Below are positions 1-42,736 of a DNA stretch of 42,736 bases, in pieces. A program made the position numbers and the translations under genes. The notes under the pieces were generated by a model that saw only the letters and a list, made by a program, of their open reading frames with translations, had not been told where the DNA came from and searched no databases. The stretch covers positions 1-42,736 of the forward strand of contig JAPLCU010000042.1 of assembly GCA_026392045.1 (NCBI GenBank). The letters are read 5' to 3'. The DNA comes from Armatimonadota bacterium. GTDB taxonomy: Bacteria > Armatimonadota > UBA5829. Positions within the stretch are counted from its first letter, which is position 1, and each line of letters opens with the position of its first letter.

Positions 1-38
1 TTTAATCGGGACAGCCCGTCCCTTCCCTAACTCAAAAC

Positions 39-158
39 GTAAGAGCTCACTCTTAATGTTTTGTCATTCCGAACTTGATTCGGAATCTAAGCCTTAAGCT
101 AACAGATCCTGAATCGAGTTCAGGATGACAAGTATCCTCACGAAGAGTGAGCTCTTAC
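39..158. repeat. 120-bp palindromic repeat element
   Basis: The outer arms, 39-54 (GTAAGAGCTCACTCTT) and 143-158, are perfect 16-bp inverted repeats. Inside them a second imperfect pair runs from 61-88 and 104-131, about 23 of 28 positions pairing. The whole unit could fold into one long hairpin and has the form of a dispersed palindromic repeat or MITE. It contains no coding sequence and ends 70 bp before the channel gene. I saw no second full copy in the window. Confidence 0.7.
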
Positions 159-173
159 CTCAAAACTCATAAC

Positions 174-221
174 TCGCGCGAAGCGCGCGAATAGTATATA
201 ATTATCACATATAGGAAGGGG
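174..221 (+). promoter_or_regulatory. Upstream region of channel gene: small palindrome, TATAAT box and SD
   Basis: A perfect 7-bp inverted repeat (TCGCGCG-AAG-CGCGCGA, 174-190) is followed by a TATAAT hexamer at 197-202 and a purine-rich ribosome binding site (AGGAAGGGG, 213-221). The -10 box is good but no convincing -35 box lies 16-18 bp upstream. Calling it a promoter is therefore tentative; the palindrome could be an operator. Confidence 0.35.
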
Positions 222-227
222 TTGTGC

Positions 228-1238
228 ATGTCGCGAGAAATTGACGCTCTCAAACAATTCAGGCTGGCGCTGCTTGTGCTGGTGGCTTTGACGGTAGTGG
301 GCACTTTTGGTTACCATGAGCTGGAGAATATGCCGGTCTTGGACGCGCTCTTGGTCACTGTATCCACTCTTGGCACACTCAACTTGAGTCAACCAACGGA
401 TACAGCAGGTAAAGTGTTCGCCATCTGCCTGATTGTTTTCGGCGTGACCGCGGTATTCTGGGCGGGCGCCAGCTTGATCCAAACGCTGGTCAGCGAACAG
501 ATGTGGCATGCGCTGCAAAATAGGAAAATGCAAAAACAGATAGCAAAGATGCGAGATCATTTTATTGTGTGCGGATACGGACGAATGGGCCAGCAGATTG
601 TTAAGGACCTTCAGCGCGAAGGCACTGACCATTGCGTGATCGAATGGAACCCCGAACAGCTGCCGAAACTGGTGGCGCAGGATATTCCGTTTGTGGAAGG
701 CAACGCCAGCGACGACAAAGCGCTCAAAGCCGCTGGAATCGAACATGCAAAAGGCCTGATTACCGTGGCCCCGACCGACGAAGACAATGTATTTATCACG
801 CTAAGCGCCCGCGCGCTCAACCCCAAGCTGTTCATTGCCGCTCGCTCCATCCAGGAAGATAACGAAGGCAAGCTGCGCATGGCAGGCGCGGACAAGGTTA
901 TGTCGCCTTACGTGATGGGCGGAAAGAGAATGGCAACCGCAGCTCTTCGCCCCAACGTGCAAGATTTTGTCGAATTAGCAATGCACACGGATGATTTCAA
1001 GATGATGATCGAAGAACTGGTCGTCGGACCCGGCTCCAAGCTCATTGATCAATCGATAGGAAACTGCGGCCTCAAAAAAGCAACCGGTGTCACAATAATA
1101 GCCATCAAGCGAACCTCCGGCAAAATAATACCGAACCCTACCTCAGCCGAACTACTGCATGAGGGTGACGTGCTGATCGTGATAGGTGTGCCTAAACAGA
1201 TGGACAAAGCCTTAAAGCTGACCTGCCCAAAGGCGTAG
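228..1238 (+). CDS. Two-TM RCK-domain cation channel (TrkA-N/TrkA-C)
   Basis: A predicted inner-membrane ion channel regulated by a cytoplasmic RCK domain. From the ATG at 228 it has 336 residues: TM1 at about 12-30, a pore loop, TM2 at about 62-88, an RCK_N Rossmann domain beginning FIVCGYGRMGQQ (GxGxxG nucleotide site), and a TrkA-C domain over the last 80 residues. ATG 228 is chosen over the upstream TTG 222 because the SD AGGAAGGGG ends 6 nt before it. The pore loop is odd. Where potassium channels have TxGYGD, this protein reads STLGTLN, so the GYG signature is absent. Potassium selectivity cannot be assumed; it may be a nonselective channel or a sensor. The fold assignment is firm, the ion is not. 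Confidence 0.85.
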   Translation: MSREIDALKQFRLALLVLVALTVVGTFGYHELENMPVLDALLVTVSTLGTLNLSQPTDTAGKVFAICLIVFGVTAVFWAGASLIQTLVSEQMWHALQNRKMQKQIAKMRDHFIVCGYGRMGQQIVKDLQREGTDHCVIEWNPEQLPKLVAQDIPFVEGNASDDKALKAAGIEHAKGLITVAPTDEDNVFITLSARALNPKLFIAARSIQEDNEGKLRMAGADKVMSPYVMGGKRMATAALRPNVQDFVELAMHTDDFKMMIEELVVGPGSKLIDQSIGNCGLKKATGVTIIAIKRTSGKIIPNPTSAELLHEGDVLIVIGVPKQMDKALKLTCPKA

Positions 1239-1284
1239 ACCAAGCGCACGGTGTTTCTTGACCGTAGAGTGAGTGCGTCCGGTG

Positions 1285-1345
1285 GCTTCGGCAGCGACGT
1301 TGAGATGACATTAAAAGAAGAATTAGCGTTCACTGCTGCCGAAGC
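1285..1345. terminator. Inverted repeat between convergent genes, possible terminator
   Basis: Perfect 11-bp arms GCTTCGGCAGC (1285-1295) and GCTGCCGAAGC (1335-1345) are separated by 39 nt. They lie between the convergent ends of the channel gene and the small minus-strand gene, overlapping the last codons of the latter. A short A-run follows on the plus strand. The loop is long for an intrinsic terminator, so the role is uncertain. Confidence 0.3.
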
Positions 1346-1764
1346 AACAAAAAAGGGCTCCGTCCCATTTTCCCCCCAATCTTGCTTAATCGCATTAACA
1401 CGTCAAGCGCACGCGAGTTGTGGTAACGTTCGCCCAGCACCACCGAAATAAAGAAGCAAGCCGTGCTGCTGGCATAGAGCGGATATGTTTCTTCCAATAC
1501 AGGCAACAGAATTCGCTTTTGATCTCTGGATAAAGACGCCCAGTCACTCACAAAACGGAACAGCAGATGCTGTGCACCATCCATCGCCTGAAAGCCAGGG
1601 GTGCGCATGATTTCAATTGCTACTTGGAAAATACTATCCTCCAAGTGGCCCGGAATGAACATCATATGATCACCCCAGTCATCTGATATGACCTTCAGCA
1701 ACTGTGAATCGCCGCTCTCAACAGCGCGATGCAATGCACTTGAAAATTCTGACACATTAAGCAT
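1330..1764 (-). CDS. Hypothetical protein, 144 residues
   Basis: I do not recognise this family. The start is set at the ATG at 1764 (MLNVSEFSSALHRAVE), because a clear AGGAG lies 7 nt upstream. The longer reading frame to 1791 lacks a ribosome binding site. The protein appears soluble and alpha-helical, with no signal peptide or membrane segment. Its composition (several Trp and Phe, repeated helical blocks) resembles small helical-repeat proteins, but no catalytic motif is visible. It stands alone between the convergent channel gene and the esterase gene, about 60 bp from the latter's 3' end and on the same strand, so it could be read through from it. Confidence 0.6.
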   Translation of the reverse strand: MLNVSEFSSALHRAVESGDSQLLKVISDDWGDHMMFIPGHLEDSIFQVAIEIMRTPGFQAMDGAQHLLFRFVSDWASLSRDQKRILLPVLEETYPLYASSTACFFISVVLGERYHNSRALDVLMRLSKIGGKMGRSPFLLLRQQ

Positions 1765-1825
1765 ACGACATCTCCTAAGGTATAGGCACACGGACAGTTT
1801 TGGATTGCTTGCCGTAAGCTCCCCC

Positions 1826-3823
1826 CTACCAATTATCCGTTCTAAACGGCGACGCCGGAAGTCCCTCTTTGTTATAGAGTTTGTTGCCTACCGGGTTCAT
1901 CGAATACGCATAGCGAACAGCGGCTGGCTTCTCCACATTGGGGCTTGAGACAAGCACGGTTTTGCCATCAATCACCGCATCGGCCCAATACCATATCTTG
2001 TCTTCTCCGGCTATGGCAAAGGTCTGCAGCTTGGCGTTTTTTAGCTCGACGGTCGGCTTTATGCCTTCTTTTTCACCCACCATCAGCCCACTTCCGATGC
2101 AATCAAAGCTGATCCGAATCTTGCTGCCTTCCACTTTCATGCTCTTATAGAGCGGGCCGCTGTAGACCAGCTTTTTCTGGCCGTAGTCTTTCGCGAGCGC
2201 CCACAGCGCCAGCCTATCGCCAACATCCTGCTTATCTTTCGGGTGAATGTCGCCGGGGTTGCCCGGATCGGCGAGGTCTATTGCGACCGCCATGCCGGTG
2301 TTTTTCACGCTGAGCGTCCGCAACTGAGACTGACGAACCGTCGCCCAATGCACGCCGTCATCACCTGCAGGGTCCAAGCAAGGCCCTCTGAAATTGGCAA
2401 TCTGGGTGTAATAGAATGAGAAATCGCCCACTCCCCAAACGCTGCGCCAGCCATTTATCATACCGCGCAGTTTATAGAAATAGCTGTTTGGTTTGTCGCG
2501 CTCGTTGCCCTCGCCCTGATACCAAATTGCGCCCTTAATTCCATACGGAACGTGCGGCGCTATCATACCGTTATAGAGCGCGCTCGGCAAGAACGCATTG
2601 CCTGGCCCCAGAGGCTCCTCAGGCCAACCAGGGATCACAAACGCGACTTTATACTTCCACTGACCGGCGAGCGAGACTTTATCCTGGCCGGCAACGCTCA
2701 TAAACACCTCGTCCGGCTTGCCATTGATGCCGCCGTAGCCATCGGTGTCATAAACCCTCACCGCAATAACAGCCTTTCCTGCCTTCACCAATTCAGCGGG
2801 AACATTATACGTGCGAGCGAGCTTGTAATTATCTCCTTCGCCCACTTTAACGCCGTTCCAATATGTAATATCAGCATTATCCACTGGTCCGAGGCTCAAG
2901 ATCAGCTCTTTTCCGACCCAACTATCAGGCACGGTTACAGTCTTGCGGAGCCAGACGCAGCCGTCAATGCCAAGACCGTTGTTTTCCCAATTAGCAGGCA
3001 CGGGCATCTCTTTCCAATCGCTCTCATCGAGCGTGGCCGCTTCCCAACCCTTATCCTCAATCGGAGCTCTCATCTTTTCATCGCGAGCAGCCCTTTCGGC
3101 CTCATACTTCTTCTTCATCTCCGGGTAATTGGCAAGGGTATCATCAAGTTGCTTCAGCGCCGCGCCAAACTCCGGCTCCGCTTTCATCATATCTTTGCCC
3201 GTCCAGCTCTCGACCGGCGTACCGCCTATCGCAGCTTTAATCAAGCCGATGGGCACGCCGAGTTCCTTATGAATCCTTCGTCCGAAGAAATACCCAACCG
3301 CCGTGAATCCGCCTGCTGTTTCAGGCGAGCAAACTTCCCACTGCCCTTTGCAATTTTCCGCAGGCTCCGCAGGCGCTGCGTAATCTGTCCTGAATTGGCG
3401 AATTTGCGGGTATTTGGCGTCTTTTATCTCCTGCTCGGCATTAACAGTGCCGCCGAGGCCGAAATCCATATTAGACTGCCCTCCGCAGACCCACACTTCA
3501 CCTACCAAAATATTCTTAACATTGAGCGTAATGCCCTTAGATTCCACGCTCATCTCAAGCGTATTTCCTGGCTTCATAGGCTTTAACTTGAGCATCCATT
3601 TACCGGTCTTGGCATCGGCCTTGGCAGTTGCTTTCTGAGCGCCAATGGTCACAGTTACAATCGCGCCAGGCTCAGCCCAGCCCCAAATAGGGTCTTGAAT
3701 GCCTTGCTGAAGCACCATGTTATCGCTGATAATTGCAGGCAATCGAAGCCCCGTCGGCTGTTCCTGGGCCTGAACAGAGCCGCAAGCCAGCACACAAACC
3801 AAAATTATTGCAAATCTTCTCAC
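1826..3823 (-). CDS. Secreted sialate O-acetylesterase (SGNH hydrolase family)
   Basis: Predicted to remove O-acetyl groups from sialic acids or related acetylated sugars outside the cytoplasm. A GTG start at 3823 is supported by GAGGAGG 8 nt upstream. Residues 1-20 form a signal peptide ending SVQAQ. An N-terminal beta domain precedes the SGNH core: GQSNMDFG carries the nucleophile (Ser117), GGTPVESW follows, and near the C-terminus DIHP supplies the Asp-His pair. A jelly-roll segment like that of beta-galactosidases is inserted at about residues 265-375 (DESDWKEMPVP through VRVYDTDG), a known arrangement in large bacterial members. Length (665 residues) fits that long subfamily. No sialidase or transport partner is adjacent, so the natural substrate is inferred from the family. 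Confidence 0.88.
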   Translation of the reverse strand: MRRFAIILVCVLACGSVQAQEQPTGLRLPAIISDNMVLQQGIQDPIWGWAEPGAIVTVTIGAQKATAKADAKTGKWMLKLKPMKPGNTLEMSVESKGITLNVKNILVGEVWVCGGQSNMDFGLGGTVNAEQEIKDAKYPQIRQFRTDYAAPAEPAENCKGQWEVCSPETAGGFTAVGYFFGRRIHKELGVPIGLIKAAIGGTPVESWTGKDMMKAEPEFGAALKQLDDTLANYPEMKKKYEAERAARDEKMRAPIEDKGWEAATLDESDWKEMPVPANWENNGLGIDGCVWLRKTVTVPDSWVGKELILSLGPVDNADITYWNGVKVGEGDNYKLARTYNVPAELVKAGKAVIAVRVYDTDGYGGINGKPDEVFMSVAGQDKVSLAGQWKYKVAFVIPGWPEEPLGPGNAFLPSALYNGMIAPHVPYGIKGAIWYQGEGNERDKPNSYFYKLRGMINGWRSVWGVGDFSFYYTQIANFRGPCLDPAGDDGVHWATVRQSQLRTLSVKNTGMAVAIDLADPGNPGDIHPKDKQDVGDRLALWALAKDYGQKKLVYSGPLYKSMKVEGSKIRISFDCIGSGLMVGEKEGIKPTVELKNAKLQTFAIAGEDKIWYWADAVIDGKTVLVSSPNVEKPAAVRYAYSMNPVGNKLYNKEGLPASPFRTDNW

Positions 3824-3905
3824 AGCAAACTCCTCCTCTGGAATATTACTTACTTATCCACCACATGCCCAATCACCTGCAATAGCGCCGATAGAAAAGT
3901 CAGTT

Positions 3906-3963
3906 GTTTCGGGATTTCGGGATTTCCATTCCGCCTGCGGCTCCATTCAAATCCCGAAAGACC
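3906..3963. repeat. Degenerate hairpin repeat, first copy
   Basis: GTTTCGGGATTTCGGGATTT at 3906-3925 faces CAAATCCCGAAAGACC at 3948-3963, giving a TTTCGGGATTT/AAATCCCGAAA hairpin. A related pair, in the same order and orientation, lies at 8327-8340 and 8394-8409. It occupies the gap between the divergent esterase and oxidase genes. Confidence 0.45.
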
Positions 3964-4070
3964 TACACGCCAAATCACCTGCAAAAGAAACAAAATTTCA
4001 GCTATAACCTAGGAAAACGGCATTATTTGTCTAAGTATGTAATAATAGCATTCATAGCGAAAGCGAAACT

Positions 4071-5564
4071 ATGCCCGAAAATCTAATCCAAAACATCACA
4101 AATAACCATACCGACTACCTGAGCGATGAATCCAGACGCTTCGGCACGGCGCGCTCGATATCATTTCCCAAATCCGAAGCCGAGGTTATTCAGGTAATCA
4201 AAGATATTCGCTCGCAGGGCGAAACCATTACGACCCAGGGAGCGCGCACGGGCATCGTGGCCGGGGCAGTGCCTTTCGGCGGGCATATTCTGAATCTCAG
4301 CCAAATGAACGCAATAGGCGAAATTACGCCCGATGAAGCATCAGGGGAACATCGAATTACTGTCGAGCCCGGAGCAACCTTAGACGAAATTCGAGCCAAA
4401 ATAGCGCCCACCAGCCTTTTCTTTCCACCCGACCCCACCGAGACAACCGCGACCATCGGCGGAATGACGGCCTGCAATGCATCCGGCGCAAAAACTTACT
4501 TCTACGGCTCCACCCGTAACTGGATTACATCGCTGCGCGCTGTCCTCGCCGACGGCGACACCCTAACACTCAAGCGTGGTGAAAACTTTGCGCAAGGCAG
4601 ACATTTCTCGCTCACTACGGAGCAAGGCCAAACAATCGCCGGTCCCCTACCCTCCTATGAACAGCCAAAGGTCAAAACCGCCGCCGGGTATTATGTGGCA
4701 GATAATATGGACATTATCGATCTCTTCATCGGAATGGAGGGCACACTGGGGGTCATCACCGAGATCGAACTCCGCCTGATTCCTCGTCCAAAGTCAATTC
4801 AGGCCCTGACGGTGTTCTTGCCCAATGAAGATTCGGCAATCAAACTGGTGCGGGCGCTTCGCGGGGAGGGCTCGGTAGCCATAGAATTCTTCAACTCAGA
4901 CGCGCTGGACTTACTGCGACATATAAAGACGGAATCATCTGCTTTCGAGAACATTCCTGCGCTCAAAGACAGCTTCAATACGGCAATCTATACCGAATTT
5001 CATGGAGAATCAGATGATGACCTCGAAGCAGCCGTTATGCGGGTAATGGAAGCGGCAACCGCCCTTGGAGGCAGCGATGAAGACACCTGGTACGCAACCA
5101 CAGACCGCGAAATGGAGCCGCTCAAAGCGTTTCGCCACGCTATTCCAGAGGCCGTAAACCTCATCATCGCCGAACGTAAGAAGACCTGCCCCGAGATCAC
5201 CAAACTTGGCACGGATATGGCTGTACTAGACGATCAACTGGAAACATCACTCGCAATGTATGACCACGGCCTGCAGCAATCCGGCCTGCAATCTGTTATT
5301 TTTGGCCATATCGGCAACAACCATCTGCACGTGAACATCCTCCCGCGCTCAATGGAAGAATACGAGCAAGGCAAGGCGCTCTACCTATCATGGGCGCAGC
5401 TCATAGTGGCGCTGGGCGGCTCAGCCTCAGCCGAGCACGGCATTGGCAAAATCAAAGCCCCGTTTCTACAGTTAATGTACGGTGACAAAGGCATCGCCCA
5501 AATGCGCGCACTAAGAAAGCTCTTTGACCCAAAAACCACGCTAAACCCAGGGAATTTGTTCTGA
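4071..5564 (+). CDS. FAD-binding oxidase of the GlcD/D-lactate dehydrogenase family
   Basis: A flavoenzyme that oxidises a 2-hydroxy acid such as glycolate, D-lactate or D-2-hydroxyglutarate. The 497 residues show the FAD_binding_4 (PCMH) domain first: TTQGARTGIVAG at about 54-65, then ETTATIGGMTACNASGAKT at about 124-142. The FAD-oxidase C-terminal domain follows, with GHIGNNHLHVN and SAEHGIGK near the end and the closing DPKTTLNPGNLF typical of the family. ATG 4071 has only a weak purine-rich stretch upstream, so expression may be modest. The usual partner, a CCG-domain Fe-S subunit (GlcF type), is not adjacent. A 3' fragment of such a gene lies at 16025-16273 and may or may not be related. 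The exact substrate is not determinable here. Confidence 0.88.
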   Translation: MPENLIQNITNNHTDYLSDESRRFGTARSISFPKSEAEVIQVIKDIRSQGETITTQGARTGIVAGAVPFGGHILNLSQMNAIGEITPDEASGEHRITVEPGATLDEIRAKIAPTSLFFPPDPTETTATIGGMTACNASGAKTYFYGSTRNWITSLRAVLADGDTLTLKRGENFAQGRHFSLTTEQGQTIAGPLPSYEQPKVKTAAGYYVADNMDIIDLFIGMEGTLGVITEIELRLIPRPKSIQALTVFLPNEDSAIKLVRALRGEGSVAIEFFNSDALDLLRHIKTESSAFENIPALKDSFNTAIYTEFHGESDDDLEAAVMRVMEAATALGGSDEDTWYATTDREMEPLKAFRHAIPEAVNLIIAERKKTCPEITKLGTDMAVLDDQLETSLAMYDHGLQQSGLQSVIFGHIGNNHLHVNILPRSMEEYEQGKALYLSWAQLIVALGGSASAEHGIGKIKAPFLQLMYGDKGIAQMRALRKLFDPKTTLNPGNLF

Positions 5565-5617
5565 TTTCGATGCGATGTGAGAATGGGCGGACACACGGGT
5601 GTACGGTATCATGAGAT

Positions 5618-5646
5618 GCTTCGGGACCACTTTTTCGTCCCGAAGC
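5618..5646. repeat. Hairpin repeat GCTTCGGGAC, copy 1 (possible terminator)
   Basis: Perfect 10-bp arms GCTTCGGGAC (5618-5627) and GTCCCGAAGC (5637-5646) surround a T-rich loop. The element lies 54 bp after the oxidase stop. A second copy in inverted orientation lies at 8495-8522, so the peptidase gene sits between the two. It may terminate the oxidase transcript, but no T-run follows the stem. Confidence 0.6.
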
Positions 5647-5737
5647 GCCCCAACTCCCCAACTTTTTGACCCCCAGGAGGTATTCCCACACCCATGTCGA
5701 ACTCATCATTGTAATTAATTCCCGGAGGATTGCCCCA

Positions 5738-8203
5738 ATGACAAAGATTATCCGTATCCTACTCGCAACCGCACTCATCCTAAGCACAGCAGCAGCCCTG
5801 GCAGCGCCCGCAAAGCCCTCGCCCATGTGGCAGCTATATCAGCGAGCGGAGCGCTTCGGCCAGATGAGCAGCCTGGTCTATAAATCAAGTGTCGACGCCC
5901 GCTGGATCGGCTCCACCCACAAGTTCTGGTACCGAAACGATGTCCGCGGTGAGAACGAGTTCATCCTGGTAGACGCCGAGCGCGGCGCACGCGCCCCCGC
6001 ATTTGACCATGAAAAGCTGGCGGCCTCCCTAACCAAAGCCACCGGCAACCAGTTGACCAAGGGCAATCTGCCTTTCACATCCATAAGCTTTTCAGACGAC
6101 TTCAAAAGCGTAATCTTCCGTTTCGGCTCACAAGGGTGGAACTGCGACCTCCAAACCTACGAATGCGCCAAATGCGATGTCCCCAAGTCAACCGATACGG
6201 TGACCCCGCCAGCCCCACGGCGAGGCAACCCCGAGCGTGGCCGCCAGCCCGAAAACAACGGCAACGCCTCCATCAAGAACTTCAACATCTACCTGAAATC
6301 TCCTGACGGCACAGAAAAGCAGCTCACCACCGACGGCGATGCCAAAAACGAATACGCCAAACTCTCATGGTCACCCGACAACAAAACCCTCGCCGCATGG
6401 CGCACTCAACCCGGCGACAACCTGCCCATCTACACCATAGAATCCGCCCCCAAAGACTCCCTGCGCCCAAAGCTGCACCAAACCACCTATGCGCTGCCGG
6501 GTGACAAAATCGACAACCATGAGCTCTACATATTTACACCGGACGGCAAGCAAATCCGCCCAAAAACCGACCCCGTGACCTATGGCGAACAGCCGGAAAT
6601 CCGCTGGATGACCGATGGCCGCTTCTTCACATTCGAGCAAACCGACCGCGCCTACAAACGCGTGCGGGTGATGAAAGTGGACTCCCAGACAGGCGATGCC
6701 CAGGCCATATCAGACGAACAATCGGCCACATTCGTCTTCCCGCCCTGCGAGTTTTCCAAGTATCTGGACAAAACCAACGAGCTAATCTGGCCCTCCGAGC
6801 GCGACGGCTGGTGCCACCTCTACCTCTTCGACACGAACACCTGCACCCTCAAAAATCAGATAACCAAAGGCGAATGGGTTGTGCGCGGGGTGGAGAGCGT
6901 GGACGAAGCGGCGCGGCAGATCGTCTTCACCGCATGCGGCCGCGAGCCTGGCCAGGACCCATATCTATTACATTATTATAGGGTGAACTTCGATGGTACC
7001 GGCCTTACTTGCCTCACGTCCGGCAACGGCCAGCACACCATCCGCTTCTCGCCCGACAAGGCCTATTATCTGGACACCTACTCGCGCGCAGACCTGCCGC
7101 CGGTAACGGAACTGCGAATGACCGCCGACGGCTCCCTGATCTGCCCCTTGGAGCAAGCCGACGCAGCAGACCTCCTCAAGACCGGCTGGAAAATGCCCGA
7201 GCCATTTGTAGCCAAAGCAAGAGATGGCGTCACGGACATCTACGGCGTAATCTTCCGCCCGTCAAATCTCAATGCCAGGAAGAAATATCCGGTTATCGAA
7301 GACATTTACGCGGGCCCGCAGGGCTCATTCACGCCTAAGACTTTCTCTGCCAATCGCGGCAATCAGGCGCTGGCTGAACTGGGCTTTATAGTGGTGCAAA
7401 TCGACGGCCTGGGCACGGCGAACCGCTCCAAGGCATTTCATGATGTGTGCTATAAGAACCTGGGCGACAGCGGTTTCCCGGATCGCATACTATGGATGAA
7501 AGCTGCGGCTGCGAAGTATAAATATATAGACCTCACGCGGGTGGGAATCCACGGCATGTCCGCTGGCGGCTACAATTCGGCCCACGCTCTTCTGGCGCAT
7601 CCTGAGTTTTATAAGGTGGCAGTTTCGATGTCCGGCAACCATGACCATCGCACAGATAAGGTCTGGTGGAACGAGCTCTGGATGGGCTATCCCATCGGCC
7701 CGCACTACGCCGAGCAGTCCAACATTACTATGGCGAATAAGCTGGAGGGCAAACTGCTGCTGGTCCACGGCGACCTGGATGACAACGTGAACCCCGCCGC
7801 CGCCACCCTGCAGTTTGCAGACGCGTTAATCAAAGCCAATAAAGACTTCGACCTTCTCATCATACCCGGCATGTCCCATCAGGTCAGCCCCTACGAGCAG
7901 CGCAGATTGTGGGACTATTACGTGAAGAACCTCCAGGGCCAGGAGCCCCCCAAAGGCTATCAGCTAAACAACCCAGCCGGCGCCGAATGCAACATCACGG
8001 TTAAGAATCTATTGGACAAACCCATCGAGCTTTTCTGGGTAGCAGACGACGGCAAGCTGACCAAGTATCCCGAAGTAGGCCCCGGCCAGAAAATCCAACG
8101 CCATACCTACATAGGCCACAAATGGGAAGCCCACGCCGACGGCAAGCTAATATCAAGCTACACCGCCACTGCAAAAACGCTGGAATGGGTGGTGGCGGAG
8201 TAG
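5738..8203 (+). CDS. Secreted S9 (DPP-IV-type) serine peptidase with C-terminal VHL-beta-like domain
   Basis: An exported peptidase of the dipeptidyl-peptidase IV group, expected to release dipeptides from oligopeptides. The start is the ATG at 5738, with GGAGG 9 nt upstream; it begins a signal peptide (MTKIIRILLATALILSTAAA). A long beta-propeller region (about 30-480) precedes the alpha/beta hydrolase domain. The catalytic triad is visible: Ser608 in GMSAG, Asp681 in GDLDDNV and His714 in GMSHQ. Residues about 749-821 are an extra domain (CNITVKNLLDKPIELFWV ... YIGHKWEAHADG) that matches the beta domain of the von Hippel-Lindau protein in pattern: a strand, a W-x-x-x-DG turn, PG, and the Y-x-GH-x-W motif. 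Its role in a secreted peptidase is unknown. The gene is monocistronic, bounded by copies of a hairpin repeat. Confidence 0.9.
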   Translation: MTKIIRILLATALILSTAAALAAPAKPSPMWQLYQRAERFGQMSSLVYKSSVDARWIGSTHKFWYRNDVRGENEFILVDAERGARAPAFDHEKLAASLTKATGNQLTKGNLPFTSISFSDDFKSVIFRFGSQGWNCDLQTYECAKCDVPKSTDTVTPPAPRRGNPERGRQPENNGNASIKNFNIYLKSPDGTEKQLTTDGDAKNEYAKLSWSPDNKTLAAWRTQPGDNLPIYTIESAPKDSLRPKLHQTTYALPGDKIDNHELYIFTPDGKQIRPKTDPVTYGEQPEIRWMTDGRFFTFEQTDRAYKRVRVMKVDSQTGDAQAISDEQSATFVFPPCEFSKYLDKTNELIWPSERDGWCHLYLFDTNTCTLKNQITKGEWVVRGVESVDEAARQIVFTACGREPGQDPYLLHYYRVNFDGTGLTCLTSGNGQHTIRFSPDKAYYLDTYSRADLPPVTELRMTADGSLICPLEQADAADLLKTGWKMPEPFVAKARDGVTDIYGVIFRPSNLNARKKYPVIEDIYAGPQGSFTPKTFSANRGNQALAELGFIVVQIDGLGTANRSKAFHDVCYKNLGDSGFPDRILWMKAAAAKYKYIDLTRVGIHGMSAGGYNSAHALLAHPEFYKVAVSMSGNHDHRTDKVWWNELWMGYPIGPHYAEQSNITMANKLEGKLLLVHGDLDDNVNPAAATLQFADALIKANKDFDLLIIPGMSHQVSPYEQRRLWDYYVKNLQGQEPPKGYQLNNPAGAECNITVKNLLDKPIELFWVADDGKLTKYPEVGPGQKIQRHTYIGHKWEAHADGKLISSYTATAKTLEWVVAE

Positions 8204-8586
8204 GTGTTGGGTGATTGGGGATGGGGGTTTGACTGGGTCGATGGTTTGATAGTCTGATGGTCTGATGGCGGGGAAGGCAATGAAGCGCTGAAGCAGGGTT
8301 TCGAGGCTTATCTGTATAGCTGGAGGGTTTCGGGATTTCCGGGTTGGGTTAAACGCTTAGATTATGGTTTGATGGGGTTGTGGTTCAAGCCCTCAAATTC
8401 CGAAAGACCATCCAAAACTTTTCGCAGGATAGCGTGATAGGCCGATAGCCGGATAGAAGGGAAGGTATTTGTGCGCTATCGAGTAGAAGAGTTAGCTTCG
8501 GGACGAAAAACAGTCCCGAAGCATATAAATTATTGGCAAAAAGCAGGCATAAGTCTTCAGATCGAGTTTTTGCGACCGACAGCTAA
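8204..8586. other. Intergenic region with short repeats, no gene seen
   Basis: This 383-bp gap separates the convergent peptidase and permease genes. It holds a simple run of TGATGGTTTGATAGTCTGATGG-type repeats (about 8238-8268), the second copy of the TTTCGGGATTT hairpin repeat (8327-8340 with 8394-8409) and the hairpin at 8495-8522. I see no coding frame with a ribosome binding site. Confidence 0.6.
8495..8522. repeat. Hairpin repeat GCTTCGGGAC, copy 2 (inverted)
   Basis: GCTTCGGGAC (8495-8504) and GTCCCGAAGC (8513-8522) are the same 10-bp arms as at 5618-5646. The loop GAAAAACA is close to the reverse complement of the first copy's loop, so this copy is inverted relative to it. It lies 64 bp beyond the 3' end of the sugar-permease gene and may serve as a terminator for both convergent transcripts. 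Confidence 0.6.
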
Positions 8587-9564
8587 TTAACTTTTGTTGC
8601 GTCGAACGTCCATATAGACCGCCAGCAGGATTACTAGGCCCTTCACGATATATTGAAGCGAGAAATGCACCCCCGCCATATTGAGGCCCTTGTCGAGAAT
8701 ACCGATTATGACAGCGCCTATCAGTGTGCCATACATCGTGCCGATGCCGCCAGTGAAGCTTGTCCCTCCTACGACCGCAGCAGCGATGGCATTCAACTCG
8801 AATCCCTGGCCTGATGCAGGCTCAGCGGAGTAGAGCTGTGAGGTATTGATCATCCCTGCGATGCCCGCCATCACCGCGCAGAGAAGATAAACCCACACTT
8901 GCGTGCGCACAATGTTCACACCAGTGAACTTTGCCGCTTCGCGGTTTCCGCCGATGGCATAGATGTGTTGGCCGAACCGCGTGCGGTGCAGAAGTATCGT
9001 GGCGAATGCAAAAACCGCAAGCATCACCAGCACTGGAACCGGGATGAAGCCAAATAGCCGTGCATTGCCGAGCGCCAGAAAAGTCGCGGCATTGTCCGGA
9101 ATGGGGATAGGTTGAGCTTCGTTGAAGCGATAGGCCGTACCTCGCGCGACCAACATCGTCGCAAGGGTTATCACGAACGCAGGCATCTTAGTCTTCGAGG
9201 CGGGTATCCCGTTGAAAAGACCAAAGAGCGCGGCTATGCTCATACCGCCGCCCACAGCAAGGATCAGCTTCACAGACGACGCCATAGACGGATCGCACGA
9301 CGCCAGGATGGATGCTGCCGCTGTGCCTACCAAAGCCATCACCGCACCAACGGAAAGGTCGATGCCTCCGATCATAATAGTGAATGTCATGCCGAAGGCT
9401 ATGATTGCGTTTACCGATATTTGCTGGAGCAGGTCGATCTGATTATTCATCTGGGAGAACCCAGGCGCAAAAATGCCGAACATCACTTCCAACGCGGCCA
9501 TAGCGATTATAAGAGGCCCAATCTTGCGCAGCGCTGGTGAGGCTTTCCAACTATGTTTCTTCAT
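8587..9564 (-). CDS. Sugar ABC transporter permease (RbsC/BPD_transp_2 family)
   Basis: The inner-membrane permease of a ribose/xylose-type carbohydrate importer. It is 325 residues and highly hydrophobic with about 8-10 membrane segments. The family landmarks are clear: MIGGIDLSVGAVMALVG near residue 64, GNREAAKFTGVN in the cytoplasmic loop, and AAAVVGGTSFTGGIGTMYGT near 245. The start at 9564 overlaps the end of the ATPase gene by 14 nt, so the two are probably translationally coupled. It is the last gene of a binding protein-ATPase-permease operon. The sugar is not determinable from sequence. Confidence 0.92.
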   Translation of the reverse strand: MKKHSWKASPALRKIGPLIIAMAALEVMFGIFAPGFSQMNNQIDLLQQISVNAIIAFGMTFTIMIGGIDLSVGAVMALVGTAAASILASCDPSMASSVKLILAVGGGMSIAALFGLFNGIPASKTKMPAFVITLATMLVARGTAYRFNEAQPIPIPDNAATFLALGNARLFGFIPVPVLVMLAVFAFATILLHRTRFGQHIYAIGGNREAAKFTGVNIVRTQVWVYLLCAVMAGIAGMINTSQLYSAEPASGQGFELNAIAAAVVGGTSFTGGIGTMYGTLIGAVIIGILDKGLNMAGVHFSLQYIVKGLVILLAVYMDVRRNKS

Positions 9565-11074
9565 GAACGCTTGCTCCAGTCAATTTCTCCATAACATATT
9601 CCGGCGTGAGCATGTCAGCGTCCGCCGCATCTATTATCCGTCCATCTGAGTAAATCGCCACCCGATGGGACATATTAATTACTTCAGGGAGGTCTGATGA
9701 TATCAGCAAGACCGCCATTCCCGCCTCCACGAGCCGGCTTATGATGATAAACATTTCCTCTCTTGCGCCCACATCCACACCGCGAGTCGGCTCATCAAGA
9801 ATCAACACCTTCGGCGGATGTTCCATCCATCGCCCGACGAGCACCTTTTGCTGGTTGCCGCCGGAAAGCCCCTCCACACTCTGCCAGACATCTGAGGCCT
9901 TGATGGAGAAGTTCTCCACAGCTCTTGCTGCCATCTCATTGCGCTTCTGCGAGTTCGGGATGAAAGACGGGTTCCACTCTTTTGTCCAGGGGAGGGTGAG
10001 GTTAAACGCCACGGACTCCATCATCACTAGCCCTTCTTTGCGCCTATCTTCCGGGATAAGAACAATGCCTGCGTCGAGTGCGTCGCGTGGGCAGGTGATG
10101 GATACAGGGTTGCCTTCGACGAGAATTTCACCGCTGTCGAACCGATCTACACCGAAAATAGCGCGAGCGAGTTCTGAGCGTCCTGCTCCTACCAGACCCG
10201 CAAGACCAAGAACCTCACCATACCGGATAGAAAGGCTCACATCATGTATATCTTTGCTTCGCAGATTCCTCAATTCGAGTGCGATGTCACCCGGATTGTG
10301 CGGCGGGCGATGGAAATAGTCGACGATGTCGCGGCCAACTATCCACTTCACCAATTCTTTCTGATTAACGGCGGAAGTGTCCTGTGTGCCAATGGAGCAG
10401 CCGTCTCGCAAGACTGTGATCCGATCAGCAATCCTAATGACTTCTTCAAGTCGGTGAGAGATATAGATAATGCCGACTCCCTGGGAGCGAAGGCGGTTTA
10501 GGGTCGCAAAGAGCGCCTCGGTCTCCATTTCTGAAAGGGAGGAAGTGGGCTCATCAAGAATTAGTATTCTTGCGCGGCAGGAAAGCGCCCTCGCAATCTC
10601 CACAAGCTGTCGGTGCGCAACACTGAGTTCAGAAACCAGCAAACCAACGTCGCTGATCTCCTCGAGTCCCAACTGCTCCACGAGCATTTCGGCTTCTCTA
10701 TAAATGCGTCCACGGTTGAGAAAGCCCATGTGCACGGGCTCTCTGCCAAGGTAGATATTCTCCGCTATAGAGAGGTTTGGGGCGAGTGAGAGTTCCTGGT
10801 GTATGACGCGGATGCCGAGGGCGTCAGCATCCGAGACGCAGGTGATTCTAGCCTCGCGGCCGTCAATGCGGATGGTTCCGGCATCCGGGAAGTATACTCC
10901 CGCAAGTATCTTGATGAGCGTGGACTTGCCAGCCCCGTTCTCTCCAAGCAGCGCGTGTATCTCACCCGAGTGCAGGCCAAAGCTGACATCATCAAGAGCC
11001 ATTACGCCGCCAAACCTCTTTGTGATTCCCTCAAGAGTAAGCAGAGCCTGACCCGGGTGCGGATTCTGATTCAT
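9551..11074 (-). CDS. Sugar ABC transporter ATP-binding protein, two-domain (RbsA/MglA type)
   Basis: It powers the sugar importer encoded around it. The start is the ATG at 11074 (MNQNPHPGQALL), 5 nt after AGGAAA and 13 nt after the stop of the binding-protein gene; the upstream extension has no ribosome site. The 507 residues contain two ABC domains. The first has a full Walker A (GENGAGKST), a signature LSVAHRQLVEIARAL and Walker B ILILDEPTSS. The second has the degenerate Walker A typical of this family (GLVGAGRSE), a canonical LSGGNQQK signature and LILDEPTRGVDVG. Such asymmetry is normal for RbsA, MglA and XylG. Length is also normal. Confidence 0.94.
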   Translation of the reverse strand: MNQNPHPGQALLTLEGITKRFGGVMALDDVSFGLHSGEIHALLGENGAGKSTLIKILAGVYFPDAGTIRIDGREARITCVSDADALGIRVIHQELSLAPNLSIAENIYLGREPVHMGFLNRGRIYREAEMLVEQLGLEEISDVGLLVSELSVAHRQLVEIARALSCRARILILDEPTSSLSEMETEALFATLNRLRSQGVGIIYISHRLEEVIRIADRITVLRDGCSIGTQDTSAVNQKELVKWIVGRDIVDYFHRPPHNPGDIALELRNLRSKDIHDVSLSIRYGEVLGLAGLVGAGRSELARAIFGVDRFDSGEILVEGNPVSITCPRDALDAGIVLIPEDRRKEGLVMMESVAFNLTLPWTKEWNPSFIPNSQKRNEMAARAVENFSIKASDVWQSVEGLSGGNQQKVLVGRWMEHPPKVLILDEPTRGVDVGAREEMFIIISRLVEAGMAVLLISSDLPEVINMSHRVAIYSDGRIIDAADADMLTPEYVMEKLTGASVHEET

Positions 11075-11087
11075 TGTGTTTCCTGAT

Positions 11088-12026
11088 CTACTTAGCGAAC
11101 TTCTCAATATTATTTATTGTCACGAGTTCCACTCTGACTTTTATGTCTTTCTCGATGGTCTTGCCCGCAAGGGACTCGTAGATTTTCTCAGCCGCGATTC
11201 GTCCGATTTCTTTGGGGAACTGAGCAGAGGTTGCAAGCATCTTTCCTTTTCGGATTGCCGCTACTGCCTCTTTTGCGCCATCAACCGCAACTATCTTGAC
11301 ATTCTTCAGTTTTCCGGCTGACTCCAGCGCAGAGATGCACCCAAGGGCGCTCGGGTCGTTAATCGCAAAAACAACATTGATATCGGGATAACGCCCAATA
11401 AGGTCGCGCATTACGGGCCGGGAGCTCTCTATTGTCCCTTTGCACTCCTGTTGGTCGATAATCTTCATATCGGGATACTTCGCAATCACCTTCTTGAATC
11501 CTTCAACGCGGTCGATGCATGCCTTGTTGATAGACAGCGCCAATACGACGATCTTCGCTGGCCGCGTCGTGCGCGCAAGCTCCTCAGCAATCAGTTCTCC
11601 AGCCTTGACGTTATCCGATGCCACCGTGCAGGTTACCAGGCTCTGATCCTTCACCGGAGCATCGACCACAATCACGGGAACATTTGCTCGCTTTGCCTCG
11701 ATAAGGGTCCCCTTGATGCCCTCCCAATTGACAGGGTTTATCATGACCGCCGCAGGTTTTTGCATGATCAGGTCAGATAGATCGTTCTTCTGTTTGAGGG
11801 AACTGCTCTGAGCATCCAATACCACGAGCGTGTCACCATGCGCCTCAACGACTTTTCGGGCGCCTTCCGCGAGCTCAACAAAAAACGGGTTGTTCATGTG
11901 CTGGAAGCTAATACCGATCAGCTTCCCCTTGGTGGGCGATTTGCTCCCCTGTTTGGCATTGTTGCCGCATCCCGCCATGAGCGCGACCACGGTCATCATC
12001 ACTGCAAAAAATCGAATTGTCTTCAA
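11088..12026 (-). CDS. Sugar-binding lipoprotein of ABC transporter (RbsB family)
   Basis: The periplasmic, membrane-anchored receptor of the importer. It has a type II signal peptide with lipobox LMAGC and then a Peripla_BP_4 fold beginning GKLIGISFQHMNNPFFVELAEG, with the hinge-region motifs INPVNWEG, VDAPV and FAINDPSALG. The longer frame from ATG 12047 contains an AGGAGG within its first codons. The likely start is instead the TTG at 12026, 6 nt after that SD, giving 312 residues and a normal signal peptide (MKTIRFFAVMMTVVALMAG). It is first in the operon, 13 nt before the ATPase gene. A sigma70-like promoter lies about 105 bp upstream. Confidence 0.9.
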   Translation of the reverse strand: MKTIRFFAVMMTVVALMAGCGNNAKQGSKSPTKGKLIGISFQHMNNPFFVELAEGARKVVEAHGDTLVVLDAQSSSLKQKNDLSDLIMQKPAAVMINPVNWEGIKGTLIEAKRANVPVIVVDAPVKDQSLVTCTVASDNVKAGELIAEELARTTRPAKIVVLALSINKACIDRVEGFKKVIAKYPDMKIIDQQECKGTIESSRPVMRDLIGRYPDINVVFAINDPSALGCISALESAGKLKNVKIVAVDGAKEAVAAIRKGKMLATSAQFPKEIGRIAAEKIYESLAGKTIEKDIKVRVELVTINNIEKFAK

Positions 12027-12130
12027 CTTTGTCCTCCTAGTAATCATTGGGCCAACCGCAAAACTCCTACGATTCGAGCATTTTCGCGGAGTCTGAGACT
12101 CTTTGGAGCATAAGCGCCAATCTCACGGAA

Positions 12131-12159
12131 ATTATATCAAGAATGGGCTTGTTGTGCAA
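12131..12159 (-). promoter_or_regulatory. Sigma70-like promoter for sugar ABC operon
   Basis: On the minus strand TTGCAC (12159-12154) and TATAAT (12136-12131) are separated by exactly 17 bp. The -10 box is a perfect match and the -35 matches five of six positions. Transcription would begin near 12124, leaving a leader of about 97 nt before the TTG start of the binding-protein gene. No obvious operator or riboswitch is seen in the leader. Confidence 0.65.
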
Positions 12160-12452
12160 GGCAATTCATCTGCTTGACTTAAAACCCACAGCAACCGAAA
12201 ATACCATTAAGTCCAGAACTCACGAGGGGCGACAAACGGACCTGTTGCTAGTGTCACTAGCGGCCGCTTCAGGGGTTGTATCGGCAGTGGTTAAGACTAG
12301 ATATCCTTGTCTAGACCCTCGGCATTGCGGTCGAGGGGTGATCAGCCCACAGAGCTGGGTGTCTCCTTATCCTGGAAGACAAAGCCGGCGCCTATCCCTG
12401 CATTACGGAAGTTCTCAATCGACCTCTCATCCTGTGCGGCAGCGTGACATGA
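12160..12452. other. Intergenic region with possible gene remnant and hairpins
   Basis: No complete gene is seen. On the minus strand a short open stretch ending with TGA near 12343 (12343-12447) reads like the tail of a protein (SIENFRNAGIGAGFVFQDKE), but it has no start and opens directly after the IS-derived repeat. It may be a truncated gene end. A hairpin CCCTCG/CGAGGG lies at 12316-12337 and a CTAGA...TCTAG palindrome near 12298-12314. Confidence 0.3.
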
Positions 12453-12667
12453 TTACCCATAGCTGTCGGAATGCGGGAGTCGGCAACCGTTTAGGACTTA
12501 TGTTGGCCGTTGACGGTTAGCGGTTAGCGGTTTGGGAACTGTCAACCATTAACTGTCAACCGCCAACCGTTCACGTAGATAACGAATTATGCGTTTATGA
12601 TCTATCATACTTTAAGCATAGCACAAATTGGGCGTTTTGTGCTCAGATGTAGTTTTTGCGACCCACA
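12453..12667 (-). mobile_element. Insertion-sequence left-end fragment, inverted copy of 26295-26505
   Basis: About 210 bp matches 26296-26505 in reverse complement with few differences, including runs such as GGACTTATGTTGGCCGTTGA. The terminal tip is at about 12667: read outward on the minus strand it begins TGTGGGTCGCAAAAACTAC, followed by a hairpin GCACAAAACGCCCAATTTGTGC-like segment. At its inner end the first codons of the transposase frame (PTPAFRQLWV) can be read before homology stops near 12453. The rest of the element is missing. The tip abuts the truncated CotH-like gene. Confidence 0.8.
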
Positions 12668-15171
12668 GGGTTTGAAACCGTATCCGGTGGTTCTCCGACA
12701 GGCTGGACCGTTCGGGACGGAGATGCGGGCGACAGCATTACTTCGACCACCGACCGTACCGGAGGCAACTACGCTGCTAAGTTTACCCCTAAGAGCACAG
12801 GCGTTTGGCGATGGCTGTGCCAGGAGATCCCTGTGACTGCGGGATACACCTACAACTGCTACTACAGACTGAAGGCCGACAGCAGTGTTCCCGAGATATT
12901 CCCGATGTTGGCGTTCAGGAATGCCAACAACGACGAGCTTGCTGGATGGGTTTCCGCTGAGCCTGGCTATATGCACTGGGTCCACGCGCCGCCCACATCG
13001 TGGAAGCAGTATCTGATCCACGGCCTCTACGCTGAGAGCCTGACTCCTACTCCACTGGTGCGCATCGTGCCTCCCGCCGGAGCGACAAAGATGACTATCT
13101 GGTTCGGAGTCGCTGGCACACCGTGGAATGGCGGCAGCATCTACGTTGATGACGTTGTTGTAGACAAAGTGCCTGCTTCGGCTTCGTCTGCTCCTGATCC
13201 TTCACAGGCCAGAGCTCCCGCTTCATACAGCGTGGCTTCCGCTGCCAACATGTCCACGACTCAGAGCGTCAAGGCCCTTGACAGGAACAGCAAGTTCTTG
13301 GAGGTTCCGGTTGACGACATTTTCAAAGCGACAGCGGTCCGTGCAAAGTGCTTCAAGACAGGATTCGTGTCGAGTCCGACTGTTACCCACACCTATTTTG
13401 TGGGTCCCAGTGCGGCCACCAGATACACGCTTCCGATAGTGTCTCTGGTTACGGACAGAAATAACTTCTTCGACCCCGAGATCGGCATATATGTGCCGGG
13501 GAACTACGACAACTACAATCAAAGGGGAGATACTTGGGAGAGGCCGGTGCATGTCGAGTTCTTCGAAGCTGGCGGCCCGTGCGGGTTCCAGTGTGATGCC
13601 GGAATCAGGCCCATGGAGGATGGACGAGAAACCTTCCGCAGAAGAGCCTGCGTCTCTATGCCGACCACCAGGGCGGACCGGGATCATTCAACTACAAGCT
13701 CTTCTCTGACAGCAATATCACTGACTATAGGCGCTTCATCCTGCGAAACTCGGGAGTCGGAGATGACGCCACTCAGGGTTACTCAAGAGAGTATCCACAG
13801 CAGCTCGTTTATGTCCCCAGGTTCTGGATCAGCAGGTGCGAAGTCACCAGAGGCCAATACAAGGCGTTCATGCAAGCCAGCGGCTACACAAACATGAGCT
13901 ACTGGTCGGGTGAGGGATGGACCTGGCGAAACCTCACCGGGCGCTCACAGCCCGACTATTGGGCCGAGAGCCAGTACTTCGGCGATCCCTTCGGATCATT
14001 CGCCCAGAGCGACGATCACCCGGTCCTTGGTGTGAGCTACTACGAAGCTGAGGCATTCTGCAACTGGGCGGGTGGAAGGCTGCCGACTGAAGCCGAATGG
14101 GAGAAAGCCGCTCGCTGGGATGGTACTCCCCGAATCTACCCGTGGGGCAACAATCCTGCGATGAACAATTGTAATGACTGGTTTGATACCACGGTCGCGG
14201 GCTCTCAAACTTGCCCGGTGGGTTTCATTGGCGATGTTACCCCTCCGACTGGCCCTGGCCCTGGCCCGAAACAGGTCTCCGACAGTCTGGTGGTCGAGCT
14301 TGATGCGCGAAACGTTGGTGGCACACCGGGCGTGTGGGACAATCTCGTAGGCGCTGACTTCACTGCATCTGGAAGCCCGAGCGTTCAGACTGTGGCCGGA
14401 GTGCAGGCTATGGTATTTGATGGAGGAAGCTGGTTCGTCGGCCCCGTATCCCCGACAACAATCTGTGGCAGCCACGCTCGCTCAGTCGAAGCATGGGTAT
14501 ATAATCCTGACGTTTTGGATGAGGAGACGGTCGTCGCTTGGGCAAAGAGAGATGGGCCCGAGGGCACGAACTTCTCATTCAATTACGGCACCAACGGTTG
14601 GTATGGCGCGGTTGGACACTGGGCTTGGGACCTGGGTTGGAACGGCACGCCCACGGCGGGCCAGTGGCACCATCTGGTGTATACTTATGATGGAACCACC
14701 GCCCGTGTATATGACAATACTCGCCTGAAGAGTTCCCTTGAAGTCCCGCTAAATACCTATACGGGGCAGCATATAAATCTGGCCGCGCAGAACTGGGGAG
14801 ATGGCAGCCCCGGTTCGCTGCTGGGCTCTCTGTCCATAGCGCTTGTGAGAATCCATACCGGCATGCTCACCGCCCAGCAGATCAACACAAACTACTACCT
14901 GGACGCATATCGAATGGGTTCCGTGCGGTCGGGCTACCTGCAGACAGCCAGTCCGGCCGGATGTCTGGATATGGCAGGCAACGTGTGGGAATGGACCCAG
15001 GACTGGTACAAATCTTATCTCGGCAGCACAACCCCATTCGATATGACCAACTCTGCGAAATCAGTCAGAGGCGGCGGTTGGTATGGCATTTATGGTGATA
15101 GGTGTGCAAGCCGATGGTTTGCAGCGCCAGACTCATCAAGCAATGAGATTGGCTTTAGAATAGCTCGTTAG
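12668..15171 (+). pseudogene. Broken CotH-like / formylglycine-generating-enzyme-domain protein with nested LamG domain
   Basis: The reading frame begins directly at the insertion-sequence tip without a start codon, so the 5' end is lost. Order: a CBM-like jelly roll (about 12668-13175), a chitobiase-C-like segment, and the start of a CotH kinase domain (TLPIVSLVTDRNNFFDPE). At 13610-13611 one base is missing; the frame shifts and then resumes as HGGWTRNLPQKSLRLYADHQ. The CotH domain stops after RRFILRNSGVGDD, and the frame runs straight into an FGE-sulfatase domain (YVPRFWISRCEVTRGQYKAF, LPTEAEWEKAARWDG, CLDMAGNVWEW, VRGGGWYG) ending with FRIAR. Between PVGFIGDV (about 14237) and GYLQTASPAG (about 14931) a LamG-like domain of some 210 residues is inserted. 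The 3' part from ATG 13870 remains open and might still be translated. Confidence 0.75.
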
Positions 15172-15198
15172 GCAAAAACATAAAAAGGAGATAAAATC

Positions 15199-15949
15199 AT
15201 GAAATCCAAACTATCTAATTTTGCAACTGTGGGAGTTGCGGTAATGCTTGTTAGCTCATCAGGAATGGCAATGGCAGCGTCTATGTTCCTGAATGAGTAC
15301 AATGCGGTAAAGTCCACCTCTACTCTGAAGAGCCCTGGCACTGACTCTTACTTCGGATTGGTTATGGGCAACGGTGGCGACTGGATGGAGTTTGTAGTCA
15401 CTCAGGACTTGGATGTAAGGGGCTGGTCTGTGGTAACCACTCAGGCGGGCGCGGCGGATGCCACGATAGTCCTCCCGTCAACTGCCGCCCCGATTAAATC
15501 GGGGCGGGACTATATTCACGATCGCCGAGGATGTCGCGACGGACATGAGCTTCAATCCGGGTACGAATGACTGGTGGGTTAACTACCAGGCCTCGTTCTC
15601 TCCTGAGCTCACCAATAACGCCACCAATGACAACTTCCAAGTGTGGATATACAACAGCGCTGACGATCTGATCTTCGGTCCGGCCGGTGAAGGTGTCTAT
15701 CCGCTGTCAGGGGTTGGAGGCGATGAAGTCTTCAAACTGGAGACTAATCCATCCGCATCCATCACCAGAGACTCGATCTACTACAAGGACGGCACTTCCA
15801 GCACTTTCGGCGCTCCTAACTTATGGTCAGCAGGCACCATGACTCAGGATTTCTCGCTGCTGCGTAATATTCCCGAACCCTCATCTATCCTTGTGCTTCT
15901 CTCAGGTATTGCAGGTATCGGCGGGATAGCTTTGAAGCGAAGAAAGTAA
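15199..15949 (+). pseudogene. Lamin-tail-domain protein with PEP-CTERM sorting signal, disrupted by palindrome
   Basis: The start is at 15199 with AAGGAG 10 nt upstream. A signal peptide (MKSKLSNFATVGVAVMLVSS) is followed by a lamin-tail-like domain: FLNEYNAVKS, GTDSYFG, GNGGDWMEFVVT, VRGW. At 15485-15507 a perfect palindromic repeat interrupts the frame; after it the original frame resumes in another phase (TIFTIAEDVATDMSFNPGTND) and continues to 15949. The C-terminus has a textbook PEP-CTERM signal: IPEPSSILVLLSGIAGIGG followed by LKRRK, which targets proteins to exosortase. Read through, the protein would have about 245 residues. No exosortase gene is in the window. It follows the CotH/FGE gene by 27 bp and was probably co-transcribed with it. 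A sequencing error is possible, but the palindrome makes a real insertion likelier. Confidence 0.75.
15485..15507. repeat. Palindromic repeat inside PEP-CTERM gene
   Basis: CCGCCCCGATT and AATCGGGGCGG are perfect 11-bp arms around a single central A. The sequence sits exactly where the PEP-CTERM reading frame is broken and reads as a foreign insert (AAPIKSGR). The first bases of the window (TTTAATCGGGACAGCCCGTCCC region, 1-22) look like a distant relative. Confidence 0.65.
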
Positions 15950-16024
15950 ATGGCGCAACGAAAGATGGAACAGTTTGGTATCAAGGGCTGGTCTTAGGGA
16001 TTACTCGCAAGAAAGCCCATTGCG

Positions 16025-16273
16025 TTATTTCTTCAGCACGTCTGCAATAAGTTCAGCGGTGTGGCGCAACTCGATAGCGCACCTGTCCAGAAGTCCGCTC
16101 TGAAGCTGCATGATACATCCAGGGCAGTCGGTGGCAACAATTTGGGCGCCTGTTTGCTCGATATGGACCAATTTTCTGTTCAAAATAGCGCTGAAGACGC
16201 CAGGCTGCTTGAATGCGAAGCTGCCTGCAAACCCGCAGCACTCATCGCAACAGGCCATCTCAACCAATTCGGC
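16025..16273 (-). pseudogene. 3' fragment of Fe-S oxidoreductase (CCG-domain, GlcF/LutA type)
   Basis: Only the last 80 or so residues remain. They show the second CCG motif of this family (CCDECCGFAGSFAFKQPG), then ATDCPGCIMQLQSGL and HTAELIADVL, all in the normal order for the C-terminus of glycolate-oxidase or lactate-utilisation Fe-S subunits. Upstream the frame runs into an insertion-sequence tip at 16274 and loses homology, so the gene was cut there. Such proteins use a [4Fe-4S] centre bound by CCG motifs and pass electrons from an FAD oxidase partner. A partner-like oxidase is encoded at 4071-5564 on the other strand, but linkage is conjecture. Confidence 0.8.
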
Positions 16274-16311
16274 TGTGGGTCGCAAAAAAACCTAGCTGAG
16301 CACAAAACGCC
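16274..16311 (+). mobile_element. Insertion-sequence left-end remnant
   Basis: TGTGGGTCGCAAAAAAACC at 16274-16292 and GAGCACAAAACGCCC at 16298-16312 match the left tip of the element at 26295-26505 and the inverse of 12667-12630. Similarity fades beyond about 16315. It marks the point where the Fe-S oxidoreductase gene is truncated. Confidence 0.65.
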
Positions 16312-16846
16312 CTGTCGGCTGTAAAAAAACGATCCGTGCTCAAAATGCTAATTGCTGTTGGTTTTATTCCACGCCAGGCACTCGTATCCGAAAACCTCGC
16401 GTCCGCAGTTAGATCGCATTATTTGAACACCAAGTCGCTTTCGGCAAACGCAAGAAACCAGACACTGTCATCCGCTGGCACAACAAGACATTCCGCTCCC
16501 CAACAAACCCAACATTGGCACGGACTTTTTGAAGTCCACAACACCTGCTACATCTGGGCAGCAACGCAAAGAATCAACAACAATCATTGGCAAAAACAAC
16601 AAACTTACGCGCCAAGCTAGTTGGGCTTGCCCAAATGCTCTTTTGCCCGTTCTTAGGTTGTCTGCACTTTCTTAGGAACATAGCCTGATTCTATTATAAA
16701 TCGAAAAAAAAGTTTTAAAAAATTACGAAACTTGGGCTAAAGAATTCAGAATAAGCTCCAATAATAATAGTTGCAAGCGTGGATCATATTGGGATCCAAG
16801 AGACATGGATCAATACTAAAACTTTTTTGTCTCAACAGAGGTAACC
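16312..16846. other. Intergenic region, no convincing gene
   Basis: A 94-codon open frame at 16336-16620 has low-complexity composition, no ribosome site and no recognisable motif, so I do not call it. A short palindrome TTGGGCTTGCCCAA lies at 16620-16633. The region becomes AT-rich from about 16690 (TATTATAAAT at about 16695, then A/T runs), which fits a promoter region for the lipoprotein genes, though I cannot assign clear -35 and -10 boxes. Confidence 0.45.
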
Positions 16847-17683
16847 ATGAGTAAGCAATTCATCAGAATCAGAATTATACTTTTTGCATTGTTGGCGGCT
16901 GCAGTTTTATTGCTGGCGGGGTGTGGAGGCAGCAATGTCTCTGACAACTATTTACCCAATGGCAGCGCTGCTCCTCCGCCGCTTACGTCCGTTAATCATT
17001 GGTCTACAGGCTTTGAAGAGAGCGAGGGATATAACCTTGGAACTCTAGGCGGTCAGAAAAGCTGGAATGTAACCTGGGAGGGACACCCAGGTCAGAACTC
17101 TGCGGAAGTTTCTAATGAAATGGCCGCAACAGGAAGCCAGAGCCTCAAGCTTGACTCCAAGCAGAATTATATCGGAGCCTGGTGGGAAAACATAATAGCT
17201 GTAGCAAGTCCAGAGCAATTAGTTGATATACCGCTAAAATCGGTTACGCTTCGCCTGAAAGTGTGGAGAGATCCCGGCCAAACCGAGTACCCTGCCGGAT
17301 CAGGCATAATGCATCCGAATATCTGGTTCAATCAATGGTTTATAAATGATGTAAATGATTCTTCCTATTTTGGTGATGCTTATGCAGATGGCAAACTTTA
17401 CCCAGCGCTTGATGGGGATAGGAATGCTTTGGGCACAGGTTGCGAGCAGATCGCAGGCCGTTTTGTGGAGGTTGTCACTTATGATGACTTCGTGCAAGGA
17501 AAAAGAACGTTGTGGTATGACGGCGTAAAAGTAGGAGAAATAGGTATTGACAATCCAACCAAGAAATTTCCTAGCTTCGTGTTAGGATACCAGTCTTTGA
17601 ACCCGACCGACGCTGAAGTTTCACTTAGCAAACCTACTTACATTGATGATATTGATATCGCCTGGGAGCCATTATTCAACTAG
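16847..17683 (+). CDS. Lipoprotein, paralogue 1 of a tandem pair
   Basis: An exported lipoprotein of 278 residues. The N-terminus is a type II signal peptide with lipobox LLLAGC, followed by a Gly/Pro-rich linker. The mature part begins NHWSTGFEESEGYNLGTLGGQ, a pattern (FE..EG...G.L.GQ..W) seen in jelly-roll or concanavalin-like sugar-binding and polysaccharide-lyase-like domains. It ends with YIDDIDIAWE, also typical of such folds. I cannot name a family with certainty. The next gene encodes a clear paralogue with the same landmarks. The start at 16847 has AGAGG 5 nt upstream. Position at the head of a TonB receptor and signalling cluster suggests a surface or periplasmic ligand-binding role. 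Confidence 0.8.
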   Translation: MSKQFIRIRIILFALLAAAVLLLAGCGGSNVSDNYLPNGSAAPPPLTSVNHWSTGFEESEGYNLGTLGGQKSWNVTWEGHPGQNSAEVSNEMAATGSQSLKLDSKQNYIGAWWENIIAVASPEQLVDIPLKSVTLRLKVWRDPGQTEYPAGSGIMHPNIWFNQWFINDVNDSSYFGDAYADGKLYPALDGDRNALGTGCEQIAGRFVEVVTYDDFVQGKRTLWYDGVKVGEIGIDNPTKKFPSFVLGYQSLNPTDAEVSLSKPTYIDDIDIAWEPLFN

Positions 17684-17731
17684 TTTCAAGATTGCCGTAG
17701 TATAACTTATCGATATCGACAGAGGTATATT

Positions 17732-18583
17732 ATGAAAAAGACTAATCAAACAAATAAGATAATGATGTTCTCATTAGCGTTCGCTGTTTTAATTTTGATA
17801 TCAGGATGCGGCGGGGGGAGTTATCCCACCCTGCATGCTACTCCGGATGGAATTGGAGAGAATCCTCCGCCAATCCCTACAAATAACCACTGGTCTTGCG
17901 GATTTGAGGCAAACGAGGGGTTTAGTCTGGGGAGCATTGCTGGGCAAGTCGGCTGGGTTATCAGCGACTGGAAGACTGCGGACAATTCCAGCATAACGAT
18001 TACAAGTGATATGGCAGCGGCGGGCACTGCGTGTATGAAGATGGATTGCCCTACTTCTTCGGATCGCGTTGAATGGTGGAGGAATATCATCTCAGCAATA
18101 CAAACCAATACCGGTGTTCCAGATGTGCCGCTGAAATCGGTCACTTTCAGAATGAAAGTCTACAGAGATCCAGGTGTGACCGTCTATCCGCCGGATTCCA
18201 ACACGCAGCGCTCCAACCTCTGGTTCAATCAATTCAGCTATGCTCCAGAAAATCCTAGATATATCGAATTTGGCGATTCATCTACTGATACCAAGTTGCA
18301 CGCAACTATGATGAACAGCACCCCCAGAATTTGGAATGATGCAGGATGGGAGCAGATAGCAGGACGATTCATCGAAATAGTGATATATGACAATTTCAAC
18401 GAAGGTGTCAGGATTGTCTGGTACGATGGAATACGTGTCGCTACCGTGCCAATTTACAATAGCAGCAAACGCTACAGCACCTTCGGGTTTGGATATCAGG
18501 CGCTAAACCCGATTGTTCCTGCTAATCTCGGCAAGCCAGTGTATATTGATGATATCGACTTGAGCTGGGAGATTGCCCAATAA
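17732..18583 (+). CDS. Lipoprotein, paralogue 2 of a tandem pair
   Basis: 283 residues, with the same architecture as the preceding gene: type II signal peptide (lipobox LISGC), Pro-rich linker, NHWSCGFEANEGFSLGSIAGQ, then VPLKSVTFRMKVYRDPG, NLWFNQF, GWEQIAGRFIEIVIYD, VWYDG and a closing VYIDDIDLSWE. These blocks align one by one with the first paralogue, so the pair arose by tandem duplication and then diverged substantially. AGAGG lies 9 nt before the ATG. The 48-bp gap to the first paralogue has no terminator, so they are probably one transcript. Function is inferred only as ligand binding at the cell envelope. Confidence 0.8.
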   Translation: MKKTNQTNKIMMFSLAFAVLILISGCGGGSYPTLHATPDGIGENPPPIPTNNHWSCGFEANEGFSLGSIAGQVGWVISDWKTADNSSITITSDMAAAGTACMKMDCPTSSDRVEWWRNIISAIQTNTGVPDVPLKSVTFRMKVYRDPGVTVYPPDSNTQRSNLWFNQFSYAPENPRYIEFGDSSTDTKLHATMMNSTPRIWNDAGWEQIAGRFIEIVIYDNFNEGVRIVWYDGIRVATVPIYNSSKRYSTFGFGYQALNPIVPANLGKPVYIDDIDLSWEIAQ

Positions 18584-18625
18584 TCAATCGTTCATAGCGC
18601 ATTGCACGCTTCTTATATCTTAGTT

Positions 18626-18649
18626 CGCCCGCAATCTCTGATGCGGGCG
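18626..18649 (+). promoter_or_regulatory. Hairpin with conserved AATCTCTGAT loop, copy 1
   Basis: A perfect 7-bp stem CGCCCGC/GCGGGCG encloses the loop AATCTCTGAT (18633-18642). It lies 49 nt before the ATG of the TonB receptor gene and 42 nt after the lipoprotein stop. A T-run (CTTTTTAC) follows 11 nt later, so termination or attenuation is possible. A second hairpin with an identical loop but a different, compensating stem lies at 21404-21427. Confidence 0.55.
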
Positions 18650-18698
18650 TAACAACTATCTTTTTACTCGTCCTTGTTCGATTTTGTGGAGAACACTT

Positions 18699-20756
18699 AT
18701 GAAAAATCTATATTCGAAGTGGTTAATCATTGCGTTAATTATCGCCCCAGGCATTCTCTACGCAACGCCGTGTGTTGCTCAGGATGAAAAGAAAAACGAA
18801 GTGTCGCTCGCTGACATGAGCATTTTTGAGCTCCTGAATGTCGAGGTAACAACCACCAATAAGCATGGTGAAAAGCTGCTCGATGCGGCTGCAGCCGTTT
18901 ATATCATTACAGGTGATGACCTTAGGAGAATGGGCGCGAGCAGCATTGCTGAAGCGCTCAGATTGGTTCCGGGTGTTCAGGTAGGACGTGTTACTTCAAG
19001 TAAGTGGTCTATCGGCGCCAGAGGGTTTTGTGATGTCTTCTCCAATAAACTCCTTGTATTGATGGACGGCCGCAGTGTGTATTCTCCGCTGTTTTCGGGT
19101 GTGCTCTGGGATGTTGCCGACACAATGCTAGAGGACATAGACCGGATAGAGGTCATCAGAGGTCCTGGAGCGGCGCTTTGGGGCGCTAATGCGGTGAATG
19201 GTGTTGTTAATATCATCACCAAAAGTGCGGTGCAGACCGATGGCAAGTATTTAGTGTATGGGTTTGGTGGCGACCTTACCAAGCTACAGGGATTGCGAAT
19301 CGGCGGCCCGGTAGGTAAGAACAGCCATTTACGGGTCTACGCAAAAGGCATGGCTTATGACAATCTACGCAATATCACAAACCAAGAATGCAGTGACTCA
19401 TGGGATCAGGACCGAAGCGGCTTCAGATTCGATTATAACCCGGATGAAAATGCTTCGCTAACGGTGATGGGGGATGCTTACAATGCGTCTGCTTGGAGCG
19501 ATTATTCTATCGGCGAGGTCACTACCCCACCGTTTAAGTCAAGTTTAATCAGCAATACTAATTCGTCCGGATCAAATATGCTTGTGAAGTGGAGTAAGGC
19601 AGGCGAACAAAACAACAAGTCAACACTCCAGTTTTATTACGATAATGCTAAGATACAGGACCCGGTTATGTTTGGCGAGGATAGGGAAACCTATGATTTT
19701 GACTATCAGAGGGAGACCCATCCAAGCGGCGGGACAGTGTTCATCTGGGGACTTGGTTACCGCCACTCAATAAGTGATACAACCAACGGCCAGATAGTGA
19801 CATTTAAATATAGACAGGTCACTGACAATCTATATAGTTTTTTCTTCCAGAATGATCAGAAAATCGTACCTGATAAGCTCAGGTTCATCTTAGGGGCTAA
19901 GCTTGAGCGCAACGATTATACCAAATATGAATTCCAGCCTAATGCTCGGTTAGCGTGGACTCCATCGTCTAATATGACTCTGTGGGGTGCGGTATCAAAA
20001 GCGGTCAGAACCCCATCGATAGCTGATTTCTATTCAATCTATAATATAATCGCTCCGCCGGATGAGTTTGGCAGGGCTAGAATATACACCATTTTCAGCA
20101 ATCCGAATATGCAGTCTGAAAAGCTCACCGCCTATGAGCTTGGGTGTCGTTTCAAGCCTTCGCAACGCGTATTGATAGATGTGGCTGCTTTTATGAACTT
20201 CTATGATGATCTGCGGTCATTGGAACCCGGCGCTCCATATATCGAGAATACATATAGCAGCGGTTGGCAGGAGCATCTCCATTATCCGCTTTATGTCAGC
20301 AATAACTTCAAAAGCAATTCCAGAGGCTTGGAGCTGGCAGCAGACTATGTTCCATCAAAACGCTGGCGGATAAGGTTTGGCGCAAGCATGATGAACTTAT
20401 GGCTGGACCGCTCAAATACCTTTGATGTCAAAGGATCTAACCTCGAGAAAACATATCCTAAGAAGCAGTATAGCATTGCTTCATTCTGGGACATTTCCAG
20501 CAATCTAACGCTCGACGCAATGTTATATGCAGTTGGCTCATCTGAGATGCCTTCTCTGGGTAAGGAGAATCTCCTTATCCCCGCTTACAACCGGCTGGAC
20601 TTTAGATTGGCTTATAAAGACAAAAGTGACACGGAGTGGGCTCTAGGAGCCAAGAATTTTGCCGGCAAGAGCCATATCGAGGGAGGTTCAATCTACGGTG
20701 AGCAGCAGTCCTATATTGGGCAGAGCTTCTATATGACTGCAAAAAAGACATTCTAG
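18699..20756 (+). CDS. TonB-dependent outer-membrane receptor
   Basis: An outer-membrane beta-barrel receptor with an N-terminal plug. From ATG 18699 (GGAG 7 nt upstream) it has 685 residues. A signal peptide of about 27 residues ends near TPCVAQ. A short segment resembling the start of related receptors (SLADMSIFELLNVEVTTTNKHGEKL) precedes the plug domain: VYIITGDDLRRMG, LRLVPGVQVGRV, NKLLVLMDGRSVYSPLFSG, IDRIEVIRGPGAALWGANAVNGVVNIITK. The barrel covers the rest and ends with an aromatic residue (KKTF), as barrel proteins do. Receptors of this subtype are often neighbours of YfiR proteins and sensor kinases, as here. The ligand is unknown. Confidence 0.93.
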   Translation: MKNLYSKWLIIALIIAPGILYATPCVAQDEKKNEVSLADMSIFELLNVEVTTTNKHGEKLLDAAAAVYIITGDDLRRMGASSIAEALRLVPGVQVGRVTSSKWSIGARGFCDVFSNKLLVLMDGRSVYSPLFSGVLWDVADTMLEDIDRIEVIRGPGAALWGANAVNGVVNIITKSAVQTDGKYLVYGFGGDLTKLQGLRIGGPVGKNSHLRVYAKGMAYDNLRNITNQECSDSWDQDRSGFRFDYNPDENASLTVMGDAYNASAWSDYSIGEVTTPPFKSSLISNTNSSGSNMLVKWSKAGEQNNKSTLQFYYDNAKIQDPVMFGEDRETYDFDYQRETHPSGGTVFIWGLGYRHSISDTTNGQIVTFKYRQVTDNLYSFFFQNDQKIVPDKLRFILGAKLERNDYTKYEFQPNARLAWTPSSNMTLWGAVSKAVRTPSIADFYSIYNIIAPPDEFGRARIYTIFSNPNMQSEKLTAYELGCRFKPSQRVLIDVAAFMNFYDDLRSLEPGAPYIENTYSSGWQEHLHYPLYVSNNFKSNSRGLELAADYVPSKRWRIRFGASMMNLWLDRSNTFDVKGSNLEKTYPKKQYSIASFWDISSNLTLDAMLYAVGSSEMPSLGKENLLIPAYNRLDFRLAYKDKSDTEWALGAKNFAGKSHIEGGSIYGEQQSYIGQSFYMTAKKTF

Positions 20757-20838
20757 CTGATCTACATAAGATAATTGGAGTCTAATGCTAATAAATTACG
20801 GCATAGCGCTCCAAGCAATACCTTATCAGGATTTATTG

Positions 20839-21387
20839 ATGACTTACAAGACGCATCTGATTGTATTATTAATATCGTTCTTGTGCATGATCAGCTTATC
20901 AAGCCAGGTCAATGCCAGCCCTACGGGAACTGACGCCGAAGTGAAAGCAGCTTTTGTGTGTCAGTTCCCCAATTTCATTGATTGGCCTGATTCCGCATTT
21001 ACGGATGCGAACTCCCCATTTGTGATCGGGGTGCTAGGTGACGATCCTTTTGGCTCAACACTGGACAACATGGTTAAAGGAAAGACGATAAATGGCCGAA
21101 AGATGATTGTCAAACGATCCAATAGCGTCAACAATCTGCAGAGTTGCCAAATTGTGTTTATCAGCTCCAGCGAAAAATACCGTTTATCCCGAATTATTGA
21201 TAGCTTCAAGGGATCAAATGCTCTGCTCGTAAGCGACATCAATGATTTTGCAAAAAAGGGCGGAATTATAGGCTTTATCTATAAAGACAACAAGATAGCC
21301 ATTCAGATCAACCAGGAAGCAGCAAAACGTTCTAAACTAAAGATCAGTTCAAAGCTCTTGAGACTTGCAGATATCGTTGGAAATTAG
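20839..21387 (+). CDS. YfiR family periplasmic protein
   Basis: A periplasmic protein of the YfiR (DUF4154) family. In Pseudomonas YfiR represses the diguanylate cyclase YfiN by binding its periplasmic domain. Landmarks are VKAAFVCQFPNFIDWPD after the signal peptide, VIGVLGDDPFG, the central CQIVFISSSE, ALLVSDINDFAKKGGIIGF and IAIQINQEAAKRSKLKISSKLL at the end. I place the start at ATG 20839 (MTYKTHLIVLLISFL), which gives a normal signal peptide and has AGGA 7 nt upstream. An alternative ATG at 20785 has GGAG only 4 nt upstream and would add 18 residues. The gene lies directly before a kinase with a CHASE8-like sensor, the kind of domain YfiR is known to control in YfiN. Confidence 0.88.
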   Translation: MTYKTHLIVLLISFLCMISLSSQVNASPTGTDAEVKAAFVCQFPNFIDWPDSAFTDANSPFVIGVLGDDPFGSTLDNMVKGKTINGRKMIVKRSNSVNNLQSCQIVFISSSEKYRLSRIIDSFKGSNALLVSDINDFAKKGGIIGFIYKDNKIAIQINQEAAKRSKLKISSKLLRLADIVGN

Positions 21388-21403
21388 AAAGGTATTACAT
21401 GTT

Positions 21404-21427
21404 CGGGCGTAATCTCTGATGCGCCCG
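21404..21427 (+). promoter_or_regulatory. Hairpin with conserved AATCTCTGAT loop, copy 2
   Basis: Stem CGGGCGT/GCGCCCG (six Watson-Crick pairs and one T-G) encloses AATCTCTGAT (21411-21420). The loop is identical to that at 18633-18642, while three of the seven stem positions are swapped on both sides so that pairing is kept. It lies 14 nt before the start of the hybrid kinase and overlaps its ribosome-binding region, a position suited to translational control. Confidence 0.55.
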
Positions 21428-21441
21428 TGATTAAGGTATGA

Positions 21442-24400
21442 ATGCTTATGCAATCATTCAACAATATCTCAATTAAGCACAAACTCACAATAATAACGAT
21501 GCTTACTACTATCGCCGCGTTGTTGCTGGCTTGCGCCGCATTCATTACTTTCGAACTTTATTCTTATCGCGAGGCCGCAACAAACGATCTAATTGCTGTA
21601 GCCGACATCGTAGGCAGCAACATAACCGCATCGATTACATTTAATGACCCCCAATCGGCTACAGAAACTCTTGTATCACTGCGCGACAAACCCCACATTG
21701 TGGCTGCTCGAATTTACACCAATGATGGCAAACTGTTCGCTCATTATTCCAGGAACCAAAGCAAAAGCATTCTATTGCGCAATCAAACGAAGTCTATAGG
21801 CAGCCAGTTCGTTGCGAACAATCTGGTCTTGTATCGTACGGTAATGCTTGATAAGAATCGTGTAGGTATGGTAGGCATACAGACTGACATGCAGGAGATG
21901 CATGATAGAATCACTCGATACGTTGGCATTGTGTTGGTCGTCGTTGTGATCACAACACTGCTTGCATTTTTGATCTCGTCAAGAGTTCAGCTAATTGTAT
22001 CTGAGCCTATATACCGCCTTGCTGATGCTGTTTTGCGAGTTAGTAAAGATAAAGATTTCTCCACTCGTGTTGAAAGCGATTCTAAGGACGAGCTTGGCAC
22101 ACTGATTGACGGCTTCAATGAAATGCTCGCACAGATCAAAGCGCGAGATGCCGCCCTCCATGAGGCCCGCGACCAGTTGGAAAAGCGAGTGGAAGAGCGT
22201 ACACAAGAGCTCAGAGCGCAAGTGACGGTCCGAAAACGAGCAGAAAACAGCGCCCGTAAAGAATATGCAAAACTATCTGCAATGATATCCGGAATGGAAG
22301 AAGGAGTTGTGTTTGCTGACGCTAAAAACCTGGTGGTTGAGGCAAACAACTACTTCTGCAGATTTATCGAACAGAAACGCAATGATGTGATTGGCACAAA
22401 TATCCTGGACCTCTTCAGCTCAGAAGATCACGAGGAAATTCTGGAAGTTACAACTCAATTCCGCACAAATCAGATCAAGCAACCATTCGTTTTGCAGAAA
22501 GCAATCGCCGACACCGAAGTCATATTGCGCTACCAGCCGATTTATCGCGACGAACACTATGACGGGATGTTGCTCAACATAATCAACGTGACGGAGCTTG
22601 TTTCGGCGCGCAAGCAGGCAGAAGCGGCAAGCAAGGCTAAGAGCGAGTTTCTGGCGAACATGAGCCATGAAATCCGCACCCCGATGAACGGCATCATTGG
22701 TATGACAGAACTTGCGCTTGATACTGACCTGAATCCGGAGCAACGCGACTATTTGAGATGTGTTATCTTGTCTGCAGATACGATGCTATCTATTATAAAC
22801 GATATCTTGGACTTCTCCAAAATTGAAGCCCGAAAACTAGATATAGACCCAGTAGAGTTCGAACTGCGCGACAGCATTCTTGAAACAGCCAGCACTCTTG
22901 CTCTAAGAGCTCATGAGAAGGGATTAGAACTTGCGTGTAGGATCAGCCCTGATGTGCCGGATTGTGTTATCGGCGATTCACAGCGGCTTAGGCAAGTATG
23001 GACGAACCTGATAGGCAACGCAATCAAGTTTACCAGTCAGGGTGAAGTATTTGTGAATGTCGAGCTTGAATCCCAATCTGATGATCAGTTTGTAATTCAC
23101 TGTAGCGTCAGGGACACTGGAATAGGCATTGAAAAAGAAAAACAAAAGCGGATTTTTGAAGCATTTGCCCAAGCTGATGGTTCCACAACGCGCAAATATG
23201 GCGGCACCGGATTAGGACTTGCCATTTCCGCGCAACTTGTGGAAATGATGGGCGGCCAAATATGGGTAGACAGTAAGCCGGAAGCAGGTAGCACTTTCCA
23301 CTTCACAATTCGTCTGGACGCACAAAAATCGCAGATCAAGAAAGCAAGTATGAAACAAAAAGCATTAGAAGGCATGTCTGTGCTAGTGGTTGATGATAAC
23401 TCCACTAACAGCCGAATTCTTGAAGAAATGCTCATCGGATGGAAGATGATCCCGACGTTGGCCGACAGCGGTCCGGCTGCTCTTGAGAAGTTGAGAGAAG
23501 CTGCCACTAATGGATCGCAGTTCGCGCTGATCCTGTCAGATGTTAACATGCCGGTGATGGATGGGTTCATGTTGGCATCAGAAATCAAGAAAGCCCCTGA
23601 GTTTGGCGGTTCGGCCATTATCATGCTGTCTTCGAGAGGCTATTGTGATGATGCCGTCAAGTGCAAAGAACTGGGCATTTCACTCTATTTGGCGAAACCC
23701 ATAAAGCAATCTGAATTATTGACTGGAATCCTTAAAACCCTTGGAGCGCTATCCCTAATTGACGAGCCTATGGAGATCGCAGATCAGATGAATAACAATA
23801 ATGAGTCTCTACAAATACTTCTCGCTGAGGATAACCCAGTCAATCAGCTGCTCGTAGTTCGCATATTGGAGAAGCGTGGTCACAATATGACCGTGGCTTC
23901 AAATGGCAGGCAGGCTATTGAGGCTCTGTCCGAGAATAAGTTTGACATTGTGCTTATGGACGTCCAAATGCCCGAGATGGATGGGATCGAGGCCACTACA
24001 TCTATTCGAGCCAGGGAAGAGCTCACCGGCGAGCATATCCCGATAATCGCCATGACTGCCCACGTAATGAAAGGCGACCGTGAACGATGTCTGGCAGCAG
24101 GTATGGACAGCTATATACCCAAACCCATTCAAGTCTCCGAGCTCCTAAGCGTGATACATTCACTGGTTGCAAGTCCTGATACCGCAGAGAGCGCCAAAGC
24201 GCAACAGCATCCAATCGACCTGAAATCCATAATTTCCAAACTGGATGGCGACATGGAGCTTGTTGCGGAACTGGTGGGCATATTCATCAGCGATTGCCCA
24301 AATATGATGATGGCGATCAGAGACGCTCTGGCCAAAACTGACGCAGAAGCTTTGACAAAGGCTGCTCACAACTTAAAGGGATCAATCGGCAACTTTGTAG

Positions 24401-24552
24401 CTAAAGATGCATTTGAAGCAGCGCGCAATCTTGAGATGATCAGCCGTGAAGGGGATCTCAGTTGTGCTCAGGAGCAATACGACATTCTTGTTAGAGAGAT
24501 TGACCGACTGTGCATTGAACTCTCGACGCTCACTCTGAAGGAAGCGGCATGA
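21442..24552 (+). CDS. Hybrid sensor histidine kinase (CHASE8-like, HAMP, PAS, HisKA, HATPase, REC, REC, Hpt)
   Basis: A 1036-residue membrane kinase with an internal phosphorelay. TM1 is at about 15-38 and TM2 at about 160-180. The periplasmic loop between them ([30 protein letters not shown]) matches the CHASE8 sensor seen in YfiN. A HAMP domain (about 181-235), a coiled coil, and a PAS domain (about 275-385) follow. HisKA has [10 protein letters not shown] with His409; the ATPase has its N-box (Asn526) and [10 protein letters not shown]. Two receivers carry Asp700 and Asp840, and the Hpt carries His976 in AAHNLKGS. The start at 21442 has AAGG 5 nt upstream. Its stop overlaps the next start (ATGA), so the GGDEF-EAL protein is coupled and is the likely final phosphate acceptor. 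Confidence 0.94.
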
Positions 24553-26279
24553 AGATACTAATCGCAGAGGACGACCAAGTCTCACGACGCCTGCTGCAGG
24601 CTGTGCTTGAAAAGTGGGAGTATGAAGTTGTCGTTACTAGTAACGGTATAGATGCTTGGGAAATTTTGCAAAGTCCTGACGCTCCGCAATTGGCAATCCT
24701 TGACTGGATGATGCCAGGAATGGATGGATTGCAAGTCTGCCGACAAGTGCGCAATAAGAAGGATGACCGTTACATCTATCTGCTGCTTCTCACCGCCAGG
24801 AGTGCCAAAGAAGACATCATTGAGGGTATGCACTCTGGTGCGGATGACTATATCGCGAAACCTTTCGATAAAAGTGAGTTACATGTGCGCCTGAGCGCCG
24901 GTAAACGAGTGCTTGATCTTCAATCCGAGCTACTAACCACCCGGGAATCCCTTAGGAATCAAGCGACACGAGACCCTCTCACAGGTCTGCCAAACCGCCT
25001 GTTGTTTGCTGATCGGTTAGCTCATAATATTGAAGTATTGAGGCGGCACAGCGCGAAATTGGCAGTAATGTTTCTTGATCTGGATAGATTCAAGCTTGTC
25101 AATGACACGTTTGGACACAGCATCGGAGACTCACTGCTCAAGGAAGTAACAAATCGGCTTACCAACACGCTGCGTGAAATTGATACAATCGCTAGAATGG
25201 GCGGCGATGAGTTCACTTTGATCTTGACGGACTTGATGCATGTCGAAGATGCCAAAAGGGTAGCTGAGAGGGTATTGAAGGCGTTTTCCAGGCCATTCAA
25301 AGTGAAATCGCACGAGATATTTATCACCGTGAGCATAGGGATAAGCATCTATCCTTCAGATGGCTGCGACGCGGAAACTCTGGTGAAAAATGCAGATGCC
25401 GCCATGTATCTCGCAAAAGAAAAAGGGCGTAGCACATATCACATGTATACCAAATCGCTGAGTGAAAAGGCCGAGGTTAGAATCAGTCTTGAGAATAGCT
25501 TGCGTCACGCAGTCGAGCGTGATGAACTTATACTTCACTACCAGCCTTGTCTTCGCATTGCTACCGGCGAAATATTAGGTTCTGAGGCGCTTTTGCGGTG
25601 GCAGCATCCCGAAATGGGCATGATTCCCCCCCTCGATTTTATACCTTTGGCGGAAGATACGGGATTGATCACTCCCATCGGCGAGTGGGTAATTCATACA
25701 GCATGCAAACAAAACAAAGCATGGCAGGACGCTGGGTTCCCACACATTGAGATCGCCGTGAATGTTTCAGCGCGACAATTCCGCCAGCAGGACTTCCAAA
25801 ACACCGTTAAACATGCGCTTGCAGAGTCTGGGTTGGATGCAAATTGGCTTGTCCTCGAACTTACAGAAAGCACGATCATGCATAACCCTGAAAGCGCTGC
25901 TAAATTGCTTCAGAACCTGAAAGCAATGGGAGTGCATGTGTCTATCGATGATTTCGGTACGGGATACTCATCATTGAGTTATCTCAAGCGATTCCCAATA
26001 GACACAATAAAAATCGACCAATCTTTCATTAGAGAGATTACCACAAATCCAGATGATGCTGCCATTGCTGGGGCAGTTGTTGCTATGGCTCACAGTATGA
26101 AGAGAAGGGTGGTTGCTGAGGGTGTGGAGACCCTTGAACAGCTCGAGTTCTTGGCGCAATTGAAATGTGATGATATGCAGGGCTATTTCGTGAGCAAGCC
26201 GGTGAATGCTGAGGAGTTTGAAATGCTCATACGCACACACAAACGATGGGATCGATTTAGTCAGCCCAAAGCGGCATAA
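24549..26279 (+). CDS. Response regulator with GGDEF and EAL domains (c-di-GMP turnover)
   Basis: 576 residues. The receiver domain (1-118) has acidic residues Asp8/Asp9, phosphoacceptor Asp52 ([13 protein letters not shown]) and Lys104. The diguanylate cyclase domain has an intact active site GGDEF (218-222) and an intact inhibitory I-site REID (209-212), five residues upstream as expected. The phosphodiesterase domain has EAL (346-348), ELTEST, the DDFGTGYSS metal-binding loop (467-475), KID and AEGVET. All key residues for both reactions are present, so it may both make and degrade c-di-GMP, switched by phosphorylation. It overlaps the hybrid kinase by 4 nt and ends the cluster; an insertion sequence begins about 16 bp after its stop. 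Confidence 0.95.
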
Positions 26280-26294
26280 TCGCTTGCAAATTAC

Positions 26295-26841
26295 CTATGG
26301 GCCGCAAAAACTACATCTGAGCACAAAAGCCCAATTTGTGCTATGCGCAAGATATGATAGATCATAGACGCATTATTCGTTATCTAAGTGAACGGTTGGC
26401 GGTTGACAGTTAATGGTTGACAGTTCCCAAACCGCTAACCGTCAACGGCCAACATAAGTCCTAAACGGTTGCCTACTCCTGCATTCGGTCAGCTATGGGT
26501 AGTAATCTCTCGATATTGGACTCATTGGGAATCACTGATCATAGTTGTGAAGCCTGATACCGTTGTTGGCTGGCATCACAAGGCATTTCGCTGGTATTGG
26601 ACTCGTAAATCAAGACCACCGGGGCGTCCATCAATATCCCGATCTACCATTGCGCTCATCAAGCGTATCCACCGAGAGAACCCACTATGGTCGCCGGAAA
26701 GGATTCACGATCAGATGCTTTCTCTTGGCATCATCGACATGCCGTCTCCGAACACATAGACGCTCTCAGCTCGCCCAACCTAATGCACAGTTGCCTTACA
26801 ATCACCGTGAATCGTCCGGATTGTATTATTGCGAGCCACAG
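26295..26841 (+). mobile_element. Internally deleted insertion sequence (IS481/IS3-like, DDE integrase type)
   Basis: The left tip (26296-26317, TATGGGCCGCAAAAACTAC) and the right tip (TGTGGCTCGCAATAATACA read inward from 26840) are imperfect inverted repeats of each other. Between them lie the ~210-bp left-end segment shared with 12453-12667, with GGTTGACAGT-type internal repeats at 26392-26425, and a fragment of a transposase gene. The element is only about 545 bp, too short for the full gene, so it is dead. The last 44 bp recur at 34129-34172. Confidence 0.75.
26463..26759 (+). pseudogene. Transposase fragment (integrase-core family)
   Basis: About 95 codons match the N-terminal helical region of DDE integrase-type transposases: AFGQLWVVISRYWTHWESLI, VKPDTVVGWHHKAFRWYW, RKSRPPGRPSISRSTIALI, HRENPLWSPERIHDQMLSLG. 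The normal N-terminal residues and the entire catalytic core are missing; a stop follows MPSPNT. The frame opens within the IS left-end segment, so translation is unlikely. Confidence 0.8.
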
Positions 26842-26859
26842 GTTTAGCATACCAATAAA

Positions 26860-26896
26860 AAAGCGGAGAATCCCCAAAGAGAGGTTTCTCCGCTTT
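26860..26896. terminator. Intrinsic-terminator-like hairpin
   Basis: AAAGCGGAGAA (26860-26870) pairs perfectly with TTCTCCGCTTT (26886-26896) over 11 bp with a 15-nt loop, and the upstream arm is preceded by an A-run. It would act best on minus-strand transcripts arriving from the 27361-33778 operon, where the A-run becomes a U-run. Confidence 0.6.
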
Positions 26897-27360
26897 ACAA
26901 TTGGTAGGGCGAGGAACCATCAGGGCAAACATTCTCTGAACTGGCGATGACAAATGTCATTTCTGCTTCACTGTTTTTGGAATTGGCACGCAAAGAGGCT
27001 CGTTCTCAAGGGTAGCTATGTAAAACAGCTGTTTTGAGCTTAGAATCCATCTTGAGTTTGTCTTGCGCCGCTAAATAGAGATAGGTTTGTTATAGCTATC
27101 AAATGGCTCCAAAAGCCAAGCAACCGCTACGACAAAACGAAACGAACATAGAAACGTCATTGTGATTGACCTCGTTTCCGGACCTCGAGTGACCTACCCC
27201 GTTCTCAGGATCAGGAAACATCGAGTCACTGCGGCGTTGCTGCTCTGCGGCCACCAGAGCCTCGCCAATCACCGTTCAGCACCCCGAGCTGGAGTTCTTG
27301 CGAGGGGCAGGTGAAAACCCAACCCACGTAGGCCTGCATTACGAATGCGTAAGGCTGGCG
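26897..27360. other. Non-coding stretch downstream of the PPR operon
   Basis: I see no gene in these 464 bases. There is no ribosome site with a continuing frame and no strong repeat. The AT-rich part (about 27000-27170) differs in composition from the GC-richer 27170-27360 part, so a junction may lie near 27170. Confidence 0.4.
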
Positions 27361-29301
27361 TCAGTGTCTCCCCTGCAGCCAATTGGTCAGGTCAGGACCC
27401 TCCATCCGCTTAGTCCGGTTGCCGTCACGGACATAGACCTGTTTGTCGAAATGAACCACTTGGCTGCTCTGCCGGATCGTTATCTGGCAAACCTCACCGT
27501 CTGGGAACAGGACGAAGTCTATTTCGACCTTTCCAAAGGGCACGGGAGTGAAACGCGAATCAATGAGGTCTCGCAGCTTGCGTTCCAAGCCATCTTTGTT
27601 CTGGCTTTTGCCGCACAGCTTGAAGTCCAGGGCCAGGCCTTTCATGAGCCCATCATCCGAAATGCCTATCAGCAACGTGCCGCCATCAGCATTAAGGAAT
27701 GCACATAATTCCTTGAGTGCGGAGTCCAGAACATCCTTGTTCTGTTTACCCAAGCGGATGTCCCACTCCAGTGTTTCCTTGAATTCCACCGTGTGGTTCT
27801 CCCCATTTGCGGCAAGAGCACTTACCTCGGCTCGGCGCTTCTGCTGCAAGCTTTCAAAACCGGTTTTGGTATCATTCACTTCGTTACCAACCTGAGGCAA
27901 CTCCTCGACTGGATCGTCTACTGATTCCTGACGACACTCAGGACAGTCGCCAAACCGACCAAAGAACTTGCGAATGTCCTGTGCTTCTATCACACGCCTT
28001 GAATGGGTCACCGCTAGCCACTCGAATAGATCCTCCAATTCACGTTCGTTATCCGGCCAGTCGTGCTCCAACAAGAACTGCTGTGCTTCATGAGAGAGTT
28101 CGCGATTGGAAGGTGAACCGAAGTTTCTCCCGATCATCGCCTGCGCAAGTGGTATGATATCAGCTCTGCGCTCTCGAAGCGGCGGAATGCGGATGGAGAA
28201 CTGAGCTATGCGCCCAAAGAAAGCCCTCAACCGGCCATCCAACACGCTGAGGTCGTCCGTAGAAGATACCCCAAAGACGATTCCACCTGAATAGACTAAG
28301 TTCGTGGTGCCACCCACTGTGTGGTAGATGCCATCTTTGATGAACTGATGCAGAAGCTCACTGATCTTCGACATTCGACTTGGGATGTGTTCGAAGTCAT
28401 CGATAAACACTGTCCCATCACACCCGTTCTTCCGTGTCCTCGCGAATACACCCTTTCGAACAGCTGGGTAACCCTTGACTGGGTTTCTCTCGTGCCCAAA
28501 CATAAATGATTCAATGTGATCGTCGGGTAATGTGCAGCAGTTTTCCTTGACCAATATGCCGCCTCTGCCAGACAACTCATGAAGACGTTCCGCGAGACGT
28601 TCTTTGCCGGTGCCCGTTTCTCCTATCAGCAAGACTACACGTTGTGCGGCATATTCGCCTACATGCATCAGCGCGCGTTGGATCTCCGTGCTGATCGCGG
28701 GAAGTTCATACCAGGTGTTTTTCACGAAACTGCGACGCCAACGCATGTCGCGATACCTATATATGGCAGTACCTATGAGATACGTCCAGCTTTCATCCTC
28801 GTGATGCTCAGTACCGGGTGTGCCAGCAGATACGCTTGCAGGCTTGGGAAGAAAAACGGCCCAGGGGACTGCTTGCGACCTTTGGTCCTCAACAACCTCT
28901 TCACGAACGACTGCCGCAATATCGTTCTGAGCAGTTGTAATAACCAGCATAACTTGCTCTGCCAGTTTGGGACGGCTTAGGAACGCCTTTCCCAGCGACC
29001 GGTAGAGCCTCAGTGCGCCTCCCTCTACGGAAAGCGGTCCACCGGTTTGCAGTGGCATAACCACATCGGAAATGATCAGGTCATAACCAACCGGTTCGCC
29101 AGAGTCTATTCTGTCAATGAACGAGCTCAGAGCTTCTGGGCTACCGCAGGTCGAGAACTCAACCTGTTCGTCACCCTTGAATCCAGGAGTTCGCCCGCCG
29201 AATCTAACTCGTTCTCCGAGCATCCGTACCAGATTGTTGAGATGATCCTGTTCGTCATCAACAATCAGAACCCGTAATGTTAAGAGATCACTCGCGCTCA
29301 A
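27361..29301 (-). CDS. Response regulator: receiver, AAA+ (sigma54-activator-like without GAFTGA), Schlafen/AlbA_2 domain
   Basis: 646 residues from a TTG start at 29301, with GGAGGG 7 nt upstream. It overlaps the kinase gene's stop by 14 nt. The receiver (1-155) has Asp15/Asp16, phosphoacceptor Asp79 (IISDVVMP) and Lys153. The AAA+ domain resembles NtrC-type activators: Walker A GETGTGKE (227-234), Walker B FIDDFEHIP (D in place of the usual E), PPLRERRADIIPLA and a C-terminal WPDNERELEDL. Where activators carry GAFTGA, this protein has NPVKGY (273-278), and no Fis-type helix-turn-helix follows. A CPEC motif and a linker lead to an AlbA_2 domain (about 502-640: HTVEFKET, ALKELCAFLNADGG, LLIGISDDG, VYVRDGNRTKRMEG). 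So it is unlikely to activate sigma54. The output probably involves nucleic acid, by analogy with AlbA_2/Schlafen proteins. Confidence 0.88.
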   Translation of the reverse strand: MSASDLLTLRVLIVDDEQDHLNNLVRMLGERVRFGGRTPGFKGDEQVEFSTCGSPEALSSFIDRIDSGEPVGYDLIISDVVMPLQTGGPLSVEGGALRLYRSLGKAFLSRPKLAEQVMLVITTAQNDIAAVVREEVVEDQRSQAVPWAVFLPKPASVSAGTPGTEHHEDESWTYLIGTAIYRYRDMRWRRSFVKNTWYELPAISTEIQRALMHVGEYAAQRVVLLIGETGTGKERLAERLHELSGRGGILVKENCCTLPDDHIESFMFGHERNPVKGYPAVRKGVFARTRKNGCDGTVFIDDFEHIPSRMSKISELLHQFIKDGIYHTVGGTTNLVYSGGIVFGVSSTDDLSVLDGRLRAFFGRIAQFSIRIPPLRERRADIIPLAQAMIGRNFGSPSNRELSHEAQQFLLEHDWPDNERELEDLFEWLAVTHSRRVIEAQDIRKFFGRFGDCPECRQESVDDPVEELPQVGNEVNDTKTGFESLQQKRRAEVSALAANGENHTVEFKETLEWDIRLGKQNKDVLDSALKELCAFLNADGGTLLIGISDDGLMKGLALDFKLCGKSQNKDGLERKLRDLIDSRFTPVPFGKVEIDFVLFPDGEVCQITIRQSSQVVHFDKQVYVRDGNRTKRMEGPDLTNWLQGRH

Positions 29302-32300
29302 CTGGCTGCCCTCCTAGTGTCTGTAGTGGCAGTTTCAGCTGCACGCTCCATACCTCTTGCGTCTCATCGGCAGTTACACTTACTGTGCCACCAGCGATAT
29401 CTTCGATTATATGCCTAATACCCACCAAGCCTATCGTGGAGCTATCAGCGGACGGTGCAGCCTGCGGATCGTATGGATTGGCTATTGAGACGACTCCCAT
29501 CTGCCTTTCGGTGTCCTCGGATACCGCAAATCTGATAGAGCAGCCAAAATGGGTTAGCTTCACCGCTTCCACTGCGTTGTGAATCAAGTTCAGTAATGCG
29601 CTCCGCAAGAGTGACGGATGAATCAAAGCAGAGACAGGCTTACGAGAACTAACAATAAACTTTACGCCGGTGGTGTAGCCGCTCCATTCGTCCACGGCCG
29701 CCTTTACAGCACATACCAGATCCACTTCGTCTGCTTCATCCTCGTATATCTCAAGATTGACTGTTTTCGCTATAGCCACGTAGACATCAAGAGCCGCACG
29801 CTGGATCTGTGCTATCTCACTATCTGCAAGCTCCATTCCGGTTGCCAAGGAGTTGGAGGCAGCCTGGATTTTCTTCTTGAGATCGTGAACCGCAATTCGC
29901 GGTGCCCGCACGGTTTCGTGCGAAGTCAGTAGCCAAGCAACCACTGCAGCGAACTGCCTATCAAGTCCGAGTGCAAGACCCCTTACCCACGCCTCCGGTT
30001 CAGTGGTAGCGAACAACGGCGCAATCCCTTCTCTGAAGAGCTCATGAGCGTTCCAATAGTAGGCTGGATCCGGAGTGCCTTCCGTAAGCCAACGCCGCCG
30101 CTCGCCTGCAACGTAATCAAATAGTGGTGACAGCCCAGCAAGGGAACTGGGAAGAGCCGAGCCTGTCGGCATACGCAATACAAGACTGACGCCAAACACG
30201 CCCGGCGGCTCGTTGTCGAGAAACGTGAACTGCGCCTGGCAACCATAGGGAAAAGTACGCGTGTTGAGTTCCCGGCGCGCAGTCGCTATTATCTCAGAAG
30301 GTCGGTGACTGGTATCGATCTGCTCGAAGCTAATGGTCAGCTCTATTCGTCCGCACTGAGAGCTGATTCTTACAGACCAATCTGCAGTATTCTGCCAAAG
30401 CGGTTCAAGCGGGCCTTTCTCCATGTTCAGCAACTGACGGAGTAGCGGACGCACAAGTAGCCAACAAGTCAGCGGCACACTCGTCTCGTCTGTTCCACAA
30501 TGATCAAGAATGACCTTCGTGTCATATTCTTCTGGGTCTTCACAAAGGGTATAGCGAGCCTCATTCGCAAGCTTGCTGATCAGTAGATGCAGATCGCATG
30601 AGTCACCGAAGCTATAGTAAGCTGGCAGCACAGACACCGGAAGCTCAGCACGGAGAAATGTGTTTATGTCTGACAGGAGTTGGTGGTCGCGCAAGGCTGC
30701 CCGAGCCTCGTCATAGTTACCCAGAATGGGCTCGAAGATAGCGAGCGCTTCATCAGCATACGAGCGTATCAACGCCTTCAGTATAGCTGCGCCCTCGCCG
30801 ACGAGCAACTGGAACAAGATCTCCTGACCAATCTGGGCGTCTTGGGCAAGTGCTACCCGAACAGTCCTCTGCGCCAGCGCTGCAAAATCGTCAGTTCCCG
30901 ATTGCCCGTGGAAGTAGTTGGTTGCGAGCAGACCCGATAGGATTCGTGCAACGGACTGCGCCAAGGAAATACCAATCAGCGGTTGCGAAAGCTTTTCGAA
31001 AACTGCATCCACAACTTCATTTGGGAATGATCTAGCCTCACCGAGCACTCGCGAAGTGAATCGAAGCAACTCCACGTCGTCACTGCTCCGCACTATGGCA
31101 CATATGGCATCACACGAGCGATCGGCATCGCGGCGAAAACTGCTTCGCAGAGCTTTGTAAGTATATCCTTCGGGTTGTGTCAGAGATGCCGGCATGTCTG
31201 AGTATGCTTCCCAGGCCTCCTCCAATCGACCTGCACGCCCCAAGGTTTTCACCAGAGCCGTATACGTGTACTCGTCGGCAGGAATACCGTCTTGTTTCAT
31301 TGTCGCGAATACACGAAGGGCACCATCAGGTTCCTCAGCAATGCCGTATGCCCTAATGAGGGCAGAGCATGAGTAGTTGTCGGCGCCGATTCCATTCTCC
31401 AGCATCAAGTGAAATGCTTCTCTGGCGCGGTCCGCCAGACCAGCATCCCCGAACGCGTTGATCAAGGCCGAGAACGCGTAAGCATCAACTTCTGCACCGC
31501 ATTGCCTCGCGAACTCAAAGACATTCCAAGCCTCGTTCGGGTGTCCTGTATCACCGAAAGCTCTTATAAGTAACATGCAATGGTACGGCTTGGGAGTAGT
31601 GTTCGTGTCTCTCGCACATCGCAAGAACTGCCAAGCTAACTCGACCTGTCCCGATCTCCCAAGAGCAGCAACAAGATCCGCGCATTGCCATATACGCCCT
31701 CCAGAGCTTCCTGCAGCCATCCTGAAAATCCGCAAAGCGTGCTCCGGAGTGTCTGACTCTATGAATGCTATCGCATTACTTACAATCTCTTCCATATGTT
31801 TCCCGCCAATCCTGGCAATCATCTGGGAGAGATGTAGCTCGCCTTCGTCGTAGTTCTCGCTAATCAGCAGAGCAAGGGTTTCGACAGAGAGACCTATCTG
31901 TCGTTGCAACATCCACCGAAGGGTGTCTGTTACCTTCGCCGTCTCGTGCAGGATCAGCAGCATCTGGACCAAACGGTTAAGCGTTGCCTGCGCTAGACTG
32001 ACGTTACGTTGGCGTGCAACGCTGAATATCTGCCATGCATACTCTGATTCACCGTATTGGATGAAAATCCTGGCCAGGTGGTTCATTGTTATGAAGTGTA
32101 TCTCACTATCCATCCGGAGCATCTCTGACGTGATCTGCCAAGCAGTGTCCACGTAACCGTTCTCAAGAAACCCGATGGCAAAGCCGGCGAGTGACTCAAG
32201 GCTGAGAGGCGAGCTCTGCTGCATCGCCCTGATCACCTCTCGGGATTCTTTCTCGCCTCTTGCAGCAACAAATGCCCTGAAAACCCCTTGATACTTCCCT

Positions 32301-33778
32301 GGATGCCTTAGATCACGACTTGCGTCGACACTAGCGAACGAATCCCATACGACCTCCGGAATCCCGTGATCAGCAAATGAGAGTGTGAGAGCGTCGAATG
32401 TGGCGAGATCAGCGCCAATGCCATCCTCCTGCATCATATGGAAAACAGCGAGAGCTTGGCTGTGTCGTCGTTCTGCGGCGAGTGCCGCCAATAACAAGTT
32501 GTACGTATCCTTAGTGGGCTTGAGGTCACACTCGCGCATCATTTCGAGCACGTGCCATGCCCTTTCCCAAAGACCCGATCGGCCAAACGCTGCAATCAAT
32601 GAGTTTGAAACCTGGCAGTTTAACTCAAACTTGGCGTCACGCATCGTCTGGACGACATCCCACGCCCGTTCCGGTTGGCCAACTCGTCCATATCCGTCGA
32701 CCAAGGCGGCAAATGCTGTCGCGCTGGGTTTTAGTCCACTTCGACGCATGGCCTGAAAAGCGTCCCAAGCCTCATTCGCGAGACCGCCACGGCCAAGTGA
32801 GGTGATCATAGTCTCGAATACTTCCGCGTCTGGTTGGATTCCCTCAGCAATCATCAAATTGAACGTCTCCCAGATCCGATGAGGTTTTCCGTTATGAGCG
32901 TGGGCGTCCAGGAGAGAATGGTAGATGGTGGCGGAAGGATGAAGTCCTTGGTCTATCATCTGCCTGAGCACTTCCAAAGCTCGCCCCGTATGCTTGACAC
33001 GCATGAATTGCTTGATCAGGACTTCTCCGACTAGCAGCCTAGTAGGAAGTGGAAAGCCACTCACAATCTTGAGGATTTCCGTTGTATGAGCAGCAACTAC
33101 TGAGCTGCCGAGAACGTTGAAGAGCTGCGTGATCGTGGTTCTGGTGGGTTCTGTCCCCCAGCCGATCACTCGAGAGAACGCATCCCACGCTCTGCTGGGT
33201 GTCTTGGCCGTGCCGGACACCGCTATGAGCGCATCTAGTGCGTGGGCGTTCGGACGCAGGCTCTTCCTGAGCATCTGTTCGAAGAATTCCCAGGCTAGAT
33301 CTGGCTGTCTCGCAATTCCACATGCAGCAATCAGAGGGTTGAACGTCTCTGCATCTGGTTTCAACGAATACCGGCTCATCAGTTCAAGCACGTCACGAGC
33401 TGTCTCGAGAAAGCCGGCGTATCCGAAGGCGCCTACAAGGTGGTTGAAGTCCTCTGTACCTGGCGAGGCAGGATCTCGGGAAATCGACTTCAGTAGTCCA
33501 GCGATGTCAGACGCTGGCTGAAAATCAGCTAGCCTTCGCCCGAGGACAGCCAACAACATCGGCGTAGGACATCCATCTGCGGCAGCAAAATCACGCAGTG
33601 CTCGACAGACTTCAGAGGGAGTGGATCGGCAATACTTGAGCACGTAGGACAGCAAAGACGCATCCGAAGGACACTGCACAAAAGCTGTATCGAGCAGAGC
33701 CTGGGCGTCTTCCAGCTTGCCGGCACGCCGGAGTGCCGTTGCTTGACCAATGATGATGGGTTGTTCCTTTTCGTCCAC
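29288..33778 (-). CDS. Pentatricopeptide-repeat (PPR) protein with C-terminal histidine-kinase-like module
   Basis: 1496 residues from a GTG at 33778 (AGAGG 5 nt upstream). No signal peptide or membrane segment is visible, so it is cytoplasmic. Residues 8-40 look like one TPR. About eleven 35-residue repeats cover 108-490, with the conserved Pro (or its replacement) at 141, 176, 211, 245, 281, 316, 351, 386, 421, 456. Five more cover 696-870 (729, 764, 799, 834, 869), and degenerate helices lie between. The repeats fit PPR better than TPR: F/Y-N-x-L-I, G-R-x-G-x-x-x-x-A-W, MxxxGxxPD. Residues 880-1240 are unassigned. The end is kinase-like: HDLKKKI (His1298), N-box LIHNAVEAV (Asn1401) and STIGLVGIRHII...GG; the G1 box is atypical (IANPYDP). 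Its partner is the receiver protein encoded next. PPR proteins bind RNA in eukaryotes; here that is inference. Confidence 0.88.
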   Translation of the reverse strand: MDEKEQPIIIGQATALRRAGKLEDAQALLDTAFVQCPSDASLLSYVLKYCRSTPSEVCRALRDFAAADGCPTPMLLAVLGRRLADFQPASDIAGLLKSISRDPASPGTEDFNHLVGAFGYAGFLETARDVLELMSRYSLKPDAETFNPLIAACGIARQPDLAWEFFEQMLRKSLRPNAHALDALIAVSGTAKTPSRAWDAFSRVIGWGTEPTRTTITQLFNVLGSSVVAAHTTEILKIVSGFPLPTRLLVGEVLIKQFMRVKHTGRALEVLRQMIDQGLHPSATIYHSLLDAHAHNGKPHRIWETFNLMIAEGIQPDAEVFETMITSLGRGGLANEAWDAFQAMRRSGLKPSATAFAALVDGYGRVGQPERAWDVVQTMRDAKFELNCQVSNSLIAAFGRSGLWERAWHVLEMMRECDLKPTKDTYNLLLAALAAERRHSQALAVFHMMQEDGIGADLATFDALTLSFADHGIPEVVWDSFASVDASRDLRHPGKYQGVFRAFVAARGEKESREVIRAMQQSSPLSLESLAGFAIGFLENGYVDTAWQITSEMLRMDSEIHFITMNHLARIFIQYGESEYAWQIFSVARQRNVSLAQATLNRLVQMLLILHETAKVTDTLRWMLQRQIGLSVETLALLISENYDEGELHLSQMIARIGGKHMEEIVSNAIAFIESDTPEHALRIFRMAAGSSGGRIWQCADLVAALGRSGQVELAWQFLRCARDTNTTPKPYHCMLLIRAFGDTGHPNEAWNVFEFARQCGAEVDAYAFSALINAFGDAGLADRAREAFHLMLENGIGADNYSCSALIRAYGIAEEPDGALRVFATMKQDGIPADEYTYTALVKTLGRAGRLEEAWEAYSDMPASLTQPEGYTYKALRSSFRRDADRSCDAICAIVRSSDDVELLRFTSRVLGEARSFPNEVVDAVFEKLSQPLIGISLAQSVARILSGLLATNYFHGQSGTDDFAALAQRTVRVALAQDAQIGQEILFQLLVGEGAAILKALIRSYADEALAIFEPILGNYDEARAALRDHQLLSDINTFLRAELPVSVLPAYYSFGDSCDLHLLISKLANEARYTLCEDPEEYDTKVILDHCGTDETSVPLTCWLLVRPLLRQLLNMEKGPLEPLWQNTADWSVRISSQCGRIELTISFEQIDTSHRPSEIIATARRELNTRTFPYGCQAQFTFLDNEPPGVFGVSLVLRMPTGSALPSSLAGLSPLFDYVAGERRRWLTEGTPDPAYYWNAHELFREGIAPLFATTEPEAWVRGLALGLDRQFAAVVAWLLTSHETVRAPRIAVHDLKKKIQAASNSLATGMELADSEIAQIQRAALDVYVAIAKTVNLEIYEDEADEVDLVCAVKAAVDEWSGYTTGVKFIVSSRKPVSALIHPSLLRSALLNLIHNAVEAVKLTHFGCSIRFAVSEDTERQMGVVSIANPYDPQAAPSADSSTIGLVGIRHIIEDIAGGTVSVTADETQEVWSVQLKLPLQTLGGQPVERE

Positions 33779-33986
33779 GGCGACCTCTTACTTGTGAAGC
33801 ATAACGGCAAGCGCGGTCAAAGCTATCGAGCGATCACAAAACGCGGCCAATAGGCTCTGTAAGCCGAGCAACATCATACCTGCTCCATCCTCTCGTTTGT
33901 CCATCTGACCTGTCCCCCATCGTGCTGAGGTCATCACAATCCGTATCCATTCATTAGTGAATCGTTGAGCTCTTGTGGGGATCGTC

Positions 33987-34129
33987 TGTCAATCGGCGCC
34001 CAGGATTGACCCGCCATCGGCATCCAATACTGACCCATCGTTCTACGTTCAGCCCGCGCTTGGCAATGTGGGTCATGGTTCGGTGCCGATCACCATTTCA
34101 AATGGGTCATCGCTGCATGCCGATCCACA
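33987..34129. mobile_element. Minimal IS21-family-like element: two ends with almost no interior
   Basis: Four 21-bp repeats of the form ATCGGC-N9-TGACCC lie at 33992-34012 and 34016-34036 (plus) and at 34070-34090 and 34104-34124 (minus). Tips begin TGT at 33987 and, inverted, at 34129. Duplicated internal repeats near each terminus are the hallmark of IS21-family ends. Only 33 bp separate the inner repeats, so both transposition genes are gone. The 26-bp terminal inverted repeats match at 18 positions. Confidence 0.7.
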
Positions 34130-34172
34130 CAATCACCGTTAATCGTTCGGATTGTATTATTGCGAGCCACAG
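34129..34172 (+). mobile_element. Solo right end of the 26295-type insertion sequence
   Basis: These 44 bp match 26798-26841 with two differences and have the same orientation. They start where the IS21-like element ends. With the copy at 26798-26841 they form direct repeats on both sides of the PPR-kinase/response-regulator operon. Confidence 0.75.
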
Positions 34173-34553
34173 CTGTTGATCCATCCGGTTTCACGCATTC
34201 TTTCATTACGATGTAGTATATGCTAACAGAACTCCGTGCTGCATAGTGTATCATCTGTTCACATACGCGAGATTGGATTTCAAGATAGTTTGTCATCGTT
34301 GTTGGTTTCCTCTTTCTCGAGCTTATCACTATATCGCACAGCTGGATATTGTTTTGCAATATATCACGACCATTTACAACATCGAGCGACCGTTCTGGAC
34401 TTATTCTGATGAGACATCACCAAGAACAACACTGATTTTTGCGTTGCTCGCTTGGTTCCTCAAATCCGAATCCGCAAAACTTCGCAGCTCCATAATTAGG
34501 ATTATCCCGTCCTGAAATGCTGTAGACTAGAATGGTCAAATCAATACAATTGC
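34173..34553. other. Intergenic, AT-rich, no gene seen
   Basis: This 381-bp stretch lies downstream of the liv-type operon (minus strand) and upstream of the PPR operon side. Short frames on both strands lack ribosome sites and recognisable motifs. I see no stable hairpin directly after the ATPase stop at 34554. Confidence 0.4.
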
Positions 34554-35255
34554 TTACAAGAAGAGCTGTTTCAGCTTTTCGGAATCTTCGCCTAATTCAG
34601 CCGCATTGCCAAACAATGCGACCTTGCCAAGTTTTAATGAGCACACTCGATGAGACAGTGCTAGAACTGCACGGACCCTTTGCTCAACAATAAGGATTGA
34701 GACACCAGTCTGGCTGTTGATCTCCGCAATCTTAGCGAAAATTTCCTCCACCAAACCTGGAGCAAGACCGAGGGATGGTTCATCAAGCATCAGTAGTTTC
34801 GGACTAGGAATCAAGACTCGGGCAAGTGCGAGCATTTGTTGTTCACCACCGCTTAATCGTCCCGCTTCTTGTTGCAATCGTCTTTCCAGCACAGGGAACA
34901 ACTGCAATATTTCGTCTGTACGTGATCTTCTTTGCTTTTCCGAGAGATGGAAGCCGCCGATTTCCAAATTCTCTGCTACAGACAATTCATCAAATACGCG
35001 GCTTCCTTGAGGGGCAAATGTTATGCCTCTGCATACATTCTGAGCTGGCGTGGCGTTGTTGATTCTATGTCCATTAAAATCAATGTCCCCTTTCCACGCA
35101 GGAATCACTCCACATATCGTTTTAAGCAATGTTGACTTTCCACAACCATTCGGGCCAATGATCGCTACTATCTCGCGTTCTTTAACGTCAAGTGATACAT
35201 CGAATAACACTTGCTTTTTGCCATAACCAGATTTTAAGCGTTCAATCGTCAACAC
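34554..35255 (-). CDS. livF: Branched-chain amino-acid-type ABC transporter ATPase
   Basis: One of two ATPases of a Liv-type (HAAT) importer. I place the start at the GTG at 35255 (MLTIERLKSGYGKKQ), giving 233 residues, the usual LivF length. The longer frame from 35330 would overlap the preceding gene by 62 nt and add residues with no counterpart in the family. Motifs: Walker A GPNGCGKST, LivF-type GITFAPQGSRVFDELSVAENL, signature LSGGEQQMLALAR, Walker B LLMLDEPSLGLAP, and the switch His replaced by Gln (IVEQRV), which is normal in LivF. Last gene of the operon. The actual substrate need not be an amino acid given the unusual operon. Confidence 0.92.
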   Translation of the reverse strand: MLTIERLKSGYGKKQVLFDVSLDVKEREIVAIIGPNGCGKSTLLKTICGVIPAWKGDIDFNGHRINNATPAQNVCRGITFAPQGSRVFDELSVAENLEIGGFHLSEKQRRSRTDEILQLFPVLERRLQQEAGRLSGGEQQMLALARVLIPSPKLLMLDEPSLGLAPGLVEEIFAKIAEINSQTGVSILIVEQRVRAVLALSHRVCSLKLGKVALFGNAAELGEDSEKLKQLFL

Positions 35256-35268
35256 GTTATTTGTACAC

Positions 35269-36048
35269 CTATTGAATATATGCCTTAATGACTTGAGCAT
35301 TATTGCGGACCGCCTCGGGCGTTCCTTCACTGACTATTCTTCCTGAATCCATAAAGATCATCCGGTCGCAAATAGGGGCGGCCGCATCAAGATTGTGCTC
35401 GATCATAATCACAGACTTGCCTTCTGCCGGTAGATCACGGATCAGGCTGAGGATTCTATCGGTGAGATACGGAGAAACACCCGCTATCGGCTCATCAAAA
35501 AGCAGCAGATCAGCCCGAGTGGCAAGGCAGCAAGCAATACTAAGTAGTTTTTGCTGTCCATATGACAAATCTTCGGCAGCATTGTGAGCCTTTTCGGCAA
35601 GCTCAACTTGTTCCAGTAAGGAAAAAGCCTCATCACGATTGCGCTGTTCCATTTGTAAAGAAGCCTGGGTTCTCATGAACAGGTTAGATAAGTGCTCACC
35701 AATTTGCTGATCAAAGGCCAGCAAGACGTTATCCAGCACAGAGAGCCTTCGTATAAGACGGAGATTCTGAAACGTTCTTGAAATGCCTATCTTCGATATG
35801 TGATGTGGAGGCAGAGTCAATAGATCGGATCCTCTGAATACTATCTTGCCGCAATCCGGCTTGAGGAAACCGGTTATTATATTGAAAAGTGTCGTCTTAC
35901 CAGAGCCATTTGGTCCGATCAAGCATACTATCTCGCCTTCGCGGATAGAGCATGTAGCCTCCGACAAGGCTTTGACTCCACCAAAGTCTTTTGAAACCTG
36001 CTCTACGTCAAGCATGATGACATTCTCTGCCCGAGTCTCATCTTGCAT
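35269..36048 (-). CDS. livG: Branched-chain amino-acid-type ABC transporter ATPase
   Basis: The second ATPase, 259 residues. Walker A is GPNGSGKTTLFN with the family-typical NIITGFLKPDCG. GISRTFQNLRLI follows, and an insertion with LDNVLLAFDQQIGEHLSNL fits LivG. The signature is LSYGQQKLLSIA, Walker B is LLLFDEPIAGVSP, and the switch His is in MIEHNLD. The ATG at 36048 lies one base after the stop of the permease gene, with GAGAGGG about 8 nt upstream inside that gene. The C-terminus ends AYIQ rather than the common AYLG, a trivial difference. Confidence 0.93.
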   Translation of the reverse strand: MQDETRAENVIMLDVEQVSKDFGGVKALSEATCSIREGEIVCLIGPNGSGKTTLFNIITGFLKPDCGKIVFRGSDLLTLPPHHISKIGISRTFQNLRLIRRLSVLDNVLLAFDQQIGEHLSNLFMRTQASLQMEQRNRDEAFSLLEQVELAEKAHNAAEDLSYGQQKLLSIACCLATRADLLLFDEPIAGVSPYLTDRILSLIRDLPAEGKSVIMIEHNLDAAAPICDRMIFMDSGRIVSEGTPEAVRNNAQVIKAYIQ

Positions 36049-36049
36049 T

Positions 36050-36940
36050 CTATTTGCCCTCTCTTGATGACGACCCGAGTTTATACTCTCCGAATAGCCC
36101 TTGCGGTCGCCACATCATAAATGTCACCAACAGAATGCCGTAAAGAATTTGTCGCGAGTTTGCTGCAAGTGCCTCGGGCAGACCGACCTGTCTGAGAACC
36201 TCCGGCAGCACAACCAAAACCACTGCGCCCACAAAGGGTCCCCACAGACTGCCTGCTCCACCTATAATGAGAATCGAAACAATGAATATCGACTCCATCA
36301 CTGTAAAGCCGGTGGGGTCTATTGATACTATGTAGAAAGCATAGACCGCTCCAATCAGCGCTGCAAGACACGAGCTTATCACGAAGACCGTCAGTTTGTA
36401 TTTAGCAACATTCTTCCCCAACGATTGAGCAAAAATTTCATCTTCACGAATCGCCTTGAGCACTCGTCCAAACGGTGATCTGACTATGCGAGCCACGACC
36501 CAATAGGTAAATGAACATACACAAGCAGTCAGAACAAGAAACTGAGCATTTGAAGCAATCACAATACCGAAGATCGCAGGTCGAGGAATGCCGTTCAAGC
36601 CTTGCGGACCGCCGGTGAGCGAAACCCAGTTGTTTAGGCATCCGAAAGCAAGGATTTGAAAGGCAAAAGTAGTTATGGCAAGGTAATCGTCACGAACCCG
36701 CAGCGAAGGCAATCCCACCATCAAGCCAAGTATTCCAGCAACTACCATTGCGCACAATATGCAAACAAAGAACGGCATGTGGGCATTAAGAGCCAGTAGT
36801 CCGGCGCTGTAAGCCCCTATGCCAAAAAAAGCCGCGTGAGCAAGCGAAAGTAAACCAGTGTAGCCGGTGAGCAAGTTCAGCGAGTTGGCAAGTACGGCAT
36901 AAATACACACAACCACTAATATATGGTAGAAGTAATCCAT
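36050..36940 (-). CDS. livM: Branched-chain amino-acid-type ABC transporter permease
   Basis: An inner-membrane permease of 296 residues with about 8-9 membrane segments. LivM landmarks are LANSLNLLTGYTGLLSLAHAAFFGIGAY near the N-terminus, LRVRDDYLAITTFAFQ, SLTGGPQGLNGIP, SPFGRVLKAIREDEIFAQSLGKNV (the EAA-like loop contacting the ATPase) and GGAGSLWGPFVGA. It ends MWRPQGLFGEY. Its ATG follows the LivH stop with no gap (TAAATG), so translation is coupled. Confidence 0.94.
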   Translation of the reverse strand: MDYFYHILVVVCIYAVLANSLNLLTGYTGLLSLAHAAFFGIGAYSAGLLALNAHMPFFVCILCAMVVAGILGLMVGLPSLRVRDDYLAITTFAFQILAFGCLNNWVSLTGGPQGLNGIPRPAIFGIVIASNAQFLVLTACVCSFTYWVVARIVRSPFGRVLKAIREDEIFAQSLGKNVAKYKLTVFVISSCLAALIGAVYAFYIVSIDPTGFTVMESIFIVSILIIGGAGSLWGPFVGAVVLVVLPEVLRQVGLPEALAANSRQILYGILLVTFMMWRPQGLFGEYKLGSSSREGK

Positions 36941-37813
36941 TTATATACTCGCATTCTTTACGCGCTTGCCTAAAAACCCTTGAGGTCTAAACAGCAAAAA
37001 AACCAGCAACACAGCGAACGCCATCGGTTCTTGCCACTGTGAACCTAGGAACCATGATGATAATTGTTGGGCTGCGCTTAATAATACTGCTCCCAAGATC
37101 AGGCCGGGCATGCTGCCTACGCCTCCTACGATGACCGCAACCACTGCCATCATAAGCGCGTTCATCCCCATGTTCGGAGTCATGTCAACGTCCATCGCGA
37201 CCATTATCCCGGCAATACCAGCTAATGCAGAACCAATGACGAACGTCCAGAATATGACACGGTCACTGTCGATTCCGGAGATATTGGCTAGCACGGGGTC
37301 ATTTGCCACCGCGCGCAACGCTTTTCCCATAATCGATTGCCTGAAAAACACAATCATGGCCGCCAATAGCCCAATGCTGATAGCAACAGTTAGCAATTGA
37401 ACAGGTGTAATGACAGCCCCAAAGACTCTGATTCCTTCGCTGATGGTGTTCGGACGGATGCTCTTTGTGTCGTCGCCAAATGCAAGCGAGATAGTGTTCT
37501 GAAGTAATACATATATTCCAAGGGAAGCCATCAGAAGAACAAGAGGCGATGATCCCTTGCGCCTTAAAGGTCGGTATACTGCCAATTCCATTGTAGCGCC
37601 CAATGCAGCGCTAATAACCACGGCGATGGGAATTGATATAGCCAAAGGCAGTCCCAGTCTCGTAGTCAGGAGAAACGCCGCATATGGCCCCGATGTAAAT
37701 ACCACACCGTGCGCAAAGTGGAAGAAACGCACAACTCGGTATATCAGCGCGAATCCTAGCCCCACTAGCAATATCGTGCTGGCGGCTATAATGATATTGG
37801 CGACCAGTTGCAC
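36941..37813 (-). CDS. livH: Branched-chain amino-acid-type ABC transporter permease
   Basis: The partner permease, 290 residues, with a GTG start at 37813 that lies one base after the stop of the B12-type radical SAM gene. LivH landmarks are GLGFALIYRVVRFFHFAHG, the loop SIMGKALRAVANDPVLANISGID, and VVAVIVGGVGSMPGLILGA, ending LLFRPQGFLGKR. There is no strong ribosome site of its own, so it depends on coupling to the radical SAM gene. This shows that the biosynthetic-type genes and the transporter are one transcript rather than accidental neighbours. Confidence 0.94.
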   Translation of the reverse strand: MQLVANIIIAASTILLVGLGFALIYRVVRFFHFAHGVVFTSGPYAAFLLTTRLGLPLAISIPIAVVISAALGATMELAVYRPLRRKGSSPLVLLMASLGIYVLLQNTISLAFGDDTKSIRPNTISEGIRVFGAVITPVQLLTVAISIGLLAAMIVFFRQSIMGKALRAVANDPVLANISGIDSDRVIFWTFVIGSALAGIAGIMVAMDVDMTPNMGMNALMMAVVAVIVGGVGSMPGLILGAVLLSAAQQLSSWFLGSQWQEPMAFAVLLVFLLFRPQGFLGKRVKNASI

Positions 37814-37814
37814 G

Positions 37815-39275
37815 CTAGATCACGTTCCCTTCTGGAGGCGCGGATGAATATGCAATAGTCTTGTTCTGATCGTTGATGAGCCTTATCCATGCTTCCTCGC
37901 CTGATATCATATCGAACGTCTTCAGATAGTAGAGAAACTCTCTGTAGCTCTCTATATAGTGAGGGTATTTATCTAACATGCGCTTAGTCACATCCGCGTA
38001 AGTCTTAGAGCCGTAAAAAGCTCTGAAGAGCCTTGTTCGGATCTCATGATATTGTTGAACCGATATAATCGGATTGTAGACAACAGGCATTGACACCGTA
38101 TCGAAATGCGACCAATCCTTAGTGAGCAAATGTGGCGAATAGCGATCCCAGTCGCGCGTTCCAGGAAATGGTGTAAGATATGATATCTTGATCTCATTCG
38201 CTCGAATATTTCCGATATGCTCCATATACTCCTTGATATCGTCTTCGGTTTCCCATGGCGAACCAATCATCAAGTATGCTTTTACGAATATACCTAGCGA
38301 ATTACAATAATCAAGAAGTTCATTTATGCTTTCCGTATTCTGAGAATTCAGCGGTTTCATAAGCTCCATAGCACGCGGAGAAAGACCGTCAATGCCAAGA
38401 CCGATTTTCCTGCAGCCAGCACGCCCCATAGCGGCGAGGGCTTCTCGATCTATGTCGAGGTTGCTCATATGGTACCAACTCAGGTTGAGTCTAGAGCTTT
38501 CTAATGTGTTACACAAGTCAATTGTCCACTCTTTGACCTGACCCAGCGATTGATCAACAAAGACCACTGTATTCGTATCGAATTGCGACTTCAAATCGCG
38601 AATCTCTCGGACAACGTTTTCCGGCGACCGGAAGCGCACTCCTGTGCCCCATACAGTTTGAGATGCACAGAAGCTGCAGGAATGATCGCAACCTCTGGAA
38701 GCAAGAACAATTGCTATATTCTTCTGCTGAGAATGGGCGGGCCACATCAAGTCGTAAGGTATATAAGTGCCTAGACGCGCCTCAGAGCGAAGCGGAAAAG
38801 GCAGCGCATCTAGATCGGTCAGTCTGTCGGCAACAAAGTGTCTTGGCGACACGCCAGTCCTATCGCCATTACGAATACAATTGCTCGTCCCATCAACTAT
38901 CGTTCGGATCAGCTCCACAGCCGCGAGCTCGCCTTCGCCACTAATCGCATAATCAAAAGGTCCATTGAGGGTATCATTCGTGCATCCGCAGGCGTGATAG
39001 CCCCCAATCACCGTGATTCGACCATCATTCTTGGCTTGGGCAGCCTCAATACATACCCTAGGATATTCTGCCGTAGTGCTGGAAAACAGCGAAAACTCAG
39101 AGTGAAAACCGGGCACAGACGCACGCAGTTCATTGGGGCTCGTAAGTTGCGCTGGAATCCCAGCAGCCACCAATGAGCCCGCAATATACTCCAAACCAAT
39201 GGGCTCTGGGGACCCTGAATAGAATGTATGGGCGTGCCTAGGGGGTATTAGGGAGGCTTTCGGCCTTATGTTCAC
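37815..39275 (-). CDS. B12-binding-type radical SAM enzyme
   Basis: 486 residues from a GTG at 39275, which overlaps the stop of the preceding gene (GTGA). The open frame extends to 39503, but that part lies within the upstream gene and has no family match. The N-terminal region has the B12-binding-domain layout (GLEYIAGSLVAAGI, ITVIGGYHACG, FDYAISGEGE). No DxHxxG motif is visible, as in many B12-radical SAM enzymes that bind cobalamin base-off. The radical SAM core has SRGCDHSCSFC (Cys196, Cys200, Cys203) and continues through FVDQSLGQ, KIGLGIDGLS and LMIGSPWETEDDI. Such enzymes perform methylations, ring formations or rearrangements. With a peptide gene and a second radical SAM gene in the same operon, peptide modification is an attractive guess but is not shown. 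Confidence 0.88.
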   Translation of the reverse strand: MNIRPKASLIPPRHAHTFYSGSPEPIGLEYIAGSLVAAGIPAQLTSPNELRASVPGFHSEFSLFSSTTAEYPRVCIEAAQAKNDGRITVIGGYHACGCTNDTLNGPFDYAISGEGELAAVELIRTIVDGTSNCIRNGDRTGVSPRHFVADRLTDLDALPFPLRSEARLGTYIPYDLMWPAHSQQKNIAIVLASRGCDHSCSFCASQTVWGTGVRFRSPENVVREIRDLKSQFDTNTVVFVDQSLGQVKEWTIDLCNTLESSRLNLSWYHMSNLDIDREALAAMGRAGCRKIGLGIDGLSPRAMELMKPLNSQNTESINELLDYCNSLGIFVKAYLMIGSPWETEDDIKEYMEHIGNIRANEIKISYLTPFPGTRDWDRYSPHLLTKDWSHFDTVSMPVVYNPIISVQQYHEIRTRLFRAFYGSKTYADVTKRMLDKYPHYIESYREFLYYLKTFDMISGEEAWIRLINDQNKTIAYSSAPPEGNVI

Positions 39276-40366
39276 TCTAATCCACCAATGAGACCAGTAT
39301 TGTTGACTTTTCGTTCCCAGACAATCACTGTATCTCCTTTTTCGATCTTCACTAATTTTTCCTTTAGTTGCGTTGCTGAGTAAGTCGCCGCTGACATCAT
39401 GAAGCATTTGCCGAAGAAGTCCAAATAGTGCGTGTCTAGGCCTATTTTCATAGTGCAAGTGGTATCCGATTTTCGCCACTCTACTGCTACCTTTGAGTCC
39501 CATACCTGGAAATCAAGGGCGGCCAGGCTGCATTTCCTACATTCTCCGCAAAGGGTCTCTAAATATGCAAAGCGCGTCTGAATATCATAATCCGAGTTTG
39601 AGAAACGAAGAAAACACAAAAGAGCATCCCTGTTATCAGGGTGCCAGAATTGCGCAAGATTATCCTCGTCAGGAATCACCACGAACCTCTTCTTCGACTC
39701 GCTCACGCGTAAGCGCATCATTGTCGCGACATGTGATGGGAAGTTCTGCTCTGACAGGGTGTTGTTCATTGCCGCTTTAAGCATTTCAGACTCCGACGCG
39801 AACACCTCCTTGAACCAAGTGGTCGGAATATATGGGCAAGTCATATGCAGCGTGCTGGAACAATTTGGTATTAGATCAGCAAGTAGTTCGGAGTAATCCC
39901 GCGCCAACAGTTGGAAGTCAATTTGATTCCTTGACTTGAAGTCATCTTTCAATTTCCTCGAAACAAAAAACGGCACTACCCATTTCGCCTTGGTGTCGAT
40001 ACTGTGGCTGGACAGAAGAATGTTCTCAAGCACATTGTGCTCGGTATGTACCCCGAAGTATGGAGAGAATCGATCAAGCTGTTTTTCGACCGACTCTATA
40101 AGAATTCGAACTTGTTCCTTGACCTTCTCGGCAGCCTCCTGTGGCAATCTCTGTTCGTATTGAAAGAGCAACCGACAAACGTAGTCCACAAAAAAGGCAC
40201 CCGAAATCGCCCAAAGACATCTCCAAGATCCCGACATATCTTCGGAGACGTCTCCTGTGAAACTCATCATATAACCAATAAATAAACCAGTTATAAGCCG
40301 CATCACTATCTGAAAGACATCTTTGAGGCCGTTCTTGTGTTTATACAACCACTCCAGTATCTTCAA
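39272..40366 (-). CDS. Two-TM membrane protein with CxxCxxC motif, unknown function
   Basis: 364 residues from a TTG at 40366 with GGGAGG 8 nt upstream. I do not recognise the family. Two membrane segments (about 18-37 and 50-68) form an N-terminal hairpin, followed by a charged, coiled-coil-like stretch (72-98) and a soluble domain of about 260 residues, presumably cytoplasmic. It has CGECRKC (Cys273, Cys276, Cys279), which could bind zinc or an Fe-S cluster, and additional Cys at 169, 177, 251, 304 and 321. It sits between two radical SAM genes, 15 nt after the first and overlapping the second by 4 nt. A role as membrane scaffold, electron donor or immunity protein for the pathway is speculative. 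Confidence 0.78.
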   Translation of the reverse strand: MKILEWLYKHKNGLKDVFQIVMRLITGLFIGYMMSFTGDVSEDMSGSWRCLWAISGAFFVDYVCRLLFQYEQRLPQEAAEKVKEQVRILIESVEKQLDRFSPYFGVHTEHNVLENILLSSHSIDTKAKWVVPFFVSRKLKDDFKSRNQIDFQLLARDYSELLADLIPNCSSTLHMTCPYIPTTWFKEVFASESEMLKAAMNNTLSEQNFPSHVATMMRLRVSESKKRFVVIPDEDNLAQFWHPDNRDALLCFLRFSNSDYDIQTRFAYLETLCGECRKCSLAALDFQVWDSKVAVEWRKSDTTCTMKIGLDTHYLDFFGKCFMMSAATYSATQLKEKLVKIEKGDTVIVWERKVNNTGLIGGLE

Positions 40367-40381
40367 GCGTTGTTCCTCCCG

Positions 40382-41521
40382 TTACGCACTACTATAATCT
40401 CCTGATGTGCAGAGGGCGCGGTCTCTGGTTCGGCTAAGACACCGCCCTGTTCGCCTGATTCCCCTAGTGTGCATCGGCCCCCCGTGGCAAAACTCCCACT
40501 CCCCACAATCCACACACTCGCCTGTCTTCTTCCAGCCAGATTCCCTATATCGCTGATAGCGAGTATCCCAAATAGTCTTTATACGCTCTGTCCGCAGATC
40601 GCCTTCGATGAACTCTCGCGAGATGTTACTGCAGGATGCGAGTTTGCCGTCGTAGAGAATGCCTAAATTGATGATCCCTGCTATGCAGTGGAAAATCATC
40701 GGGCGGAACGTGCCTTCGAGTTCCTTGCCCATCCATCCGCCGCAGCCCATTTCCACCATTGTGACCGAAGGCTCTGCATAGGTGGGGCTGCTTTTGCCAT
40801 ACTCCGTCCTCAAAAAATCAATGACCTGTCGGAGACCATCCGGCGATAGCAGGTAATCGGAATCTATTTCCGTTCTTCCTTGGGGATCGAGAGTGAGTAT
40901 CCTGAATATCCTGGGGTTGATCTCGTTTCTGACCAACTCGAAGAAATCGGGAATTTGATCGACGTTCTTCGAATGTGCGACCATTCCCACTGTTACCGTA
41001 AACCCGTGCTCCACAGCCAGACGAGCGGCTTTGAAAACCTTCGCGAAGCTCCCAGGTGCGCGTCGGAACGAATCGTGCGCATCCTCAAGCCCATCAATAC
41101 TGACACCAATACCGGTCACCCCACATTGTTTGAGCTCATCAAAGAGTTCCGGATGATCGGCCAAAACAATTCCATTCGTCTGGATATCAATGTTGCGGTA
41201 ATACGGCCGTTGGCTAATCCTGCGCAACACCTCCAGCAAATCTTTGCGGACGAACGGTTCGCCACCTGTGATGTTAATATGCCTGAACCGGCTCGTATCA
41301 AAATCTTGGGCAATCTGTTCAAATGCGCCAACGATCTCTTCAGTGGTCAGCTCTTCGGCATGATCGGCATCCTCAGCGGGAGATCCGCAGTGAAGACAAT
41401 TCAGATTACACCGTCGCGTAGCCTCCCAGCTGATGATCTGCATTGGATGCTCAAGAATCAAATTATCGATGCGTTTCTTCCATTGTTCGAAGAGATCGTC
41501 CCAAGTCGGCTCAATGCTCAT
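40382..41521 (-). CDS. Radical SAM protein with C-terminal SPASM-like Cys-rich region
   Basis: 379 residues. The radical SAM core starts with EATRRCNLNCLHCGS (Cys38, Cys42, Cys45), then INITGGEPFVRKDL, IDIQTNGI and GIGVSIDGLEDAHD, all typical of the PqqE/AnSME/mycofactocin-type branch. The C-terminus has a SPASM-like set of cysteines: FHCIAG, ASCSNI, GECVDCGEWEFC and later Cys residues, enough for one or two auxiliary Fe-S clusters. Proteins with this layout usually modify peptides or proteins. Its ATG overlaps the stop of the 61-codon gene upstream (ATGA), so the two are translated together. That coupling points to the 61-residue product as a substrate or partner. The modification cannot be read from sequence. 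Confidence 0.9.
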   Translation of the reverse strand: MSIEPTWDDLFEQWKKRIDNLILEHPMQIISWEATRRCNLNCLHCGSPAEDADHAEELTTEEIVGAFEQIAQDFDTSRFRHINITGGEPFVRKDLLEVLRRISQRPYYRNIDIQTNGIVLADHPELFDELKQCGVTGIGVSIDGLEDAHDSFRRAPGSFAKVFKAARLAVEHGFTVTVGMVAHSKNVDQIPDFFELVRNEINPRIFRILTLDPQGRTEIDSDYLLSPDGLRQVIDFLRTEYGKSSPTYAEPSVTMVEMGCGGWMGKELEGTFRPMIFHCIAGIINLGILYDGKLASCSNISREFIEGDLRTERIKTIWDTRYQRYRESGWKKTGECVDCGEWEFCHGGPMHTRGIRRTGRCLSRTRDRALCTSGDYSSA

Positions 41522-41703
41522 TCTCCGAAGACTTCCACGAAATACTCAGTGAACTCGTCTCCAGGATGACTGCTATACATATTGTTTACGAACTCCACTG
41601 GGTTCGACCACTGAAGCATTCGCTTCTTGAACTCGTCAACTCTGGTGGATTCGTTGCCACTATTCGTTCCTTTATTCTGTGTTCTATTCAATGTAATTAC
41701 CAT
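41518..41703 (-). CDS. Small 61-residue protein, candidate peptide substrate of radical SAM enzymes
   Basis: A real gene by context: AGGAG lies 7 nt before the ATG, it starts 12 nt after the binding-protein stop, and its stop overlaps the radical SAM start. There is no signal peptide and no cysteine. The N-terminal half is polar and Asn/Thr-rich; the middle has a helix-like stretch with RMLQWSNPVEFVNNMY; the end is acidic and aromatic (DEFTEYFVEVFGE). A precursor peptide for modification is the natural hypothesis, with Tyr, Trp, Phe, Ser or Glu as possible targets. Alternatives are a RiPP-recognition-like chaperone, although the sequence does not resemble PqqD, or a small accessory subunit. 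I recognise no family. Confidence 0.75.
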   Translation of the reverse strand: MVITLNRTQNKGTNSGNESTRVDEFKKRMLQWSNPVEFVNNMYSSHPGDEFTEYFVEVFGE

Positions 41704-41715
41704 TTGATATCTCCT

Positions 41716-42736
41716 CTATGGTTTTGCGACTACAACTTTGCCGCTCTTAATAGTCATCCGGCCAAACGCTTCTGAAGCGAGATCGCCGTTTTCTTTAAAT
41801 GCAATATTTCCTGAAACTCCCACAAATGACACCTTGCCGAGTGCAGCTTTTACATTCGTCGCATCGACACTCTTACTAGCTTCCATTGCCTTGAAGACTG
41901 CCATAGCGGCATCATATGAGCAAGCGCCAATAATATCTGGGTCTTCTTTGAACTTAGTCTTATAGCGCTTGGCAAACTTTTTATATTCAGGACTGGCGCT
42001 CTCGGACGGCGCAGTGTAGCGAACGCCCTCAACTGATCTCCCAGCAATCTTTCTGAACTCTGGCGAACCCCAGTTATCGCCACCAAAGAGCGGAACGCTG
42101 AAGCCCAGTTCCTTAATCTGCCGAACGAAAACGCCACCCTCTTTTGGGTAGGTCGGCGAGACAACTGCATCCAGTTTTGGCAGTCGCTTCAGCTTGGCAA
42201 TGATTGTGCGGAAATCGCTTGATCCCTCGGCCACACCCTCCGCAAGAATTACTTTGCCTCCCCGGCTTGAGAACCTCTGGCTAAAGCCATCAGCCAACGG
42301 CTTGCCCCATGCATTGTTGGTATATACAACAGCGACATTCTTTGCGCCGGAATCAGCCACCCAGTTGGCTAGAATCTCGGCCTGCTGATCATCAGCCGGT
42401 GCGGTTCTGAAAAAATACTGCCCGCCTTTGGTCGAAAGCTCCGTGGACGAGGAGATCGGAGACACAAGAAGAACCTTGTTCTGATTGGCAATTGGGGCAA
42501 CAGCCAAAGTCACGCCGCTGCCTGCGGAACCGAGTATCACAGGAACCTTATCGATTGTAGCAAATTTCGTGACAATGCTCACAGCCTGCTTCTTGTCATT
42601 TCGATCATCCTGGAAGTCTACTGTCACTTTCCGACCCAAGACTCCACCATTCTTGTTGATGTCCTCGATAGCCAATTCAATTCCTTTTTTTGCCTTCTGA
42701 CCGTAAGAAGCTACCTCACCAGTCAAAGGGAACGTC
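41716..42736 (-). CDS. livK: Branched-chain amino-acid-type ABC transporter substrate-binding protein (partial)
   Basis: The binding protein of the Liv-type importer, a Peripla_BP_6 fold. The gene is cut by the right edge of the window; the frame stays open through the last bases (FPLTGEVASYGQ, matching the usual GPLTG start of the mature domain), so about 40-50 N-terminal residues including the signal peptide lie outside. Landmarks are GIELAIEDINKNGGVLGRKV, VILGSAGSGVTLAVAPIA, FFRTAPADDQQA, VAVVYTNNAWGKPLADGF, YDAAMAVFKAM and GVSGNIAFKENGD. It is the first gene of the visible operon and is followed within 12 nt by the 61-residue gene. The ligand is unknown; a short peptide or modified amino acid is possible given the context. 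Confidence 0.92.
   Translation of the reverse strand, partial: TFPLTGEVASYGQKAKKGIELAIEDINKNGGVLGRKVTVDFQDDRNDKKQAVSIVTKFATIDKVPVILGSAGSGVTLAVAPIANQNKVLLVSPISSSTELSTKGGQYFFRTAPADDQQAEILANWVADSGAKNVAVVYTNNAWGKPLADGFSQRFSSRGGKVILAEGVAEGSSDFRTIIAKLKRLPKLDAVVSPTYPKEGGVFVRQIKELGFSVPLFGGDNWGSPEFRKIAGRSVEGVRYTAPSESASPEYKKFAKRYKTKFKEDPDIIGACSYDAAMAVFKAMEASKSVDATNVKAALGKVSFVGVSGNIAFKENGDLASEAFGRMTIKSGKVVVAKP

What the first reader, a model, noticed from the sequence alone, without database searches (positions are those of the whole stretch)
27361..33778. Candidate RNA-sensing two-component system: PPR-repeat kinase plus REC-AAA-AlbA_2 regulator
Seen: two overlapping minus-strand genes. The first encodes about 16 recognisable 35-residue PPR-type repeats and a C-terminal DHp-like helix (His1298) with a HATPase. 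The second encodes a receiver (Asp79), an AAA+ domain and an AlbA_2 domain. Known: PPR arrays read single-stranded RNA in organelles and are rare in bacteria; AlbA_2/Schlafen domains are linked to nucleic-acid binding or cleavage and occur in some defence systems. Inference: an RNA ligand bound by the repeats could control autophosphorylation, and phosphotransfer could release the AAA/AlbA_2 effector. I know of no described system with this pair. The operon lies between IS remnants, which fits mobility.
Basis: partly seen in the sequence, partly recalled or inferred. Interest (0 to 1): 0.9.

Follow-up and report, generated by a model that had tools for sequence, protein, structure and literature searches.

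The report
PPR-array kinase paired with Schlafen effector
A bacterium carries a sensor kinase built on a long array of PPR repeats (an RNA-reading module otherwise almost confined to plant and animal organelles), encoded head-to-tail with a response regulator that ends in a Schlafen-type nuclease-like domain, so it may be an undescribed system that senses RNA and switches on a nuclease.

Summary
Gene A (29288-33778, minus strand) carries a genuine P-class PPR array: Pfam PPR_2 E=1.8e-72, best solved matches RNA-bound designer PPRs and maize PPR10, no TPR match. A divergent kinase domain follows (HATPase weak but above shuffled controls; His1298 in a predicted helix pair). Gene B (27361-29301, minus strand) starts inside A behind a perfect AGGAGG and encodes a divergent receiver (Asp79), an AAA+ domain and a C-terminal AlbA_2 domain.

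New here: B is not a sigma-54 activator (no GAFTGA, no HTH). Its closest AlbA_2 relatives found are tails of type IIG/PglX-like restriction-modification enzymes, and their profile matches human Schlafen nucleases (E=6.5e-12); both core glutamates are kept. The third carboxylate aligns with a serine beside a conserved Asp.

No relative of the pair was found in any collection or genome sample searched, so conserved linkage cannot be tested. PPR is rare in bacteria (2 of 1012 sampled genomes over cut-off). One of those two is an NB-ARC-PPR protein beside a CHAT protease gene, which supports PPR arrays as sensors in bacteria.

RNA sensing, phosphotransfer and nuclease output are inferred; PPR-code residues are only partly canonical (6 of 16). 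Partly supported; new variant of a known kind.

The parts
29288..33778 (-). Gene A: 1496-aa PPR-array sensor kinase (GTG start)
32303..33457 (-). PPR block 1, residues 108-492; nine clear 35-aa repeats plus degenerate ones at 213-247 and 458-492
31694..32302 (-). Residues 493-695, degenerate PPR-like repeats (by eye, 35-aa spacing)
   Evidence: below the scoring threshold
31169..31693 (-). PPR block 2, residues 696-870; five clear repeats
29939..31168 (-). Residues 871-1280, linker region without a Pfam match; helical then alpha/beta in a low-confidence model
29762..29917 (-). DHp-like helix pair, residues 1288-1339, with His1298 (codon 29885-29887)
29309..29716 (-). Divergent HATPase, residues 1355-1490; N-box NLIHNA (Asn1401) kept, G1-box Asp replaced by Asn by eye
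29310..29315 (-). AGGAGG Shine-Dalgarno for gene B, inside the 3' end of gene A, 8 nt before the TTG start
27361..29301 (-). Gene B: 646-aa REC-AAA-AlbA_2 protein (TTG start)
28837..29280 (-). Divergent receiver domain, residues 8-155; Asp79 codon 29065-29067; LPKP Lys153 by eye
27967..28692 (-). AAA+ domain with lid, residues 204-445; Walker A GETGTGKE, Walker B ends in DD; GAFTGA loop replaced by NPVKGYPA
27400..27801 (-). AlbA_2 (Schlafen-type) domain, residues 501-634; Glu501, Glu506, Lys508, Asp549, Arg625 kept
26850..26906 (-). Inverted repeat followed by a T run on the minus strand: likely terminator downstream of B
26469..26841 (+). Repeat DNA with a transposase-like HTH fragment; contains the left 44-bp direct repeat (26798-26841)
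34129..34172 (+). Right 44-bp direct repeat (95% identical to the left one; third copy on contig C146)

Best explanation
A two-component sensor-effector pair. SHOWN by sequence: the N-terminal two thirds of A is largely a P-class PPR array; A ends in a divergent kinase core; B is receiver + AAA+ + Schlafen-type AlbA_2; the genes overlap and are arranged for coupled translation. INFERRED: the PPR array binds a single-stranded RNA (a phage or stress-derived transcript, or an RNA fragment); binding compacts the superhelix, as RNA does for maize PPR10 (PMC13041630), and changes kinase activity at His1298; phosphate passes to Asp79; the AAA+ ring then assembles or opens and releases an AlbA_2 nuclease that cuts RNA, most likely tRNA or rRNA, stopping translation. 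The most likely biological role is defence or stress-induced shutdown.
For: PPR identity. PPR-code residues at positions 5 and 35: 6 of 16 repeats canonical versus 0.3 expected by chance and 11 of 15 in a plant control. Kinase and receiver profile matches against shuffled controls. Perfect AGGAGG and 14-nt overlap. AlbA_2 relatives are tails of type IIG/PglX-like enzymes; Schlafen core glutamates and conserved Lys, Asp, Arg kept; profile match to SLFN11/12/13/14. AAA lacks the sigma-54 loop while all ten comparison NtrC-type proteins with a readable loop have it. An unrelated bacterial PPR array sits on an NB-ARC protein next to a CHAT protease gene. Published: Schlafen triad needed for RNase activity (PMC5862951); Schlafen-like site needed for SAMD9L antiviral activity (PMC11221667); Schlafen RNases fused to a minimal histidine kinase occur in BREX loci (PMC12839542).
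Against: Ten of 16 scored repeats have non-canonical code residues. The third Schlafen carboxylate aligns with Ser548, next to conserved Asp549. The G1-box Asp of the HATPase is replaced by Asn, so kinase activity is uncertain. No homologous pair was found. No defence genes are recognisable among the neighbouring genes scanned. Single-sequence structure models are poor.
Confidence: 0.42

Rival explanations
1. A two-component transcription regulator: B keeps the NtrC layout, but its HTH has been replaced by AlbA_2 acting as a DNA-binding domain; A senses RNA or protein and B controls genes nearby or elsewhere.
For: AlbA_2 sits exactly where the FIS-type HTH lies in NtrC-family proteins; the AAA domain and lid match that family; AlbA_2 is often annotated as a DNA-binding domain (PMC6299218).
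Against: No GAFTGA loop, unlike the ten NtrC-type proteins compared; no HTH; AlbA_2 groups with restriction-modification tails and Schlafen nucleases and keeps their glutamates.
Confidence: 0.25
2. The same sensor-effector pair, but the PPR array binds a protein or acts as a scaffold (as TPR arrays do) and not RNA; the trigger would be a phage or host protein.
For: Only 6 of 16 code pairs are canonical; Glu, Asp, His, Ala or Met occupy position 5 in eight repeats. Repeat arrays on STAND proteins commonly sense proteins (general knowledge).
Against: Closest solved arrays are RNA-binding PPRs; code residues far exceed chance; net negative charge does not argue against RNA, since the plant PPR control is more negative.
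Confidence: 0.2
3. A decayed or inactive chance fusion without a working relay: kinase and receiver are degenerate, and the locus is a remnant between repeat fragments.
For: Divergent HATPase and receiver; AAA sensor and Walker B changes by eye; no relatives found; flanking repeat fragments.
Against: Two long intact frames (1496 and 646 aa), regular 35-aa repeats, perfect ribosome-binding site for B, AlbA_2 near-invariant residues kept, codon use like the rest of the window.
Confidence: 0.13

Closest known systems
P-class PPR proteins (maize PPR10, designer dPPR)
   Same: Tandem 35-aa repeats with strong sequence match; some canonical code residues
   Different: Bacterial, fused to a kinase core; many non-canonical code pairs; the literature describes PPR as absent from bacteria (PMC4029402)
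Schlafen / SAMD9L AlbA_2 nucleases (SLFN11-14)
   Same: AlbA_2 domain, both core glutamates and the Lys; profile E about 1e-11
   Different: One AlbA_2 domain per chain, behind receiver and AAA+ domains; third carboxylate shifted by one position
Restriction-modification (type IIG/PglX-like) enzymes with a C-terminal AlbA_2
   Same: Closest AlbA_2 sequences found, up to 40% identity
   Different: Here the domain is attached to a receiver-AAA module and not to a methylase
Schlafen RNases fused to a minimal histidine kinase and wHTH in BREX loci (PMC12839542)
   Same: Schlafen domain combined with a histidine-kinase-type module
   Different: Here two proteins in kinase-regulator arrangement with a PPR sensor; no BREX genes seen nearby
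RtcR / NtrC family
   Same: AAA+ domain with lid (PADLOC RtcR_PspF2 1.7e-36)
   Different: No CARF, no GAFTGA, no HTH
NB-ARC-PPR with CHAT protease (L186, found here)
   Same: PPR array on a signalling protein, beside an effector gene
   Different: NTPase switch and protease, not kinase and Schlafen; shorter repeats of about 32 aa

Membership tests
PPR protein (P-class) | Tandem 35-aa repeats matching PPR profiles | tested here: met
PPR protein (P-class) | RNA-code residues at positions 5 and 35 | tested here: inconclusive
   6 of 16 canonical; plant control 11 of 15; chance 0.3
PPR protein (P-class) | Binds single-stranded RNA | not testable with these tools
   needs a binding assay
Two-component histidine kinase | HATPase domain with N-box | tested here: met
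   hhalign 84% versus <1% for shuffles; weak Pfam/PDB matches; NLIHNA at 1397-1402
Two-component histidine kinase | G1 box with conserved Asp | tested here: not met
   VVSIANPYDP has Asn at the expected place, aligned by eye
Two-component histidine kinase | DHp helix with phosphoacceptor His | tested here: inconclusive
   AVHDLKKKI at His1298 in a predicted helix pair of a low-confidence model; no HisKA profile match
Response regulator | Receiver domain with phosphoacceptor Asp | tested here: met
   hhalign 87.5% over residues 10-87 including Asp79; Pfam 0.0061, below the curated cut-off
NtrC-type sigma-54 activator | GAFTGA loop | tested here: not met
   NPVKGYPA instead; ten relatives with a readable loop have GAFT/GSFT
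NtrC-type sigma-54 activator | C-terminal HTH | tested here: not met
   AlbA_2 in its place
Schlafen-type RNase | AlbA_2 fold family with the two core glutamates | tested here: met
   E501/E506 aligned in ExxxxEFK
Schlafen-type RNase | Third carboxylate (rSLFN13 D248) | tested here: inconclusive
   Aligned residue is Ser548; adjacent Asp549 is conserved in 19 of 21 bacterial relatives
Schlafen-type RNase | Nuclease activity | not testable with these tools
   needs an assay
Anti-phage defence system | Linkage to defence genes or protection in challenge | tested here: inconclusive
   No defence genes among the window genes scanned; AlbA_2 relatives lie in restriction-modification enzymes; challenge not testable

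The most novel reading that the evidence does not exclude
The first two-component system whose input is a sequence-read RNA: a PPR array reads a specific RNA and, by phosphorelay, releases an AAA+-gated Schlafen RNase. With the NB-ARC-PPR/CHAT locus, it would belong to a wider, undescribed use of PPR arrays as RNA receptors in bacterial immunity.
Probability: 0.25. Interest if true: 0.95.

Novelty: new variant of a known kind. Interest (0 to 1): 0.74.

Why it matters
PPR arrays are the best-understood modular single-stranded-RNA readers, yet they are considered eukaryotic and organellar. A bacterial signalling protein built on one would mean that bacteria evolved a protein-only, programmable RNA receptor, and would link it to a Schlafen nuclease, a class known from antiviral immunity. 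It makes two questions directly testable: can a histidine kinase be switched by an RNA sequence, and do bacteria use PPR arrays as sensors (a second, unrelated case, NB-ARC-PPR with CHAT, was found here).

Tried and rejected
TPR/SEL1 identity: rejected; LapB (TPR) reaches only 3.7e-5 and the TPR-like ARM_TT21 0.0059, far below PPR. Plasmid relative in Rahnella: the hit is a plant restorer-like PPR gene in a record with repE, sopA and catA1, read as a plant BAC clone. Relatives of A: 8-mer scans of viral and genome contigs gave none; a two-repeat DNA pattern that A matches twice gave 19 matches in genome contigs, all unrelated frames; an alignment query padded with artificial variants of A, made only to steer the pattern choice, gave none. 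These scans would miss relatives much below about 60-70% identity (my estimate). Second hidden HATPase in residues 1056-1215: looked possible by eye, not supported (0.1%). Net negative charge as evidence against RNA binding: rejected by the plant control. Foreign codon use: none. Fold search was not run because models had pLDDT 45 and 34. Known RNA families near the locus: none.

Full report
WHAT IS THERE. Two minus-strand genes, A (29288-33778, 1496 aa) and B (27361-29301, 646 aa), overlap by 14 nt. B's TTG start is preceded, 8 nt upstream and inside A, by AGGAGG, so the two are arranged for coupled translation. A hairpin with a T run lies downstream at 26850-26906. No third gene belongs obviously to the operon.

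GENE A, ARRAY. Pfam PPR_2 matches at 1.8e-72 and NCBIfam TIGR00756 at 8e-81 with 11 stretches. Fourteen clear repeats lie at exactly 35-aa steps at 108-212, 248-457 and 696-870; degenerate ones fill 213-247 and 458-695 by eye. Sequence search of solved structures returns 43 chains at E<=0.001, all PPR or PPR-type alpha-solenoid, led by designer PPR-U10 (7.7e-79) and including maize PPR10 (2.3e-55). This settles PPR against TPR/SEL1.

GENE A, READING RESIDUES. At the two code positions (5 and last; PMC13041630, PMC11094755), 6 of 16 repeats carry canonical pairs, against 0.3 expected from composition and 11 of 15 in a plant restorer-type PPR protein used as control. The set of pairs counted as canonical is mine, based on those reviews. 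RNA reading is thus plausible but the code is incomplete. Net charge is negative, but the plant control is more so.

GENE A, KINASE. No kinase family passes a Pfam cut-off. HATPase_c_5 (0.021), AtoS (0.017) and HK853-type kinase structures (0.0023) all point to the same stretch, and hhalign against 12 kinase domains from the window and related genomes gives 84% and 7e-6, against 0.1-0.6% for five shuffles. The N-box NLIHNA is present; the G1-box Asp appears to be Asn. His1298 in AVHDLKKKI lies in the first of two long helices of a single-sequence model whose overall confidence is low (mean pLDDT 45; up to 72 locally).

GENE B. Receiver: Pfam 0.0061, hhalign 87.5% and 3.6e-6 over residues 10-87 with Asp79, against at most 1.8% for shuffles. 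AAA+: Sigma54_activat 1.1e-18 with lid, PADLOC RtcR_PspF2 1.7e-36. The sigma-54 contact loop GAFTGA is replaced by NPVKGYPA, while the ten NtrC-type proteins of related genomes in which the loop was read all keep GAFT/GSFT; no HTH is present. B is therefore not an ordinary sigma-54 activator.

SCHLAFEN DOMAIN. The best AlbA_2 relatives among 291 genomes of the phylum are C-terminal domains of type IIG/PglX-like restriction-modification enzymes; none was found at E<=1e-6 in the window's own class outside this gene. B keeps the near-invariant residues Glu501, Glu506, Lys508, Asn537, the glycines, Asp549, Asp570 and Arg625. The profile of this set matches SLFN11, SLFN14, SLFN5, SLFN12, rat SLFN13 and, more weakly, SAMD9. 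In rat SLFN13 the triad E205/E210/D248 is required for activity (PMC5862951). B has both glutamates; the third position aligns with Ser548 beside Asp549. SLFN5, which also matches, has no nuclease activity (PMC8789055), so a match alone does not prove catalysis.

RELATIVES. No relative of A was found in phages, plasmids (apart from a plant contaminant), viral contigs, genome contigs of about 85,000 species by exact 8-mers or by a two-repeat pattern, or 291 genomes of the phylum by protein search (only weak repeat-type matches). The contig scans find only fairly close relatives, so the pair is an orphan at that sensitivity, not proven unique. PPR_2 over its cut-off was found in 2 of 1012 genomes sampled from three phyla.

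AN INDEPENDENT CASE. One of those two genomes encodes, on one strand, a CHAT-protease-like protein followed by a 914-aa NB-ARC protein with a PPR array (L186). The other encodes PPR repeats behind an unassigned N-terminal domain (L187). CHAT plus NB-ARC with a repeat array is the layout of predicted immune-type receptors (general knowledge), so PPR arrays seem to be used as sensor arrays in bacteria more than once.

SETTING. The operon lies between copies of a repeat shared with other contigs of the genome: 26798-26841 and 34129-34172 are 95% identical, and a third copy is on contig C146. The left copy adjoins a transposase-like HTH fragment. Codon use and GC are not foreign to the window, and the shared repeats argue that the contig belongs to this genome. 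Neighbouring genes are transport, radical SAM and signalling genes, without recognised defence systems.

MECHANISM. Shown: architecture and gene overlap. Inferred: RNA binding by the array, change of kinase activity, phosphotransfer to Asp79, AAA+-gated release of a Schlafen-type nuclease. The main rival is a transcription regulator in which AlbA_2 replaced the HTH; the missing GAFTGA loop and the Schlafen-like residues count against it but do not exclude it. A protein-sensing array is the second rival.

JUDGEMENT. The anatomy is real and unusual; the RNA-sensing mechanism is a good hypothesis without direct evidence. New variant of a known kind (two-component system with new input and new output).

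Noticed in passing
L186 3492-7768 (G1300:C86): CHAT-protease-like gene directly followed on the same strand by an NB-ARC protein carrying a PPR array of about 32-aa repeats: a second bacterial PPR sensor-type protein, in an immune-type layout.
   Followed up: partly
L187 1-942, minus strand (G478:C328): PPR repeats behind an N-terminal domain that looks like a class III nucleotide cyclase by eye (no Pfam match); cut by the contig end.
   Followed up: partly
L022 9384-11594 (CP036489.1, Rahnella pMEM40-2): Plant restorer-like PPR gene in a record with repE, sopA and catA1: probably a plant BAC clone filed as a bacterial plasmid.
   Followed up: yes
window 26798-26841 and 34129-34172; G000:C146:351-393: 44-bp near-identical direct repeats flanking the operon, with a third copy on another contig; part of a longer repeat family of this genome.
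   Followed up: partly
L164-L183: AlbA_2 domains as C-terminal tails of type IIG/PglX-like restriction-modification enzymes, and of shorter proteins without other Pfam domains, in other genomes of the phylum (35 genomes besides this one at E<=1e-6).
   Followed up: partly
window 18684-26279: TonB receptor, YfiR-like, hybrid kinase and REC-GGDEF-EAL genes in a row next to the operon: a likely cyclic-di-GMP signalling cluster.
   Followed up: no
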